Assembly: GCF_002210425.1 (NCBI RefSeq)
Contig: NZ_MWQK01000002.1
Span: forward strand, 186,001-250,000
Length of the DNA stretch: 64,000 bases
DNA from: Fibrobacter sp. UWB2
Lineage (GTDB): Bacteria > Fibrobacterota > Fibrobacteria > Fibrobacterales > Fibrobacteraceae
Direction of reading: 5' to 3'
How positions within the stretch are numbered: the first letter of the stretch is position 1; each line of letters opens with the position of its first letter. The notes below the pieces were generated by a model. It was not told the origin of the DNA and ran no database searches. It saw nothing but the letters and a program-made list of their open reading frames with translations. Of the stretch, positions 1 through 64,000 are shown in pieces. The position numbers and the translations under genes were made by a program.

Positions 1-1
1 A

Positions 2-343
2 GAACCTGTAGGTCAGTTGCTGCCTAATGGTTATGGTCTATATGATGTTTTGGGCTTGGTGGAAGAACACGTTCTTTTAGAAGATCACAATTGGTTAAGA
101 CCTAATTCCTATATAATGATTAATCCAGGTGGACCTGAGAGAGCGGAAATATGCCGTCCAGGAGATTGTCCATATTGTTTAAAAGAAGGCGAAAATTGTC
201 CGTCTTGTTTGAAGGGTGGAGGCCTTTTTCACGATTGGAAAAGGATAAACTATAGTTATCGTTCTGAGGATCGATATACAGGTTATTCCGGCGGTTTCCG
301 CCTAATCCGCAACATCGGCAATAACGCCAAATGGAAACTTTAA
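2..343 (+). CDS. C-terminal part of a formylglycine-generating-enzyme-like (SUMF1) protein, cut by the window edge
   Basis: The frame is open from base 2 with no start in the window, so this is the C-terminal ~113 residues of a longer protein. It reads PVGQLLPNGYGLYDVLG near its start and ends with YSGGFRLIRN, the pattern of the FGE-sulfatase/SUMF1 fold, where NxYGLYDMxGNVWEW and a terminal GFRLxR are usual. The segment after GLYDVLG (LVEEHV) departs from the usual NVWEWV. Four cysteines lie in the middle as two CPxC-like pairs (CPYC, CPSC), which is not typical of the family and could bind metal or form disulfides. SUMF1-like domains occur in true sulfatase-activating enzymes and in many non-catalytic surface proteins of gut bacteria. 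The missing N-terminus decides which this is; I favour a non-canonical member. Confidence 0.7.
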   Translation, partial: EPVGQLLPNGYGLYDVLGLVEEHVLLEDHNWLRPNSYIMINPGGPERAEICRPGDCPYCLKEGENCPSCLKGGGLFHDWKRINYSYRSEDRYTGYSGGFRLIRNIGNNAKWKL

Positions 344-446
344 AAATTATTTTACGCAAAAATACTGAGCCAAAATCCTCGTTCGTGCGTGTTAATGTAG
401 TAGGGGCGTGTTCAAAACGCTCCGATTCACGTAATCAGAGGATAAA

Positions 447-1484
447 ATGGGCGTTCAAAATAAAAGATGTATAGACCCGGTTCTTGAAAAACTTGGACTT
501 GGGCATTTTTTCCATGGAAATAAACCGTTAGTTTGGATTGTTGACGATTCGACTTGTACGTCATTATGCGAAGATGTTGCCCCGTATAATGCCGAAGAAA
601 GCGACCTTTCGCAATATTTTGTCAAGGAAGGTGAATTTGGTCCTTACGCAAGCCTTCTGTATGACAAAACTTTCAAGAAGACGTTTTCACCAGATACGCA
701 TCGAGGAAAACGCAATTTGTTGAATCTGCTGAACGATATGCTTGAGGGGCAGATCCCGCAAAAGATTATGGATGTAGCTTCGCAACAGCCGGAACTCAAT
801 GATTCCGGTAGCAAGGATTCCAAATCGTCAATCCTAGATTTGCATTGCCGCGATGAGCGGGATAATCTTATCGAAATTGAGGTGCAGATTCAGCGTGAAA
901 CGAATTTCTTGAAGCGCTTGGTGTTTTATTCAAGTCAGATGATTGTGCAACAGGGCGAACCCGGTCCCGACTGGGATTACGATGTCAAGCCGGTCTATGT
1001 GATTTCTTTTGCTCGTTTTCGGGTATTTGATGACAATCGGCCGCTTCACCGTGCCGGACTTCTTGATTATGAAACCTCCGAACGGCTAGTTGATTGTGCA
1101 AATTTCACGATTGTGGAACTTCCGAAGGTCGCTAGGATGATTCGCAAGAGTGATTCGGAGGTTGCCAAGTGGATGTTTATTTTTCGCTATTTGCACCGCC
1201 TTAAGGAACTTCCCCCAGCTCTAAAAACGGAAAAGTTCGAGGGCTTGCTTCCGTATGCTAAACTAGCTAGATTTAATAAAAAGGAACTAAAAAGGTACAG
1301 GTATATTATGCACTTGAAATGGGACAGATACGCTCAACAGTTGGCTTTTGCGGAAGATAACCCTGATTTCGTGAATAAAATCAGGCAAGAAACGCTTGAT
1401 GCCGTGAGAAAAATTATGCAAAAGAAAAAGCTTTCTCCTGATGTTATAAAGGAATGCCTTGATTATTCGTCATCAAATGGATAG
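447..1484 (+). CDS. Rpn-family PD-(D/E)XK nuclease / putative transposase (PDDEXK_2)
   Basis: The 345-residue protein carries the Rpn signature: YASLLYDKTFKKTF near residue 67, a leucine-rich helix LLNLLNDMLEG, then a nuclease core with an Asp in ILDLHCRDE followed by EIEVQIQ (the D...ExQ form of PD-(D/E)XK) and FLKRLVFYSSQMI. The C-terminal third is helical and charged. Rpn proteins are DNA endonucleases that promote RecA-independent recombination in E. coli; related genes are often annotated as transposases but lack a DDE core. The start at 447 is preceded by AGAGGA at a good Shine-Dalgarno distance. It stands alone, with 103 bp upstream and a hairpin just after the stop. Family assignment is strong; the role in this host is unknown. 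Confidence 0.85.
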   Translation: MGVQNKRCIDPVLEKLGLGHFFHGNKPLVWIVDDSTCTSLCEDVAPYNAEESDLSQYFVKEGEFGPYASLLYDKTFKKTFSPDTHRGKRNLLNLLNDMLEGQIPQKIMDVASQQPELNDSGSKDSKSSILDLHCRDERDNLIEIEVQIQRETNFLKRLVFYSSQMIVQQGEPGPDWDYDVKPVYVISFARFRVFDDNRPLHRAGLLDYETSERLVDCANFTIVELPKVARMIRKSDSEVAKWMFIFRYLHRLKELPPALKTEKFEGLLPYAKLARFNKKELKRYRYIMHLKWDRYAQQLAFAEDNPDFVNKIRQETLDAVRKIMQKKKLSPDVIKECLDYSSSNG

Positions 1485-1523
1485 AAACGGCAGGCTTTAA
1501 GTCTGCCGAAAGAAGGTCAACGA

Positions 1524-1550
1524 AAAACGCCTCCGACTAAGTCGGGGGCG
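1524..1550 (-). terminator. Intrinsic terminator of the rsh-nuo unit
   Basis: A perfect 10-bp stem (1528-1537 with 1541-1550, including one G-U pair) has a 3-base loop. Read on the minus strand it is followed by GTTTTT, so it ends transcription arriving from nuoN. On the plus strand it is followed by GAAATTTTATT and could also stop readthrough from the Rpn gene. Confidence 0.8.
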
Positions 1551-1559
1551 AAATTTTAT

Positions 1560-1583
1560 TGTCATTCTCCGTTAGGAGAATCA
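1560..1583. repeat. Short palindrome related to the TGTCATTC repeat family
   Basis: TGTCATTCTCC and GGAGAATC flank a TTA loop. It begins like the dispersed TGTCATTCCC hairpins found elsewhere in the window but has a different stem, so membership is tentative. Confidence 0.4.
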
Positions 1584-1599
1584 AGGCGTTTCCCCTTGT

Positions 1600-3042
1600 T
1601 TAATTCATAAATCCGGCAAAGATGTTGTTGCTCAGGAACGGTACAAAGCCGAGGAGGATTACCGCGATGCTCAGCAAAATGATGACTTCGCGCTGGCGCT
1701 TGGTGAGGCGGAGCGGATTCAGATGTCCGTCAGGTTCATCGACCCAGGCAGCCTTGATGAGCTGCAAGTAGTAGAAGAGCGCAATGACGTTGTTCAAAAC
1801 GGCGAATGCCACGAGTGCGTAATGTCCAGTCGAAGCGCCGCTGAAGAACAGGTGGAACTTGCCAAAGAAACCGGCGAGAGGCGGGATGCCTGCCAAGCTG
1901 AACATCGAAATCGCAAGGGCGATGGCGAGGCTCGGGTTTTGCTTTGAAAGTCCGCGGAGCGACTGGAATGTTTCTTCGCGGTGATGCCCGATGATGCCGA
2001 ATACGAAGAATGCAAGGTAGTTGGAAACCGCATAGACAAAGAGGTAATAGATGATTGCTGTCTTTGCTGTTGTTGCAGGGCCTAGCAAGGCGATCATGAT
2101 GTAGCCTGCCTGAGCGATAGAGCTGTAAGCCATGAAGCGGCGGAGGCGGCTCTGCTTTAATGCACCGAGGTTACCGACAAAGAGCGTGACGCCTGCGAGG
2201 AGCGCAATGAGCGGAGCCATCTTGTCTTGAATCGGGGAGAGCGGGCCATAGACGAGCACGACGAGGAATGCAATGGCGGTTGCTTTCGAGGTCACGGAAA
2301 GCACTGCGGTTACCGGCGTCGGAGCGCCTTCGTAAACGTCCGGAGCCCAGGTGTAGAACGGAAACAGCGTGAGCTTGAATCCGATTCCGCAGAAGAGGAA
2401 CAGCACGGCAATCCACAAGAGCGGGCTAGAACCGCTTGCAACAGCGGCCTGGATTTCGTTGAAGTGGAGGCTTCCGGAGAAACCGTAGAGGTAGCTGAAT
2501 CCAAACAGTTCAAATGCTGTGGCGACAGATCCCATCAAGATGTACTTGGTAGCAGCTTCGGAACCGTACTGGTCGCGTTTGTTCCAGGCGGCGAGTGCGT
2601 ACATTGGGATGGTCGCGATTTCGAGGCCGAGGAAGAACGTGAGCAAGTCGCATGCGCTCACGACCGTGAATCCTCCGAACGTCGCAAATGCGATGGCGCC
2701 GATGAATTCGGCAATCTGGTGCATAGGCGGCTTCTTGTCGGCGCCGTGTTCAAAGTAGTCCTTGGAAAGCCACATGCCAAGCAGAGCGCTCACCATGAGC
2801 ACTTCGCGCATAAGCACGCCAAAGTCGTCCACTTTCCAGTTGCAGATAAAGAACTTGCCGTTGCCGCTCGCGAGCGGGATGAAGTTCAGCAAGAAGAAAA
2901 TGGCGATAAAGCCGATGTTTGCCATACGCCAAGGGACTTTGGATTGTGTAGTCACGAAAAGGCGTATCCCAATCACGACGAACGGGAAAATCAGCAGCAA
3001 AACGTCAGGTAGAATGAAGTTTGGAATTGCAAAATTTGTCAT
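1600..3042 (-). CDS. nuoN: NADH-quinone oxidoreductase (complex I) subunit N
   Basis: This 480-residue antiporter-like membrane subunit of the proton-pumping arm of complex I is of normal family length, with about 14 hydrophobic segments. Hallmarks visible are LGLEIATIPMYALAAW (the glutamate in TM5), FKLTLFPFYTWAPDVYEGAPTPVTA around the key TM7-TM8 lysine and proline-rich loop, and FMAYSSIAQAGYIM in the second half. It is the last gene of the nuo run, 11 bp after nuoM, and is followed by a terminator, so it closes the operon. Assignment to NuoN rather than NuoM or NuoL rests on length, sequence and position at the 3' end of the conserved L-M-N order. Confidence 0.95.
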   Translation of the reverse strand: MTNFAIPNFILPDVLLLIFPFVVIGIRLFVTTQSKVPWRMANIGFIAIFFLLNFIPLASGNGKFFICNWKVDDFGVLMREVLMVSALLGMWLSKDYFEHGADKKPPMHQIAEFIGAIAFATFGGFTVVSACDLLTFFLGLEIATIPMYALAAWNKRDQYGSEAATKYILMGSVATAFELFGFSYLYGFSGSLHFNEIQAAVASGSSPLLWIAVLFLFCGIGFKLTLFPFYTWAPDVYEGAPTPVTAVLSVTSKATAIAFLVVLVYGPLSPIQDKMAPLIALLAGVTLFVGNLGALKQSRLRRFMAYSSIAQAGYIMIALLGPATTAKTAIIYYLFVYAVSNYLAFFVFGIIGHHREETFQSLRGLSKQNPSLAIALAISMFSLAGIPPLAGFFGKFHLFFSGASTGHYALVAFAVLNNVIALFYYLQLIKAAWVDEPDGHLNPLRLTKRQREVIILLSIAVILLGFVPFLSNNIFAGFMN

Positions 3043-3053
3043 AATTAAACCTA

Positions 3054-4568
3054 CTATAAACCTGCCGATGAAATCTTTTCAAAGATTGGTGCAATGCTCT
3101 GGTCCAGAAGTTCCGAAATCCAGCCGGGGCAAACACCAATGAACAACAAGCAGGCAACGAGAACGACAATGACCAACTTTTCGCGGAAGCTTCCATCTGT
3201 GAGGCCTTCGTATTTCTGCGGGAGCGGACCGTGAAGCATACGGTTTGCCGTTTGCAAAATGTAGACGGCGGTCGTTGTGATGGAGAGAATGGCGAGTATC
3301 GTCACGATGCGCGTGAGCGTGGAATCTTGCTGGAACGCTCCAATGAAGATGGTGCTTTCGGCAATGAATCCGCTAAAGCCCGGGAGGCCTAGCCCTGCAA
3401 AACCGGCAAGCACAAAGCCTACGCCGAGGAAGGGCATCTTGCGCATGATACCGCCCATTTCCGTGATATCGCGGGTGTGGGTGCGTTCGTAAATCATGCC
3501 GATGGTCGCGAAGAAGAGGCCTGTCAAGAATCCATGAGAAATCATCTGGAGGCTAGCACCGCGAAGTCCAATCGGCGTGAGGGCTGCAAGGCCTAAGAAG
3601 ATGAGACCCAAGTGGCTGATGGAGCTGTAAGCGGTGATATACTTGAGGTCCTTGTGGCGGATGGCGATGAACGGGCCGAGAACCACGTTAAAGATGAGGA
3701 GTGCTACAACGTACGGGAGCCAAATCTTGGCGGCTTCGGGCATGAGGAACATGGCCACGCGGAGGCATCCGTAAGCACCCATTTTCATCATCACGCCGGC
3801 GGCGAGCATCGAAACGGCTGTCGGTGCGGCGGAGTGGCCGTCCGGACTCCAGAAGTGGAACGGGAAGAGCGAACTCGAAACGGCGAATCCCATGAACATG
3901 AGCGGGAATGCCCACATCTGGAAATCCATCGGGAGAGTCGTCTTTGCAATTTCAATGAGGTTCCAGCTTGTAGCGCCACTTTCGAAGTAAAGTCCGAAGA
4001 GCGTTGCAAGAATCATCGAAGAGCCAAATGCGAGCGTCAATGTGAGCTTTTTACCACCGTAGTCGCGCTTGCCACTGCCGTAGCAGGCAATCATCAAGTA
4101 CATGCAGAGTGCTTCCATTTCGTAGAACACAAAGAAAAGCACCAGGTCAAAGCTCATGTACACGCCGTAAACGCTTGTTGCCAAGAGCTGGATAAGTGCA
4201 AAGAAAATCTTCTGATTCCCTTTGATCTTGAGGCTTACGAGCACGCCTGCCCAGACGATAAACGCCGTGAGCGCAAGCAACAGCATGTTGAGACCGTCCG
4301 CGCCGACAATGTAGTGGGCATTGAACATCGAGAGCCACGGGATGTCCGTGAAGAATCGGAGCGCAAGCGGTGCGGCTGCCGGATCCGTCGGAGTTCCCGA
4401 GAGAGCGTAGATAGCGTAAGTCAAGTAGCAGACAATTGCAAGGACAATCGTTGCCGACGTGACGTGGATGGTTCGGAGCGTCTTTTCGTACGTGGCGGGA
4501 ATCAGTACGCAGGCGAGAACCGTTAAGAGGGGGAGGACCCAAATGGAGTTAAAAAGTATTGTATTCAT
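3054..4568 (-). CDS. nuoM: NADH-quinone oxidoreductase subunit M
   Basis: A 504-residue antiporter-like subunit of the complex I membrane arm. Typical stretches are FVFYEMEALCMYLMIACYGSG (TM5 glutamate), SSLFPFHFWSPDGHSAAPTAVSMLAAGVMMKMGAYG (TM7-8 region with the broken-helix lysine) and ITAYSSISHLGLIFLG. Proton translocation coupled to quinone reduction is the family role. It sits between nuoL (10-bp gap) and nuoN (11-bp gap). All expected charged residues of the channel appear present, so there is no sign of decay. Confidence 0.96.
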   Translation of the reverse strand: MNTILFNSIWVLPLLTVLACVLIPATYEKTLRTIHVTSATIVLAIVCYLTYAIYALSGTPTDPAAAPLALRFFTDIPWLSMFNAHYIVGADGLNMLLLALTAFIVWAGVLVSLKIKGNQKIFFALIQLLATSVYGVYMSFDLVLFFVFYEMEALCMYLMIACYGSGKRDYGGKKLTLTLAFGSSMILATLFGLYFESGATSWNLIEIAKTTLPMDFQMWAFPLMFMGFAVSSSLFPFHFWSPDGHSAAPTAVSMLAAGVMMKMGAYGCLRVAMFLMPEAAKIWLPYVVALLIFNVVLGPFIAIRHKDLKYITAYSSISHLGLIFLGLAALTPIGLRGASLQMISHGFLTGLFFATIGMIYERTHTRDITEMGGIMRKMPFLGVGFVLAGFAGLGLPGFSGFIAESTIFIGAFQQDSTLTRIVTILAILSITTTAVYILQTANRMLHGPLPQKYEGLTDGSFREKLVIVVLVACLLFIGVCPGWISELLDQSIAPIFEKISSAGL

Positions 4569-4577
4569 GGGTGCGCC

Positions 4578-6533
4578 TTACAGGGGAAGCTGGCCGAAGA
4601 ATCGCCAAAGGAGAACGCCAACAATCAAAGTACCCAAGTAGAACGGCAAGTAGCCGGCTTGGGCAAAACGGACCAAGTCACCGAGCTTGTGGACAAACCA
4701 GACCGTAAAGGCGAGGAGTCCTTCAATCACGTAATCGTTGAATGCGCGGGCGACACATGCGATACCGCCAAAGATAAACTGGCGGACGACGGCGTAGTAC
4801 ATTTCATCGAAGTAGAACTTGTGGTAAATGACTTTGTAGATGCCGCTGCGGTTGGTTTCGTCGAGGGCGCGTTTCACTTTTGCCCACGGGCTTGCGTAAA
4901 GCGCCCAGGCAATTACGAGAGCGACAAGGGCAATGCCAACGGCGACAAACGGGAGCCAATCAGCATGGTCGAGCTTGACGAGCTGCGGAACGTTCATCTG
5001 GCCCGGAACAAAGAACTCTTCGAAAATTCTCTTGCCGAGGACACCGCTTAAGAATGCCGGAATGGCAAGAATTGCAATCGGGAGTGTCATCGCGAAATCT
5101 TCGTGCACATGGCCAGCCTTGACGCCTTCGTGACGCGGTTCGCCATGGAACGCCAGGAAGAACAGACGGAACATATAGAACGTCGTGAGGCCGCTCGTGA
5201 GGAGTGCAAGCCCAAAGACAACGTAATGGTGCCCTTGGAATGCGGCGAGAATGATTTCGTCCTTGGAGAAGAATCCGGAGAACGGCGGAATGCCCGAAAT
5301 CGCGAGAATCGAAATAAGCGTGCAAACGTAAGTGAGCTTCATCTTCTTGCCGAGACCGCCCATGGCATCGAGATCGTTTGTACCGACCTGATGAATAAGG
5401 CTACCGGCGATGAGGAACAAGCTGCACTTGAAGAAGGCGTGCGTAAAGATGTGGAATGTCGAAGCGGTCCAACCAGTAACGGCGACGACTTGACCTATTT
5501 TGCAAGCGCCAAGTGCAAACATCATGTAACCGAGCTGCGAAAGCGTGGAGTAGGCGAGGATGCGCTTGATGTCTTTTTGCGTGCAAGCGATGACGGCTGC
5601 AAAGACCATCGTGAAGGCGCCAACCCACATGATGAGCGTGAGGGCGTTATCGCAAATGGCAAAGAACGGGAAGAGTCGAGCGACAAGGTAAACGCCTGCG
5701 ACGACCATCGTTGCACTGTGAATGATAGAGCTGACGGGTGTCGGACCTTCCATGGCGTTCGGGAGCCAGATATGCATCGGGAACATGGCGGACTTGCCCC
5801 AGCCACCGGTGAAAATCAAGATGGAGCCGAGAACGAGCGCTTCGGACTTTGGAATTGTCACAAGGCCGAGGTTGATGAACTGCTTCTGGAAATCAATGAG
5901 GTTGAGCGAATTGAGCGTCGAAAAGTCAAAGCTTCCGACGACGTAGCTCACAAGCACAATGCCGAGCAAGAAGAAGCTATCGGCAAAGCGGGTGAGGATG
6001 AACGCCTGCTTGGAGGCGCTCACAGCGCTTGGCTTGTGGTACCAGAAGCCGATGAGCAAGTAACTTGAAACGCCGACGAGTTCCCAGAAGATGAACATCT
6101 GGAAAAGGTTTGTCGCAATGACGAGCCCGAGCATGCTAAAGCTGAACAGCGAGAGCAGTGCAAAGAAACGTCCGGCGGCACGGTCTTCGCGCATGTAGCC
6201 GATGCTGTAGATGTTCACCATGAAGCTGATGAACGTGACGACCACGAGCATCATCACGGAGAGCGGATCTACGAGCATACCGATTCTTGCGACCAAATCC
6301 CCGATGAACGGGATAAACGTATGGTCGAACAGAATTGCCTTTTGCGGTGCAAAGTCCGAGCTGAAGTAGTGGAATGCGAGTGTGCCTGCGGCGGCAAATG
6401 CAAGACCGTTGCAGACGACTGCGAAAATCGCAGCAGCCTTAGCGCACTTGTTTCCGAGGAAAAGCCCGTTCACGACAAACGTGAGGAGCGGGAGCAAAAG
6501 AATCAAATAACCGAGAGTGATATCATCAATCAT
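4578..6533 (-). CDS. nuoL: NADH-quinone oxidoreductase subunit L
   Basis: A 651-residue protein, the distal and largest antiporter-like subunit, of usual length. It contains FWELVGVSSYLLIGFWYHKPSA (TM5 glutamate), KSAMFPMHIWLPNAMEGPTPVSSIIHSATMVVAGVYL (TM7-8) and KDIKRILAYSTLSQLGYMM, then the long C-terminal extension that in other species forms the lateral helix; the C-terminal part with VKRALDETNRSGIYKVIYHKFYFDE is characteristic of NuoL. Its first codons overlap the end of nuoK by 8 bases, consistent with translational coupling. Confidence 0.97.
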   Translation of the reverse strand: MIDDITLGYLILLLPLLTFVVNGLFLGNKCAKAAAIFAVVCNGLAFAAAGTLAFHYFSSDFAPQKAILFDHTFIPFIGDLVARIGMLVDPLSVMMLVVVTFISFMVNIYSIGYMREDRAAGRFFALLSLFSFSMLGLVIATNLFQMFIFWELVGVSSYLLIGFWYHKPSAVSASKQAFILTRFADSFFLLGIVLVSYVVGSFDFSTLNSLNLIDFQKQFINLGLVTIPKSEALVLGSILIFTGGWGKSAMFPMHIWLPNAMEGPTPVSSIIHSATMVVAGVYLVARLFPFFAICDNALTLIMWVGAFTMVFAAVIACTQKDIKRILAYSTLSQLGYMMFALGACKIGQVVAVTGWTASTFHIFTHAFFKCSLFLIAGSLIHQVGTNDLDAMGGLGKKMKLTYVCTLISILAISGIPPFSGFFSKDEIILAAFQGHHYVVFGLALLTSGLTTFYMFRLFFLAFHGEPRHEGVKAGHVHEDFAMTLPIAILAIPAFLSGVLGKRIFEEFFVPGQMNVPQLVKLDHADWLPFVAVGIALVALVIAWALYASPWAKVKRALDETNRSGIYKVIYHKFYFDEMYYAVVRQFIFGGIACVARAFNDYVIEGLLAFTVWFVHKLGDLVRFAQAGYLPFYLGTLIVGVLLWRFFGQLPL

Positions 6534-6831
6534 GGAGATCCCTCAACTGGTCAACGTCAAGACTCTTGTGGCGGCGATACATGGTCACGATAATCGCAAG
6601 GGCGATGGCCATTTCGCAAGCCGTCACGGCAATGACAAAGATACTGAACAGAGCGCCTGCGGTCGCATCGTGTGCGGTGAAGTAGGCAAAACTGATAAAG
6701 TTGATGTTTGCTGCATTCAGCATGAGCTCAATGGAAATAAGCATGCCGATGAGATGGCGGCGGCGCATCAGGCCCCAGACGCCAATCCCGAACAGCAAAA
6801 ATGCGAGAATCAAGCAATTCAGAAGGTTCAT
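6526..6831 (-). CDS. nuoK: NADH-quinone oxidoreductase subunit K
   Basis: A 101-residue protein with three membrane helices, the usual size for NuoK/ND4L. The motif GLMRRRHLIGMLISIELMLNAANINFI contains the two conserved membrane glutamate positions region (IELMLNA) and the C-terminal half has ACEMAIALAIIVTMYRR. It overlaps nuoJ by four bases at its start and nuoL by eight at its end. It forms part of the coupling channel between the quinone site and the antiporter subunits. Confidence 0.95.
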   Translation of the reverse strand: MNLLNCLILAFLLFGIGVWGLMRRRHLIGMLISIELMLNAANINFISFAYFTAHDATAGALFSIFVIAVTACEMAIALAIIVTMYRRHKSLDVDQLRDLHD

Positions 6832-7400
6832 TTGCTAGCCTCCTCTTCGGCATCTTCCTTGGTGCGGCGGGCGACCGTGATAGCGCAAATGAGCGTCATC
6901 AAGAGGAGCACGCTCACGATTTCAAACGGGATGATGAATCCGTTCGGATCGTTACCGAGCAAGCGCAAGGCGAAGTTCTGGAGTGAAGAATAGTCGGCGG
7001 GGGAGTTCACGATGCCGCTTGCCAAGTCCGGAGTCGGCAGCACGCATTTGACCATCACGAATACAAACGCGATGGAAAGCGCAAATGCGGTGAACACTCG
7101 CGGAATCTTTGTGGTAAACGCGTCTTCTCCCAAATGGCTTGTGAGGAGAATCGTAAACACCACGAAAATCACGACACCGCCCACGTAAACCATCACCTGG
7201 GCAAGTGCAATGAATTCGGCATGCATAAGCATGTAGAGAATGGCGGTCGTGACAAAGCTAAAGATGAGGAACACAGCGCTTTGCAGGATGTTTTTCACGG
7301 CAACGCAACAAACCGCCGTCATTAAAATCACGAATGCGACGACATAGAACGCAATGTCCATGCCTCCCATTGGGAATGATAAAGGCAAATCCGGGAACAT
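6828..7400 (-). CDS. nuoJ: NADH-quinone oxidoreductase subunit J
   Basis: A 190-residue membrane protein with five hydrophobic segments; HAEFIALAQVMVYVGGVVIFVVFTILLT corresponds to the conserved pi-bulge helix of NuoJ/ND6. The length is in the normal range. The start at 7400 shares one base with the stop of nuoI and the end overlaps nuoK, so the genes are packed end to end. The C-terminus is charged (RRTKEDAEEEASK), presumably cytoplasmic. Confidence 0.95.
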   Translation of the reverse strand: MFPDLPLSFPMGGMDIAFYVVAFVILMTAVCCVAVKNILQSAVFLIFSFVTTAILYMLMHAEFIALAQVMVYVGGVVIFVVFTILLTSHLGEDAFTTKIPRVFTAFALSIAFVFVMVKCVLPTPDLASGIVNSPADYSSLQNFALRLLGNDPNGFIIPFEIVSVLLLMTLICAITVARRTKEDAEEEASK

Positions 7401-7873
7401 TAACCTTGTCCCTCCTTCTTATTTAAAATCATTTCAAGATCGTTCGGGTCGGTTGTCGCAACTTCGAAAGCGGGACTCATGCGGATGGCTCCAAACGGGC
7501 AGGCTTCTACGCAGAGGCCACATTGGGTGCAACTGGCGAAGTGGTACACGTAACGTCCGAGAACCTTCTTGCCTGCAATGTTCTTTGTGGCAAGCACGTT
7601 GATGGAGGCGTTCGGGCAGGCGCGTTCGCACATGCCGCAAGCGGTGCAGCGGTTGTTGCCGTCTGCATCTTCGATCATCTCGAGGCGGCCGCGGTAGCGG
7701 TCGTGCATTTTAAGCGTCTTGCGGTTTTCGGGGTACTGTTCCGTAACGATGCGCTTAGGATTGAAAAAATACTTGAGCGTCACGGACAATCCGCAAATAA
7801 GGCTCCACGGACCCGTAATGCAACGCTTCAGGTAGCGTTTAATGTATTGAAGAGTTGAAATATTTTCGTTCAT
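7400..7873 (-). CDS. nuoI: NADH-quinone oxidoreductase subunit I (two 4Fe-4S clusters)
   Basis: A peripheral-arm subunit with two complete ferredoxin motifs, CTACGMCERACP and CTQCGLCVEACP, which would hold clusters N6a and N6b passing electrons toward N2 in NuoB. I place the start at ATG 7873 (MNENIS, 157 residues), which is preceded by GGTGG inside the end of nuoH and lies one base beyond the nuoH stop; a TTG four codons upstream is a less likely start. The N-terminal ~60 residues form the amphipathic membrane-anchoring region usual for NuoI. No missing cysteines. Confidence 0.95.
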   Translation of the reverse strand: MNENISTLQYIKRYLKRCITGPWSLICGLSVTLKYFFNPKRIVTEQYPENRKTLKMHDRYRGRLEMIEDADGNNRCTACGMCERACPNASINVLATKNIAGKKVLGRYVYHFASCTQCGLCVEACPFGAIRMSPAFEVATTDPNDLEMILNKKEGQG

Positions 7874-7874
7874 A

Positions 7875-8996
7875 CTAACCACCAATTGCGATAAAGGCTG
7901 CGCCAGCGACGAGCAAAACCAGATTTACCGGCAAAAGGAATTTCCATTCAAAGTCCATGAGCTGGTCCACGCGCGGGCGCACAAACGTCCAGCGGACCAT
8001 CATGTAGCACCAAACCATAAAGTAAATCTTCGCGAAGAACCACACGACGCCAGGCACCATCTTCAAAACGTTGTCGATAGCGTCAATGCCGATGCACGGC
8101 GGGAAGAATCCACCGAGGAAGCATGTGGTTGCGAGTGCGGAGTTCGTGATGAGCGCGATGTATTCGGCGAGGTAGAACATGGCAAACGGGGTGCCATTGT
8201 ATTCCGTGTGGTAGCCACCTGTGAGTTCCTGTTCTGCTTCGGCAATGTCGAACGGAGCGCGGTTCATTTCGGCGGTACTGGAAATAAAGAACAAGATGAA
8301 GGCAATGAAACCGAGGACTGGAATCTTGAAAATCCACCAGTCAAAAATCGTTCCTTCCTGGCCCATCGTAATGCTCATGAGGTTCGTAGAACCAGAAATC
8401 ATGACGACGAACAGGAGAATCATCGCAAACGAGATTTCGTAGCTGATCATCTGGGCGCCACTGCGGAGTGCACCGAGCAAGGAATACTTGTTGTTACTGC
8501 TCCAGCCGCCAAGCAAGATGCCGAGCACGCCAAAGCCGTTTACCGCGATGATGAGCGGGATGCCCATCGAGACATCGGCGACCACGAGATTCTTGTCGAA
8601 CGGAATCAAGGCGCAGACGATAAACGGTGCAATCAAGACGATTAGCGGAGCCAAGTAGAACATGAGCTTGTCAGCGCCACTCGGAGCGTACACTTCCTTG
8701 AAGAGCATTTTGATCACGTCCGCGATGGTCTGGATCGTTCCGTGCCAGCCAAGACGCATCGGTCCCAAGCGGCACTGCACGTGAGCGCAAACCTTACGTT
8801 CCATGTAAATGAGGATCGGAGCAGAGCCGATGTTCACCACGCAGACGGCGATAATGCAAATCACAGCGTTGATGAGGAAGGCGACGACGCTGTTGAGGTC
8901 CTCGGACTGGATGTTTGCGGGCAGGTATTCTGCCAAGCGCGGAACCCATTCACGGACAAAGTCGCCAATAGGATGTGTTACTGAAGGTACAAACAT
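7875..8996 (-). CDS. nuoH: NADH-quinone oxidoreductase subunit H
   Basis: A 373-residue integral membrane subunit that forms the quinone chamber with NuoB and NuoD. It contains YMERKVCAHVQCRLGPMRLGWHGTIQTIADVIKMLFKE, the hallmark ERK...RxGPxxxG...Q..AD..K block, and TAEMNRAPFDIAEAEQELTGGYHTEYNG, the second signature. It is somewhat longer than the usual ~330 residues because of an N-terminal extension before the first helix. Only three bases separate it from nuoD, whose end supplies the ribosome-binding region (AGGTAG). Confidence 0.97.
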   Translation of the reverse strand: MFVPSVTHPIGDFVREWVPRLAEYLPANIQSEDLNSVVAFLINAVICIIAVCVVNIGSAPILIYMERKVCAHVQCRLGPMRLGWHGTIQTIADVIKMLFKEVYAPSGADKLMFYLAPLIVLIAPFIVCALIPFDKNLVVADVSMGIPLIIAVNGFGVLGILLGGWSSNNKYSLLGALRSGAQMISYEISFAMILLFVVMISGSTNLMSITMGQEGTIFDWWIFKIPVLGFIAFILFFISSTAEMNRAPFDIAEAEQELTGGYHTEYNGTPFAMFYLAEYIALITNSALATTCFLGGFFPPCIGIDAIDNVLKMVPGVVWFFAKIYFMVWCYMMVRWTFVRPRVDQLMDFEWKFLLPVNLVLLVAGAAFIAIGG

Positions 8997-8999
8997 AAA

Positions 9000-10139
9000 C
9001 TACCTGTCAATTTCCGGAATCACGGGGTCAAGGGTTGCCATGATGGTCACGAGGTCCGAAATCTTGTGACCTTGAGCCATCTTGTTGATTGCTGCAATAT
9101 GCGGGAAGCTTGGGCCGCGTGTGTGGATGCGGTACGGCTTTTCGCCGGTCGTTGCGGCGACAACGTATGTGGCGTAAAGACCCTTGGCTGTTTCAATTTC
9201 GCTGTAGTAGCGGCCCACGGGGAGTCGCACTGGCTTTTCCTTGGAACGCCACGGACCTTCGGTCGGGAACTTTTCGACGCACTGGCGCAGAATCTTGAGC
9301 GATTGATGAATTTCAGCAATGCGGATCTGGTAGCGGTCGTAGCAGTCGCCGTTATGGAATACGGGCACGTCAAAGTCGAGCTGGTCGTAAATGCTATACG
9401 GGTTTGCACGGCGCACGTCAAAGTTCACGCCGCTAGCGCGGAGCACAGGACCCGAGCAACCGTAAGCGATCGCGTCTTCTTTGCTCAAAACGCCAATGCC
9501 GATGCTACGTTCCAACACGATGATGTTTTTCGAAAGGAATCTTTCGTAGTCCTTCATCGTATCTTCCATATGGTCGAGGAATGCTTTTACGCGCGGGATA
9601 AACGTATCCGGCACGTCATAGCGGCTTCCGCCCGGTCTAAAGAAGTTCGTCGTAAGGCGAGAACCTGTTACTTCTTCAAGCATGTCGTGAATCATTTCAC
9701 GTTCCTTGAAACCGAACAAGAGGCAAGTCTGTCCGCCAAGGTCACCGCCAAAGCAACCGTAGAACACCAAGTGCGAGGCAATGCGGCCCAGTTCCTGGAG
9801 CATCACGCGGATGTATTCGCCACGGAGCGGAACGCCCACGTTCATGCCCTTTTCAAGAGCGATGACAACGCCCAAGTTGTTCTGGATGGCGGTCAAATAG
9901 TCCTGACGGTCCGACATCGCGATGTACTGCAAGTAGCTCATCGATTCCGCTTGCTTTTCCATACCGCGGTGGATATAGCCAAAGTGCGGGACAACTTCTA
10001 CAATGGTCTCACCGTCCATGCGGAGTGTGAGTCGCAAAGCACCATGTGTACTCGGGTGCTGCGGACCCATGTTGATAAAAAATTCTTCAGTATTCGATTT
10101 GCGTTCGAGGCGAAATCCCGGAGGTAACTGATGACTCAT
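9000..10139 (-). CDS. nuoD: NADH-quinone oxidoreductase subunit D (49 kDa)
   Basis: A 379-residue subunit carrying the quinone-binding site: [20 protein letters not shown] near residue 25 includes the conserved HPSTHG loop (quinone-site His), followed by HRGMEKQAE and the C-terminal DPVIPEIDR. The gene starts with an ATG that overlaps the stop of nuoBC (ATATGA), so translation is probably coupled. Unlike E. coli, where nuoC and nuoD are fused, here nuoD is free and nuoC is joined to nuoB. In most operons nuoE, F and G follow; here nuoH follows directly. Confidence 0.97.
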
Positions 10140-11395
10140 ATAGGCCTCCTAATCATTTCCGGGTGAGTAAAGTCTTTACGGAGCGGGTAACCCACGAAGT
10201 CCTTGTCCAAGAAGATGCGGCGAAGGTCGGGGTGGTTTTCAAACTTGATGCCGAACATGTCGTAAACTTCGCGTTCCTTGATTTCTGCACCGGGGTAGAG
10301 GTGCGAGATTGTTGGGACGCTAGCGAGGAGCGATGTTGGGCGTTTTTCTTCGTCAATCGAGAAGTCTTTCTTGAGCTGCACGCAAAGGAAAATCTTGTGG
10401 CCAATTTCAAGGCTTCTGAGCATTGTCACCATGTCGAAGTGGTCGTCGTAGTCAATCGCGGTCACGTCAATTAGGTAATCCATCTTGAATTCAGGATCGT
10501 TCTTGACAAATTCAACGACGTTCAGGTAGTCTTCCTTTTCGAGCATGACTTCGAGCGGGCAATCCGCAGGCATCTTCGCGACAACATCTTCAGGAGTGTC
10601 TTCACCGCGCGTATGCACGGTCACGTTCGGGAACTTGGCGCGGAGCTTTGTGAAAAGCTCGAGCTGCGTCATGCCAAAGCGCTTGGCGGGTACGCGTTCC
10701 ACTTCCGGGAAATCCGGCTTCTTGACGCGAATCGGCTTGAATGCACTCTTGTAGTCCGGATTTTCTTCCTTGAACTTCGCGCGTGCTTCGGCCATCTGTT
10801 CGTCTTTCATTTCTTCGAGAGCGGCCCAGGTTTTTGCGGCTTCGCGATAGCGGTCCATCGTCGAAACGTCTTTCGGTTCACCTTCGTGCCAGGGGTTACG
10901 GCAAGTTTCCTTGAGAATCTTTTCGCGGAGCGTCAAAAGTCCGTGGAACAGTGCTTCGGGGCGCGGCGGGCAGCCGGGAACGAACACATCGACCGGAATC
11001 AAGTTCTGTGCGCCACGAACAACAGAATAGTTGTCGTAGATGAACGGGCCACCGCTAATCGTGCAGGCGCCCATGGCGATGACGTATTTCGGACCGGGAA
11101 TTTGTTCCCAAAGCATCTGGATGGCGGGTGCCATGCGGCGGGTAATTGTACCTGCCAAAATAAACAAGTCCGCCTGCCTGGGGGACGAGCGGAACACTTC
11201 AGAGCCAAAACGGGCAATGTCATAACGGGCCATAGAACTCGACATCATTTCGATGGCGCAGCAGCTAGTACCGTATGTCAGAGGCCAAATGGAGTTTGCA
11301 CGGGCCCAGTTCACAACATAGTCGATGGCGTTTACAACGTACTTTCCACCGGGAATCGGGTCCAAAATCTTTGGAGCTAAATTGATTATTCCCAT
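10136..11395 (-). CDS. nuoBC: Fused NADH-quinone oxidoreductase subunits B and C
   Basis: A 419-residue fusion. Residues 1 to ~165 are Nuo[12 protein letters not shown] (adjacent cysteines), GACTISGG and [11 protein letters not shown] give all four ligands of cluster N2, the last iron-sulfur centre before quinone. Residues ~165 to 230 are a charged, helix-forming linker ([22 protein letters not shown]). Residues ~235 to 419 are NuoC, with [20 protein letters not shown] and [10 protein letters not shown]. There is no stop or internal start with a clear ribosome-binding site between the parts. Its start overlaps the nuoA end by ten bases. The B-C order of fusion differs from the better known C-D fusion of enterobacteria. 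Confidence 0.95.
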
Positions 11396-11766
11396 TTGAG
11401 AATTCCTTTTTTCCAGGCGTAAGCAAGGCCCGAAACGAGAATCGCAATGAAGATGATAAGGTCGATAACGACGACTGATGGCGGGAGCGCCGTGTGGCCA
11501 GCCATGATTTCCTTGAAGTTCATCATGACGGGGAAGAGAAACAGCGCTTCGATATCAAACACGAGGAAGAGCAAGGCGAACAAGTAGTAGCCCACCTTGA
11601 ACTGAATTCTTGCGTTGCCGATGGTTTCCATACCGCATTCGTACGGAGCCATCTTGTTCTTTGTATTCTTGGTGCGGTAGCCTAGCAATAGGCCTGTGAC
11701 GGTTGCCGCCGCCGCGATAAACGCGCCCAGAAAAAGGAATATTGAAAGTATGATGTATTCAGACAT
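11386..11766 (-). CDS. nuoA: NADH-quinone oxidoreductase subunit A
   Basis: A 126-residue protein with three membrane helices, normal for NuoA/ND3. The conserved switch loop between helices 1 and 2 is present as [42 protein letters not shown], including the cysteine in YECG and the DIE motif. It lies 26 bp downstream of the 197-residue gene and no strong ribosome-binding site precedes it. It opens the nuo run, but the short gap suggests it is co-transcribed with rsh and the gene between. Confidence 0.95.
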
Positions 11767-11792
11767 AGTCGTTAGTTTTTAGTCAATGGTCA

Positions 11793-12386
11793 TTAGTAGA
11801 AATTCTGCAAGTCCTGAACGGTTCCGAATAGCGTATTGCCAATCTGGAAACGGTCCAGAACGTGTTTCAACAAGTCCTTAAATTCATCAATGGTGCCTGC
11901 GTTCATGGTATTCAACTTGCCTTGAATATCACTCACAAAGCCGTAAACGACAGGGCTTGATTTCATGCCCTGCATTTCCCCACTCCATTGCTGCAACACT
12001 TTATCCGTATCAATCCTTGCGATAACGTATCGCGTCGTCGAAAGCAGCTCCTGCAAAAAGTGCACGAGGAAGATTTCTTCTTGCAAAATACCCCAGCGCT
12101 TGTCCTTGGAGTAAAGCGAAGAATTTTCGGCTTTGCCGTAAAAGATGGCTGCCTGCGCATATTCGAGGCATGTCATCAAGAGACGTTCGTAACGCTTGAT
12201 GTCCTTGCTCAAATGCTGGTACCAGGCATTGTTCTCTTCGGGTGTAGAGTCCTTGGCTTCGGCGATTTCGTTCGGGAACAGCGCACGGAACGCGTAATAC
12301 ACTTCTTCGTAATAGCGGTTCCTCATGCGGCAGTTGAACGCACGGTTTTTTTGTGTGTAGTCGCAATGGTGTAGGGAAGATATCAT
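11793..12386 (-). CDS. Unknown 197-residue protein between rsh and nuoA
   Basis: I do not recognise a family. The protein is mostly helical and soluble, with no signal peptide and no membrane segment; aromatic residues are frequent (NRYYEEVYYAFRALFP, NAWYQHL, LQNFY at the end). Its ATG overlaps the rsh stop as ATGA, the classic arrangement for coupled translation, and nuoA follows after 26 bp. The annotated start gives MISSLHHCDYTQKNRAF; an internal Met at about residue 21 (MRNRYYEE) is an alternative. The position suggests expression together with rsh; any functional link to ppGpp or respiration is inference only. Confidence 0.8.
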   Translation of the reverse strand: MISSLHHCDYTQKNRAFNCRMRNRYYEEVYYAFRALFPNEIAEAKDSTPEENNAWYQHLSKDIKRYERLLMTCLEYAQAAIFYGKAENSSLYSKDKRWGILQEEIFLVHFLQELLSTTRYVIARIDTDKVLQQWSGEMQGMKSSPVVYGFVSDIQGKLNTMNAGTIDEFKDLLKHVLDRFQIGNTLFGTVQDLQNFY

Positions 12387-14530
12387 GCTTTTTCAACCCC
12401 TCTGACGCCCTCGACTTGTCTTATCTTGGTCACAATGGCATCGACCTGGTCCTTGCGGAACGCCTTGAATTCCATACGGATGCGTCCCGTGTACTGGGCA
12501 CTGGCGATACTCATTCTATCCAGCGACAAGTTCTCGTCTTTCAGAACCATCAGGATGCTTAACGGCAAGTTCCTGCGGTTGTCTGTTTCAATTGTGAGGT
12601 GCGTGGTAAATGGCTTCGAAACGTCGGCGCTCCAGTCGACAGGGAGGCGCTGGTCGGTCGGCAAGTCCTTGAGGCAAGGGCAGTCGCTCTTGTGAACTTC
12701 GATACCGATTTGCGGGCGCATCACGCCGACAATCTTATCGCCCGGGACAGGGCCGCAGCAGCTTGCGAAATGGATGAGGAGACTGGTTTCGTGACCAATC
12801 ATCAACGGCATTTCGTCGGTGAGCGTGTTGTCCATGTCCTTGCCGAATTTCGGGTAGAAGCGGATGGCGGCAGCTTCCTTGGATATATCGTTTCCGCCGT
12901 TCAAGAAGCGGTGGATGTCCTGGAGCGGCAGTTCGCCCTGACCGATCTTTTCAAAAAATTCGTTGAGGCTTGTCATGCCGAAGTTCTTGAGGATGTCCTC
13001 TTCCTTCGGGCGTTTGTCCTTTTCAATTTTCAGGAGGCGCAGTTCGCGAGTCCAGATTTCTTTACCGAGGCTGCGGGACTGGATGATGATGCTTGTCTTC
13101 ATCCACTTGCGGAGTTCCTGCTTTGCCTTGATGGTCTTGACCATTTCAAGCCATTCCGGGCTCGGTTCCTGGTTCGGGCTCTTTAAAATCTGGATGGTGG
13201 CACCGTGCGGTACCGGTTCATCGAGACTCACAACCTTGTCGTTAATGCGTGCGCCGATGCAGTGCAGGCCAAGCTCCGTGTGTACTGCAAATGCAAAGTC
13301 CAAAACGATGGCGCCTTCGGGGAGTTCAACGGATGCTCCCTTCGGGGTGAACACCGTCATGCCTTCGGGCTTCAAGTCCACCTTCAAGAAGTCGAGGTAT
13401 TCCTTGGAGTCCGAGATTTCGGATTGCAGCTTGACCATGTGGTCGAGCCAGGCGAGTTCTTCGCCTTCGTGCTGCGTTTCCATCTTGTAGGCCCAGTGGG
13501 CGGCAAATCCCTTTTCGGCAGTGAGGTCCATGTCCTTTGTGCGGATCTGGACTTCGACCATCTTGTTTTCGGGACCGATGACGGTTGTATGGATACTTTG
13601 GTAAAGGTTTGGCTTCGGGGTCGCGATGTAGTCCTTGAAGCGGCTTTGAAGCGGTGTCCAGAGGTTGTGCACGTAACCCAGAGCGAGGTAGCATTCCGGA
13701 ATCGTTTCGACGATAATGCGGATGGCGAAAATGTCGAAGATGTCTTCGAATCCGCAACCGCGGGCAATCATCTTGTTATAGATGCTGTATATGTTCTTGG
13801 TGCGCCCCTGGATGGTGCAGTCGAAGTCTTCGAGGGCCATCTTGATCTGGAGCGGGCCAATCACGGATTGCACGTAGTTTTCGCGCTTTTCCTTATTTTC
13901 GATAAGGGCGTCGACGAGCTTTTGGTATTCGTCCGGGTTTACGTACTTGAAGCTCAAGTCTTCGAGTTCGGTTTTCAGTTTGTATAGACCGAATCTATGG
14001 GTGAGCGGTACGTAAATGTCAAGAGTTTCCTGGGCGATAATCTTACGCTTTTCGGGCTTCATGTATCGCATGGTGCGCATGTTATGGATGCGGTCTGCGA
14101 TTTTAATCATGATGACGCGCGGGTCTTTGGCCATGGCCGTAATGAGCTTACGGTAGGTACTTGCCTTTTGCGCCGTCTTGCTTGCTTCCTGGACGGCGGT
14201 AATCTTTGTCACCGCATCGACCATGAACGCCGTGTCTTCGCCAAAAAGTTCAGAGATTTCACTGAGGGTATGCGGGGTGTCTTCCACCACGTCGTGCAAT
14301 AAGCCTGCGAGTACCGTTGCCTGGTCTTGCTTGAGGTCTGCAAGAATCTTGGCCACTTCGTAAGGGTGTTCTGTGTAGGGCATGCCGCTCTTGCGGTATT
14401 GACCATCGTGGGCATCGGCAATAAAGGCTATAGCTTTTCTGAGAATCCCTTCGTCAAGTTTGGGATTCTTCTTAAGGAGCACACTTACAATGTGCTCTTG
14501 GTTCGTTGTAAATTTAGCCTGATCCATCAT
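12383..14530 (-). CDS. rsh: RelA/SpoT-type bifunctional (p)ppGpp synthetase/hydrolase
   Basis: About 715 residues, the usual length of a long Rsh. Domains in order: HD hydrolase with HP in PYTEHPYEVA and LLHDVVEDT (the HDxxED motif intact); synthetase with KNIYSIYNKM, FDIFAIRIIV, RFKDYIATPKPNLYQSIHTTV and VEVQIRT; TGS domain beginning VFTPKGASVELPEGA and ending HGATIQIL; a linker helix region; and an ACT domain ending RQVEGVRGVEKA. Both active sites therefore look functional. I start at ATG 14530 (MMDQAKF), with TTGAGA just upstream; a TTG two codons earlier is possible. It is the first gene of a minus-strand run continuing into the nuo genes and would adjust ppGpp in starvation. Confidence 0.95.
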   Translation of the reverse strand: MMDQAKFTTNQEHIVSVLLKKNPKLDEGILRKAIAFIADAHDGQYRKSGMPYTEHPYEVAKILADLKQDQATVLAGLLHDVVEDTPHTLSEISELFGEDTAFMVDAVTKITAVQEASKTAQKASTYRKLITAMAKDPRVIMIKIADRIHNMRTMRYMKPEKRKIIAQETLDIYVPLTHRFGLYKLKTELEDLSFKYVNPDEYQKLVDALIENKEKRENYVQSVIGPLQIKMALEDFDCTIQGRTKNIYSIYNKMIARGCGFEDIFDIFAIRIIVETIPECYLALGYVHNLWTPLQSRFKDYIATPKPNLYQSIHTTVIGPENKMVEVQIRTKDMDLTAEKGFAAHWAYKMETQHEGEELAWLDHMVKLQSEISDSKEYLDFLKVDLKPEGMTVFTPKGASVELPEGAIVLDFAFAVHTELGLHCIGARINDKVVSLDEPVPHGATIQILKSPNQEPSPEWLEMVKTIKAKQELRKWMKTSIIIQSRSLGKEIWTRELRLLKIEKDKRPKEEDILKNFGMTSLNEFFEKIGQGELPLQDIHRFLNGGNDISKEAAAIRFYPKFGKDMDNTLTDEMPLMIGHETSLLIHFASCCGPVPGDKIVGVMRPQIGIEVHKSDCPCLKDLPTDQRLPVDWSADVSKPFTTHLTIETDNRRNLPLSILMVLKDENLSLDRMSIASAQYTGRIRMEFKAFRKDQVDAIVTKIRQVEGVRGVEKA

Positions 14531-14674
14531 TCTCAATTTATCTAATAATTTGATACTTATGCGGCTTTTTTTCGAAAATATGCCAAAAATAAGACGAAAA
14601 AAGCATCGACTTGACTAGAAAAAAGGAAAAATTGAAAATTTCCAGTTTGCGGGTAGATGCATCTGAATGAATGC

Positions 14675-14691
14675 GTTGTAACTGTTACAAC
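14675..14691. promoter_or_regulatory. Perfect 17-bp palindrome upstream of the CE15 gene (operator candidate)
   Basis: GTTGTAAC-T-GTTACAAC is a perfect inverted repeat with 8-bp arms and a one-base centre. It lies about 100 bp before the CE15 start and about 30 bp before a possible -10 (TAGAAT, 14723-14728). It has no U-tract and is too short for a terminator, which favours a protein-binding site. The cognate regulator is unknown. Confidence 0.5.
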
Positions 14692-14789
14692 AAAAAAGTT
14701 ATTACATCTCGCCCAAAATTTTTAGAATAGATTAATTTAAAGGACAACAATTCCGCCGAATTCACGGCTGTTGTTGGGGTTGGTATACA

Positions 14790-16400
14790 ATGAATAAGTG
14801 GATGAAAGTAATGCCTGTGGCAGTTGCTGCCTTTGGCTTATGGGCGTGCGGCGATGAAGCTATGACTTCTGCCGCGCAATGTACAACAAAAGAATGCTTG
14901 GAACAGGTCGGTCAATCTTACGGGTATTTGCCTGGGGAAAACTCTAGCTCCAGTTCGTACGCCGAAAATAGCGTAGAATCAAGTTCTGATGACGGCTCTG
15001 GCAGTCAGGGACCTGATTCTTCTGCAGATGCACAATCTCCGACGAGTAGTTCTGATGTCGCTATTTCTAGCGGTGCATCTAGTAGTAGTGTCGCGGGGCC
15101 TGTGCTATCATCGAGTAGCGATGCTTTGCCAGAAAGCAGCAGCGATGCTGTCTCTAGTTCTAGCCGTGGACATCATCATTCTAGTTCGTCTGCAACAAAG
15201 CCGGAAGTCTCTAGCTCTAGCGAATCAACGCCTCCGACTCCGGTAAATGAATTTGTTGAAGACCATCGCAGCGAATGCCAGATTGGCAATATCCCTTCAA
15301 GCGTGAACAACGCAAAACTGCCGGACCCGTTTATGGGTCTTGATGGCAAGCGTATTTCTAGCAAGGCTGATTGGAAATGCCGTCGCGAAGAAATCGGCGC
15401 CATGTACGAAAAGCTCATGTTCGGTACAAAGCCGCGCAATCCTGAAAAAGTCGAAGGCTCGTATTCTGGCGGAAAGCTCACCATTAAGGTCACGGACAAG
15501 GGCAAATCCGGTTCGTTCTCCGTGAAAATCAGCAACGCCGGTACCAAGGACAAGCCGAAGCCTGCGATGATCGGTTTTGGCGGTGGCATGATGGGCGGTT
15601 GCGGAAGCCTCGGCAACGCAACGAACGGTCTTGACATCGCTCAGATTACGTTTAACCCGGATGACGTCGCTCCAGAAAGCGGTGGCGGTATGTTCTTCCA
15701 GCTTTATAACCAGGGACAGGGCACCATCATTGCATGGGCTTGGGGCGTGAGCCGTATCATTGACGCTCTCGAAAAGACTCCTGAAGCGGGTATCGATGTG
15801 AAGCACCTCGCTATGACGGGTTGCTCTCGCTGGGGTAAGGGTACTCTTGCCGTGGGAGCATTCGATGAACGTATTGCCCTCACGATTCCGCAGGAATCCG
15901 GTTCCGGAGGCGCATCGCTTTGGCGTGTGGGCGCTCAGGTGAACAAGCAGAAGGGTAAGCAGTTCGTTCAGGGCTTGAGCAGTGCCGGTACCGAAGGCAA
16001 GTGGATGATTTCTAGTTTCAAGAACTACGATGGCAAGGAAAATACGCTCCCGTTTGACCAGCACATGTTGGTGGCTATGGTGGCTCCGCGTGCGCTCCTC
16101 ATTCTCGACAATGCAGGTCAGGAATGGTTGGGCGAAGTTCCGTCGAACTATTGCGGACAAGCTTCTAAGGAAGTTTATGACGCTCTCGGTGCAACGGAAA
16201 ATTACACCTACAGCCAGGAAGGCGGTCATGGTCACTGCCAGCTTCCGAACGGGCAGTTTGACGAAGTCAAGGACTTTATGAACAAGTTCTTGCTCGGCAA
16301 GGATGCCAAGACGGGTAAGATTGACTACACCAAGAATACTCAAACCATCAACTTCAAAAAGTCTGAATGGATCGACTGGGAAACACCTAGCTTGAAATAA
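14790..16400 (+). CDS. Secreted glucuronoyl esterase lipoprotein (carbohydrate esterase family 15)
   Basis: A 536-residue protein. Residues 1-20 form a lipoprotein signal ending at LWAC, then a Ser/Asp-rich spacer to about residue 150, then the catalytic domain. The nucleophile motif of CE15, GCSRWGKG, places the catalytic serine at residue 346, with QESGSGG (acid region) and EGGHGHCQLP (histidine) later. CE15 enzymes split the ester between 4-O-methylglucuronic acid of xylan and lignin alcohols, freeing hemicellulose from lignin. The lipobox predicts membrane anchoring with the catalytic domain held away by the spacer. A ribosome-binding site is not obvious (GTTGGGGTTGG upstream). It is monocistronic and ends before a bidirectional terminator. 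Family confidence is high; substrate detail is inferred. Confidence 0.92.
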   Translation: MNKWMKVMPVAVAAFGLWACGDEAMTSAAQCTTKECLEQVGQSYGYLPGENSSSSSYAENSVESSSDDGSGSQGPDSSADAQSPTSSSDVAISSGASSSSVAGPVLSSSSDALPESSSDAVSSSSRGHHHSSSSATKPEVSSSSESTPPTPVNEFVEDHRSECQIGNIPSSVNNAKLPDPFMGLDGKRISSKADWKCRREEIGAMYEKLMFGTKPRNPEKVEGSYSGGKLTIKVTDKGKSGSFSVKISNAGTKDKPKPAMIGFGGGMMGGCGSLGNATNGLDIAQITFNPDDVAPESGGGMFFQLYNQGQGTIIAWAWGVSRIIDALEKTPEAGIDVKHLAMTGCSRWGKGTLAVGAFDERIALTIPQESGSGGASLWRVGAQVNKQKGKQFVQGLSSAGTEGKWMISSFKNYDGKENTLPFDQHMLVAMVAPRALLILDNAGQEWLGEVPSNYCGQASKEVYDALGATENYTYSQEGGHGHCQLPNGQFDEVKDFMNKFLLGKDAKTGKIDYTKNTQTINFKKSEWIDWETPSLK

Positions 16401-16437
16401 TGCTGCGGCAGACTCGTTAATCGAGAATCGCGGAACT

Positions 16438-16473
16438 TAAAAAAAGACCTCGCAATCGCGAGGCTCTTTTCTT
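16438..16473. terminator. Bidirectional terminator between the CE15 gene and thrH
   Basis: Stem CCTCGC/GCGAGG (16448-16453 with 16458-16463) and loop AATC. A T-tract follows on both strands (CTCTTTTCTT plus, TCTTTTTTT minus), so it serves the convergent genes. Confidence 0.85.
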
Positions 16474-17089
16474 ATAAAGAATCTTGGAACTTGTGGAATT
16501 TGTCCAAAAGTTCTGCGTAGGTCTTTGTGGCTTCGAGCTGCGGGAACTGTGCCACGATGGAATCCGGAGCGCAGAAGAAGCAGCCCTTGTCGGCCTGCTT
16601 GAGCATGCCCGTGTCGTTGAAGGAATCGCCCGAGGCAAACACCTTGAAGTTGAGTTCCTGCAAGTGCTTTACGACCTTCGTCTTCTGGTCGCTCATGCGC
16701 AAGTGATAACCCTTGATCATGTCGTTTTCAACCACGAGATTGTGGCAGAAAATTGTCGGGAATCCGAGATTCTTCATGATGGGGTAGGCGAATTCCTGGA
16801 ACGTGTCCGAGAGGATAATCACTTGGGCTTCGTCGCGGAGCGTGTCCATAAAGTCACGGGCACCATCGAGGAGTCCGAGGTTTGCGATAACGTTCTGGAT
16901 GTCAGAGAGCTTGATGTTTTCGCGTTCGAGAATCTTGATGCGGCCTTTCATGAGCACATCGTAGTCGGGAATGTCGCGAGTGGTGAGGCGGAGGTCCTTG
17001 ATGCCCGTCTTTTCGGCTACGGCAATCCAGATTTCTGGTGCAAGAACGCCTTCCAGGTCAAGAGTGACAACACATTGCTTAGTAAACAT
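16472..17089 (-). CDS. thrH: ThrH-type phosphoserine phosphatase / homoserine phosphotransferase
   Basis: A 205-residue HAD-superfamily enzyme. The N-terminal motif is TLDLEGVLAPEIWIAVAEKTGI, with D11 as nucleophile and glutamate in place of the second aspartate, exactly as in Pseudomonas ThrH. TTRDIPDYDVLMKGRI, VIILSDTFQEFAYPI (motif II) and ASGDSFNDTGML (motif IV) follow. ThrH dephosphorylates phosphoserine and can transfer the phosphate to homoserine. It lies 33 bp downstream of hslO and is probably co-transcribed with it. It may supply the serine-biosynthetic phosphatase step, but substrate preference cannot be read from sequence. Confidence 0.88.
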   Translation of the reverse strand: MFTKQCVVTLDLEGVLAPEIWIAVAEKTGIKDLRLTTRDIPDYDVLMKGRIKILERENIKLSDIQNVIANLGLLDGARDFMDTLRDEAQVIILSDTFQEFAYPIMKNLGFPTIFCHNLVVENDMIKGYHLRMSDQKTKVVKHLQELNFKVFASGDSFNDTGMLKQADKGCFFCAPDSIVAQFPQLEATKTYAELLDKFHKFQDSL

Positions 17090-17122
17090 AGAAATTCCTA
17101 AATCCTAATTCCTGAATCCGAA

Positions 17123-18004
17123 TTATTTGTTCCTCTCTGCAATAATTTCTTGCATGTCGGCAGGTGTAATCGTGTAGTTCGTGCGGCAGAAGTCGCAGAC
17201 AACGTTCAAGTCCTTGTTTTCGCTGCTGAGTTCTTGCAAATCCTTGAGCGGGAGCGTTGCAAGCGTTGCGAGCATGCGGTCCTTGCTGCACGGGCAGAAC
17301 GGCTTCGGGTCGATTTCACGCACCACTTCGATGTCGTACGGGCCGCGGAGCTGGTCCAGAAGTTCATCAAGGTCGAAACCCTTGTCTGCCTTGTACATGT
17401 CACAGAACTTCGGGAGATTCTGCACGATGACTTCGATTAGGTTGATGTCCTTGTCCTCGAGGTCCGGGAATGCTTCGATGTAAAAGCCTGCGGCGTAATC
17501 GAGAAAGCTCGGGTCCTGTGCGTTGTACTGTGCTTCGATTCCAACGGCGGAGCGAATCTGTTCGGACTGCAAAAGGTATGTAGCGAGGTTCTGACCCACG
17601 GAAACGGACGGAGCTTCGATAATACTTTCGTGAACGCGCTTGCCCTGTTCGTTCAACTTTACGACTTGCACGTGCTGAGGCACGAGGGCGGGTTCGTTTG
17701 CTCCGATTGCCTGGAGTTCAGCCTGCGGAATCATGGCGCGGACAAGACCCATCGGGGTCGAGTCTGTTTGAATTTTCGTAATTTCGCCACCAAAAGTAGT
17801 GGTATAGGAAACTGTACCTGCGAATTTAAGGCCTGCGCTCAGGAAAATGCTTGCAATGGAGTTTTCGGCAAGCAACTTGAGGGCAAAACCCTTGGCGTTG
17901 TGGTGACGGCCGATTTCGTTCATGGTCTCTGTCAAATCGACCACGATAAGGCGGAAGGGCGTTTTTTTGCCCGTCGCGCGGATGATTCTATCTTTGAAAT
18001 TCAT
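17123..18004 (-). CDS. hslO: Redox-regulated chaperone Hsp33
   Basis: A 293-residue protein of standard length. The N-terminal domain has the typical start FKDRIIRATGKKTPFRLIVVDLTETMNE and GKVTYTT-like strand (FAGTVSYTT). The C-terminal zinc switch is complete: C237 and C239 in FCPCSKDRM and C270/C273 in CDFCRTNY. Zinc release and disulfide formation under oxidative heat stress activate the chaperone in characterised homologues. It leads a two-gene run with thrH. In an obligate anaerobe its likely role is protection during oxygen exposure, which is inference. Confidence 0.93.
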   Translation of the reverse strand: MNFKDRIIRATGKKTPFRLIVVDLTETMNEIGRHHNAKGFALKLLAENSIASIFLSAGLKFAGTVSYTTTFGGEITKIQTDSTPMGLVRAMIPQAELQAIGANEPALVPQHVQVVKLNEQGKRVHESIIEAPSVSVGQNLATYLLQSEQIRSAVGIEAQYNAQDPSFLDYAAGFYIEAFPDLEDKDINLIEVIVQNLPKFCDMYKADKGFDLDELLDQLRGPYDIEVVREIDPKPFCPCSKDRMLATLATLPLKDLQELSSENKDLNVVCDFCRTNYTITPADMQEIIAERNK

Positions 18005-18089
18005 ACCTTAAATATAGAATTTAACGGATTTGTAAGCCCTGTGTAGATTGAAAAAAGCTATAATAATCAAGTAACTATTTGGAGGTATT

Positions 18090-18635
18090 ATGCAAATTCT
18101 CGTACTCTTGGCTGATGGTTTTGAAGAAACGGAATTCGTGGTTCCTGTGGATTTATGGCGTCGTGCTGGTTTTAAGGTGACTATTGCGTCTGTTTCGGGG
18201 GCTGATTTAGTCAATGGCCTTCATGGGCTTAAAATTCAGGCCGATGTCGCATTGAAAAAGCTTGAACCCACTGATTTTGATGCCGTCTTCTTGCCAGGTG
18301 GCGGTGTCGGCGTGCAGAACCTCAAGGCAAGTGCTGCTGTTGAAAATGCAATTTGCAGCCTCAATGATGATAATAAATGGATTTTGGCTATTTGTGCCGC
18401 TCCGACGGTACTCAGCAAGGCGAGAATTCTTGTCGACAGAAAGGCTACGTGTTACCCAGGCTGTGAAACAGACCTTGTTTGTCGCGAATTCTCTACGGAT
18501 CGCGTTGTTGTCGATGGTCATATCGTTACAAGCCGTGGCCCGGGTACGGCCGAAGAATTTGCATTAAAGTGCATTGCCGAAATAGGTAGTCCTGAACTTT
18601 CTGAGCAAATTCAAAGACAAATTGTCGCTCGCTAA
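18090..18635 (+). CDS. DJ-1/PfpI family protein (ThiJ/YajL type)
   Basis: A 181-residue protein matching the DJ-1 fold: MQILVLLADGFEETEFVVPVDLWRRAGFKV at the N-terminus with the conserved glutamate, LPGGG at ~69, and the nucleophile elbow LAICAAPTVLSKA with C102. The ending with TSRGPGTAEEFAL is also typical. Members act as glyoxalases, deglycases (debated), or stress proteins. An AGGAGG-like site (TTTGGAGGTATT) precedes the ATG. It is divergent from hslO and followed by its own terminator. Confidence 0.92.
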   Translation: MQILVLLADGFEETEFVVPVDLWRRAGFKVTIASVSGADLVNGLHGLKIQADVALKKLEPTDFDAVFLPGGGVGVQNLKASAAVENAICSLNDDNKWILAICAAPTVLSKARILVDRKATCYPGCETDLVCREFSTDRVVVDGHIVTSRGPGTAEEFALKCIAEIGSPELSEQIQRQIVAR

Positions 18636-18678
18636 GTTGTCTGTATCATAACTGTATCATGGCGAAAGCCTGAGGAAT

Positions 18679-18708
18679 TCCCCTGTAACCATGCAGGGGA
18701 TTTTTTTA
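18679..18708 (+). terminator. Terminator of the DJ-1 gene
   Basis: Seven-base stem TCCCCTG/CAGGGGA (18679-18685 with 18694-18700), loop TAACCATG, followed by TTTTTTTATA. Confidence 0.88.
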
Positions 18709-18746
18709 TAGACGGTTTATAATTTGTTTATTCGTTCTTAAGTTGT

Positions 18747-18897
18747 TTGGCAATAAGTACAATGTTTGTATGATAAAATATTTTTTTATTAAAAATGAAT
18801 TTAGGTGACACGTTGTATTGTAAAAAATGCTATATATAAAGTACTCCATATACACCAACAAGGGTCGGAAACTAAAATTTCCGGCCCTTTCCTTTTT
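18747..18897 (+). ncRNA. Candidate small RNA with its own promoter and terminator
   Basis: Between the DJ-1 terminator and the end of sufB, TTGGCA (18747-18752), a 16-base spacer and TATGAT (18769-18774) form a good housekeeping promoter. An 11-bp stem (18861-18871 with 18878-18888, one G-U pair) follows, then TTCCTTTTT, on the same strand. The predicted transcript runs from about 18781 to 18897 (~117 nt). The only ORF I see is 14 codons (ATG at 18795, MNLGDTLYCKKCYI) with no ribosome-binding site. The U-tract lies on the plus side, so the hairpin is a poor sufB terminator, which supports a separate plus-strand RNA. Function unknown. Confidence 0.5.
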
Positions 18898-18930
18898 GAA
18901 TTAAATGTCCACAGTTGTGTATTTAGGGTG

Positions 18931-20346
<1,416 letters not shown>

Positions 20347-20705
20347 CTTTAACCCGCTTTAAACGAGTGCAAAGATAGTAAAATGTGGGAGCGATTCCAA
20401 AGGAAATGTCCCCAATTCTGGTTTAACCTATAGTTGTAGTAGGATTTTGTGCCGTCATTGCTTTTTGAGCATGACTCGGCGACTCAGCCATGTCAGTCAG
20501 CGAGCTGTCTGATGCGGCATTCGTCTTGTTTGTCATTCCCGGCTCCGACCGGGAATCTCCCTATTTTTTGGAAAACTCTTGCGTTTTTGCAGGAGTTTTT
20601 TATTTGCATAAACAAAAACCACCAGCTATGCCGGCGGGTCACTTTTAAGTTTTCTACGAATTTAATTAACTTTTACCGGGCACTAATAATTTTTAAAATA
20701 GTAAT
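20347..20705. other. 359-bp divergent intergenic region between sufB and a lipoprotein gene
   Basis: It holds one copy of the dispersed palindrome (20531-20562) and a second hairpin (AAACTC/GAGTTT with inner TGC/GCA, 20573-20598) followed by TTTTATTT on the plus strand. No ORF with a ribosome-binding site was seen. The hairpin has no gene upstream on its strand, so a short transcript is possible but unsupported by a promoter. Confidence 0.5.
20531..20562. repeat. Dispersed TGTCATTCCC palindrome, copy
   Basis: TGTCATTCCCGG and CCGGGAATCTCCC form an inverted repeat around CTCCGA. It differs by compensating bases in the stem from the copies near 42743 and 51713, which suggests that pairing is preserved. 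Confidence 0.8.
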
Positions 20706-21410
20706 ATGAATAAATTTGCGTTTTATGTCTCTGTTTGTATTGGATTTTTCCTTGTCTCCTGTGGCGATGATAGTAGTTCTGTAACTATCCCTTCGGGGGA
20801 GGTGTCTTTATCGACTTTGCTAGACTCCCGTGACGGTCAGACCTATAAGACTGTTGCCATCGGTACTCAAACGTGGATGGCTCAAAACTTGAATTTCGAA
20901 ACGGCAAACAGCTATTGCTATGACGATGATCCTTTTAACTGTATTAAGTATGGTCGCTACTACACATGGGCTGCCGCGATGGATAGTGTAGGAATGTGGA
21001 CCGCGAACGGTAAGGATTGCGGTTATGGTAAGACTTGCTCGCCGACCTTGCCTGTGCGCGGCGTGTGTCCCGAGGGCTGGCACCTGCCAACGTTTGGGGA
21101 ATGGAATGTACTTTTCTCAGCGGTTGGCGGTCAACCTACAGCGGGTAAGATGCTTAAATCTACAAGCGGTTGGAACTGTAGTGATAACGGTAGACACGTT
21201 AGAATAAGCGGCAACGGAACGGATGATTACTCGTTCTCCGCGTTACCTGTTGGCCTCGATATCGTGGGCTGCTACGCGTACTTCTGGAGTTCTGATGAGG
21301 GCGGTAGCGGCCATGCGTACGACGTGGATTTGTGCTACGGCAACGACTATGCGGAACAGGGCCTTTCCTACAAGTTCTACAGGATTCCAGTTCGTTGCGT
21401 AAAAGACTAG
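20706..21410 (+). CDS. Lipoprotein with one Fibrobacter succinogenes major paralogous domain
   Basis: A 234-residue protein. Signal peptide with lipobox LVSC at ~19, short linker, then one TIGR02145-type domain: DSRDGQTYKTVAIGTQTWMAQNLNFET, KYGRYYTWAAAMDS, GVCPEGWHLPTFGEWNVLF, GTDDYSFSALPVG and the ending IPVRCVKD. This domain family is greatly expanded in Fibrobacter and resembles the sulfatase-modifying/C-type-lectin-like fold; its biochemical role is not established. Multiple cysteines suggest disulfides outside the cytoplasm. The ATG follows AAAATAGTAAT without a strong Shine-Dalgarno. Confidence 0.9.
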   Translation: MNKFAFYVSVCIGFFLVSCGDDSSSVTIPSGEVSLSTLLDSRDGQTYKTVAIGTQTWMAQNLNFETANSYCYDDDPFNCIKYGRYYTWAAAMDSVGMWTANGKDCGYGKTCSPTLPVRGVCPEGWHLPTFGEWNVLFSAVGGQPTAGKMLKSTSGWNCSDNGRHVRISGNGTDDYSFSALPVGLDIVGCYAYFWSSDEGGSGHAYDVDLCYGNDYAEQGLSYKFYRIPVRCVKD

Positions 21411-21520
21411 ATTAAAATATACCACCCTCGATGGTGTGTTGCCGGGTTCAAAAAATGGCTCTGCCTGCCTCAAGTTTTAGTATATCGTTTGCTAAATCAT
21501 CAATAAACAAAGGACGTGTT

Positions 21521-22046
21521 ATGGCTAGACCCATCAGAGAAATGAGTCGGTCAAAAAATTCGATTGTGGTGATAAAGATTTGAATGATTTCATTCTCAAT
21601 CAATCTTTTGCATTTCAAAAGTACAAAATTGCTGTAAATTACGCTTGTGTTGATGTTGAAGACGCAAGCAAAATTTACGCCTATTGCAGCTTAGCCTATG
21701 ATAAAGTCGCCATGGGTGATTTCAAGGAGAAAACGAGGTTTAATCGTTTTCGTCGAGAACGTGGATTCGCGAATGCAAAGCGTCTGAAAAGCTACCCGGC
21801 GGTAAAGTTGTGTAGGTTTGGGGTTGATATTTCCTTCAAAAAGAAGCAAATCGGGACCACAATTATCGATTATATCAAGTCGATGTTTGCTTTAGATAAT
21901 AAAGTGGGTTGTCGTTTTTTGACGGTTGATGCGTATTTGAATGCAGTTTCTTTTACGTGAAAAATGAATTTCAATTTATGAATGCAGAGGATAATGATCC
22001 GCATACACGACTCATGTATTATGACCTGATGGATTTGAGTGCGTAG
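21521..22046 (+). pseudogene. GNAT acetyltransferase (toxin-type) gene broken by two single-base frameshifts
   Basis: Three frames together spell one GNAT protein: ATG 21521 begins MARPIREMSRSKN; the next frame gives FDCGDKDLNDFILNQSFAFQKY through FLTVDAYLNAVSF; a third frame gives YVKNEFQFMNAED...RLMYYDLMDLSA to the stop at 22046. FDCGDxDLNDF at the front and a TRLMYYDL-type end are hallmarks of the GNAT toxins that usually pair with a ribbon-helix-helix antitoxin. Each break is cured by one extra T next to a T run (AAATT near 21560 and TTTT at 21951-21954), so either the gene is decaying or both are homopolymer errors in the sequence. No antitoxin gene is seen just upstream. Confidence 0.78.
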
Positions 22047-22108
22047 TTCTGTTGTACAAAATATTCACCATGGGCTTTCTGACGTGGATGGCTCAAAAGC
22101 TGCTGCGG

Positions 22109-25100
22109 TTACCCCTTCTTAATCACTTCCACGGTAAGCTTGTTGAACGCAATTTTGCCGCCTTCGCGTAGTTCTAGCGCTGCCCTGAATGTCGTATCGT
22201 TCTTTTTGAACGGTTCAAGGATAGGCGTGGATTTGTTCTTGAGGAGCGTTTCGACTTCTTCGTCGGAAAATTCTCGTTTGAAGAATATTTTGGGAATCCC
22301 GTAATTGCAGGCGGGGTTCATGCACACGTATGCCGCAAGCGTTTGCACTTCGCCGTTTGGCGTTTGCGTGGTCGTGCCGCTACGGAATCGCAGTTGGTCG
22401 CCGCAGCAAGGGCAGGGAAGGTCTCTATGGACAAATTCAAAATTCGTGCGACCGTCTTCACCGAGCTTTAAGTAGGCATCGAACTCCGTTCCCTTCTTGC
22501 TCTTGAATCCGGTTAAAAGTTCGGTCTTGCCGCCGGTGAGGAGAGCCTTGATGTCTGCTACGCGGAGCTTTTTGCCCGCAACGGATTTGAACAAGGTGAA
22601 GTTACAAGCGGGGCAGAAAATGGCGTTCTTGTTTTCTTCGAGTTTCTTTTTGCAGAGCGGACAGTTGAACTTGGTTTCGGTGCCATGGAAATGACCGTCG
22701 TTCTCGAAAGCGAATGTCGCCTTGAAATCTTTGTCCCAGACGACTTTTGCGTTGAAAGTCGTGCCTTTCTTGGTCAAGAATCCGCTGATGATTTGCGTCG
22801 TGCCGTTGTTGAAAAGTTCCGCAATTTCTTCGTCGCTCATAACATGCCCGGCAATTGTCTTGTAAAAGACGAAGTCGCAAGTCGGGGCGGTGTCCGGCGT
22901 GAGCGTCGGGTCGCCATTTTCGTTGTTTGATGTGGTGACGTCGCTCCCTTCGCAGATGAGGCGGTTGCCGGAATCGAGCAATGTTTTGCCGCACTTGGGG
23001 CACTTGTAATTGGTTGGCGTTTTGGCGCGGGCGTCGTCGGAAAATTCAAAACCGATGTTGCCGTCATCGCCTAATGTGAGCGTGGCACTGAATGTTGTTC
23101 CTTTTTTGCTCTTGAAGCCGCTAAGCAAATCGGACTTGCCGGTTTTCAGGAGTGTCGCCATTTCGGCGTGGCTCAGTGTGCGGCCGGCAATCGTGTGGCC
23201 TGCCTTGAAACCGCATTCTTCGTTTTTGCAGACATAGCCCCACGGCGTAATTTCGAGCGGACTGGAACATTTCGGGCAAGGAATGGCGTCGGTGACGGTT
23301 TCGCGTTCGAATTGGCTGCCGTATTTTTGACGCAGATGTTCGAAGAGTTCCTTGACGTAATTCACGATGCCGTCGCGGAATTCAATCGGCGTGAGTTTGC
23401 CTTTTTCAACTTGTGAAAGCTTGAATTCCCATTCGCCGGTCATTTCGGGCGATTTGACTTTTTCGTCCATGAGCGCGATGACTTCGCGTCCGCGCTGGGT
23501 GCTGACAAGGTAATTCTTTTGCGCTTCGATGAATCCGCGTTTTTTGAGCGTCTCGATGATGCCTGCTTGCGTGGCCGGCGTTCCGAGACCGCGTTCCTTC
23601 ATGGCTTCAGCAAGTTCTTCATTTTCGATTTGCTTGCCAGCCGTTTTCATTGCGGCAAGGAGCGTAGCTTCGGTGAAGTACTTGGGCTTGCTCTTCTTTT
23701 TCTTTTGCAGTTCTAGGTTGTCAAATGGCGCGTGGTCTCCGAGATTCCATTCGGGGAATGTCTCGACGATGTTTGTGATATCGTCGCCATCGCCCTTGCC
23801 TTCAGCATCTGCGCCCTTCGCATCGTTTGTCATTCCCGCCTCCGAGCGGGAATCTCCCTTTTTCTTGCCTTTCTTCTTTTCTTCCTTGACGAGCGCGCGG
23901 AAACCTAAATCTTCATTTCGCTTGAGTTTTAGCCTAAAGATTTCGGTGTTAGCGGCATCCAGCAGAACTTCCATTTCGCTCCAAACATACGGCTTAAGCC
24001 ATGCCTGCACAAAGCGTTCCTTGGCGAGCTTGTAGATGTTCTCTTCCATTTCAGGGAGATTTTGCGGTTCTTCTCCTGTGGGGATGATGGCAAAGTGGTC
24101 TGTGACTTTACTGGAGTTGATGAAGACAAAGTTCTCATTGCCATCGCGCATGACGGATTTTTCTTGCGGCGAGGCAAGCCTTTGTGCAAGCGCGTAAGCT
24201 TCTTGCTGCATCGTGTCCGGCAGGTATTGCGAATCCGTACGCGGGTAGGTGAGCAACTTCTTTTCGTACAAGTTTTGTGCGCAGTCGAGAACTTGCTGGG
24301 CGCTGTATTTAAAACGCTTGTTGCCCTCTTTTTGCAGTTCCGTCAAGTCGAATGGCTTTTGCGGGAACTGCTTTTTTTGTTGGATGTCAACCTTTGCAAT
24401 TGCCGCTTCTTCTGGCGGCGAACATTTGTCTATGACAGCTTGGGCAGGTTCTTCTTTCTCGAAAATCGCAACTTTTAAATTGCTTTGCTTGTCTGCCGCG
24501 ACTTTCTCATCTACAGGCGTGCCGGAATCGCCTTTTTCCTCTTTCGTTTCGCTTTTGACGAGCTGCGCCTGGAACCCTTTCCACGTTCCCACAACACTGT
24601 AATAAAACAGTTCCTTGAATTGCTCAACAATTGCATCGCGTTCCACGACCAAGTTCAGCGTCGGCGTCTGCACACGCCCCACAGAAATCATCTTTCCGCG
24701 CCCGGCGGTGAGCGTGTAAGCACGAGTCGCATTCAGTCCGACCATCCAGTCGGCACGCTGGCGGAGCCTTGCCGCATAGCTCAAGTTCAAACGCTCTGTA
24801 GCGTCTTCCAGATTCTTCCAAGCCTTGTCCAAATCTTTCGCCACATAGCTGTTCACCCACAAACGCTTGATTTGTTTTTTGCGAAAGTCCGGCGTGTAGT
24901 CGAGAATCAAGTCGAAAATCAAATTACCTTCACGGCCCGCATCCGCTCCGTTTACAAGAACATCCGCCCTTGCCATCATGTCACGCACAACCGCGAGCTG
25001 CTTTCGCGTGCTCTCGATTTCCATCAACTTGAATTTTTCGGGCAAAAGCGGCAAGTTCGAAAGTCGCCAACCGCCCTCGAAACCGGGATAGGCGTCCAAC

Positions 25101-25261
25101 GGCGCAAGCGTAATCAAGTGACCCACGCACCACGTGATGCAATGGTTCTTGCCGATCAGGCACCCGTCGCCTTGCGTAAACTTTTCACCCTCAATACGCT
25201 CCAGCATCGGCTTGTAATGCTGATTGGCTACGGATGGTTTTTCGGCGACGAGTAAAATCAT
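22109..25261 (-). CDS. topB: DNA topoisomerase III with zinc-ribbon/repeat tail and an in-frame repeat insertion
   Basis: A 1050-residue type IA topoisomerase. Toprim: MILLVAEKPSVA, NGADAGREGNLIFD; catalytic tyrosine Y339 in LLTYPRTDSQYL; DNA-binding core through MKERGLGTPATQAGIIETL. From ~residue 690 come CPxC zinc modules alternating with four copies of the topoisomerase C-terminal repeat (e.g. LLTGGKTELLTGFKSKKGTEFDAYL), much longer than the ~650 residues of E. coli TopB. Two low-complexity inserts split the core: ~250-290 (acidic, Pro-rich) and ~455-495. The latter contains GDSRSEAGMTND, translated from the dispersed palindrome at 23828-23860. The enzyme would decatenate or relax DNA. The genes are monocistronic here. 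Confidence 0.93.
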   Translation of the reverse strand: MILLVAEKPSVANQHYKPMLERIEGEKFTQGDGCLIGKNHCITWCVGHLITLAPLDAYPGFEGGWRLSNLPLLPEKFKLMEIESTRKQLAVVRDMMARADVLVNGADAGREGNLIFDLILDYTPDFRKKQIKRLWVNSYVAKDLDKAWKNLEDATERLNLSYAARLRQRADWMVGLNATRAYTLTAGRGKMISVGRVQTPTLNLVVERDAIVEQFKELFYYSVVGTWKGFQAQLVKSETKEEKGDSGTPVDEKVAADKQSNLKVAIFEKEEPAQAVIDKCSPPEEAAIAKVDIQQKKQFPQKPFDLTELQKEGNKRFKYSAQQVLDCAQNLYEKKLLTYPRTDSQYLPDTMQQEAYALAQRLASPQEKSVMRDGNENFVFINSSKVTDHFAIIPTGEEPQNLPEMEENIYKLAKERFVQAWLKPYVWSEMEVLLDAANTEIFRLKLKRNEDLGFRALVKEEKKKGKKKGDSRSEAGMTNDAKGADAEGKGDGDDITNIVETFPEWNLGDHAPFDNLELQKKKKSKPKYFTEATLLAAMKTAGKQIENEELAEAMKERGLGTPATQAGIIETLKKRGFIEAQKNYLVSTQRGREVIALMDEKVKSPEMTGEWEFKLSQVEKGKLTPIEFRDGIVNYVKELFEHLRQKYGSQFERETVTDAIPCPKCSSPLEITPWGYVCKNEECGFKAGHTIAGRTLSHAEMATLLKTGKSDLLSGFKSKKGTTFSATLTLGDDGNIGFEFSDDARAKTPTNYKCPKCGKTLLDSGNRLICEGSDVTTSNNENGDPTLTPDTAPTCDFVFYKTIAGHVMSDEEIAELFNNGTTQIISGFLTKKGTTFNAKVVWDKDFKATFAFENDGHFHGTETKFNCPLCKKKLEENKNAIFCPACNFTLFKSVAGKKLRVADIKALLTGGKTELLTGFKSKKGTEFDAYLKLGEDGRTNFEFVHRDLPCPCCGDQLRFRSGTTTQTPNGEVQTLAAYVCMNPACNYGIPKIFFKREFSDEEVETLLKNKSTPILEPFKKNDTTFRAALELREGGKIAFNKLTVEVIKKG
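23828..23860. repeat. Dispersed palindrome inserted in frame inside topB
   Basis: This copy is base-for-base the same as the intergenic copies near 42743 and 51713 over about 30 bases, but lies within the topB coding sequence and is translated as KGDSRSEAGMT. The reading frame is preserved and the site is in a charged, probably flexible segment. Confidence 0.88.
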
Positions 25262-25373
25262 AATTGCCGAAAAGATATAAAATTTTTGAGTTTTTAGGGA
25301 TTTTAGTCTACTTGTGGATGATCAATCTTTTTTCAATAAAACGAACATCAAAAGATACCTTGTAAGACCGAAT

Positions 25374-25703
25374 TTAAAACAAATCGTCTATAAAGCCCAA
25401 AAATGAAAATGCTAAACATATTAAGGCAATAGGCAAAATCGGAGCGAATCCAATTGCCGCAAAAAACATCCATACCTTTCTTTGGACAACCTCTATTTTC
25501 AACGAAAACAAATCAAGCAACAATAAAATAGCTGAAGCCAACGTCATTAAAGGGAATAACAAATATATAATGTCATCCGACCAAAAGCTATAGATCCCTT
25601 TTATCAAGGCTGTTGGCGTATAATGAACGGTCAAGCACGCCGCAGAAATAAATGCCGTCAAAGTAAAGAACTTATCTATCAATTTCTTAATCAATTGGAC
25701 CAC
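25374..25703 (-). CDS. Small membrane protein of unknown function
   Basis: A 109-residue protein with three to four hydrophobic segments (FFTLTAFISAACLTV, DDIIYLLFPLMTLASAILLLLDLF, MFFAAIGFAPILPIALICLAF). The likely start is GTG 25703, overlapping the last 13 bases of the upstream gene, which argues for coupled expression with it. I recognise no family. Base composition is more A+T-rich than the neighbouring topB. Confidence 0.65.
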   Translation of the reverse strand: MVQLIKKLIDKFFTLTAFISAACLTVHYTPTALIKGIYSFWSDDIIYLLFPLMTLASAILLLLDLFSLKIEVVQRKVWMFFAAIGFAPILPIALICLAFSFLGFIDDLF

Positions 25704-26236
25704 CTCATAAAACAGCGTGCTACACTACTACCTCGATAGTGACTCCCTTTCTCGATTACAATTTTATTGCTAAACGGGCCTGGCTCTATTGTAAAACCAT
25801 CTAATGGTTCTTCATCATAGATAATTACGATAGAATCTTGCCGTTCATCAATCCCAATACCCGTCCCCTGAACAACAGCCCCAATGCCTCCACGAGGTGC
25901 AAACTGATAAGTCAAAATATTTTTTTTGACATTATCATCATCCTGATATTGGAGATGCCAAACATAAAGAGACCCAGATTCGACAAAGAAATCATACCAA
26001 AAGGATTCGTTCTGATTTTCTCGTTCTAGAAAAAGTTTCTTGCCTTTCAATTCGCATTGTCTTAGATTTTTATCTCCGTATTCATAAATTGGGTAAGTAT
26101 CTCCCGCAATCGGATTAAAACAGGAGTGACAAAAAGACAAATATGAAAGAAAGATTATGGTAAAGGCTATTTTCGCCCACAAATCCTTCTTTTTAAAAAA
26201 CTCGACCGCTTTAAATATTTTTTCCGATATTTGCAT
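25691..26236 (-). CDS. Membrane-anchored protein of unknown function
   Basis: A 181-residue protein with a short cytoplasmic N-terminus, one hydrophobic segment (IAFTIIFLSYLSFCHSCF, ~22-40) that could also be a long signal peptide, then a beta-rich exported domain (IVIIYDEEPLDGFTIEPGPFSNKIVIEKGSHY). It forms a two-gene pair with the 109-residue membrane protein. No homology recognised. Like its partner it is A+T-rich relative to its surroundings, so recent acquisition is possible but unproved. Confidence 0.65.
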   Translation of the reverse strand: MQISEKIFKAVEFFKKKDLWAKIAFTIIFLSYLSFCHSCFNPIAGDTYPIYEYGDKNLRQCELKGKKLFLERENQNESFWYDFFVESGSLYVWHLQYQDDDNVKKNILTYQFAPRGGIGAVVQGTGIGIDERQDSIVIIYDEEPLDGFTIEPGPFSNKIVIEKGSHYRGSSVARCFMRWSN

Positions 26237-26261
26237 ACAACAGATAGAATATACAAATTCT

Positions 26262-26290
26262 AGCCCGACTTAGTCGGGGTTTCTTTTTGA
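26262..26290. terminator. Hairpin between the unknown membrane-protein pair and the TPR gene
   Basis: CCCGACTTAGTCGGGG stem with TTTCTTTTT on the plus side. It shares its stem sequence with the nuo terminator at 1528-1550. It lies just after the stop of the minus-strand TPR gene, where its minus-side tail is less U-rich. Confidence 0.6.
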
Positions 26291-26303
26291 CTTTCTTTCC
26301 GCT

Positions 26304-28484
26304 TTATTCTAAATCGCTTAAATCTTCGATGGGCGGATTATCATAAGGTCGATAAGGTCGAGGATGTGGTCGAGGTGGACCCAGTGGAAAGCCTGCATCA
26401 TCCAAGATACGTTTACGGTTGGATTCGAAGCGGTCACTTTGGATAGCTCTCTGCATGAACGAAGCGTAATCTTCTATAGCCTGACTGGCCTTGTCTAACG
26501 TCGGACGTAATGCTTTACGCTTGCTTTCCACACGTGGCGTCGGTAACTGGCTTGCAAAATCCAAGGCAAGAACCTGAACGGAGTCGAACAGGCTCTGCAT
26601 TGCATCGTAAGCCTGACGAGCACTGTCGCGAGAAGCGACGGACACAATTGGCTGTTCCGTGCGATTTTCAGCCTGATTCAAGGCTTCAATGGCATCCTGA
26701 TAATTCTTCTTGATGAACTGGCAGTAACCGACCACGAGATATGCTTCAGATACGAGGAAAGATTCAGGAAGGTTGTTTATAATCCATTTGGCGTACTTTA
26801 TAGCTTCATCCGGCTTGTTGGCCTTGATAAAGGCCCATGCGATACCGAGCATCGCTTCGTCGAACACCGGAGAGTCTTTTGGGACTTGACCATACATCTG
26901 AGCGGCCGCTGCGATGTCCGGCTTTTCACCAGAGAAGAAGAGGTGGCCGAGCTTGACTTTGGCGGCATTCTGTATGTCACGTTCGGACTTGTTGGAAACC
27001 GGCTGTTCCGTAATATCGCGGAAACAGTTCTCGGCTTCGTCAAACTTGCTCATTCGACTGTTAGCGATACCCATGGTATAGCGGGCGTAGAGGTAGTTCG
27101 CATTACCAAGAAGGATGGATGCGTGTAGGTCAATGGATTCCTGATAGAGACCCTGTTCGAACTTGATCTGACCGGCAATGTAGTCTGCGTCAGCCTTCGC
27201 ATCGCTTTTGCCGAACTTCTGGGCGAAAATCTGGTACTTGTTCAAAGCTTCCGTGTACTTGCCTTCCTTATAGTCCATGTTCATCAACTGAAAGTGATAC
27301 TTGGCGAGTAGGTTACTCTGCGGATAGCGCTTGATGGCGTCGCGGTAAATTTCCCTAGCCGCTTTGTGCATACAGAGGTTTTCAAAGGACTTTGCCTCGT
27401 AGAATGCGGCCTGGTCCACAAGGCGGAATGTCGGGTACTTGGTCTGGATTTCACCGAAGGCGTATGCAGCGTCCAAAAACTGACGGTTCAAGTAAAGGCT
27501 CTTTGCTGCATTGTAGTCATTTTCGGGTTCGGTTTTCAAGCGACGATAACGTTCTTCGCCGATTTTTTCTTCGCGGGTGTCACCGAATCGGGTCGTGAGC
27601 TTGGCTGCCCACACAAAACCACGGTTCTTTTTAGCCCTGAGGTCGTCGTGGGACATTTCGAGATCAAGAGCGAGGTAACGGAAGATGCTCAAGTCCTTGA
27701 AATTAATTGTCGCTCCGAGGACCGGATTGCCTTCCTTTGTAAAGCGAGCGCGAATCCCGAGGTGCGAAAAAAGATAATAGGTCAAGGAAAAGCTCATTTC
27801 GAGGTCGCAACCCTTGCCTTCTTTAGAATCGTGGATGAGGTCCAAAATGGAGAATTCGGCCTTCAATTCGAGAAGACGATTGAATCCGCGATAGAACAAA
27901 GAGAGGTTCAAATTCATCGGAAGCTTGTAAGCGTCATCAGCTTCGTCGACAACCGGAGCTAGCAGGTTCTGCACAGCAACGCCGATGAGCAAGTGTCCAT
28001 ACTTTGAAGACGCAAGCGGGTTCCAGCTCATGCCTACATCAGCATTAACCTTGAGCTGATAGTTTTTATCAAACTGGTTGATGTAAAGTACATCGAGATT
28101 GACGCCAAGAGAGAGTAAGTGGAAAAGTCTGTACGCGTAACCAAACTGAGCTGCAATTTCGCTATAAGATTCGCCGCCTTCAATGGGCGCATCATTTTCA
28201 AAAAGGGAGATGCCCAAAGTGTGCTTGTAGTCAATCGGGTACGTCAAGCTGACGTATTCCTGGCTAGTTTCGCCATCAGTGGAGCTAAAGAATGCTGCGC
28301 TGAATTCGAGCTGATCGGCTTCAGAAATCCCAGCCGGGTTCACATACATCGAGGTGTTGCCTCCAAATTCGGCAAACCAATCATTTTGCTGATACTGCGT
28401 GTCGGTGGATTTTGCAAACGAAGAGGTGCAGGCTACGGCAAGTCCGATAGCGGACATCTTGATGAAATCAACTCGCAACTTCAT
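26304..28484 (-). CDS. Outer-membrane-type PorV/UPF0164-like barrel fused to TPR repeats
   Basis: A 726-residue protein. Signal peptide (~1-24, MSAIGLAVACTSSFAKS), then to ~310 a beta-strand-rich segment beginning WFAEFGGNTSMYVNPAGISEADQLEFSAAFF, the pattern of PorV/PorQ and UPF0164-type outer-membrane proteins. From ~325 to ~640 come tandem TPR-like helices (YNAAKSLYLNRQFLDAAYAFGEIQTKYP, AREIYRDAIKRYPQSNLLAKYHFQLMNMDYKEGKYTEALNKYQIFAQKF). The tail is Pro-rich (PLGPPRPHPRPYRPYDNPP). A barrel plus periplasmic TPR scaffold would suit envelope assembly or secretion, but that is inference. Monocistronic. Confidence 0.75.
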   Translation of the reverse strand: MKLRVDFIKMSAIGLAVACTSSFAKSTDTQYQQNDWFAEFGGNTSMYVNPAGISEADQLEFSAAFFSSTDGETSQEYVSLTYPIDYKHTLGISLFENDAPIEGGESYSEIAAQFGYAYRLFHLLSLGVNLDVLYINQFDKNYQLKVNADVGMSWNPLASSKYGHLLIGVAVQNLLAPVVDEADDAYKLPMNLNLSLFYRGFNRLLELKAEFSILDLIHDSKEGKGCDLEMSFSLTYYLFSHLGIRARFTKEGNPVLGATINFKDLSIFRYLALDLEMSHDDLRAKKNRGFVWAAKLTTRFGDTREEKIGEERYRRLKTEPENDYNAAKSLYLNRQFLDAAYAFGEIQTKYPTFRLVDQAAFYEAKSFENLCMHKAAREIYRDAIKRYPQSNLLAKYHFQLMNMDYKEGKYTEALNKYQIFAQKFGKSDAKADADYIAGQIKFEQGLYQESIDLHASILLGNANYLYARYTMGIANSRMSKFDEAENCFRDITEQPVSNKSERDIQNAAKVKLGHLFFSGEKPDIAAAAQMYGQVPKDSPVFDEAMLGIAWAFIKANKPDEAIKYAKWIINNLPESFLVSEAYLVVGYCQFIKKNYQDAIEALNQAENRTEQPIVSVASRDSARQAYDAMQSLFDSVQVLALDFASQLPTPRVESKRKALRPTLDKASQAIEDYASFMQRAIQSDRFESNRKRILDDAGFPLGPPRPHPRPYRPYDNPPIEDLSDLE

Positions 28485-28577
28485 TTTATCTACGTTTGAA
28501 AAACTCTTTTATAAAACCTACTTCTCCAATATACATTATTTTGTGTGAAATAACCAACAATTGGGCTTGCTCCCCCC

Positions 28578-28606
28578 TTGCCATTCCTCTCGAAACTTTG
28601 TATATT
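28578..28606 (+). promoter_or_regulatory. Predicted promoter of the leu leader and leuA
   Basis: TTGCCA (28578-28583), 17-base spacer, TATATT (28601-28606). The expected start point (~28613) falls at the first base or two of the leader-peptide ATG at 28614, so the leader mRNA may be leaderless. Confidence 0.7.
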
Positions 28607-28613
28607 CATGCAC

Positions 28614-28673
28614 ATGAGAAAAACCTTGAACCTTCTACTTCTACTTAGCATCGCTACCGAAGCGAGGTTTTAG
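28614..28673 (+). CDS. leuL: Leucine-rich leader peptide of leuA (attenuation leader)
   Basis: The 19-codon ORF encodes MRKTLNLLLLLSIATEARF; six of the first eleven residues are leucine, five of them consecutive (CTT CTA CTT CTA CTT). An in-frame ATG at 28608 could add two residues, but it lies at or before the predicted transcription start. The last codons (28658-28673) overlap the 5' arm of a predicted antiterminator. Small leucine-rich ORFs ahead of leuA are the sensing element of leucine attenuation in enterobacteria: ribosomes pause at Leu codons when Leu-tRNA is scarce. CTT codons would be read by the tRNA-Leu(GAG) encoded twice in this window. Too short for ordinary ORF calling. Confidence 0.8.
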   Translation: MRKTLNLLLLLSIATEARF

Positions 28674-28711
28674 GGATTTTTCAAAGATTTTCAAAGAATT
28701 TAAACCTAAAA
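28658..28711 (+). promoter_or_regulatory. Predicted antiterminator helix of the leuA attenuator
   Basis: CGAAGCG (28658-28664) is complementary to CGCTTCG (28717-28723), the 5' arm of the terminator, and TTTTAGG (28668-28674) to CCTAAAA (28705-28711). The two 7-bp helices stack across a small internal loop. Forming this structure would disrupt the terminator hairpin. The 5' arm lies in the last leader codons, so a ribosome stalled at the Leu run leaves it free, while one at the stop codon covers it. Confidence 0.75.
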
Positions 28712-28714
28712 GCG

Positions 28715-28746
28715 CCCGCTTCGAGAACGAAGCGGGTTCTTTTTTA
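28715..28746 (+). terminator. Attenuator terminator upstream of leuA
   Basis: Nine-bp stem CCCGCTTCG/CGAAGCGGG (28715-28723 with 28728-28736), loop AGAA, then TTCTTTTTT. It stands 73 bp before leuA with no other gene between, so it can only end the leader transcript. Confidence 0.88.
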
Positions 28747-28818
28747 TGGTGAAATTCTATTTTTGGAATTGAAAAATTAAAGGAACTTTGCGGTCTTGAA
28801 GCCGGCAAGGAGATAAAA

Positions 28819-30372
28819 ATGACTGAAACGAGAAAACCATTCTTCTATGACGTAACACTGCGTGATGGTAACCAGGCTCTTCCGAAGCCCTGGAACAACG
28901 CCCAGAAAAAAGATGTTTATCTGTTGCTCTTGAAGCTCGGTGTGCAAGGTGCCGAAGTCGGTTTCCCTGCGTCTAGCGAAATGGATTTTGAATCGGTCAT
29001 GGAACTTGCAAAGCTCACCGCGCAGATGGCGGAAGAAGGCGATGAAACCGCAAAGAACGTCGTGGTTTCGGGCCTCGCTCGCTGCATCGAAAGCGATATC
29101 CAGCGCTGCTGGGAAGCGGTCCAGTACGCTCCGCATCCGCGCATCCATACGTTCCTCGCGACAAGCCCCTTGTCCATGGAAAACGTGCTGCACATGACGC
29201 CTGAACAGGTCAAGGAAAAGGCCGTGAAGTGCGTGAAGTTTGCAAAGTCGCTCGTTGGTGACAAGGGCGATGTGGAATTCAGCGCTGAACATTTTGGCGA
29301 CTGCCTCGAAAACATGGATTTTGTGATCGACGTTCTGAAGGCTGTTGTCGAAGCCGGTGCTACGACGATCAACCTGCCGAACACGGTGGAACGTTACCGC
29401 CCGAAGCTCTATGTGGATCAGGTCAAGCAGGTTTACGAAGCTCTGCCCAAGAACATCACGATTTCTGTGCATTGCCATAACGACCTCGGCATGGCAACGG
29501 CTGCTACTGTCGAAAGTTTCTTTGTCGGTGCAACTCAGCTGGAAGTCGCCTTGAACGGCCTCGGCGAACGTTGCGGCAACACGAACTTCTACGAAGTGGC
29601 TATTGGCCTGCACAATTCCGGTGTCGAAACGGGACTGCATCTCGAACGCATTTACGAAACTGCAATTCTCGTGAGCCACTGGAGCGGCGTGCCTATATAC
29701 ATCCGCGCTCCGTTGATCGGTACCGAAGCCATCGTCCACCGCAGCGGCATCCACCAGGATGGCGCTTCCAAGACGAAGGACATGAAGAAGGGCGCTTACC
29801 GCCCGATTGATTACTCGATCATCGGCCGTAACCAGAACGATACGCTCAGCTTCACGAGCCAGAGCGGCCGCACCGCCGTGTACGAAATCATCACGAAGTT
29901 CGGCTACAAGATGACCTTGCAGGAAGCTTCCAAGTTGCAGCCGGTGCTGAAGCGCTTGAGCGAAGCCGAAGGCGAACTCAGTGCCGAACGCGTGCTCGAC
30001 GTGTTCCGCGAACAGTTCGTCAACGTGAACGGTCGCTTGGTGTTCAACAACATCGAAGTTATCCCGGACGAAAACCGCTTCATTTTCCACTTCAAGAAGG
30101 ATGGTGAAGCGCTTGTGAAGTCCGTGACGGCCGAAGGTCCGATCGAAGCTGCCCTCATGCTCATGCGTGAAATCGGCATGCCGGTCGAGCTTGTGAAGTA
30201 CCGCCAGCTCGTCGTTCCTGAAAAGGATAAGCTGTGGGCAGGTCGTGGCTTAAGCCGCATTGTCTTGAAGGCTAACGGCGAAGAAGTTGAAGGTCGCGGT
30301 GTCTCGAGCGATACGCTCAAGGCGAACATGCGTGCTCTCTTCGGCGGCGTGAACTTGCTGTATAAGAAGTAA
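28819..30372 (+). CDS. leuA: 2-isopropylmalate synthase
   Basis: A 517-residue DRE-TIM metallolyase. FYDVTLRDGNQA near the N-terminus is the DRE motif, with INLPNTVERYRP, HCHNDLGMATA (metal-binding HxH) and LNGLGERCGNTNF. A C-terminal domain of ~150 residues fits the LeuA regulatory domain that binds leucine. It condenses acetyl-CoA with 2-ketoisovalerate, the first committed step to leucine. Related enzymes (homocitrate, citramalate synthases) cannot be fully excluded, but the leucine leader upstream strongly supports LeuA. AAGGAGAT lies eight bases before the ATG. It is not followed by leuB, C or D here. Confidence 0.92.
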   Translation: MTETRKPFFYDVTLRDGNQALPKPWNNAQKKDVYLLLLKLGVQGAEVGFPASSEMDFESVMELAKLTAQMAEEGDETAKNVVVSGLARCIESDIQRCWEAVQYAPHPRIHTFLATSPLSMENVLHMTPEQVKEKAVKCVKFAKSLVGDKGDVEFSAEHFGDCLENMDFVIDVLKAVVEAGATTINLPNTVERYRPKLYVDQVKQVYEALPKNITISVHCHNDLGMATAATVESFFVGATQLEVALNGLGERCGNTNFYEVAIGLHNSGVETGLHLERIYETAILVSHWSGVPIYIRAPLIGTEAIVHRSGIHQDGASKTKDMKKGAYRPIDYSIIGRNQNDTLSFTSQSGRTAVYEIITKFGYKMTLQEASKLQPVLKRLSEAEGELSAERVLDVFREQFVNVNGRLVFNNIEVIPDENRFIFHFKKDGEALVKSVTAEGPIEAALMLMREIGMPVELVKYRQLVVPEKDKLWAGRGLSRIVLKANGEEVEGRGVSSDTLKANMRALFGGVNLLYKK

Positions 30373-30380
30373 ACAAAGAA

Positions 30381-30438
30381 GTGTAATTCCCGCCGGAGCC
30401 TGTGCTGAGCGCAGTCGAAGTAAGCGGGAATCTCCTTC
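30381..30438. repeat. Expanded copy of the dispersed palindrome after leuA
   Basis: TGTAATTCCCGC and GCGGGAATCTCC flank an enlarged centre containing CTGTGCTGAGCGCAGTCGAAG, which itself folds. Compared with the basic copies, the core is lengthened while the outer arms are kept. Confidence 0.7.
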
Positions 30439-30456
30439 TTGAAAAACGGAGAAAAT

Positions 30457-30819
30457 ATGTTAGAACAACTGAAACGCCCTTTCAAAAAAGTCTATGGCAA
30501 GGTGCGCTCCTATGTCAGCCGTTTTGTCGGACCCGTCAAGGATTCGGTGTCTAAGTTGTTCGCTTTGATTCCCGGATTCAAGGCTTTCGCCGGTTCCGAA
30601 GACTTGGCTAATGCAAACGATGCTGACGGCGCCGTGGATGGCGAAAATGGCAAGGTTGCAAAGCCTGGCCTTCGTGCAAAACTCAAGAACTTTAAGCAAT
30701 CTCTTAAGGGGTTGAGCGATGTTCAAAAGCTTATTCTCCTTACGATTGCCGTTGTGCTCCCGGCGGGTATTGTCCTCGCGCTTGCCCTTGCAAGCTTCTT
30801 GAAAAAGCGCAAGAAATAA
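30457..30819 (+). CDS. Small basic protein with one C-terminal membrane helix
   Basis: 120 residues from ATG 30457, chosen because CGGAG lies just upstream; a TTG six codons earlier is less likely. The N-terminal half is basic and amphipathic (LKRPFKKVYGKVRSYVSRFVGPVKDSV), followed by an acidic stretch (NANDADGAVDGENG) and a C-terminal helix LILLTIAVVLPAGIVLALALASFL ending in KKRKK. This suggests a tail-anchored inner-membrane protein. No family recognised. Followed by its own terminator. Confidence 0.7.
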   Translation: MLEQLKRPFKKVYGKVRSYVSRFVGPVKDSVSKLFALIPGFKAFAGSEDLANANDADGAVDGENGKVAKPGLRAKLKNFKQSLKGLSDVQKLILLTIAVVLPAGIVLALALASFLKKRKK

Positions 30820-30860
30820 ACACGTTGGCTGTGCATTTTTCAATCGCACTCCTCATATAA

Positions 30861-30887
30861 AGTCCGCCTTTGTGCGGATTTTTTTTG
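30861..30887 (+). terminator. Terminator after the small membrane protein
   Basis: TCCGC/GCGGA stem (30863-30867 with 30874-30878), followed by eight T's. Confidence 0.85.
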
Positions 30888-30931
30888 CCTAAATAAATTT
30901 TGTATATTTACAAAATAAGGAAGGAGTGTTT

Positions 30932-32662
30932 ATGAATAAGCGCATTGCGTATTTTTCTTTCGTCTGTATTCTTTTGTCTAGTTTCATTGCTTGTGGTGAT
31001 GATCCATTGACAGTTACCATTCCCGAAAATAGTTCGGAAGCAGAATCTAGCAGCTCCGTTGAATCATCCTCAGATTCTAGCAGTTCTAAAAAAGAGGAAC
31101 CTAGCGAAAAATCGAGTTCCAGTGCAAAATCTTCTAGCAGTTCTAAAAAAACTCAGTCATCAAGCTGCAGCTTGGCTAGCTCGAGTTCTGTAAGTTCTTC
31201 TAGCTCTAAGAATGTTGTCGAAAATTATCCTGATGCCGAAGTGCGTGTTTCCGGAACTTACGATTGTTCCAAATATTCTTGCGTTACAACTGAGTTTTTG
31301 AATCAGAACATCCTCGAAGCTAAAGAGTACGGCGAAGTGCTCGATCCGCGTGATGGCAAGGTTTACAAGACTGTTCAAATTGCCTCTCATGTATGGATGG
31401 CGCAAAACCTGAATTACGAAACAGAAGAAAGTTACTGCTATAAAGGCGAAGACGAGTATTGCGCTAAGTATGGCCGTCTGTATAAATGGAGCGATGCCGT
31501 AGATAGTGCAGAATGTGATTACGGAACATTCTGTTCTTTATCGACAAATGTGCAAGGCGTTTGCCCCAATGGGTGGCATTTACCGTCTGAAGATGAATGG
31601 AAGAAATTGTTTGAATTTATAGGAACTTACGGTTCTACCACCAATATTATGTGGGCTGGCAAGAAGCTCAAGTCTAGGACCGGTTGGCAAGGTGACGGCA
31701 ACGGTGCCGATGATTATGGATTTTCGGCTTACCCGACTGGGTATAAGGTGAGTGTTAGTGGAAAGTCTGCGATGGAAGGCACTAACATGTACGCATGGAC
31801 CGCGACGGAATACGCCAAGGATGGTGCAAAGTATGTGAAGATGTCCCACAATCTTGATGAAGTTGGGTTTTATCAGAGCAAGGAAGCTTTGTTATCTGTC
31901 CGTTGTCTGAAAAATAGTCGTTCCGCATCCGGAGAATGGGCGATCCTTCCCAAGTTCCAAAGTGACTATGGCGAGGTCATAACCTCTAAGGACGATTATC
32001 TGAATCCCGATGTTTATTATGATTCAATCGTTGACCCCCGCGATGGACAGGTCTATAAGACTGCGAAAATTGATAGCATGGTGTGGATGGCTCAGAATCT
32101 GAACTACGCCGATAGCGCCAAAACGCCGAGCCTTTTGGGGCAGTCTTGGTGCTACAATGATGATGATAGCTACTGCAAGGTGGGCGGTCGCCTTTATACT
32201 TGGGCTGCCGCGATTGATTCTGTCAAGCTCGCTACAAGGGAGAATAATCCGTTGACGTGTGGCTTAGGGGAACACTGCAAATTTAATGATGAAAAAGTGC
32301 AGGGGCTTTGCCCGGATGGTTGGCATTTGCCAAGTGAAAGGGAATGGTATTCCATTATGATGAAGCTTGGAACCCAGACCGGTGCTGGTGCAGCTCTCAA
32401 GGCTCAACACGGGTGGAGAGCCAGAAATGGCTCGGACGATTTTGGCTTTTCTTTTTTGCCTGTTGGCGGTCGTTTTTCCAGTCGAGATGGCAGTTATCCT
32501 GACAATTTTAATTATGCTGGAGAAGAAGCGTTCTTTTGGGCATCGACTTCTTATGATGAGGAGCGCGCTTATCGTATGAATGTTACTTATTCAGGTGATA
32601 TAGCTCATTTGGGTTATTATCCCAAGTATTTTGGTCATCCGATTCGTTGCGTGAAAAACTAA
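30932..32662 (+). CDS. Lipoprotein with two Fibrobacter major paralogous domains
   Basis: 576 residues from ATG 30932, preceded by AAGGAG. Lipobox at SFIAC, a Ser/Lys/Glu spacer to about residue 100, then two copies of the major paralogous domain: DPRDGKVYKTVQIASHVWMAQNLNYET... to LSVRCLKN and DPRDGQVYKTAKIDSMVWMAQNLNYAD... to HPIRCVKN. Both keep GVCPNGWHLP / GLCPDGWHLP and the DDYGFSAYP / DDFGFSFLP motifs. It is a paralogue of the single-domain lipoprotein at 20706, likely grown by internal duplication. Surface location is predicted; the biochemical role is not known. Confidence 0.9.
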   Translation: MNKRIAYFSFVCILLSSFIACGDDPLTVTIPENSSEAESSSSVESSSDSSSSKKEEPSEKSSSSAKSSSSSKKTQSSSCSLASSSSVSSSSSKNVVENYPDAEVRVSGTYDCSKYSCVTTEFLNQNILEAKEYGEVLDPRDGKVYKTVQIASHVWMAQNLNYETEESYCYKGEDEYCAKYGRLYKWSDAVDSAECDYGTFCSLSTNVQGVCPNGWHLPSEDEWKKLFEFIGTYGSTTNIMWAGKKLKSRTGWQGDGNGADDYGFSAYPTGYKVSVSGKSAMEGTNMYAWTATEYAKDGAKYVKMSHNLDEVGFYQSKEALLSVRCLKNSRSASGEWAILPKFQSDYGEVITSKDDYLNPDVYYDSIVDPRDGQVYKTAKIDSMVWMAQNLNYADSAKTPSLLGQSWCYNDDDSYCKVGGRLYTWAAAIDSVKLATRENNPLTCGLGEHCKFNDEKVQGLCPDGWHLPSEREWYSIMMKLGTQTGAGAALKAQHGWRARNGSDDFGFSFLPVGGRFSSRDGSYPDNFNYAGEEAFFWASTSYDEERAYRMNVTYSGDIAHLGYYPKYFGHPIRCVKN

Positions 32663-32674
32663 ATTTGAGCTATC

Positions 32675-34006
32675 ATGCTCTCGTCTCGACTTCCAAAAGA
32701 CCTTTCTCCATCGCCCTTCTTTGCTGAACTGGAACGCGCAAAAGCCGATGCTTTTGCAGAGTGCGCAAACGCGGATGCGCTTCCGTTTATCGACATGACG
32801 GTAAGCTCGCCTGTGAAGGCTGGTTTGCCGGTGGATTTGGATGATGCGGTTGATGAAGGTCGTAAAGCTTTTGGCAATTGGAGTCCAGATGCGGCGGGTT
32901 GGAAGTCGGCTCGTGAGGCGGTGGTGGAATATTACCGTGAACGCGGTGGTAACTTTACGGCAGGGCAAATCATCCTTACCGCAAGTACGAGCGAAGCTTA
33001 TTCTGTGCTTTTCAAGACGTTCTGCGATCCGGGCGATGTGATTTTGACGCCGATGCCCGGCTATCCGCTGCTTGATACGCTTGCGCAACTTGAGCATTTG
33101 GAATGCGCACCGTATTTTTTGAAGTTAAAACGAGAGACAGCATCGAGTGCTGCGCGTTCTCGCAATGACAAAACGCCTGCGGGAAAGACTGCGAAATTCC
33201 GTTTTGTCCTGGATTCCGATAGCCTCTTGGCGGCGCCGGAACATGCAAAAATCTTGCTTCTCGTTTCGCCGCATAACCCGACGGGTCATTGTGTCTCGCG
33301 CGAAGAATGGAACGAGGCGGTGCGATTCTGCGAAGAGAACAATATGATTCTCGTCGTCGATGAAGTCTTTGGCGATTACGCCTTCTCGGATAAAGTCTCG
33401 CGCACTTGGCAATATGTTTTTGGCGAGAGGGAGAATGTCATCCTCGACCCTGGAATGCCTAGCGCGATAGGGGAGGGAATCTGGGATGCTGGTGGAGGCG
33501 ACTTTATCAACCTTCCCGAAAACGGTCCGAAGTGCCCAATCTTTTGGCTGAATGGTCTCAGCAAAGCCGTTGGCTCGCCGCAGCTAAAGCTCGGCTGGAT
33601 GGCGTTCTACGCCCCGCGCGAAAATTTCGAAGAAATTCGCGCGGCTCTCGAATTCGTCGAAGACGCATACTTGAGCGTCTCGGCGCCAGCGCAGGCGCTT
33701 GGCATTTCGCTTTTGCCCAAAGCCGCCGCTTACGAATCCAAGGTCCTTGATCGCTTGCAGCAGAATTGGCAGACGCTCCGCGAAGCGTTCCCGTCCAAGT
33801 ATTGCCCTGAAGTTCTCGGTGGCTGGTACGCTGTTGTGCGTCTTGGCGAAGACGATGAAGAACTCACGCTTCGCTTGCTTCGCGAAAAGCATGTGCTTGT
33901 ACAGCCGGGCTTCTTCTTTGATTTCGATGAAGACGGTTGGGTCGTGATGAGCTTATTGCAAGACCCTGCGATTTTCAAAGAAGCGATTCAACGCATTAAG
34001 CAATAA
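32675..34006 (+). CDS. Class I/II pyridoxal-phosphate aminotransferase with two repeat-like insertions
   Basis: A 443-residue fold-type I enzyme: GNWSPDAAGWKSAREAVVEYYRERG, LTASTSEAYSVLF, LTPMPGYPLLD, LLVSPHNPTGH, VVDEVFGDYAF and the PLP lysine K297 in LNGLSKAVGSPQLKLGWM. The substrate cannot be read. Two stretches look foreign to the fold: ~153-166 (RETASSAARSRND) and ~254-271 (NVILDPGMPSAIGEGIWD). Their DNA resembles dispersed TGTCATTGCGAG and GTCATCCTC-type repeats. It begins 12 bp after the preceding lipoprotein gene without a strong ribosome-binding site and shares a terminator with the convergent GH9 gene. Confidence 0.87.
   Translation: MLSSRLPKDLSPSPFFAELERAKADAFAECANADALPFIDMTVSSPVKAGLPVDLDDAVDEGRKAFGNWSPDAAGWKSAREAVVEYYRERGGNFTAGQIILTASTSEAYSVLFKTFCDPGDVILTPMPGYPLLDTLAQLEHLECAPYFLKLKRETASSAARSRNDKTPAGKTAKFRFVLDSDSLLAAPEHAKILLLVSPHNPTGHCVSREEWNEAVRFCEENNMILVVDEVFGDYAFSDKVSRTWQYVFGERENVILDPGMPSAIGEGIWDAGGGDFINLPENGPKCPIFWLNGLSKAVGSPQLKLGWMAFYAPRENFEEIRAALEFVEDAYLSVSAPAQALGISLLPKAAAYESKVLDRLQQNWQTLREAFPSKYCPEVLGGWYAVVRLGEDDEELTLRLLREKHVLVQPGFFFDFDEDGWVVMSLLQDPAIFKEAIQRIKQ
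33131..33170. repeat. Probable repeat element in frame inside the aminotransferase gene
   Basis: The minus strand reads TGTCATTGCGAGAACGCGCA..., like the TGTCATTGCGAG family of bacterial interspersed repeats. It adds about 14 residues between the strand ending YFLKLK and the conserved FRFVLDSD. No second copy in this window was found, so the call depends on resemblance. Confidence 0.5.
33436..33486. repeat. Second probable repeat element in frame inside the aminotransferase gene
   Basis: GTCATCCTCGACC ... GGGGAGGGAATCTGGGAT resembles a GTCATCC-type interspersed repeat and adds a Gly/Pro-rich stretch before CPIFWLNGLSK. Stem pairing is weak in this copy. Confidence 0.4.
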
Positions 34007-34007
34007 C

Positions 34008-34042
34008 GCAAAAAAGCCCGCGCATCTGCACGGGCTTCTTCA
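34008..34042. terminator. Bidirectional terminator between the aminotransferase and GH9 genes
   Basis: AGCCCG/CGGGCT stem with a ten-base loop; TTTTTTGCG on the minus side and TCTTCAAT on the plus side. It best serves the GH9 gene. Confidence 0.8.
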
Positions 34043-34093
34043 ATCAAATTGTTTCGAGTGTTGCGCACTCTCGCAAACTGCGGCGGAGCCGCT

Positions 34094-35863
34094 TTAGTAA
34101 TTATTCACCTTGAATGTTTTTGCGGCGTTCTTGGATGTAACCTTGATAATTTGTACGCCCTTGTTCTTGAGGCTTATATTCAGGCTTGCGCCCTTGCTCA
34201 TTATTTCCTGCTCAATCTTTCCGTTGAGGCCAAATACCTGAACCCTGAACGGGTCGGAATTTGTGCTGTTGACGGTGATGGAAGAGACTCCCTGAACAAC
34301 GCTGAATGTGTTTGTCTTCAAGATGCGTCCACCGATGATGGCGTCTTCTTTCGGCTGTTCTTCAGGAATTTCGACGTCACTTGCGACCTTTTCAACCGGA
34401 GCCTTCTTGCTCAAGATGTATCCGAGTGCGCCAACGAGCGGAGCGTTCAAGTCCACACAGACTTCGTTCACCTTCCAGTCAGCGGTAGAACCGTTGTGGC
34501 TGCCACTCGTGAAGTCACCTGCAATCATGCCGCCCAAGAGCTTGTTCTTTTCCGGAGGAGAACCTGCGCCATTGACATCGCGACCCGGGTCTTCGTTACC
34601 GTAGTAACCACGGTGATGCGGTCTTGTCGGGGCGTTGGCTCCATTGCGGCTGAAACCGACAACGTAGGATTTCTTATTGCTGTTGTCACCGAGAAGGTAT
34701 GCGACGTTCTTTTCGATGGCTTCATCGTAAGAATCGTCCTTTGCAAACTTGGCGTAAAGGGCGTAGAGGTATGCGCCGCCTGCCGGAGAGCGAGTCGGGA
34801 ATGTACCCGGGCCTTTGGCGTCCTTGTTGAAAATACCCTTGCTGTCAGTGACGTTGAGGTACATGTTGTCGATGTAGTTCTGCACGCCGGCGTAGTCACC
34901 GAGCGGGTTCCACCCGAAAACGAATTCGCCGAGAAGGTCCGAGAGCGGGCTTGCATCCGGGTAGCTAAAGCGGGAGAATCCGTTTTTGCCGAAGTCAATC
35001 TTGTCGTAGAAATTCTTGGCTTCGGTCTTGTAAGTTTCTTCCTTGGTCGTGCGGTAAAGTTCCAATGCGGCAAGGAACGGACCGTCTTCCCAAATGCCGT
35101 TCCACCAGCTGCTTTCGTAGAATCCTTGGGAATTCGTGACGCCCTTGTGCTTCTTGGAATAGGCAAATGCAGTCTTTGCGGCCTTCAAGTACTTGGCTCG
35201 TGCAGATTCATCGGGGTCGATACGGGCCATCACGGCAAGCATTGCCGCAGCCATACCCGGCGTGTAAGCGTCATTGGCGTTGCCTGTGATTTCGCGCGGT
35301 TCACCACCGTCACCTGTTCCGAGCTTGCTCATGGCACCTGCGGTCACCCACTTGTTGTGGTCCTGGTTTCCGTTACCCTTCACGGTCACAAAGTTGTTTT
35401 CGTCAATAGCCGCCTTGACCCAGAAATCAGCTTCGTAGCGGAGTTCTTCGAGAAGGTCGCGCACGTCGTTGGACTTGCCGCCCTTGCGGGTGTAATCCTT
35501 GCTAGCCTTGTAGTCGGTGTAATCACCGGTGTAGAGGTCGTAAAAGCCTGTCGTAAATTCGGCAAATGCGAGTGCCAAAACGTAAGAGGAGTAACCTTGG
35601 GACTGGCCATACATCACGTGGTCGCCGCAGTCAAACCAACCGCCGCTAACGTCTTTTCCATTGTACTTGTCACCGGTAAAGCTAGTCGGGTTGTTGGTGC
35701 CGTCCAAAATCCAGTTCGGACCTTCGCCAGAACGCTGTGCGCCAAAGAATCGTGTGGTCATCCATGCAGCTTCGACGTAATCGTCCGTGCTCAAAGCAGC
35801 AAAGCTATCAGTGAATGCGAGGCCAAATACAGCAAGGCCTGCTAAAAAAGTCTTTTTTAACAT
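34094..35863 (-). CDS. Secreted glycoside hydrolase family 9 endoglucanase
   Basis: A 589-residue protein with signal peptide (~1-22, ending SFAA). GH9 landmarks: GGWFDCGDHVMYGQ (D78 and D81; the usual DAGD appears as DCGD), the histidine motif RPHHRGYYGNEDPGRD and the acid region WKVNEVCVDLNAPLVGAL with the catalytic glutamate. After ~475 comes a linker and a C-terminal beta domain (TFSVVQGVSSITVNS ... GVQIIKVTSKNAAKTFKVNNY) of the type used as a sorting tail in type IX secretion. GH9 enzymes hydrolyse cellulose beta-1,4 links by inversion. AGAGGATC precedes the ATG. It is transcribed away from the PL1 gene. Confidence 0.93.
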   Translation of the reverse strand: MLKKTFLAGLAVFGLAFTDSFAALSTDDYVEAAWMTTRFFGAQRSGEGPNWILDGTNNPTSFTGDKYNGKDVSGGWFDCGDHVMYGQSQGYSSYVLALAFAEFTTGFYDLYTGDYTDYKASKDYTRKGGKSNDVRDLLEELRYEADFWVKAAIDENNFVTVKGNGNQDHNKWVTAGAMSKLGTGDGGEPREITGNANDAYTPGMAAAMLAVMARIDPDESARAKYLKAAKTAFAYSKKHKGVTNSQGFYESSWWNGIWEDGPFLAALELYRTTKEETYKTEAKNFYDKIDFGKNGFSRFSYPDASPLSDLLGEFVFGWNPLGDYAGVQNYIDNMYLNVTDSKGIFNKDAKGPGTFPTRSPAGGAYLYALYAKFAKDDSYDEAIEKNVAYLLGDNSNKKSYVVGFSRNGANAPTRPHHRGYYGNEDPGRDVNGAGSPPEKNKLLGGMIAGDFTSGSHNGSTADWKVNEVCVDLNAPLVGALGYILSKKAPVEKVASDVEIPEEQPKEDAIIGGRILKTNTFSVVQGVSSITVNSTNSDPFRVQVFGLNGKIEQEIMSKGASLNISLKNKGVQIIKVTSKNAAKTFKVNNY

Positions 35864-36089
35864 TGTGATCCTCTAAGGTTTCCCATCCACACTGTAGCGT
35901 CCACAATATAAAATTTTATGGAAAATTTTCACGCAAAATAAAATTCACTTTTGGGGAATATATCAAAATGCGCCGTTTATGTAACTTTTTCAATGCAATG
36001 AAAAAATATGTTGCGAAAAATTGACAAACGTTTTATATTAATCCTTGGTGTGGGGCTATTGTTTAGCCCTTTTTGTGGTGGGATGCTTT

Positions 36090-38225
36090 ATGAAACACGT
36101 CGTTTCTGTTTTCGCGTGTGCTGGTCTTTTTGTTGTTGCCAACGCACAAGTTTCTCTTCAGACAGCCTCTGGTGCTTTAGAATCGGCTTATGCCGAATGG
36201 GCATCTGATGGTTCCGATAGCTACAACGTCTATTATTCGGGCGCTGGTGCTAGTGACGTCAAGGTGGATGCTCCGCTCATCCGCAAATACGGTTCCAAGT
36301 ACCGTGTCGATGTGGTTGGCCTCAAGGCGGGTAACTACACGCTTAAGGTCGCATCTGTAAAAGGTGGCAAGGAAACTGCATCGACGACATCCAAGTCGCT
36401 GACGGTCAAGGCGCATGACCGAGCCGGTTTTGCGTTCAGCAATGGACATGTTCCGGGTGCCTACAAGGCTGATGGTACGCTCAAGGATGGTGCGGTTGTT
36501 CTTTATGTCTCGGAATCGACAAAGAACACGGTCAAGCTGGATGTCGTCACGAGCAACAAGGGCGCCGTTACGGAAAGTGTGGGCCTCCAAAATATCTTAA
36601 CTTCGTTCAAGAAGGGCTATGATAAGCGCCCGCTGGTGATTCGTCTCCTGGGAAATGTGACGGACCCCGAAGTGACCGACAAGGGCGACATCACCATCGA
36701 TATGGGCAAAAAAGAGGGCCTTTCGATGACTGTTGAAGGCATCGGTAATGATGCGACTGCAAATGGCTGGGGTTTCCGCGTCAAAGGAACCCAGGATTTG
36801 GAAATCCGAAACATCGGCATTATGAATGTTGATTCCGACGAAGGCGACAACATCACGCTCCAGCAGGATAACCAGTATATCTGGGTCCACAACAATGACT
36901 TTTTCTACGGTCATGCGGGTAGCGACAAGGACCAGGTCAAGGGCGATGGCGCCTTGGATTGCAAGCTATCGACTTATGTGACCTTTAGCTACAACCATTT
37001 CTGGGATAATGGCAAGTCAAATTTGCTCGGCCTTAAGGAAGGTGCCGATGGGGGCTATTACATCACGTATCACCATAACTGGTACGATCATTCCGATAGC
37101 CGTCATCCGCGTGTGCGTTACTACAGCGCCCATGTGTACAACAACTATTACGATGGCAATGCCAAGTACGGCGCAGGCTCTACGCTGGGCTCTTCCGTGT
37201 TCATGGAAGCAAACTACTTCCGCAATTGCAAGTATCCGATGATGACCTCGTTGCAGGGGACCGACGTCTATGCGAGCGGCACTAAGCGCGATCCGACGAA
37301 CAACGGTACGTTCAGCAAGGAAGCGGGCGGTACAATCAAGGCTTACAACAACCACATGGAAGGCTCTTACACGTTCATTCCGTATGGCGCAAGCAAGTAT
37401 ACGCTCAAGGGCAAGGAAACCGCTATTGGGGATATTGATTCCAAGGTCGATTTCGATGCTTACGTGGTGACCTCGCGGGATGCTCAGGTGCCTTCTAGCG
37501 TAAAGTCCTATGCAGGGGCCAATGCGTACAACAACTTCGATACGGACAAGTCCATCATGTACAGCTACACGGCGGATTCTCCGGAACAGGCAGTGGCCAA
37601 TGTGCGTGCCTACGCTGGCCGTTTGCAGGGTGGCGATTTCAAGTGGACCTTTGACAATTCTGTCGATGATGCATCTTCGGACGTGAACCAGAAACTCAAG
37701 GACGCTCTTATGGCTTATAAGGGTAGCAATGGGGAAGTGGTGGAATATCCATCCTCTAGCAGTATCGCCCAGAGCTCATCGAGCGAAGCACCGAAGTCCT
37801 CCTCTAGCAGCGTGAAGGTTGAAAGTTCAAGTTCTGCAAAGTCTTCGAGTTCTTCTGAAACCCTGAAATCTTCGTCCAGTTCCGTGGTCTCTTCGTCAAG
37901 TGAAAAAACGCAATCTTCCTCTAGCTCCAGTAGCGAAAAGGTCGAAAGCTCGAGTTCAGAAGGGACGATGGGCTTTGCAAAAGTCATGCCGACGGTGTCT
38001 CGCGAAATTTATTATGATGCCCGTTCCGCAAGCCTTGTTATAGGTGCCGCAGACATCACCCGTTTGGACATCATCGGTGTTGATGGCCGCCGAGTCAATA
38101 TTACAGACATCAAGAGCGTAGGCGATGCCCGTGTGCTTGACATGAGCTCGCTCCGTGCAGGCGTCTACATCGTCCGATTCTTGACGCCTCTTGGATTGCA
38201 GACCATGAAGTTCGTGAAGAATTAA
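36090..38225 (+). CDS. Secreted pectate lyase (polysaccharide lyase family 1) with Ser-rich linker
   Basis: 711 residues from ATG 36090, chosen because it begins a clean signal peptide (MKHVVSVFACAGLFVVANAQ); the longer frame from 36045 is improbable. A fibronectin-like N-terminal segment (~20-110) precedes a PL1 beta-helix: IWVHNNDFFYG, DGALDCK, TYHHNWYDHSDSRHPRVRY (substrate and catalytic Arg region ~335-346) and VYNNYYDG. A poly-serine linker (~550-625) leads to a C-terminal domain ending AGVYIVRFLTPLGLQTMKFVKN, a Por-type sorting tail pattern. PL1 enzymes cleave polygalacturonate by beta-elimination with calcium. The enzyme would strip pectin from plant walls. Confidence 0.92.
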   Translation: MKHVVSVFACAGLFVVANAQVSLQTASGALESAYAEWASDGSDSYNVYYSGAGASDVKVDAPLIRKYGSKYRVDVVGLKAGNYTLKVASVKGGKETASTTSKSLTVKAHDRAGFAFSNGHVPGAYKADGTLKDGAVVLYVSESTKNTVKLDVVTSNKGAVTESVGLQNILTSFKKGYDKRPLVIRLLGNVTDPEVTDKGDITIDMGKKEGLSMTVEGIGNDATANGWGFRVKGTQDLEIRNIGIMNVDSDEGDNITLQQDNQYIWVHNNDFFYGHAGSDKDQVKGDGALDCKLSTYVTFSYNHFWDNGKSNLLGLKEGADGGYYITYHHNWYDHSDSRHPRVRYYSAHVYNNYYDGNAKYGAGSTLGSSVFMEANYFRNCKYPMMTSLQGTDVYASGTKRDPTNNGTFSKEAGGTIKAYNNHMEGSYTFIPYGASKYTLKGKETAIGDIDSKVDFDAYVVTSRDAQVPSSVKSYAGANAYNNFDTDKSIMYSYTADSPEQAVANVRAYAGRLQGGDFKWTFDNSVDDASSDVNQKLKDALMAYKGSNGEVVEYPSSSSIAQSSSSEAPKSSSSSVKVESSSSAKSSSSSETLKSSSSSVVSSSSEKTQSSSSSSSEKVESSSSEGTMGFAKVMPTVSREIYYDARSASLVIGAADITRLDIIGVDGRRVNITDIKSVGDARVLDMSSLRAGVYIVRFLTPLGLQTMKFVKN

Positions 38226-38234
38226 GTTTTACAC

Positions 38235-38261
38235 TGTCTCCCCGGCCTTGTGCCGGGGTCG
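38235..38261 (+). terminator. CCCCGG hairpin after the PL1 gene (also a repeat-family member)
   Basis: TGTCTCCCCGGC and GCCGGGG flank CTTGT. It starts like the repeat copies at 42705 and 42992, and its position ten bases after the stop suggests it also ends transcription; no long T-tract follows. Confidence 0.6.
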
Positions 38262-38302
38262 GTATTTGTGCAAAACCTTTGTTTATGTCATGCCCGCCGC
38301 CT

Positions 38303-38339
38303 TGTCATCCCGGACTCCGTTCCGGGAGGGCATCTCCCG
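38303..38339. repeat. Dispersed palindrome copy before the GH5 gene
   Basis: TGTCATCCCGGA and TCCGGGAGGGCATCTCCC around CTCCGT; the stem has changed from CATTCCCGC to CATCCCGGA with matching changes on the other arm. Confidence 0.7.
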
Positions 38340-38485
38340 TTTTGGTAAACATTTCTATTCAAAATGCCGTTTTTTGAACGTTTTCGAATGTTTCCAAATT
38401 AATTACAACTATAGTAACCCCATATTATATATCTTTCGCTTGGGATTTGTGATTGCGGAGATTGGGTGAACCCAAAAGGATGTTT

Positions 38486-41212
38486 ATGAAAAAAGTCTTC
38501 GCATTATTGACGTGCGCTGCCGTAACCTCTGCCATGGCAGTTACTGCAAGCCGTGTTGGCCCTGTGAGCACATACGGTGAACTCGTCGCAAATGGTGGCA
38601 AGCTTTCTGGTTCTTGCCCGGAATACTCTCAAAAGGCTGTTCAGGTCAAGGGTATGAGCCTCTTCTGGAGCTCGGGCAACACCTATTCTACCGACTTCTA
38701 CTCCGAAAAGGGCATCAACCGCTTGGTTGATGACATGGGTATCGAAGTTGTGCGTTTTGCTCTTGGTGCCGCCGACGAAAAGTTCAACAGCTCGGGCCGT
38801 TCTTACACGACGGGTGGCGAAGGCTTCCAGAAGGCTTTGCTCAAGTCCGTAGTGAACGCTGCTGTCGATAAGGACATTTACGTCATCATTGACTGGCACA
38901 TCGAATCTTCTGATGGCTTTACTAACGATGCTGTCAAGTTCTTCGAATATGCAGCCCAGGAATACGGCAAGTACAACAACGTGATTTTCGAAATTTGGAA
39001 CGAACCGACCGGTAGCATGGATGCTGTGAAGCAGCATGCCGATCAGGTGATTCCGGTTATCCGTAAGTATTCCGACAACCTCATCCTCGTGGGTAGCCCG
39101 GGATGGTCCAGCCAGCCGAATGCTTGCGCTTCCGCAGGCATCAACGACAAGAACTACGGTTGTACGCTCCATTTCTATGCTGCAACTCACTATATGGGCG
39201 ATGGCGGTTACAACAAGGCTGCAGAAACGGCTATGGCTGCAGGCGTGCCTGTGTTTGCTACCGAATGGGGTACCGTCAATGCTAACGGTGATGGCCAGCC
39301 GGATGAAGGCTCCAGCAACAAGTGGGTAGAATGGATGGCTCAGAAGGGCGTGTCCTGGACGAACTGGAACGCTTCTGCCATGAACGAAACTTCTGCTGCA
39401 TTTGCTAATGCCGTGTTCGAAAACGGTTTCACCTACACCAATTCTGGTAAGTACGTCAAGAGCAAGCTCGGTGGCGCATCTTATAAGGATTGCGGCCTCC
39501 AGAATGGTGATGCCGAAGAAGAATCCGGCTTCTCTGCTGGCGTTGCCAATGGCGCTACGACTTCCATTCTCGATGACATGGAAGATGGCGACCGTTATGG
39601 TTACCTCGGTGGTGCATGGGCTGCTGTTGAAGACCAGGAAAACGGTGGCGCAAGCTCTATTTCTAACGAAAAGATTGAAGATGACTTTGGCAACACGACC
39701 TATAAGGTTGTCTACCCGGTTAGCGGCGATACCAAGAATACGTCCAAGTATGTTGCTGCCCTTAAGGATGTTAAGATCGGTAAGGGTTCCCTTACTTACG
39801 GTCCGTACATCAAGATGTTCCTCACGCTCTTGAAGGAACCGGCAAAGGATTCCCCGAAGGCTTATGCAGACTTCTCCAAGTGCAAGACCATCAAGTACAA
39901 GTACAAGGGTGCAAGCCACAACTTCGCCATCGAAACGACCGATGTTACCGACTACAACTATCACCGCGTAAACAAGGACGCTTCTGAAGGTTGGAAGGAA
40001 GTCGAAATTACGACGGATATGTTGAAGCAGGAAACCTGGGGTGACGATTCTCGCTCCAAGCCGATCAAGATGGAAAATGCGACTCGTCTTTCTTGGGAAA
40101 TCAAGGGCCTCGAAAAGGTTCCGGACGATATGAACCAGCCCAAGTATCCGTACCTCTATGTGGATGACGTGAAGTGCGACGGTCTTTCCTTCACTGCCGT
40201 TAGCGGTGGTGCTAGCGAAAATCCGAAGTCCTCTTCTAGTGCTGCAGTTGGTCAGAGCTCTTCTTCTGTTGTTGCTGGTTCTTCTAGCAGCGCAAAGGCA
40301 ACTTCTTCTTCTAGCGCAATCGTTCCGGGTTCTTCTGCTACGGTTACCTACAAGACTGTTGTCGATATCGACGACGTTGAAGATCTTGATGAAGTTCTCA
40401 AGACAAAGGGTACCTGGTATGCTTACACGGATAAGGAACCGGGTGGAAAGTCCTCTATTTCTAACGTCTATGACCAAAAGCTCGGCGGTTATGTGGTTGC
40501 TTTCCCGGGCACACAAGATCCGACGAATGGTACCAAGGGCTTTGTTGGCTTGAAAGACATCAGTTGGGATCAGGGAACTTACACGGAAGCTCCGTTCGTG
40601 GCTCTTGGCCTCAACACCAATGCTGATACCTCTAAGGGCATTGACTTGAGCAAGTGCGGTGCAATCAGCTACCGTTACAAGGGTTCCGCTCATACCTTCA
40701 AGGTTCAGGATGGTTCTGTGACGGACTACGCTTACCACGAATATCCGCTTGATGATTCCCAGGATTGGAAGACCATGGTCATCAATGTCGAAGACATTGC
40801 TCAGCCGAACTGGACTCAAGATCCGAAGGACCTCAATTGGGGTGCTATCAAGAAGATGGCTTGGGAAGTCATTGGCTACAAGGGCATTGTTTATCAGCCG
40901 ACAATTAACTACCTCTATGTGGACGATCTCAAGTGCGTCGAAGTGCCGAAGGTCGGCATCAAGACGGTTGCTCGTGCTGCTAGCGGTATCAAGGTTGGCT
41001 TCAAGGGCAATATGCTCAACGTGAACTTCAGCAAGGCTGGTGAAGCTCGTATCCAGGTGTTCGACATGATGGGTCACGTTGTTGACAGCCGCGTTGCTAA
41101 CGTCTCTGCCGGTGCAAACCAGTTCTCTCTCAAGAACATGGCTAACGGCAACTACGTTGTGCGTGTGATGATGAACGGTGCAGCAAAGACTGCTCGTATC
41201 TCCATCAAGTAA
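38486..41212 (+). CDS. Secreted GH5 endoglucanase with two CBM11-like modules
   Basis: 908 residues from ATG 38486, preceded by AAAAGGA and starting a clear signal peptide (MKKVFALLTCAAVTSAMA). GH5 domain ~20-330: DWHIESSD, acid/base E173 in FEIWNEPTG, nucleophile E260 in FATEWGTVN. Then two related ~190-residue beta-sandwich modules (~360-575: ILDDMEDGDRYGYLGGAW...YLYVDDVKC; ~630-815: IDDVEDLDEVLKTKGTW...YLYVDDLKC) that resemble CBM11, joined by a Ser-rich linker, and a C-terminal module ending GNYVVRVMMNGAAKTARISIK, a sorting-tail pattern. It would bind and cut beta-glucan or cellulose. Ends at a strong terminator. Confidence 0.92.
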   Translation: MKKVFALLTCAAVTSAMAVTASRVGPVSTYGELVANGGKLSGSCPEYSQKAVQVKGMSLFWSSGNTYSTDFYSEKGINRLVDDMGIEVVRFALGAADEKFNSSGRSYTTGGEGFQKALLKSVVNAAVDKDIYVIIDWHIESSDGFTNDAVKFFEYAAQEYGKYNNVIFEIWNEPTGSMDAVKQHADQVIPVIRKYSDNLILVGSPGWSSQPNACASAGINDKNYGCTLHFYAATHYMGDGGYNKAAETAMAAGVPVFATEWGTVNANGDGQPDEGSSNKWVEWMAQKGVSWTNWNASAMNETSAAFANAVFENGFTYTNSGKYVKSKLGGASYKDCGLQNGDAEEESGFSAGVANGATTSILDDMEDGDRYGYLGGAWAAVEDQENGGASSISNEKIEDDFGNTTYKVVYPVSGDTKNTSKYVAALKDVKIGKGSLTYGPYIKMFLTLLKEPAKDSPKAYADFSKCKTIKYKYKGASHNFAIETTDVTDYNYHRVNKDASEGWKEVEITTDMLKQETWGDDSRSKPIKMENATRLSWEIKGLEKVPDDMNQPKYPYLYVDDVKCDGLSFTAVSGGASENPKSSSSAAVGQSSSSVVAGSSSSAKATSSSSAIVPGSSATVTYKTVVDIDDVEDLDEVLKTKGTWYAYTDKEPGGKSSISNVYDQKLGGYVVAFPGTQDPTNGTKGFVGLKDISWDQGTYTEAPFVALGLNTNADTSKGIDLSKCGAISYRYKGSAHTFKVQDGSVTDYAYHEYPLDDSQDWKTMVINVEDIAQPNWTQDPKDLNWGAIKKMAWEVIGYKGIVYQPTINYLYVDDLKCVEVPKVGIKTVARAASGIKVGFKGNMLNVNFSKAGEARIQVFDMMGHVVDSRVANVSAGANQFSLKNMANGNYVVRVMMNGAAKTARISIK

Positions 41213-41260
41213 AGACTGATGGCGCTCCTCGCTCTCGTGTGGAGCGCTTAAGTAACCATC

Positions 41261-41297
41261 AAAAACGCCCCGGACTAAATGTCCGGGGCGTTTTTGC
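41261..41297 (+). terminator. Terminator of the GH5 gene
   Basis: Ten-bp stem CGCCCCGGAC/GTCCGGGGCG with TAAAT loop (41266-41290), followed by TTTTT; near-perfect on the minus strand too. Confidence 0.92.
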
Positions 41298-41512
41298 ATC
41301 TATGACAAGGGAGGGCTTGCGCCCTCCCGAATTGTCATGCCCGCCACTGAGCGGGCATCTCCCTAAACATTCCTTATTGCAAGTCTCTCTGCAATACCTC
41401 GCATTTTGCCTTAGCCCATTGGGTTCGATGCCTTGCTTATCGCAAGGCATCTATGACAAGGGAGGGCTCACGCCCTCCCTAAAACCTACCTTTTCCCAAA
41501 GCACAAAGGCTT
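41298..41512. repeat. Partial tandem duplication including a fragment of the tgt 3' end
   Basis: A block starting GCATCTATGACAAGGGAGGGC occurs at ~41297 and again at ~41449. In both copies it is followed, after different middles, by a 32-base stretch from the tgt 3' end: 41387-41418 matches 41526-41557 at 31 of 32 bases. The first copy is therefore a detached tgt tail. A dispersed palindrome (41333-41364) lies in the middle of the first unit. No ORF here. Confidence 0.75.
41333..41364. repeat. Dispersed palindrome copy between the GH5 gene and tgt
   Basis: TGTCATGCCCGC and GCGGGCATCTCCC flank CACTGA: the stem pair T/A of the consensus is changed to G/C on both arms, a compensatory change. 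Confidence 0.78.
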
Positions 41513-42670
<1,158 letters not shown>

Positions 42671-42704
42671 TTATGAAATGGATGTGAAGACATTTTTTTC
42701 GCTC

Positions 42705-42775
42705 TGTCACCCCGGCCTCTGTGCCGGGGTCGGCGTTTTATTTGTCATTCCCGCCTCCGAGCGGGAATCTCCCTT
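42705..42775. repeat. Two adjacent dispersed palindromes, first copy of the duplicated block
   Basis: A CCCCGGCC-type hairpin (42705-42734) is followed by the TGTCATTCCCGC / GCGGGAATCTCCC palindrome (42743-42775). The same pair recurs at 42992-43083 next to the second tRNA-Leu. Confidence 0.85.
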
Positions 42776-42785
42776 CGTGCAAAAA

Positions 42786-42817
42786 TGAAAAAAGACTCGA
42801 TTTACATCGAGTCTTTT
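42786..42817 (-). terminator. Terminator of tRNA-Leu copy 1
   Basis: Stem GACTCGAT/ATCGAGTC with a short loop, followed on the minus strand by TTTTTTC; begins three bases after the tRNA. Confidence 0.88.
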
Positions 42818-42819
42818 TC

Positions 42820-42903
42820 TGCGGTCGGACAGACTTGAACTGTCATGAGATTGCTCCCACTAGCACCTCAAGCTAGCGTGTCTACCAATTCCACCACGAC
42901 CGC
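42820..42903 (-). tRNA. tRNA-Leu (anticodon GAG), copy 1
   Basis: 84 nt from GCGGTCG (5' acceptor, pairs with CGACCGC) to discriminator A. Class II shape with a variable arm (TGGGAGCAATCTCA region); anticodon loop TTGAGGT between CTAGC and GCTAG gives GAG, reading CUU/CUC. GTTCAAGTC forms the T loop. CCA is not encoded. Upstream on the minus strand there is TATACT as a likely -10. A second identical gene lies 308 bp further. Confidence 0.93.
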
Positions 42904-42991
42904 GTGGTCCTTAGCGGAACGAACACAAAGATAGTATAATTTTTTGATTTTGGAAACTCTAGTTGAAAAATAATTGAAATTTTTTTTGCCT

Positions 42992-43083
42992 TGTCTCCCC
43001 GGCCTCTGTGCCGGGGTCGGCATTTTATTTGTCATTCCCGCCTACCTGTCCTCGCTTGACGGGGACGAGCGGGAATCTCCCTT
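42992..43083. repeat. Second copy of the paired palindromes, with an enlarged centre
   Basis: Same layout as 42705-42775, but the TGTCATTCCCGC palindrome (43030-43083) carries about 21 extra bases (CTACCTGTCCTCGCTTGACG) between its arms; the inserted bases contain CGTC/GACG-type pairs that extend the hairpin. The arms are unchanged. Confidence 0.83.
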
Positions 43084-43093
43084 CGTGCAAAAA

Positions 43094-43125
43094 TGAAAAA
43101 AGACTCGATTTACATCGAGTCTTTT
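43094..43125 (-). terminator. Terminator of tRNA-Leu copy 2
   Basis: Identical to the hairpin after copy 1 (GACTCGAT/ATCGAGTC, then T-tract on the minus strand). Confidence 0.88.
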
Positions 43126-43127
43126 TC

Positions 43128-43211
43128 TGCGGTCGGACAGACTTGAACTGTCATGAGATTGCTCCCACTAGCACCTCAAGCTAGCGTGTCTACCAATTCC
43201 ACCACGACCGC
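43128..43211 (-). tRNA. tRNA-Leu (anticodon GAG), copy 2
   Basis: The same 84-nt sequence as copy 1. The identity extends on both sides through the terminator, the repeats and about 15 bases of 5' flank, showing a recent duplication of the whole block. Upstream sequences beyond that differ, so the two copies use different promoters. Confidence 0.93.
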
Positions 43212-43234
43212 GTGGTCCTTAGCGGAACGGCACA

Positions 43235-43263
43235 AATTTAGTTTAAATGTTTGATCTTGTAAA
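43235..43263 (-). promoter_or_regulatory. Predicted promoter of tRNA-Leu copy 2
   Basis: On the minus strand TTTACA (43258-43263), a 17-base spacer, then TAAATT (43235-43240), about 24 bases before the mature 5' end. Confidence 0.55.
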
Positions 43264-43310
43264 GGGGGGTGCGCGCATTTTTATCAATTTTTTTGCGCGC
43301 GGGCTTTGCC

Positions 43311-44672
43311 TTATACCCCTTCAACAAGCTTGTCAAACACCTGTCCGCGGACTTTGTAGTTCTTGAACAGTCCAAAGCTTGCGCATGCGGGGCTCATAAT
43401 GACCGTTCCGCCTTCGCCAATGTTCAAGCTGTCTGCAAATGCTTCCTCGAGTGTGGGGAAGATGGCGGTCTTGATTCCCGCTTCGTCCACGCCAGCCTTT
43501 TTTAAGTCGGCGAGCATGCGTTCGGCGGTCGCGCCGATGAGCGCCACGCGTTTCAGGTTCGGGCGCTGTTTTACGAGAATTTCAGAAAGCTCCGTGAAGT
43601 CGGCGTTCTTTTCGGAACCGCCGAGAATCAAAGCGAACGGGCGCTTCATGCTGCCTGTTGCCGCAATCGTTGCGTCCGGACGTGTGGCGTAGCTGTCGTT
43701 GTAGAATTCAATGCCGCGTTTTTCGCCCTTGAATTCCATGCGGAAGGGGAGAGTCTCGTAGCTCTTGAGCGCTTCGAACGCATCGGCGACTTTTACGCCC
43801 AAGGCCTTGCACGCAAGCGTTGCTGCAGCCATGTTTTCGAGCTGATAGATGCCACGCACTTTGCAATCGGCAAGGTACAAAGTCACACCGTCAATTGTAA
43901 GTGTTGCGCCGTCAATCACGGCGTCGCCATCACCATTGCTTGCTCCATCGGCAAGGCTTACGGCATACTTTGTCTTGGCCGGGCTTTCCGATGCAATCTT
44001 TGCTGTCGGTTCTGCATCTTTCAGATAAACGCAAGTGCTTTCGCGCTTTTGCCAACGAACGAGGTTTGCCTTGGCATCGCGGTATTCTTCAACGCTCTTG
44101 TGCCAGTCCAGATGTTCTGTCGAAACGCGTAATACAACGCCAACATCCGGGGATACGGACAAAGTCATCAACTGGAAACTCGAAAGTTCCAAAATGCTGA
44201 TGCGGTCCGGAGTCTCGTCTTCGAGTAAGTCCAAAGCCGGCACGCCGAAGTTTCCGCCAATTTCGTTTTTGTGGCCGGTCTTCGTCAAAATGTGGCTGAT
44301 CATGCTCACGGTAGAGCCCTTGCCGAGCGTTCCTGTGACACCCACCGTTGCTTTCGATTGAGTTTGTTCCAAGAATAGCTGAATCTGGCTCGTCATGAGC
44401 CCGCCGTTCATCTGGAAATGGAACAATTCCTGGCTCATCGGATAAACACCTGCCGAACGCACCACCGTCACGCAGTCCTTGAGACCGTCTAAATAGTTTT
44501 CGCCACTGCAAACATTGACGTTCACGCCTGCGGGCACTTCTGGGAGTGTCACCGGATTCTTGTCCATCACGACAATGTCTTTGACGCCTTCGCGGAAAAG
44601 GTAACGCAACGTGCTCTGGCCTTCAACGCCAAAACCTAAAATTCCAACTGGAGAAACAAGTGTATTCTGCAT
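43311..44672 (-). CDS. murD: UDP-N-acetylmuramoyl-L-alanine--D-glutamate ligase
   Basis: 453 residues from ATG 44672 (MQNTLVSPVGILGFGVEGQS); a longer frame to 44708 lacks support, and AGAGG precedes the chosen ATG. Order: Rossmann N-domain, ATP-binding loop VTGTLGKGSTVSM, ELSSFQL, HLDWH (a HLD..S/K motif), FYNDSYATRPDATIAA (MurD-type NDSxATN), LILGGSEKNADF and the ending SPACASFGLFKNYKVRGQVFDKLV. It adds D-Glu to UDP-MurNAc-Ala in peptidoglycan synthesis. The phosphate loop GTLGKGST deviates from the usual GT/SNGKS/TT. It lies 40 bp downstream of the preceding gene, likely co-transcribed, rather than in a mur cluster. Confidence 0.9.
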   Translation of the reverse strand: MQNTLVSPVGILGFGVEGQSTLRYLFREGVKDIVVMDKNPVTLPEVPAGVNVNVCSGENYLDGLKDCVTVVRSAGVYPMSQELFHFQMNGGLMTSQIQLFLEQTQSKATVGVTGTLGKGSTVSMISHILTKTGHKNEIGGNFGVPALDLLEDETPDRISILELSSFQLMTLSVSPDVGVVLRVSTEHLDWHKSVEEYRDAKANLVRWQKRESTCVYLKDAEPTAKIASESPAKTKYAVSLADGASNGDGDAVIDGATLTIDGVTLYLADCKVRGIYQLENMAAATLACKALGVKVADAFEALKSYETLPFRMEFKGEKRGIEFYNDSYATRPDATIAATGSMKRPFALILGGSEKNADFTELSEILVKQRPNLKRVALIGATAERMLADLKKAGVDEAGIKTAIFPTLEEAFADSLNIGEGGTVIMSPACASFGLFKNYKVRGQVFDKLVEGV

Positions 44673-44711
44673 AAAAACCTCTAAAATTTTTCGCCTAAAA
44701 AATAGCAACCC

Positions 44712-45914
44712 TTACCACAAATGAGCGCCAAGGCCAATCATGAACATGTTCACATAACCGTTTTTCTTGAATGAATATCCGCCCATATACCTCAGTTTTA
44801 GGGCTAAATGTCCCTGAGTGCTAAATTTCGAGTCAACGCCTTTTTCAAAGCCGAAACGGAAATCGGTCTGGGCGCCTCCCAATATTAATCCTCCATACTC
44901 ATTGGTTCCACCACCGCCAATGAATGGATGCAATTTGAAAATTTTTGAATCGTACAAGACGTAGCCCCAAGTGGCATAAAATCCTGTTGTTCCGGTCAAT
45001 GCGACGATGCCTCTCTTGTATTGCAAGGCGAGTGCTGCGTGAAAACTTCCATCCGTAGCGGCGAATGCTTCTATGCCGATTCCGCCAGTATAAATTTTGA
45101 ACTGAGCCGGGTCAAGATAATAATGATTGTCTGCTAAATTTTGTTCTAGAATTTCTTTTATCTGTACCACTTGCGGTATATATTTTGATTCCGGGAACTG
45201 GACTTTGAAAGAATCTAGCTGGCTAAAACTTTTTTTGTAAGCCTCTACGCTTGGTTCGGAGAGAATGGATATGCTCTGAATTGGGGTCCACCTGCATTTA
45301 GTGCGGCATCTAAAACCAAGCGGAAAATGTGCGATGATTTTAATTAACGCTTTTTGATCGGGCGAAACATTCGATTCTTCTATAAGATGCAGTTGTACTT
45401 TTACATTGTTAGAATCCTTTAAACTCATTCTTTTATTTAGATAGTCGCCCAAGACGTTTGGTGCCGACGGAAAATGTTTTACTTTGGGCTCATCGGTGAT
45501 GTATTTGTTTATCCAGTGGTCTATGGCGAGGTCATATTTTTGCGCTATAAAGTAGAGCTGCAATTTTTCGTAATTGGTGATAAACGGGTCGTCTGGATTT
45601 TCCGGTTCGATAAGTTGCAGTAATTCGTCGGGTTCCAGATTCTCGTTCTTTAATGCGTTGTAGAGTAGGACTCTCGCGTTGTGCGTGGCTCTTTCATCTA
45701 CGGCTATGTAGCTTAATAATGGGTTGGTTTCGAGGAAATCATCGGAATAGTTATCTTGTACAAAGTATGTGCCCGTCGATTGTGGATTGCCGCCTATGCT
45801 CTTTCTTTGCAGAATGTGTGTTAATGAATCCACTTCGGCAGAATTGGCGGATTGACTTGCTGAAAATCCAAAGCCGTAAACACAAAGTATTAAGAACAGA
45901 ATAACTCTCATCAT
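44712..45914 (-). CDS. Exported protein of unknown function, upstream of murD
   Basis: A 400-residue protein with a signal peptide (MRVILFLILCVYGFGFSASQS). The middle is helical with LQLYFIAQKYDLAIDHWINKYI, somewhat TPR-like; the C-terminal ~130 residues have alternating beta strands rich in Gly and aromatics (FKIYTGGIGIEAFAATDGSFHAALALQYKRG, YMGGYSFKKNGYVNMFMIGLGAHLW), ending in an aromatic residue as outer-membrane beta proteins do. An outer-membrane-associated protein is plausible. No family recognised. Possibly in an operon with murD (40-bp gap). Confidence 0.68.
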   Translation of the reverse strand: MMRVILFLILCVYGFGFSASQSANSAEVDSLTHILQRKSIGGNPQSTGTYFVQDNYSDDFLETNPLLSYIAVDERATHNARVLLYNALKNENLEPDELLQLIEPENPDDPFITNYEKLQLYFIAQKYDLAIDHWINKYITDEPKVKHFPSAPNVLGDYLNKRMSLKDSNNVKVQLHLIEESNVSPDQKALIKIIAHFPLGFRCRTKCRWTPIQSISILSEPSVEAYKKSFSQLDSFKVQFPESKYIPQVVQIKEILEQNLADNHYYLDPAQFKIYTGGIGIEAFAATDGSFHAALALQYKRGIVALTGTTGFYATWGYVLYDSKIFKLHPFIGGGGTNEYGGLILGGAQTDFRFGFEKGVDSKFSTQGHLALKLRYMGGYSFKKNGYVNMFMIGLGAHLW

Positions 45915-45925
45915 TTACTCAAAAT

Positions 45926-45957
45926 ACAAAAATCCGCCTTGCGATGCGCAGGGCGGA
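45926..45957 (-). terminator. Terminator of tpiA-secG
   Basis: On the minus strand TCCGCC...GGCGGA with inner TGCG/CGCA pairing, followed by TTTTTG. Located 48 bases after the secG stop. Confidence 0.85.
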
Positions 45958-46004
45958 CTTCTGAATGCGGTTTGACCGACTTGAAATCAAGTCAATCTAA
46001 ACTT

Positions 46005-46502
46005 TTACTTGGCTTTCTTCTTGCCTTTCTTAGCTTTCGGGGCTTCTGCCGGAGCAGCAGCTTCAGGAGCCGGGGCGGCTTCTGCCTTCACTTCGGCAGC
46101 GGGAGCAGCCGGAGCTTCAGCCTTGACTTCAGCGGCAGCCGGTGCAGCAGGAGCTGCTTCAGCCGGGGCGTTGAAGGTTGCCGGGAGAACCGGCATTTCC
46201 GGAGCCTGTTCGGCTGCGTTTTCGCGGGTTGCCTTCTGCATGGTCGATTCTTCGACTGCCTGGTCCTGCTTAGCCGTGATGAGGCCAAGAGCGAAAACCA
46301 CGATGAAGAAAATCACAGCAACGACACGAGTCAGCTTCTGGATGAAGGTCGCTGCGCCGGCGGTAGAAAATGCAGATTGCGAAGTCATGCCACCGAGACC
46401 TGCCAAACCGCCCATCTTATCGTTCTGAACGAGAACGAGGAGAGCGAGGAAAAAGCAGAGAAACACGTGGAGGACGATCAATACCCAAAAGAGAGTTGTC
46501 AT
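46005..46502 (-). CDS. secG: Protein translocase subunit SecG with an Ala/Pro-rich tail
   Basis: A 165-residue protein. Two membrane helices (LFWVLIVLHVFLCFFLALLVLVQ and LTRVVAVIFFIVVFALGLIT) flank the conserved loop QNDKMGGLAGLGGMTSQSAFSTAGAATFIQKLT, which defines SecG of the SecYEG channel. The ~85-residue tail is low complexity, with AEVKAEA repeats and a Lys-rich end (KAKKGKKKAK); typical SecG is 75-110 residues, so the tail is an extension. It lies 33 bp after tpiA, a neighbour pairing common in bacteria. Confidence 0.93.
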   Translation of the reverse strand: MTTLFWVLIVLHVFLCFFLALLVLVQNDKMGGLAGLGGMTSQSAFSTAGAATFIQKLTRVVAVIFFIVVFALGLITAKQDQAVEESTMQKATRENAAEQAPEMPVLPATFNAPAEAAPAAPAAAEVKAEAPAAPAAEVKAEAAPAPEAAAPAEAPKAKKGKKKAK

Positions 46503-46535
46503 TTGTGACGTTCCTTTCGTTAATATCGTTAAAAG

Positions 46536-47297
46536 TTACTTGGCTTCAGCAGCGTCGATGATTTCCTTGAAGGTGTTAGCCTTGAGGCCTGCACCACCAA
46601 TGAGACCGCCGTCGATGTCCTTCTGAGCGAGAAGGCCAGCTGCGTTGGCACCCTTCATGGAGCCACCGTACTGAATGCGCATGCCTTCTGCAACAGCTTC
46701 GCCGTAGATTTCCTTAACAACGGAGCGGACGTAAGCCTGAGTTTCTTCAGCCTGTTCGTCGGTAGCGGTAACGCCAGTACCGATTGCCCAAACCGGTTCG
46801 TATGCGAGAACGCACTTAGCAGCGTCTTCAGCAGAAACGTCCTTGAAAGCGCCCTTGACCTGGAGGCCGAGAACTTCCTTGAGGATGCCGCCGTTGCGCT
46901 GGTCGAGAGTTTCACCAATGCAGATGATCGGCTTGAGGCCAGCTTCGAGAGTCTTCTTGACCTTGAGGTTCACGGTTTCTTCCGTTTCGTGGAAGTACTG
47001 ACGCTGTTCGGAGTGACCGATGATCACGTATTCTGCACCGATTTCCTTGACCATGTCGATGGAAACCTTACCCGTGTATGCGCCCTGATCCTTCCAGTGG
47101 ATGTCCTGGATAGCGAGCTTCACGTTCGTGCCCTTCACGACGTCTGCAACCTTAGCAGCAGCGAGGTAAGTCGGAGCGATCACGACTTCGGTCTTCTTCA
47201 CGTCCTTGACGGCTTCCACGATATCCTTAGCGAGCTGAACGGATTCGCTAACGGTCTTGTTCATCTTCCAGTTACCAGCAATGATATACTGACGCAT
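46536..47297 (-). CDS. tpiA: Triose-phosphate isomerase
   Basis: A 253-residue protein of standard length: AGNWKMNKT (catalytic Lys), YVIIGHSEQRQYF (catalytic His), LAYEPVWAIGTG (catalytic Glu) and IQYGGSMKGANA with GLIGGAGLKAN for the phosphate loop. It interconverts dihydroxyacetone phosphate and glyceraldehyde 3-phosphate in glycolysis. AAGGAGTTAATT precedes the ATG. First gene of tpiA-secG. Confidence 0.98.
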   Translation of the reverse strand: MRQYIIAGNWKMNKTVSESVQLAKDIVEAVKDVKKTEVVIAPTYLAAAKVADVVKGTNVKLAIQDIHWKDQGAYTGKVSIDMVKEIGAEYVIIGHSEQRQYFHETEETVNLKVKKTLEAGLKPIICIGETLDQRNGGILKEVLGLQVKGAFKDVSAEDAAKCVLAYEPVWAIGTGVTATDEQAEETQAYVRSVVKEIYGEAVAEGMRIQYGGSMKGANAAGLLAQKDIDGGLIGGAGLKANTFKEIIDAAEAK

Positions 47298-47358
47298 AAT
47301 TAACTCCTTGAGAGGTTTAAAATTTAACGCGCGTAAATGTAGAAAAACCTCTTTCTGC

Positions 47359-47390
47359 TGTCACCCCGGACTCAGTTCCGGGGCCGCCTT
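47359..47390. repeat. Dispersed palindrome copy upstream of tpiA
   Basis: TGTCACCCCGGA and TCCGGGGCCGCC around CTCAGT, then TTTTTTAT on the plus strand. A variant with a CCCCGGA stem. Confidence 0.65.
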
Positions 47391-47395
47391 TTTTA

Positions 47396-47431
47396 TAAAA
47401 AAATCCCCTCGGCGGTTAAACCAAGGGGAGC
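47396..47431 (-). terminator. Terminator of the 147-residue lipoprotein gene
   Basis: On the minus strand CCCCTTGG...CCGAGGGG followed by ATTTTTTT, ~105 bases after the stop. The stretch between holds several AGTAACTAGT-like short repeats. Confidence 0.72.
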
Positions 47432-47535
47432 AGTTGTTTATTTGTTTAGTTACTAGTTAGTAGTTGGTAGTTACTAGAGATTTTCATATTAAGATAATCT
47501 AGTAACTAGTAACTCAAAACTCTGAACTCAATAAA

Positions 47536-47979
47536 CTAGTGATCGTACGTGCTAGAGCGAGAGGAGCTCGGAGCCGGAGATCCACCGTAGCGGTCACCTT
47601 CGATCTTGTCGAGAACCTTTTCGCCTTCGTAGCCCTTCAGACGAGCCTGTTCCGGGTACTTCCAGAAGAGACGCGTGATGAGCTTGCCTTCGCGAGTGAA
47701 GTATTCCCAGACCATGCCGTCAGCGGTTTCGTGATCGGGAGGTCCCCACAGAAGGTTCACCATGTCGGTCGTCATGCCTTCTTCGATGTAACCCTGCTTG
47801 AAGGTGTTCTGCAAGTGCTTGTCGATGCCCATGCTTTCCTTGGAAATGAAGTACTCGCGTTCGTATTCGTTCTGGCCGACGCCGCGTTCAATCAGCACGG
47901 GCGACGAATACTTGCTATTCGTACATCCAAAGAGCATGAGTGCACCAAAGGAAAGTGCGCACAGATGGGAAAATTTCAT
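47536..47979 (-). CDS. Small lipoprotein of unknown function
   Basis: A 147-residue protein with lipobox MLFGC at residue ~19. A core stretch NTFKQGYIEEGMTTDMVNLLWGPPDHETADGMVWEYFTREGKLITRLFWK resembles the SmpA/BamE-like fold (GMTxxxVxxLLGxPD... W.Y), followed by a Ser-rich tail (SPAPSSSRSS). BamE-type proteins support outer-membrane protein assembly or bind peptidoglycan; the match is by motif only. AGGAGAT precedes the ATG. Confidence 0.7.
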   Translation of the reverse strand: MKFSHLCALSFGALMLFGCTNSKYSSPVLIERGVGQNEYEREYFISKESMGIDKHLQNTFKQGYIEEGMTTDMVNLLWGPPDHETADGMVWEYFTREGKLITRLFWKYPEQARLKGYEGEKVLDKIEGDRYGGSPAPSSSRSSTYDH

Positions 47980-48059
47980 TGGATCTCCTTGTATTTGATG
48001 ACCACAAAATAAGAATTTATTGCGCGAGTAGCTAAATAATTTTTAGATTTTACACTGAA

Positions 48060-49046
48060 ATGAATAAGATTAACGTTTTGTTTAAAATTATTTTACTTAA
48101 TGTTGCGATTTGGGGCTCATTGTGCTTTGGTGCGATAGGTGTCGACCAGTCTAATTTGGTTGGACTCCGTTATGGTCCGAACCTTTCCTGGGGCGGCATG
48201 ATAAATACCCCGATAGTCTGGGGGCAGTGGGTGCCGCAGGCGAATGTCGGTTTGCGTTATACGTGGCTTGAACCCTTGGGACCGGTGAATTATGGCCAAC
48301 CACTCGGCTTAGCCTCGGCATACCTCAAGATGGACGCCTCGGTCGAAGTTTCTCCGTTTTATGGGGGCTACCGCGCTGGGCTTGGTCTGCGTCCGTTCAA
48401 GGTGAACCCGCAAATTGAATTCAATTTCGTTTATGAAAGCTACTTTTATTTCAAGTCCAATTTGGAAATGGTCAATGCCGACGTAAAGGGGAAGGGCCAT
48501 ATTGCCGAAACTTGGAACTCTGAATACATCCTGGACCATGTGGGCAAATCGGACTCTTCTGATTTTGATTACGCACAACTTTTTGACATGAGCATCGACC
48601 TTAGCTACTCGTTGCCTCATGGCGGTTCCATTGGCGTTGGTGCCCATTATGTGCTCTCGGACATCAGCACGGATTTTGAAGGCAAAAGCTATGACTACGA
48701 ACGCAATATTCCTGTGTTCAGCCGCGACTACATCATTGAAATCCAGAGCTTTGGCCGCTTCCCGGTGAACGACCTGGTGTCCATCCTTTACGAAGGCATG
48801 TACCTCAAAACCGGACTTTTGCGTAGCGGCGGAAGCGTCAGAAAGGAATCCCTGAGCTACCGAATGGTGCTTCTCGGGACCCATTTCTCATGGAATGACG
48901 GGCTTCGCAATTTTATCGTTAAAGCTGGTATGTGGAGGCGCGACAAGAAGCGCTTCTATAATGGCTCATTCGCTCAGCAATTGTTGATTCAGCTTGAGTA
49001 TAAGGGGTATTTTTCGTTCCCCTTCCACAGCAATTTTTCCAAATAA
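48060..49046 (+). CDS. Probable outer-membrane beta-barrel protein
   Basis: A 328-residue protein with a signal peptide (ILLNVAIWGSLCFGA, ending near residue 24). The rest alternates short beta strands with Gly/aromatic girdles (NLVGLRYGPNLSWGGM, SVEVSPFYGGYRAGLGLRPF, IDLSYSLPHGGSIGVGAHYVLS) and ends QLLIQLEYKGYFSFPFHSNFSK. No named family recognised. Its last 81 bases overlap the end of the convergent 262-residue gene. Confidence 0.7.
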   Translation: MNKINVLFKIILLNVAIWGSLCFGAIGVDQSNLVGLRYGPNLSWGGMINTPIVWGQWVPQANVGLRYTWLEPLGPVNYGQPLGLASAYLKMDASVEVSPFYGGYRAGLGLRPFKVNPQIEFNFVYESYFYFKSNLEMVNADVKGKGHIAETWNSEYILDHVGKSDSSDFDYAQLFDMSIDLSYSLPHGGSIGVGAHYVLSDISTDFEGKSYDYERNIPVFSRDYIIEIQSFGRFPVNDLVSILYEGMYLKTGLLRSGGSVRKESLSYRMVLLGTHFSWNDGLRNFIVKAGMWRRDKKRFYNGSFAQQLLIQLEYKGYFSFPFHSNFSK

Positions 49047-49754
49047 CTTGGGAACCGGTAAAAGAATCTTGGGCTTGACCGGTTTCTGCGTTGGGTCTGT
49101 CTCAAGAACTTTTTTGGGGTAAGCGGCACGAATCCACAGGCTTCCGCTGTAGTCTTCGCTAGACATGCTCGCGAGCGTAGGGAGGAGTTCCCCGGCGTAA
49201 GATTTCCAGTTGGCAACGGATATGTAGCGGGGCTTTTTCGGGGCGCCTCGCATGACCACCTTTTCAGGGTGGGGGAGTGAATCGACGACGACGCTCCACC
49301 AGGTGTTTGATACAGCTGTAGAAAGAACGTTGGGATTCTGGTCCGGCTTTGTGGAATCGGGACACTTGAAGTATCCGTTCGCCAAAAGCTCTAGATCGTC
49401 GAGTCTCAGGGGCGTCTTGCCGATATTTTCTCTGAGGTGGTGCAACCCGAGCTGCCTTTTGACCTTGCCTTCCTCGAATTCCATGTAGCGGAACTTGCCC
49501 GCCGTGATGTAGGTGAACGAGGGGCTGTCGTTTAGCTTTACAAAGAACGTATCAAGCGCATCATCGTGGTGGCGCCATTCGATAGAGGTGCTCGTCTTGT
49601 TTTTTTCTTCATTGACGAACTTTCCATCGATGTTTACAATCATGGACGAATTGGCCAGGAGTCGCGGACAGACTGTCTTCTTGACCCCCTGAGCCATCAA
49701 TGGAATTATCGAAATGCAGATGGCGCTGACCGCCAATTTTGCGCTTTGAATCAT
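48966..49754 (-). CDS. Exported protein of unknown function, tail-to-tail overlapping
   Basis: A 262-residue protein with a signal peptide (AVSAICISIIPLMAQG). The rest is a mixed soluble fold with WRHHDDALDTFFVKLND, SNTWWSVVVDSLPHPEKVVMRGAP and a proline-rich segment DPTQKPVKPKILLPVPK. No family recognised. The stop at 48966 lies inside the coding sequence of the convergent gene, giving an 81-base overlap in which both strands code. An earlier stop would remove KIPLILKLNQQLLSE-type residues only. Confidence 0.65.
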   Translation of the reverse strand: MIQSAKLAVSAICISIIPLMAQGVKKTVCPRLLANSSMIVNIDGKFVNEEKNKTSTSIEWRHHDDALDTFFVKLNDSPSFTYITAGKFRYMEFEEGKVKRQLGLHHLRENIGKTPLRLDDLELLANGYFKCPDSTKPDQNPNVLSTAVSNTWWSVVVDSLPHPEKVVMRGAPKKPRYISVANWKSYAGELLPTLASMSSEDYSGSLWIRAAYPKKVLETDPTQKPVKPKILLPVPKLFGKIAVEGERKIPLILKLNQQLLSE

Positions 49755-49814
49755 GCAATTAAAATAGATAAATTTGCAGACTTTAAAGTTAAAGTTGCGT
49801 AAACTTGTATAAAA

Positions 49815-49862
49815 AGAAAACCCCGACCCATCCCAATGGCTGAAGGAAAGGCCGAGGTTTAT
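49815..49862 (-). terminator. Terminator of cinA-recA
   Basis: On the minus strand AACCTCGG...TCGGGGTT with a long loop, followed by TTCTTTTTAT. About 90 bases after the recA stop. Confidence 0.7.
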
Positions 49863-49894
49863 GTTTTTTCAGGAAGAAATGTTTTTGTTTGCAC

Positions 49895-49936
49895 TTGTCA
49901 CCCCGGCCTGTCATCCCGGACTTGTTCCGGGACGAG
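49895..49936. repeat. Two nested dispersed palindromes downstream of recA
   Basis: TGTCACCCCGGCC is followed at once by TGTCATCCCGGACTTGTTCCGGGA; one copy appears truncated by, or inserted into, the other. Confidence 0.7.
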
Positions 49937-49952
49937 GGGCGGCATACGCGGA

Positions 49953-51053
49953 CTAAGCTTCTTCTTGGATAGCTTCGCCGTCACCGTCATCGCCAAGGTC
50001 AACGGCATCGTTTTCACCGAGCTTGAAGAGTTCCACGTCCTTCATGCTTTCACGAATCTTCTGTTCAATCTCGTTGCAGAGGTCTACGTTGTCCTTCAAG
50101 AAGAGGCGGGTGTTTTCACGACCCTGTCCGATGCGTTCATTGTTGTAGCTGAACCAGGAACCGCTCTTTTGGATGATGTCGAGTTCGCAGGCGAGGTCGA
50201 GGATGGAGGCTTCGCGAGAAATGCCCACGCCGTAGAGAATGTCGAATTCGCACTGGGTAAACGGAGCGGCGACCTTGTTCTTCACGATCTTTACGCGGGT
50301 GCGGTTACCGATGACTTCTTCGCCATTTTTGATGGCGGCGATGCGGCGGATGTCGATACGCTGTGTGGCGTAGAACTTGAGGGCGTTACCGCCGGTGGTC
50401 GTTTCCGGGTTGCCGAACATCACGCCAATCTTCATACGGAGCTGGTTGATGAAGAGCATGCAGGTGTTCGACTTGGAGAGAATACCGGTAAGCTTGCGGA
50501 GAGCCTGGGACATGAGGCGAGCCTGGAGGCCCACGTGGTTGTCGCCCATTTCGCCGTTGATTTCGGCCTGTGGCACGAGGGCTGCCACAGAGTCCACGAC
50601 GATGATGTCGATGGCTCCAGAACGCACGAGCGTTTCGGCGATGTCCAAAGCCTGTTCACCGGTGTCCGGCTGGGACACGAGGAGCGATTCGATATCGACG
50701 CCGAGCTTGCGGGCGTAGACCGCGTCAAAGGCGTGTTCGGCATCGATGAATGCCGCTACGCCGCCGAGTTTCTGGGCTTCGGCAATGGCGTGGAGTGCAA
50801 GCGTTGTCTTACCGGAAGATTCCGGTCCGTAAATTTCGATGATGCGTCCGCGGGGGAATCCGCCTACGCCAAGAGCCATGTCGAGCTGGATGCAGCCCGT
50901 CGGAATGACAGGGATGTCTTCGACCGGCTGTTGGCCGAGTGCCATGATGGAACCTTTACCATAATTCTTTTCAATCTGGGCGATTGCGGCTTCGACTGCT
51001 TTTGCTTTTTCGCTGGAAAGGTTGCTAGTGGGTGTTGTTGTTTTCTTAGCCAT
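49953..51053 (-). CDS. recA: Recombinase A
   Basis: 366 residues from ATG 51053 ([11 protein letters not shown]), preceded by CGGAG; the frame extends upstream to 51113 but that part would overlap the promoter. Walker A GPESSGKT at 76-83, [57 protein letters not shown] and [15 protein letters not shown] are all in place. The C-terminal tail is acidic ([14 protein letters not shown]), as expected. It catalyses strand exchange and stimulates LexA self-cleavage. It has its own predicted promoter within the end of cinA, with a LexA-type box overlapping the -35. Confidence 0.98.
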
Positions 51054-51084
51054 TATAGACTCCGTTTTATCTTTGTTTTTTGTT

Positions 51085-51113
51085 AATATACTAATTAGTG
51101 AACTTTTGTGCAA
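51085..51113 (-). promoter_or_regulatory. Predicted recA promoter inside cinA
   Basis: On the minus strand TTGCAC (51108-51113), 17-base spacer, TATATT (51085-51090), about 32 bases before the recA ATG. It lies at the end of the cinA coding region, so recA can be transcribed independently. Confidence 0.75.
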
Positions 51114-51637
51114 GTGCTTTTTTGGCTATTCAGCAAAAAAAGAAGCTTGCTCATTATCTTATACACGCTTTTTTCACGGATTTGGCCTCGATTTCCTGCA
51201 AAAATTTCGCAAAAAGCTTCATTTTGCAAACTATTGGCGACACACATCCATACTGTACCGACAGGTTTTCCTGGTTCTGCACCGGTTGGGCCTGCTATTC
51301 CCGACGTAGCGACCGCCCATTCGCAGTGGAATTTCTGGCGGGCGCCTTCGGCCATGGCTTTTACGGTCTGTTCGCTGACAGCGCCGTATTTTTCGAGGAT
51401 TTCATCGCTGACGCCAAGCATTTCGTGCTTGACTTCGTTCTGGTAAGCGACGATTCCCCCCTTCAAAATCGCAGAAGAACCCGCTTCGTTGACGATGCTC
51501 GATGCGATAAGCCCGCCCGTGCAGGATTCCGCTGTTGCCATCATCTCGCCGCGATTGATCAGTTCTTCCTTGATCTTCATGGCCAGTTCGTGAATTTCGT
51601 GTTCGATATTGATTGGTTCGTTCATCATTACACCCAT
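51095..51637 (-). CDS. pncC: CinA C-terminal-domain protein (nicotinamide-nucleotide amidase, PncC)
   Basis: A 180-residue protein: [32 protein letters not shown] and [24 protein letters not shown] are the deamidase signatures. It converts nicotinamide mononucleotide to nicotinate mononucleotide in NAD recycling. Only the CinA C-terminal domain is present; the N-terminal MoaB-like domain of full CinA is absent. The start could be ATG 51637 or ATG 51628/51625 (MMNEPIN). It directly precedes recA, a pairing also seen in some Firmicutes, and its end carries the recA promoter. Confidence 0.9.
51099..51112 (-). promoter_or_regulatory. Predicted LexA box overlapping the recA -35
   Basis: TGCACAAAAGTTCA fits the TGCNC-N4-GTGCA pattern that I recall for Fibrobacter succinogenes LexA with one mismatch (GTTCA for GTGCA). 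It sits on the -35 element, where bound LexA would block RNA polymerase. The consensus is recalled knowledge, not checked here. Confidence 0.6.
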
Positions 51638-51712
51638 AAGTTAAAAACATTAAATGTCAAAAACAGACAATTTGATGAATTTCTTAAAAAATGTTATTCC
51701 TGCATTTCGCTT

Positions 51713-51742
51713 TGTCATTCCCGCCTCCGAGCGGGAATCTCC
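51713..51742. repeat. Dispersed palindrome copy upstream of the DUF5683 gene
   Basis: TGTCATTCCCGC, CTCCGA, GCGGGAATCTCC; the consensus form, the same as the copies at 23828 and 42743. Confidence 0.88.
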
Positions 51743-51829
51743 ATTTGCCGCAAAAATTAAATAAATTCAAGCTCTCGCGGCTCTTGGCTTTGACGTCGCT
51801 CGTACAAACTTTTTCTATATTCGCCCTCA

Positions 51830-52915
51830 ATGACTCTGAAATCCTTCATTACGGCTCTTTTGGTGCTGTGCGTGGCAATTTTCGCACAGACTGGAGCGCC
51901 TGTAGCTCCCGCCGACTCGGCTTACGTGTCTCACGCGGATGCCGACGAAGATTCCGATGACGAAGACGTCCCGGAACCGCCTGCTGACGTGGATTTTGAA
52001 GTCGCTACAACGCCGCTTGTGAAGGGCAAAACAGGGATTTTGGCAATTGATACGCTCCCTGTGAACGAATGGGACATCCCGACAAAGCGCAATTCCCTCA
52101 AGTACGCCATGCTATTTAGCCTCCTCCCGGGGGGTGGCCAGTATTACACGGAACACTATGTCCGTGGCGGATTCTTGACAGGCATCGAAGGCTTGCTGAT
52201 TTACGATGTCTTTTTTAACAGGTCTTACCAGCGTGATAGGCTTTTGGATCGTGCTCGCCCTTTCCAGGATTCTGTCCTGTATTTCACGACGAAGGTGCTA
52301 GAAGCCAATAAAAACAAGGCTTCCCGCGATAGTATTGCAGTGTATCACGCCAAACGTCTTGAATTCCTAGAACGCGTGCGTGCCCAAAGCGATAAAAAAA
52401 TGGAGCAAGAAGACGTACGTAAGGCCGAGCTGGCTTGGCTCATCGGTGTGCATCTTTACGGCATGTTCGATACTTTTGGCATCTGGTACAACAATAACTA
52501 CCGGAGCACGGAATATCGCGACATGAAGACCGCTGTCCTTTGGGGACTTTTGCCGGGTGGCGGACAGATTTTCAACCGTGATTTTGGCAAGGCGGGCCTT
52601 GTCTATATGGGCATTCTCGGCGCAATCGCAAGTGTTTCTACATCGCAGAATATGGTCAATTATTACCTTGACCGTAAACACTTGGTCGAAAAAGAAAATC
52701 CCAAGTCCGAAGAGTACGATCGAATTACAGAACGTATAACGTATTACCGCAAAAACCGTAACACTTATATTTGGGGCGGAGTCTTAATTTACTTGTACTC
52801 CATTGCCGATGCCGCGGTAGATGCGCTCCTAAGCGATTTCGACAATCCCTTGCACATGGCCGTCCTCCCGAATTTTAACGGTGGCGCCCAAGCTGTCATG
52901 TCGCTTGATTTTTAA
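51830..52915 (+). CDS. DUF5683-type membrane protein with two related halves
   Basis: A 361-residue protein. Signal peptide (SFITALLVLCVAIFA), an acidic exported spacer (ADADEDSDDEDVPEPPADVDFE), then two halves that begin alike: KYAMLFSLLPGGGQYYTEHYVRGGFLTGIEGLL and KTAVLWGLLPGGGQIFNRDFGKAGLVYMGILGAI, the LPGxGQ...G motif of DUF5683, each followed by helical, partly hydrophobic sequence. Function unknown; the family is common in Bacteroidota and Fibrobacterota and is thought to be envelope-associated. It stands alone. Confidence 0.78.
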   Translation: MTLKSFITALLVLCVAIFAQTGAPVAPADSAYVSHADADEDSDDEDVPEPPADVDFEVATTPLVKGKTGILAIDTLPVNEWDIPTKRNSLKYAMLFSLLPGGGQYYTEHYVRGGFLTGIEGLLIYDVFFNRSYQRDRLLDRARPFQDSVLYFTTKVLEANKNKASRDSIAVYHAKRLEFLERVRAQSDKKMEQEDVRKAELAWLIGVHLYGMFDTFGIWYNNNYRSTEYRDMKTAVLWGLLPGGGQIFNRDFGKAGLVYMGILGAIASVSTSQNMVNYYLDRKHLVEKENPKSEEYDRITERITYYRKNRNTYIWGGVLIYLYSIADAAVDALLSDFDNPLHMAVLPNFNGGAQAVMSLDF

Positions 52916-52924
52916 CGACGCCTC

Positions 52925-52960
52925 GCGTCATCCTGACGCTGAAAGCGGAAGGATCCAGTT
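52925..52960. repeat. GTCATCCTGA-type repeat after the DUF5683 gene
   Basis: GCGTCATCCTGACGC followed by GAAAGCGGAAGGATCC; GGATCC pairs with part of the first arm. Related in style, not in stem sequence, to the TGTCATTCCC family. May also act as a terminator between the two convergent genes. Confidence 0.5.
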
Positions 52961-52969
52961 AAATCTTGT

Positions 52970-53593
52970 CTATGCCTTTTCCATCTTCAGCGCAGGCATT
53001 GGTATGCCGTCGTGAATCTTCGTAAACGTTCCGTGGTACATTCCTTCGGCGTTACGAGTAAATTCAAAGCGCGTCACCATGGCGTAGGTAAACATCCCTT
53101 CGACGAAGACTTCGTCCGGCAGTCCGCAGCGGGAATGCTGTAGTGCGGCGATTACGCCTGCGTGCGTGATGCACAGGAATTCGCCGTCATCGGGGAGCTT
53201 GTCCAAAAAATCACCTGCACGTTTGTCTATATCGTAAAAGTTCTCGCCTTCTGGGAAGCGGAATCCGCGAAGGTTGCTTGTCCAGGCGTGCATCTCGGAA
53301 CGGGGTACTTCCGTCAGCTTTTGGCCTTCCCATGTCCCGAAGTTGAGTTCGATAATCGCAGGCTCTTTTTCGACGGGCAAGTCGAGCATTTTAGAGGCCT
53401 TGTCTGCGAACTTGGTGCAGCGGATGAGCGGACTTGAGAACAAACGAGTCGGCTTTGCTCCTGATTCTACGAGCGCCTTGAGCGCCTTGTCGGATTCATC
53501 TTCAAAAGTGGGGGAGACGTCAAAGTCTAGCCTTCCGTAGCAAACGTCTTTCGGATTGTAAGGCTTGGTATGTCGAATCGTCCAAAGAATCAT
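52970..53593 (-). CDS. Histidine phosphatase family protein
   Basis: A 207-residue branch 1 histidine phosphatase: WTIRHTKPYN (phosphate-binding RHT motif with catalytic His), FSSPLIRCTKFADK (second Arg), IIELNFGTWEGQKLTEV (acid Glu) and CITHAGVIAALQ (second His). This arrangement suits small phosphatases such as alpha-ribazole phosphatase or phosphoglycerate-mutase-like enzymes. RHT rather than RHG is common in the CobC group. No cobalamin genes are nearby, so the substrate stays open. Confidence 0.88.
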   Translation of the reverse strand: MILWTIRHTKPYNPKDVCYGRLDFDVSPTFEDESDKALKALVESGAKPTRLFSSPLIRCTKFADKASKMLDLPVEKEPAIIELNFGTWEGQKLTEVPRSEMHAWTSNLRGFRFPEGENFYDIDKRAGDFLDKLPDDGEFLCITHAGVIAALQHSRCGLPDEVFVEGMFTYAMVTRFEFTRNAEGMYHGTFTKIHDGIPMPALKMEKA

Positions 53594-53613
53594 AGAGGTA
53601 ATCGCTTATTAAA

Positions 53614-53637
53614 TAAAAAACGCCCTTGGCGGGCGCA
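53614..53637 (-). terminator. Terminator downstream of the SRP-like RNA
   Basis: On the minus strand CGCCCGCCAAGGGCG followed by TTTTTTATTT. It separates the RNA gene from the phosphatase gene. Confidence 0.82.
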
Positions 53638-53641
53638 ATAT

Positions 53642-53741
53642 AAAAAATCCTAGGCTACCTGAGCACATAAAGATCCGCAAGTCCGTTGCTGCTTTCGCCC
53701 TGGCGAGTTGCCCGCAAATAATCATTGCGCAGGGCCTAGGA
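53642..53741 (-). ncRNA. Structured ~100-nt RNA resembling small bacterial SRP (4.5S) RNA
   Basis: The ends pair perfectly: TCCTAGGC at the 5' end with GCCTAGGA at the 3' end, followed by T6. Inside, CCTG/CAGG and ATTTGCGGG/CTTGCGGAT continue a long imperfect hairpin closed by GCCAGG-GC-GAAA-GC-AGCAAC. A CAGG / AGCA internal loop next to a GNAA tetraloop is the signature of SRP RNA domain IV, though the apical stem here is one pair shorter than usual. A strong promoter lies just upstream. Length, rod shape, a terminator of its own and standing alone fit ffs. I am sure it is a transcribed structured RNA and moderately sure of the identity. Confidence 0.6.
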
Positions 53742-53747
53742 CTCTGA

Positions 53748-53776
53748 AATATAGAATCAAAATACTTTTTTTTCAA
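53748..53776 (-). promoter_or_regulatory. Promoter of the SRP-like RNA
   Basis: On the minus strand TTGAAA (53771-53776), 17-base spacer, TATATT (53748-53753); the expected start is ~53741, exactly where the paired RNA end begins. Confidence 0.75.
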
Positions 53777-53892
53777 GGTGCTTTACGCTTTGTGTGGAAC
53801 AAATTATCCCATATAATACAGAGAGTGTGTGATATGTCTTGTAAAGTGGTCTAAATTACCCCATTTTTTGTACTTTTCTGCGTAACTAATGT

Positions 53893-53920
53893 TTTACTGT
53901 TAAAAATTTGTTACTATATT
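53893..53920 (+). promoter_or_regulatory. Predicted promoter of the first giant cadherin-repeat gene
   Basis: TTTACT (53893-53898), 16-base spacer, TATATT (53915-53920) within GTTACTATATT, a stretch also found before the second giant gene. Confidence 0.55.
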
Positions 53921-53976
53921 CAGTATTAGGTGTTTGAGGTCATAAAAAACTGGATTTTTCTCGTTCGGGGTTTGTT

Positions 53977-56900
53977 ATGAAAAAAGGAAATCTGTATTTG
54001 AGAACAATTTTGAGCACACTGGCGGCCGCACTAGGGCTGGCAGTCCCTGCTATGGCAGACGATGAAGATTTGCCCGAAGTTGAACGCGACACAGTATTGC
54101 TGAGTCCTCTTCATTTTGAAAAGGATGGTGCCGCCGTTACCGATGAAACCCAAAACCAGTACCTCTGGAACGAGCTCATGAAGTACAAACTCTGGGGCAC
54201 CGATTCTGTTATCTTCAATAAAGGTCTGTTTAGAATTGCAGAGCCGAGTGGCTATACTGGAACGGCCAAAGGTAAAGTCTATTTCCGCAATGGATACCAC
54301 ACGCTTGGTGGCCCGATTGTTTCTGGTAACGATATTGAAATCAGTTATCCAGGTATGGGTGCCGATTTCGACTCCCTACTGGTCGGACCGGTCCGTGCAG
54401 GCTGGCTTGTACTTCCTGGCTGGTATAATGCTGGTGGTGTGAAGTATGAAGGAACTTATTGCTTTGAAGGACAAGTCTTCTTTGATTCTCCAGACCGTTT
54501 TGCGAACACAAATGGTGATGCTGTCACTGTAATAAGACGCTTTATTGCAAATGTTCATAAAAGTGGTGGCAAAATCTATGCAGACTGGGATAAGGACATG
54601 GCTGTCCCAGGCATGACAGATGTTGTTGTCCCGGGTTTTTCTGATTTGTTTGTAAATAAGGATGCTAATGGTAATCCTTTAGAGGCTCTTGATGGTCATT
54701 TTTCTGATTGCCCAACAGATGTTCCTCAACCAGAAAAGAAACTTTCCGTTCCTGTATTTGATTTGTCGGGAGTTACATGGGATCCCGCTGTTACTTTGAC
54801 TGAACCTTACGAAGAAACTAAATATATTCAGGTCCCGCCTATTACCGCTGCTGATTTGGCTGAATCGCCGAAACACGTTTGGTTTGATAAGTATGTGGAG
54901 AATATCCAGGCTTCTAGCCATACGGGTAAAAAGCTCTATATTTTGATGCCCTCTAACAAGCAGAATGCGAACAAAAAAACAGGCCGCTTGACGCGTGTGT
55001 TCTCAAGGGATGGCTTTGATTTTAATAATTCTGCCAATGACTTGAGAATTCAGGTTGTCTATGTCAATGATGATGCAACTTGGAACGAAACAACCCAAAA
55101 TTGGGATAACTTTGATTTGAGCAAGGCTACGGTTGTCCCGGATTCTAACTATGCGGGTAATCTTTTGTTCTATACGCCGGCTGATGTGAAATGGATGCCT
55201 TTCAAGGCGAGTTCTGGAGAAGCTGGCGATGGAGCCCATTTCCAGGGAACCTTTATGACCTCTGGTTCGTTCATGATTTATGACCACTTGAGCATTGCTG
55301 GTCAGTTGATTGCTGGCAAGTGGCTTTGGTTTGAATCTGAATTTAATGGTGAATTCCACTACGTTCCGTTCAACTCTCCCGAAATTAAGACAAACGTCTT
55401 TGCTGGTGACAAGTTTAAGGAAAAAACGGATAAGTGGTACGACATGGAATTCGCCCTGACGGATACCGCCCACACCGAAGTTTCTTTTGATTACTGCTTT
55501 GCGTTCTTCGGTATTGATCTTGATACGACTGGTGGTGCATATGGAGCCCTCAAGAGCGAATCGGGTTCTTTTGCCGAACCTGCTGACTTGGGTATCACAA
55601 TTGCAGAAACGGATGGTGTAAAAACCAAAACTCAGTCTAATACTGATCACGAAATGCCGCTTTGCGATCTTGGCGAGTATAGACACATCGTTATTAAGAA
55701 GGGCAAGCGTAAGCCGACTGTGCCTGAATATTCTTCATGGCTTCATGTTGTCGATGACGACAAGATTGAAGGCGATGAATACATGTTGTTCAAGATTATG
55801 AACTTGAACGGTGCCGTTATCTCGGGTAACAAGTTCGAAGGTGGCCTCTTGGTCAAGCTTGTGGATTCCAACAACAAGCCACCTCACTTTGTGGATTTGG
55901 AAAAGACTAAACTTGCTGTTCCCGAAAATGCGACAAAGGCGATGGCCGGTAAAATCAAGGCCGAAGATAACGAAGGCGACGCTTACTTCTACGAAATTAC
56001 GGGTGGTACGGCTCAGGACTTGTTCGAAATTGGCCTGACGACGGGTGTTGTAACCATGAAGGCCGGTGTGGAACCGTTCGATTACGAAGAATGGAAAAAG
56101 GCTGGTACAAAGTACACGATTAAGGTGGAACTTTGCGACACCAAGGCAACCTCGTTCAATACCTTGCTTTGCACGGACGCTACTTTCACGATTGACATTA
56201 CGGATGTGAATGAAAAACCATACTTCGATTACGCCGAAACGGAAAAGAAGCAAATCTTAATTGCTGAAGACGAAACGTACGCTTCGGATGCGGTCAAGTT
56301 TAAAGATTACGATACTTATGCTGGTGCAACGAGCCCGTTCCTTAATAACAGAGTCGATATTATCGCTGGCGATGTCGATGTCTTTGACGTGACACCGGGT
56401 GGTGTCCTCCGCACTAAGGAAGGCGTTGTTCTCGATTACGAAGTGAAGAATACGTACAAGGTTACGCTCAGAGTCCATGACGATAACAAGGATGCAACTA
56501 CTGGCGAATATATTTATCCGGACCTTTACGACGATATGGAATTCACGGTTGTCGTGACGGATGTCAATGACGGCCCGAAGTTCGATTATGCCGCCTACAA
56601 CGGTTCTGTGGATGAAAATTCTCCGGAAGGAACCTTGGTGAAAATGGACCACGCCATCAACGCTACGACAACGCAGATTGGCGCTACGATCACCTATATC
56701 TTGTTGGATGAATCCAAGTCGTTTGTGATTGACCCGAGTACAGGTGTCATCTCGGTCGGCAAGGATGCTGTCCTCGATTTCGAAACGAAGAATGTCTATG
56801 AAGTAAAGGTCGTTGCTTCTGATGAATCTGGTGTTGCTGATCAGGTAGTGCAGACCGATACCGCAACGGTGACCATTAAGCTCAACGACTTGAACGAAAA

Positions 56901-59838
56901 GCCCATCTTTGTGGAACCGACCGAAAAGATTACGTTCCCGGAAGAAAAGAAGGGTTATGAAATTACGACCCTCAAGTTTGACGATCTTGATACCGCCAAG
57001 AAGTTCCGCAACAACAGATTTGAACTCGTGACGGAAGTCGACGGTTTCTATCTGGATCCGGAAACGGGCGTTCTGACGACGACGCGTAAGTTCGACTACG
57101 AAACTGAAGAAAAGACGTATGAACTGACGGTCCGCGTTTACGATGTTTCGGGTGATGAAGACCTTTCTGTAACAGGTACAATTACTGTTGAACTCTTGAA
57201 CGTGAACGAACCTCCGTTCCTGAATGAAATCGTACTCACAGTTCTCGAAAGCGATACGATTGGTACAAATCTTAAGAAATCCCTTACGGCAACCGATATT
57301 GACGGGCCCGATACGACATTCAACTTCTTCATTATGGATGGCGACAAGGAAGGTCATTCAACGAACGAATTCTTCCTGGATCCTGCTACAGGCGTGTTCA
57401 CCGTTACGGCAACCGCGAAGCTTGATTTCGAAAAGACGGAATCTTATTCTATCAAGGTTCGTGTCCGTGACGAACATGATGGATACTCCGATACTACGGT
57501 TACCATCAATGTTATTGACGTGAACGAAGCTCCGTCTATTCATGTAGATACCATCTATGTGAGCGAAGACCAGGTCATCAAGGAACCGTTTGGCTCTGTC
57601 AAGACGGACAAGGACGATCCGGATACCAAGAATCCTGATTTCCGCAACAACGTCTACGAAAATATCGACAAGAGCGATGTCATCTTTGTGAAGTCTAACG
57701 GTGACGTGGTTCTCCTGAAGCCGATTGACTACGAAGCGGATTCTGTTTACGTGATTAACGTTCGCGTGACCGACAAGGACGACAAGACTTTGACTTCGAC
57801 CAAGAAGGTTGTGGTCAAGGTGAAGGACGTCTACGAAAAGTCCAAGGTCGAGATTACTCGCGTCGAACATAAGGATTCTGTCTATCTCAAGCCTGATTCT
57901 GTTTTTGTGAACGGCCCGGTTATAGACGTCGAATGGACTGCTGACGACAAGCCGCATTATAGCACCGATTCCCTCAAGAAGGGTTGCAACACCATTATCA
58001 AGACCTTCAAGGACCCGACCAAGAACGATCCGGGCGCCGATACGGTTATTGTTTGCTACAGCGATGCAACTCCGGTTGTGACGATTTCTGCAAATGGCGA
58101 AGATGTGACGGCAGACAACATTTACACCGTTGTCGAAAAGGCTACAAAGAACGATAGCGCCATTTACGTGAACGAAAAGAAGAATGACATCAAGGTGACG
58201 GTCAAGGATACGGCTGCCAAGGTCTCGAAGTCCTTTACGGTGAATCTGCAACTCGATACGATTTCTGTCTCGTCTAAGGATTTCAAGAACATTCAGAATA
58301 TTGCCGATACCAAGACCGCTCGTAAAAAGACTCCTTCTTCTGGAATCACTACGGTTCCCGAAAATGGTTCTTATAACAAGAACACTTATACCGATGCTAT
58401 CAACGGCGTCAATGTGACCGTGACTTACTACACCGATAGCAAGGGCAACGATGTCAAGCGTTCTGTTGTGAACTCTTCGGGCAAGACTGAAGAAGTCGCC
58501 GTTATCGAGGTTTCGTACAAGACTAAGATTGGCGACAAGGAAGTGACGCTTTCTTACTATGCCAATGCCGAAACGGGTGAACGTGTAACGCTCAAGACCG
58601 GCCTCACCGATAGCGAATCCGTTCTTTCTGCTGACGGTGAAGACGTGATGGGTGCATACAAAGTATCTTACTCCTATACGGACAAGAACGGTAACACCGT
58701 CGATGTCTCGTACTACTTGGATGAAAAGGGCAACATTGCTAAGAATAGCGATGGCAATATTGGCTACAACGTCGGTTACACCTACGTGAACAAGTATGGC
58801 AACTCTTCGAGAAAGGACGTGTTCATCGTGCTTGACCAGAAGGGACCTGTCGTAAAAATCGAGTCTCCGTCTAATGATCAGGTGCTTACGTCTAATTTCG
58901 TTGAAGTCAAGTGGACTGTGAACGGTGTTGAACAGGATACACTCCGCGTGCAGGGTCTCGACAATGGTCCGAACACGATTATCCGTGTGTTCCGTGACAA
59001 GGCCGGTAACGAATCCCGCGACTCTGTGAAGGTCATGGTCAAGAACGCTAAGGCTATCGATATTGCCGTTGAAAAGCCGGTAACGCTTGTCGACCGCGAT
59101 TCTGTCGAAAAGTACTACGACAAGAATCCGCCCAAGAAGGACCAGAACTACAGCGTGACCTTCTACAATTACACGAAACAAGCTGAGACCGAAGCTATCG
59201 TCGGTATCAAGGGTAAGGCTAAGGAAGGCTCTGGCGATGAACCGTACCCGGGCCTCGAAGATCACCTCGGACCGACACTCAAGGTCGATGCTCGCGTTCC
59301 TGTCGCAACTGCGGTTGGCGGATTGGCGACGCTGGATGACATCGTGAGTGCGGGTGGCATGGTCGCACTGGAAGGTGTGGATGCCGCTAACGGTAAGAAG
59401 ATCTCCGTAAGTGAATACGTCGAAAAGTACTGCACGGACGAATTCAAGAAGGAAATGTCTTCGGACTACAGCAAGATGAACCTGTACTGGACCACGCTCA
59501 GAGTCAATGTCTGGGTCTACACGAATACGGGCGAGTTTGTCGACTTCTACCGCTTTGATTATGATCTGAATGATCCGGACTATGTGAACGAAGCTGGCCT
59601 CTTGAAGTTCTACTTCGAAATGAAGCCGGACAAGAACGGTGACGTGAGGACGAAGGATGGCCGCCTCTACGGTACGGGCGCTTATCTCTTCAAGACCGAA
59701 GTCAAGATGACGTCTAAGCTCCGTTGCACGCTCCCGCCGATTAGCACGGACGAGGCTAGCAAGAAGAAGAACGCCATCATCAAGTCTAGCGATGAGCTCC
59801 TCAAGTCGTTCGGTTACAGACGCCCCGTGGATAACTAG
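53977..59838 (+). CDS. Giant secreted protein with six cadherin-like repeats
   Basis: 1953 residues. Signal peptide ending VPAMA (~27). Residues ~30-330 form an N-terminal domain shared with the next gene (LMKYKLWGTDSVIF, GKVYFRNG, GPIVSGNDIEISYPG). About 330-630 include FDYCFAF and TDHEMPLCDLGEYRHI, also shared. From ~630 to ~1290 run six cadherin-like repeats of ~110 residues, each with FDYE/LDFE and ending in DVNEKPxF-type Ca-binding links (DITDVNEKPYFDY, VDVNDGPKFDY, NDLNEKPIF, NVNEPPFL, DVNEAPSI). The remainder has two Ig-like segments (EWTADDKPHYS..., VKWTVNGVEQ...) and a long C-terminal domain ending SFGYRRPVDN, without a poly-Ser linker. Such proteins often mediate calcium-dependent adhesion; a role in attachment to fibre or cell-cell contact is inference. 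Confidence 0.85.
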   Translation: MKKGNLYLRTILSTLAAALGLAVPAMADDEDLPEVERDTVLLSPLHFEKDGAAVTDETQNQYLWNELMKYKLWGTDSVIFNKGLFRIAEPSGYTGTAKGKVYFRNGYHTLGGPIVSGNDIEISYPGMGADFDSLLVGPVRAGWLVLPGWYNAGGVKYEGTYCFEGQVFFDSPDRFANTNGDAVTVIRRFIANVHKSGGKIYADWDKDMAVPGMTDVVVPGFSDLFVNKDANGNPLEALDGHFSDCPTDVPQPEKKLSVPVFDLSGVTWDPAVTLTEPYEETKYIQVPPITAADLAESPKHVWFDKYVENIQASSHTGKKLYILMPSNKQNANKKTGRLTRVFSRDGFDFNNSANDLRIQVVYVNDDATWNETTQNWDNFDLSKATVVPDSNYAGNLLFYTPADVKWMPFKASSGEAGDGAHFQGTFMTSGSFMIYDHLSIAGQLIAGKWLWFESEFNGEFHYVPFNSPEIKTNVFAGDKFKEKTDKWYDMEFALTDTAHTEVSFDYCFAFFGIDLDTTGGAYGALKSESGSFAEPADLGITIAETDGVKTKTQSNTDHEMPLCDLGEYRHIVIKKGKRKPTVPEYSSWLHVVDDDKIEGDEYMLFKIMNLNGAVISGNKFEGGLLVKLVDSNNKPPHFVDLEKTKLAVPENATKAMAGKIKAEDNEGDAYFYEITGGTAQDLFEIGLTTGVVTMKAGVEPFDYEEWKKAGTKYTIKVELCDTKATSFNTLLCTDATFTIDITDVNEKPYFDYAETEKKQILIAEDETYASDAVKFKDYDTYAGATSPFLNNRVDIIAGDVDVFDVTPGGVLRTKEGVVLDYEVKNTYKVTLRVHDDNKDATTGEYIYPDLYDDMEFTVVVTDVNDGPKFDYAAYNGSVDENSPEGTLVKMDHAINATTTQIGATITYILLDESKSFVIDPSTGVISVGKDAVLDFETKNVYEVKVVASDESGVADQVVQTDTATVTIKLNDLNEKPIFVEPTEKITFPEEKKGYEITTLKFDDLDTAKKFRNNRFELVTEVDGFYLDPETGVLTTTRKFDYETEEKTYELTVRVYDVSGDEDLSVTGTITVELLNVNEPPFLNEIVLTVLESDTIGTNLKKSLTATDIDGPDTTFNFFIMDGDKEGHSTNEFFLDPATGVFTVTATAKLDFEKTESYSIKVRVRDEHDGYSDTTVTINVIDVNEAPSIHVDTIYVSEDQVIKEPFGSVKTDKDDPDTKNPDFRNNVYENIDKSDVIFVKSNGDVVLLKPIDYEADSVYVINVRVTDKDDKTLTSTKKVVVKVKDVYEKSKVEITRVEHKDSVYLKPDSVFVNGPVIDVEWTADDKPHYSTDSLKKGCNTIIKTFKDPTKNDPGADTVIVCYSDATPVVTISANGEDVTADNIYTVVEKATKNDSAIYVNEKKNDIKVTVKDTAAKVSKSFTVNLQLDTISVSSKDFKNIQNIADTKTARKKTPSSGITTVPENGSYNKNTYTDAINGVNVTVTYYTDSKGNDVKRSVVNSSGKTEEVAVIEVSYKTKIGDKEVTLSYYANAETGERVTLKTGLTDSESVLSADGEDVMGAYKVSYSYTDKNGNTVDVSYYLDEKGNIAKNSDGNIGYNVGYTYVNKYGNSSRKDVFIVLDQKGPVVKIESPSNDQVLTSNFVEVKWTVNGVEQDTLRVQGLDNGPNTIIRVFRDKAGNESRDSVKVMVKNAKAIDIAVEKPVTLVDRDSVEKYYDKNPPKKDQNYSVTFYNYTKQAETEAIVGIKGKAKEGSGDEPYPGLEDHLGPTLKVDARVPVATAVGGLATLDDIVSAGGMVALEGVDAANGKKISVSEYVEKYCTDEFKKEMSSDYSKMNLYWTTLRVNVWVYTNTGEFVDFYRFDYDLNDPDYVNEAGLLKFYFEMKPDKNGDVRTKDGRLYGTGAYLFKTEVKMTSKLRCTLPPISTDEASKKKNAIIKSSDELLKSFGYRRPVDN

Positions 59839-59862
59839 GTGAATCGCCTGTTGATAAATTGT

Positions 59863-59892
59863 AGGGTGGAACTTTGGTTCCACCCTTTTTTC
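59863..59892 (+). terminator. Terminator after the first giant gene
   Basis: Ten-bp stem AGGGTGGAAC/GTTCCACCCT, loop TTTG, then TTTTTT. Confidence 0.93.
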
Positions 59893-59983
59893 ATATAATA
59901 CGCATGATACAGTAAAAAAGAAATCGCCCCCTAAAATAGGCGAAAATGATACTGAAATCTTACATTTTTTACAAGAATTGACA

Positions 59984-60011
59984 TTGCTTTCGTTATAGCC
60001 GTTACTATATT
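59984..60011 (+). promoter_or_regulatory. Predicted promoter of the second giant gene
   Basis: TTGCTT (59984-59989), 16-base spacer, TATATT (60006-60011), again inside GTTACTATATT, as before the first giant gene. Confidence 0.55.
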
Positions 60012-60103
60012 TCATTATAAAAGTGTTTGGATGATTTGGGAAGAAAACTGTGACAAATTTCTGGAGTGGAATTTGTCGTAGCAAAAGGAGCATAAAGGTT
60101 ATT

Positions 60104-63100
60104 ATGTGGTTTGGCAAGTTAAGTCTTAAAGTGGCGGCCTTAGCCTTGGTCGGTGCGGTTTCATCCATGGCTGCCAAAAGCACTACTATCTCATCGCTGA
60201 CATTTGGTGATGCTAGTACAGATGCTGCAAATTGGGCCTATCTTCTTAATTACAAGTTGTGGGGCCAAACGGAAATATCGTTTGGAAATAACAATAAGTT
60301 CCCTAAACCAGCTGGTTGGGTAGGCTCGGCTACGGGTGACTTACTTTCTACGGGTAATGACGCTCAAATTGCGGGTACCGTTATTGTCGGCGGTAAAATT
60401 GATAATACCGGTAAGATGGCTTTTACAACAGGCCCTGTCCGCTATGGAAATGGTATTACAGATGGATCAAGGGCTAGTGGTACAAAATGCTCTGGAACTA
60501 CGACTTCTGGCGCATGTGCAGAAGTGCCTTTGTATAAGGATATTAAGGTTCCTACCGTAAAGAAGTGGCCTAGCAATTTGCAGAGCATAAGAACGCCAGA
60601 CCATGGTACATACACGATTGATGTGACTAGTGGTTCGACGGAATTGTACTTTGATAATATTACCTTTGGTCAAGAAAGTACATTGCTGATTAAGATGCCT
60701 GCTGGAGGTGTCTTCACATCGATTATTACAAAACATCTTAACATTCCTAATGAAGCAACTCACCCTAAGATTCTTGTTCAATATGAGGGCGAAAATTTGC
60801 CTCGTTGCCATTCTCCTTCCTATACTTGCGGTGGCGAATACGAAGGCAACTTGCTTATTTATGTTGATGATAGTTTTACTCTTCGCAATATTGACTACCA
60901 GCCGATTGATGGTACTATTATAAGCTCCGGCAAAATTGAAATTGTCTGTAACATGGGCTTTTCTGGTCAGCTTTTGGCTAAAGAACTCGTCGTTGGTAAC
61001 GAAGTCAATGGCGAAGGTTTCCAGTTTACTCCGATTGTCCACGAAGATCCCGAAATTGTCTTGAGCCAAACCACGGCTACATTCGAAGAAGATAATAAGT
61101 GGCATGAAATCGGCATTAGCTTGAATTCCGATGAAGGTGAAGAAGACGTCACCTTTGATTACTGCTTTGAATTCAATGAAACTGCTGTTAAAGGCCAGTT
61201 TGCTGAAAAGGCTGACATTAAAACGGATACGGATCACAAGTTCCCGATATGTGGAACGGATTCTCCAGTAACGGTAACTATTCCTAAGGGTAAGACGGTT
61301 GCTCAGACTGCTGCAAATAAAATTTATATCAACCCCGTTATTGATGGAATTGTTGAAACTCCGAAATCCGGACAACCGGGCGAAAAGCTTTGGCTGAAGA
61401 TTTCTAATGTCAAGCACGCTAAAGTTTCCACAGACAACTACGATGAATCAATCGGTGGCTTTAACATCTATATCAAGGATGTAGATAAGTTACCGCAGGG
61501 TAACAGCAGTCTCAAGGTGTCTGTTAAGGAAGATGCTGTTTATACATTTGCTGAAGAAGATTTTGGTTACCAGCATTCTACAAGAACATTTGTATCTGTT
61601 AAAATAACAGTCTTGCCGACAAAGGGCTCGTTGCTTTTGAACGGCTCTGCGGTGAAGAAGGATCAGGTTATCACCGTTGCAAACCTTGGCGAGTTGACTT
61701 ACAAGCCTGTTGCAAATGAATTCAGCAAGACCAAAACCGAAGTCTATACATCGTTTAAGTTCAGGGTTATTGGCTCTGGCACTGGTGATAACATGTCTGA
61801 TGAATACACGGCTAGTGTTAACGTCATCCCGGTTAATGATAAGCCTACTACAGATTCAAAATACACGTTCACTGTAAGTGAAAATCCGTCAGCAGATGAA
61901 AAGCTTGGTAGTGCTTCGGTTTATGATGTTGCAAACGAAGAGGGTGTTGACACCTATACATTTGCGTTGGTTTCTGAGGATGCTGCTTGCACTGGGTGCT
62001 TTGTGCTGACATCTTCAGGAGATGTCAAGGTCAAGGGCTCTAAAACATTTGATTATTATACAAAGTCTTCCTACACTCTTACGGCGAAGGTGACGGATGA
62101 TGCCAAGACCGAAAAGAATTATGGCTTGACTGGAAATCCTGAAACGTCTAAGAACTTTACCATTGTCATCAATGTCAAGAACCAGAACCACGCTCCGACC
62201 ATTAGTAATCAGTCTTTCACGCTCCCAGAAAAGAATAAAACTGCTACGGGTATTGTAGATTGGACCAGTGCTAAGGTTGTTGGTACGGTTGTCGCTAAGG
62301 ATGTTGATGGTGATAATCTGACCTTTAAGGTTGAAACTTCTGGTATTCCGTTTGCTTTTAAGAATGGAACGAGTTCGCTCATCGTTTCTGATGGAAGCAA
62401 GCTGGATTACGAAACAAAGTCTGTATGGACGTTCAAGGTCTCAGTGACGGATCCGTCTGGTGCATCCGCTACGGCTACTATTACGGTAAACCTCGAAGAT
62501 GTTAACGAAGGTCCGCATGCAGATGATGTAAAGTCCGAATATACGGTTAAGGAAAATACAGCAACAGGAAAAGATTTTGGTTCGTTCACCGTTACTGATA
62601 ATGATGCCGGTGATAAGCTGACTTATAAGTTGGCCGGTGCGTTGACGGGTGCCGCTGGTATTTCTGGTACTTTGAAGAATAAGACTTTGGCTGACATTTT
62701 CTATGTCGATGAACCGGCTAATTCTACCGGCAAGAGAACCGCTTCGATTAGGGTGAAGAGCAGTGCTTTGCTTGATTACGAAGAACTTTATAAGGCTAGT
62801 TCTAAAAATGCGTCTTATCCGGTGACTATTACGATTACGGATAAGGTCTCGAATTCTGTTGATGTTACGACCAAGATTACCGTGCAGGATGTTAATGAAG
62901 ATCTCACCGCTACGGGTGGTACATTCTATATCCAGGAACATTCTCCGGGATTAACGCACGTATGCACTAAGGAGTACGGCGAAGATTGCAGCGAGAGCGA
63001 CTACGGCTATGTTACCGGCACGGACACGGATAAGTACAATAAATCCTTTAGCACATTGACATTCTCGAAGTCTACTGCTAATACGGGTGTAAAGGCTACT

Positions 63101-64000
63101 GATGCCAAGAACTTTGTTGTGGATCCGGATGATGGTAGTATTTCTACTGCAGCAAACGCTGAATTCGAATATGATGGTGACGGAGCAAAGATTTCTTACA
63201 CGTTCTTGGTGACGGTTTCTGATGGAACATTCTCTAAAGATGTTTCTGTGACTGTGAAGGTTTTGAACATTGATGAACCTCCTATAAAATTGGTGACGGA
63301 GGGTTCAGGCAAAATTAGAGAAGATGCTATTAAAGGTACTAATGCTGCTTCCTTCAGTAAAGATTTCATCACGGATCCGGATGAATTGGCCAAATTTAAT
63401 GCTTTGGGCGATGATGTTTATTACACTATAAACGAAACTGCCAGTGGCTATGGCGTCTTTAAGGCGAATGTTGAAAATGGTGAAATCAATTTGCTTGACC
63501 CGACCAAAATTGATTTTGAAACACTATGTGCTAAGGATGTGACGTGTAAGAGTAATGCGACTTTGGGAACTTCTCCAATGTATGAAGTTGCCCTGACAGC
63601 CTCGAATTTGAGTGGTTCTGTTTCGCTCGAGATTACTAGATATATTGAAATTATTGATGTAAATGAACCTCCGACAGCAAAAAACCTTACGAAATCTGTT
63701 GATGAAAATATTGCAGGTGGTACTGTTATAGGTACTATTGAAGCTTCTGATCCTGACAAGTACGCCTCATGCAGAGCAGGCTCTCATTCGTGCGGTTTCA
63801 ACACGCTTCACTATTCTATTGTTGATGCTTCGGGATTGCCGTTTGAAATTGACCAGAATACTGGTGTTATCAAGCTCAAAAAGAACGAAAGACTCCGCTA
63901 TATTGACAAACAACAATATAAATTTGATGTGAAGGTCAGCGACCGTGCTACAACGGAACCGGCGCTTTCTACAATTGCTCATGTGACCATCAATGTCACC
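60104..64000 (+). CDS. Second giant secreted cadherin-repeat protein, truncated by the window end
   Basis: An open frame of 1299 codons from ATG 60104 (AAAGG upstream) to the last base, with no stop. Signal peptide MWFGKLSLKVAALALVGAVSSMAA. The N-terminal domain is a paralogue of the first giant protein (LLNYKLWGQTEISFG, GTVIVGGKIDN, GPVRYGNG) as is VTFDYCFEFNET...TDTDHKFPICGTDSPVT. From ~residue 570 a series of cadherin-like repeats follows (FDYYTKSSYTLTAKVTDD, LDYETKSVWTFKVSVTDPSG, NLEDVNEGPHADD, FEYDGDGAKISYTFLVTVSDG, IDFETLCAKD, IIDVNEPPTAKN, IDKQQYKFDVKVSDR), at least five or six inside the window. The C-terminus and its domain are unseen. Confidence 0.85.
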   Translation, partial: MWFGKLSLKVAALALVGAVSSMAAKSTTISSLTFGDASTDAANWAYLLNYKLWGQTEISFGNNNKFPKPAGWVGSATGDLLSTGNDAQIAGTVIVGGKIDNTGKMAFTTGPVRYGNGITDGSRASGTKCSGTTTSGACAEVPLYKDIKVPTVKKWPSNLQSIRTPDHGTYTIDVTSGSTELYFDNITFGQESTLLIKMPAGGVFTSIITKHLNIPNEATHPKILVQYEGENLPRCHSPSYTCGGEYEGNLLIYVDDSFTLRNIDYQPIDGTIISSGKIEIVCNMGFSGQLLAKELVVGNEVNGEGFQFTPIVHEDPEIVLSQTTATFEEDNKWHEIGISLNSDEGEEDVTFDYCFEFNETAVKGQFAEKADIKTDTDHKFPICGTDSPVTVTIPKGKTVAQTAANKIYINPVIDGIVETPKSGQPGEKLWLKISNVKHAKVSTDNYDESIGGFNIYIKDVDKLPQGNSSLKVSVKEDAVYTFAEEDFGYQHSTRTFVSVKITVLPTKGSLLLNGSAVKKDQVITVANLGELTYKPVANEFSKTKTEVYTSFKFRVIGSGTGDNMSDEYTASVNVIPVNDKPTTDSKYTFTVSENPSADEKLGSASVYDVANEEGVDTYTFALVSEDAACTGCFVLTSSGDVKVKGSKTFDYYTKSSYTLTAKVTDDAKTEKNYGLTGNPETSKNFTIVINVKNQNHAPTISNQSFTLPEKNKTATGIVDWTSAKVVGTVVAKDVDGDNLTFKVETSGIPFAFKNGTSSLIVSDGSKLDYETKSVWTFKVSVTDPSGASATATITVNLEDVNEGPHADDVKSEYTVKENTATGKDFGSFTVTDNDAGDKLTYKLAGALTGAAGISGTLKNKTLADIFYVDEPANSTGKRTASIRVKSSALLDYEELYKASSKNASYPVTITITDKVSNSVDVTTKITVQDVNEDLTATGGTFYIQEHSPGLTHVCTKEYGEDCSESDYGYVTGTDTDKYNKSFSTLTFSKSTANTGVKATDAKNFVVDPDDGSISTAANAEFEYDGDGAKISYTFLVTVSDGTFSKDVSVTVKVLNIDEPPIKLVTEGSGKIREDAIKGTNAASFSKDFITDPDELAKFNALGDDVYYTINETASGYGVFKANVENGEINLLDPTKIDFETLCAKDVTCKSNATLGTSPMYEVALTASNLSGSVSLEITRYIEIIDVNEPPTAKNLTKSVDENIAGGTVIGTIEASDPDKYASCRAGSHSCGFNTLHYSIVDASGLPFEIDQNTGVIKLKKNERLRYIDKQQYKFDVKVSDRATTEPALSTIAHVTINVT

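Follow-up and report, generated by a model that had tools for sequence, protein, structure and literature searches.

The repeat within topB

How does a short palindromic sequence that mostly lies between genes come to be read as part of a DNA topoisomerase? The question is posed by topB in the 64,000-nucleotide stretch of DNA analyzed here (hereafter, the window), which belongs to a Fibrobacter succinogenes-like rumen bacterium whose closest named relatives are F. succinogenes MAGs. The product of topB matches Topoisom_bac (1e-96) and Toprim_Crpt (1.2e-67) in Pfam, it carries four Toprim_Crpt repeats at its C-terminus, and the closest fold to its model is that of E. coli topoisomerase III. Read directly, the 33 bases at 23828-23860 are TGTCATTCCCGCCTCCGAGCGGGAATCTCCCTT, and they contain a repeat unit (REP) with the design TGTC-ATTCCCGC-CTCCGA-GCGGGAAT-CTCC (Table 1). 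On the minus strand the unit is translated as GDSRSEAGMT, residues 469-478 of the topB product (...EEKKKGKKK-GDSRSEAGMT-NDAKG...). This in-frame reading, reported in a preliminary description of the locus, is borne out by the single 1050-residue frame on that strand, but the insert, put there at 12 residues, comprises exactly 10 (30 bases). The same description equated the sequence with two intergenic repeats. One of these (42743-42775) is indeed identical at 33 of 33 bases; the other (51713-51745) agrees at 32 of 33, with one base different.

In an AlphaFold model of the product (31 sequences, mean pLDDT 78), the pLDDT drops below 50 in two loops, S1 and S3, the latter of which houses the REP; a third site, S2, is a hairpin turn. 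A sequence alignment places a short link opposite S3 in E. coli topoisomerase III. Given this short link and the lack of predicted structure at S3, the REP peptide is probably tolerated rather than structural.

Table 1. Coordinates, in the window, of topB, its variable sites and the REP copies discussed in the text.
Feature	Position	Strand	Basis
topB, DNA topoisomerase III, 1050 residues	22109..25261	-	uninterrupted open frame, Pfam, fold match
S1, disordered loop, residues 240-258	24488..24544	-	length comparison, pLDDT
S2, beta-hairpin turn, about residues 437-439	23945..23953	-	length comparison, pLDDT
S3, disordered loop with REP, residues 459-492	23786..23887	-	pLDDT, orthologue comparison
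REP unit within topB	23828..23857	+	direct reading, orthologue comparison
Intergenic REP, 30 bases same as topB unit	42743..42772	+	direct reading
Intergenic REP, 30 bases same as topB unit	51713..51742	+	direct reading
Intergenic REP, stem type TTCCCGG	20531..20560	+	pattern search
Intergenic REP, stem type TGCCCGC	41333..41362	+	sequence reading
Intergenic REP-like unit, stem ACCCCGGC	42705..42734	+	sequence reading
Intergenic REP-like unit, one stem mismatch	47359..47388	+	sequence reading

A dispersed family of small palindromes

The unit in topB is one of many. Its core pattern has 8 matches in the window (up to 3 mismatches, both strands), where shuffled sequence leads one to expect 0.07. 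Genome-wide, the family numbers at least 175 unique copies, recognized by tag and palindrome in the stretches read around candidate copies; a slightly different filter gives 173, which is also a lower bound. A search of the host genome with a related pattern returned 95 matches, versus 0 for the reversed control, and a covariance model returned at least 153 (the search model was built from hand-composed rows with assumed tails, and the pair count of those rows is not used as evidence). Intergenic copies identical to the topB unit, whose absence was named in the preliminary description as a refutation, are thus numerous in this genome.

The units share a TGTC tag, an 8-bp stem that begins with an A-T and a T-A pair, a loop of 5-6 nt (6 nt in 127 of the 173 copies, 5 nt in 42 and 4 nt in 4) and a tail that is CTCC in most copies. 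The consensus of 134 aligned copies is TTGTCAT-NCCCGC-CTCCGA-GCGGGN-ATCTCC-nTTT. The boundaries are sharp, with information at background outside about -2 to +33, and T occupies position -1 in 98% of these copies, the GTC that follows having belonged to the search criterion. When copies in the host genome were selected by their end motifs, leaving the inner six pairs free, 66 of 68 were perfect and two had one mismatch; both-sided changes occur among them at several stem pairs.

Orthologous places in relatives show the presence and absence of REPs. The copy at 42743 is present with a varied loop in genome G004 and absent in G060; that at 51713 differs in G004 by the exchange of one stem pair in both arms (CCCGC..GCGGG to CCCGG..CCGGG); and the place of 47359..47388 is occupied in G004 by a different repeat. 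One stem type occurs in 72 copies in the host genome and in 61, 44 and 32 copies in G004, G001 and G018, but in 0-6 copies in the other sampled members of the genus and in none of 24 genomes outside it, a distribution that indicates a lineage-specific expansion. The earlier proposal that the element moves is sustained to the extent of this burst and of recurrent presence and absence, from which movement is deduced rather than from an observed transposition. None of the places compared gave a clean empty/filled pair showing a target-site duplication, the flanks being too diverged or the repeats nested; that the change runs towards insertion is therefore read from the short loops of outgroups and from the tree described below.

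REP copies inside genes

Although most copies lie outside genes, 15 stand in frame within 11 plausible genes of the host genome. There are two each in tilS, the gene for a serine-rich lipoprotein, asparaginase and an unassigned ORF in locus L253, and one each in topB and in the genes for a fused uroporphyrinogen methyltransferase/synthase, an oligopeptide ABC ATPase, a GH16 enzyme, a carbon-nitrogen hydrolase, a NUDIX protein and a LysE translocator. Coding and non-coding ORFs were sorted by eye and with Pfam; those overlapping REPs that were long and antisense or had an N-terminal extension (e.g. L256, L259 and L225) were left out as probably non-coding. For nine of the 11 genes Pfam gives a match above the cut-off, and several of these matches extend across the REP.

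The suggestion that a single reading frame is always used does not hold, since the 15 intragenic copies employ all six combinations of orientation and frame. Five of the six frames through a 29-30 nt unit are free of stops; the sixth contains TGA and occurs only with units that are shorter by one base, in which the TGA falls out of frame. In-frame REPs recur in 17 of 30 tilS orthologues (L266-L295) and in 7 of 19 asparaginase orthologues (L296-L325), in both cases with several loop sizes, frames and protein loops. An enrichment of REPs in DNA-repair genes has been reported for other species (PMC3733652); it is not supported here, topB being the sole clear DNA-metabolism gene among the 11.

Landing sites in topB orthologues

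Comparison of 53 Fibrobacter topB orthologues reveals three or four loops that serve as landing sites for repeats, with conserved flanks. S1 is assembled from several repeat families and ranges from 5 to 115 residues in relatives, and from 20 to 115 even among carriers that are about 94-97% identical in their aligned parts. S2, which is repeat-free in the host genome, is filled in relatives by REP-family peptides and measures 6-44 residues; S3 measures 23-43. A fourth site, in a C-terminal loop, is found in six orthologues. The fillers comprise several stem types of this REP as well as other GTCA-tagged repeats, which give rise, for instance, to VILSEA... and VIASPQGEA... peptides. The VILSEA... 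peptides derive from a second repeat family, GTCATYCTGAG..GAAGRATC, whose ends are fixed and whose inside is variable and often itself palindromic; it has 50 copies in the host genome (0 in the control) and stands in frame in the topB linkers of L062, L070, L089 and L091.

At S3, the REP is present in 23 of the 53 orthologues and absent in 30. It directly follows the same lysine run in six stem types, and 19 of the 20 carriers compared for site length read it in one and the same frame. An ordinary protein segment shared by all relatives and diverging gradually, the alternative named in the preliminary description, is at odds with these absences and with the differing stem types of the carriers. 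Arm pairing is preserved across them: among 22 distinct linkers chosen by the position of the peptide rather than by palindrome, 17 have arms complementary at 8 of 8 pairs and 5 miss one pair. In a count of 15 distinct units, two of them decayed, 93.3% of cells are paired, versus 77.6 in shuffles that ignore relatedness, and the covariation is 0.377, versus 0.111; neither value was reached in 500 shuffles, and slid versions gave at most 0.124.

A maximum-likelihood tree of the 53 orthologues, computed with the linkers cut, requires 15 changes between presence and absence of the S3 REP, at least seven of which are dictated by well-supported branches, and at least 18 among all seven states of the site. 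These changes mark S3 as a recurrent site rather than one old, drifting insertion. Three orthologues (L034, L036 and L094) carry one-sided intermediates, which suggest that part of the change at S3 happens in place.

Orientation and replication

Within a gene family, REPs keep one orientation regardless of frame: 37 of 37 are antisense in topB, 28 of 28 antisense in tilS and 12 of 12 sense in asparaginase, although these orthologous units are not independent. In the host genome, the REPs of all three genes lie on the plus strand, at contig positions where the GC skew is positive. The strand of the REP follows the expectation from GC skew in 112 of 175 copies (contigs C1-C9; Fisher P 4e-4, tested after the pattern had been noticed), with the sign of the skew taken per contig from sparse sampling and one switch in contig C1 placed by eye. 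Intergenic copies show the same excess both between convergent genes (32 versus 21) and between divergent genes (12 versus 3). A replication-linked bias in orientation is suggested only.

Origin and turnover of the topB repeat

We consider it likely that a copy of this dispersed, ~30-34 bp TGTC-tagged REP was inserted into a loop on the surface of topoisomerase III, where it is translated and tolerated, and that a few permissive loops in Fibrobacter proteins recurrently gain, lose and exchange units of this type. Its survival in topB would follow from the disorder of the loop and from the five stop-free frames of the unit. Arrival may have been through replication-linked insertion or copying or through a foreign enzyme, with no dedicated Y1 transposase in the host genome, and the pairing of the arms would be kept not through any function of the peptide but through template-switching, arm-to-arm correction or recombination with other copies. 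Stretches of REP-bearing proteins thus appear to be shaped by events at the level of the DNA.

The strongest competing explanation is that turnover at S3 involves no new insertions and comes from gene conversion or homologous recombination, whether between strains or between genomic REPs; it is compatible with the identity of the repeat as a REP. The S3 of the host has a chimeric look, its left side and REP being identical to those of L062 and its right side like that of L061, which suggests that recombination also contributes; moreover, stem type TTCCCGC occurs at S3 in two distant clades. The same pattern could arise if entire topB segments were exchanged horizontally. On the other hand, units from other repeat families and in other frames are also gained at S1, S2 and the C-terminal site, and the one-sided intermediates speak for change in place, so we regard recombination without insertion as a possible but doubtful account of the whole. 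That the hairpin itself is under selection, as an mRNA or DNA structure, with the REPs in genes acting as regulatory elements, would agree with the near-perfect pairing and covariation in coding DNA and genome-wide. Such a role is improbable, however, in view of the many topB orthologues with no REP at S3, the occurrence of REPs in unrelated genes in all frames and the other repeats that stand in many loops instead. Similarly improbable is a GTAG-type REP mobilized by a RAYT/IS200 enzyme. The complementary strand of the unit opens with GGAG, a possible pointer to that type, and Y1 transposase genes are present in 9 of 31 genomes of the genus; yet a search of the host genome with PF01797 (Y1 transposase) gave no match, and six Y1 loci in relatives had no flanking REP pair, the one REP found there lying well outside the gene. 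Finally, a linker of ordinary low complexity with a chance likeness to an intergenic repeat would accord with the Lys/Asp/Gly-rich surroundings and with the decayed GD..AG peptides of some orthologues, but it is ruled out, to near certainty, by the 33-base identity, the number of copies in window and genome and the six palindromic variants at S3.

Relation to known repeats

The preferred reading, a REP tolerated in a disordered loop, has precedents. The likeness to palindromic repeats translated within Rickettsia proteins, drawn in the preliminary description, is right in kind: intergenic copies exist, and the design is that of RPE-6 and the CGTC REPs. As far as the account in PMC2229807 goes (after Ogata 2000), RPE-1 likewise is intergenic and also translated in frame inside conserved proteins, but at 105-146 bp, with terminal inverted repeats, it is much larger than the Fibrobacter unit. 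The CGTC REPs defined by Di Nocera in 2013, which include dRS3 of Neisseria and RPE-6 of Rickettsia conorii, have no transposase and are reported inside genes (PMC3733652). The Fibrobacter unit resembles CGTC-1/2 REPs in its tag (TGTC being a listed variant, TGTC/CCTC), in its 8-bp stem starting with AT (8-9 bp in CGTC), in its intragenic copies and in having no REP-flanked transposase gene, as judged by the PF01797 search and the six Y1 loci. It differs in its loop, mostly 6 nt and 5 in about one quarter of copies, whereas that of CGTC is 4-5 nt; in its tail, CTCC as opposed to 3 nt, mostly CCA; and in its host, Fibrobacterota not being among the five phyla listed (PMC3733652). Its loop length and tail thus make it a variant rather than a plain member. 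GTAG REPs with RAYT are also small, partly intragenic hairpin repeats (PMC3733652); the Fibrobacter unit is set apart from them by the absence of a Y1/RAYT match in the host genome and of a REP-flanked Y1 gene among the six Y1 loci of relatives. Neither Fibrobacter nor topoisomerase is named in PMC3733652; as we consulted the open literature only, we make no claim of priority.

Intragenic REPs are thus already known, and the point left open is how CGTC repeats spread and keep their palindromes in the absence of a transposase (PMC3733652). Template-switch correction of the arms of inverted repeats is a known process (PMC8794818), described in yeast coding genes (PMC8604942). It predicts double compensatory changes and multi-residue changes in protein, and it is suggested here as a means of palindrome maintenance for dispersed REPs inside bacterial proteins. 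An extended version, in which the palindromes edit themselves, replication-linked template switching keeps the arms complementary, loops change coupled residue pairs without selection and the orientation of entry is tied to replication with no dedicated transposase, is speculative and, in our estimation, rather unlikely. The topB, tilS and asparaginase genes of Fibrobacter offer a natural series for such questions, with the same loops in dozens of genomes undergoing in-frame gains, losses and stem swaps, and with this series insertion, gene conversion and template-switch correction can be told apart, whether by comparison or by experiment. It also carries a warning that variable loops in REP-bearing proteins may not be adaptive.

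Other features of the window and its relatives

In one relative, the 3' end of topB is found again downstream of the gene (residues 906-1050, 94% identity; L064, 8123-8557). Within the window, GCATCTATGACAAGGGAGGGCT..CGCCCTCCC occurs twice, flanking the REP at 41333 on either side (about 41300-41450). Related genomes contain many places that resemble the stretch 20823-21410, in the ORF region 20706-21410, and the region probably belongs to a large paralogous domain family. Two neighboring genes for tRNA-Leu (42820-42903 and 43128-43211) share the anticodon gag and are likely a tandem duplication.
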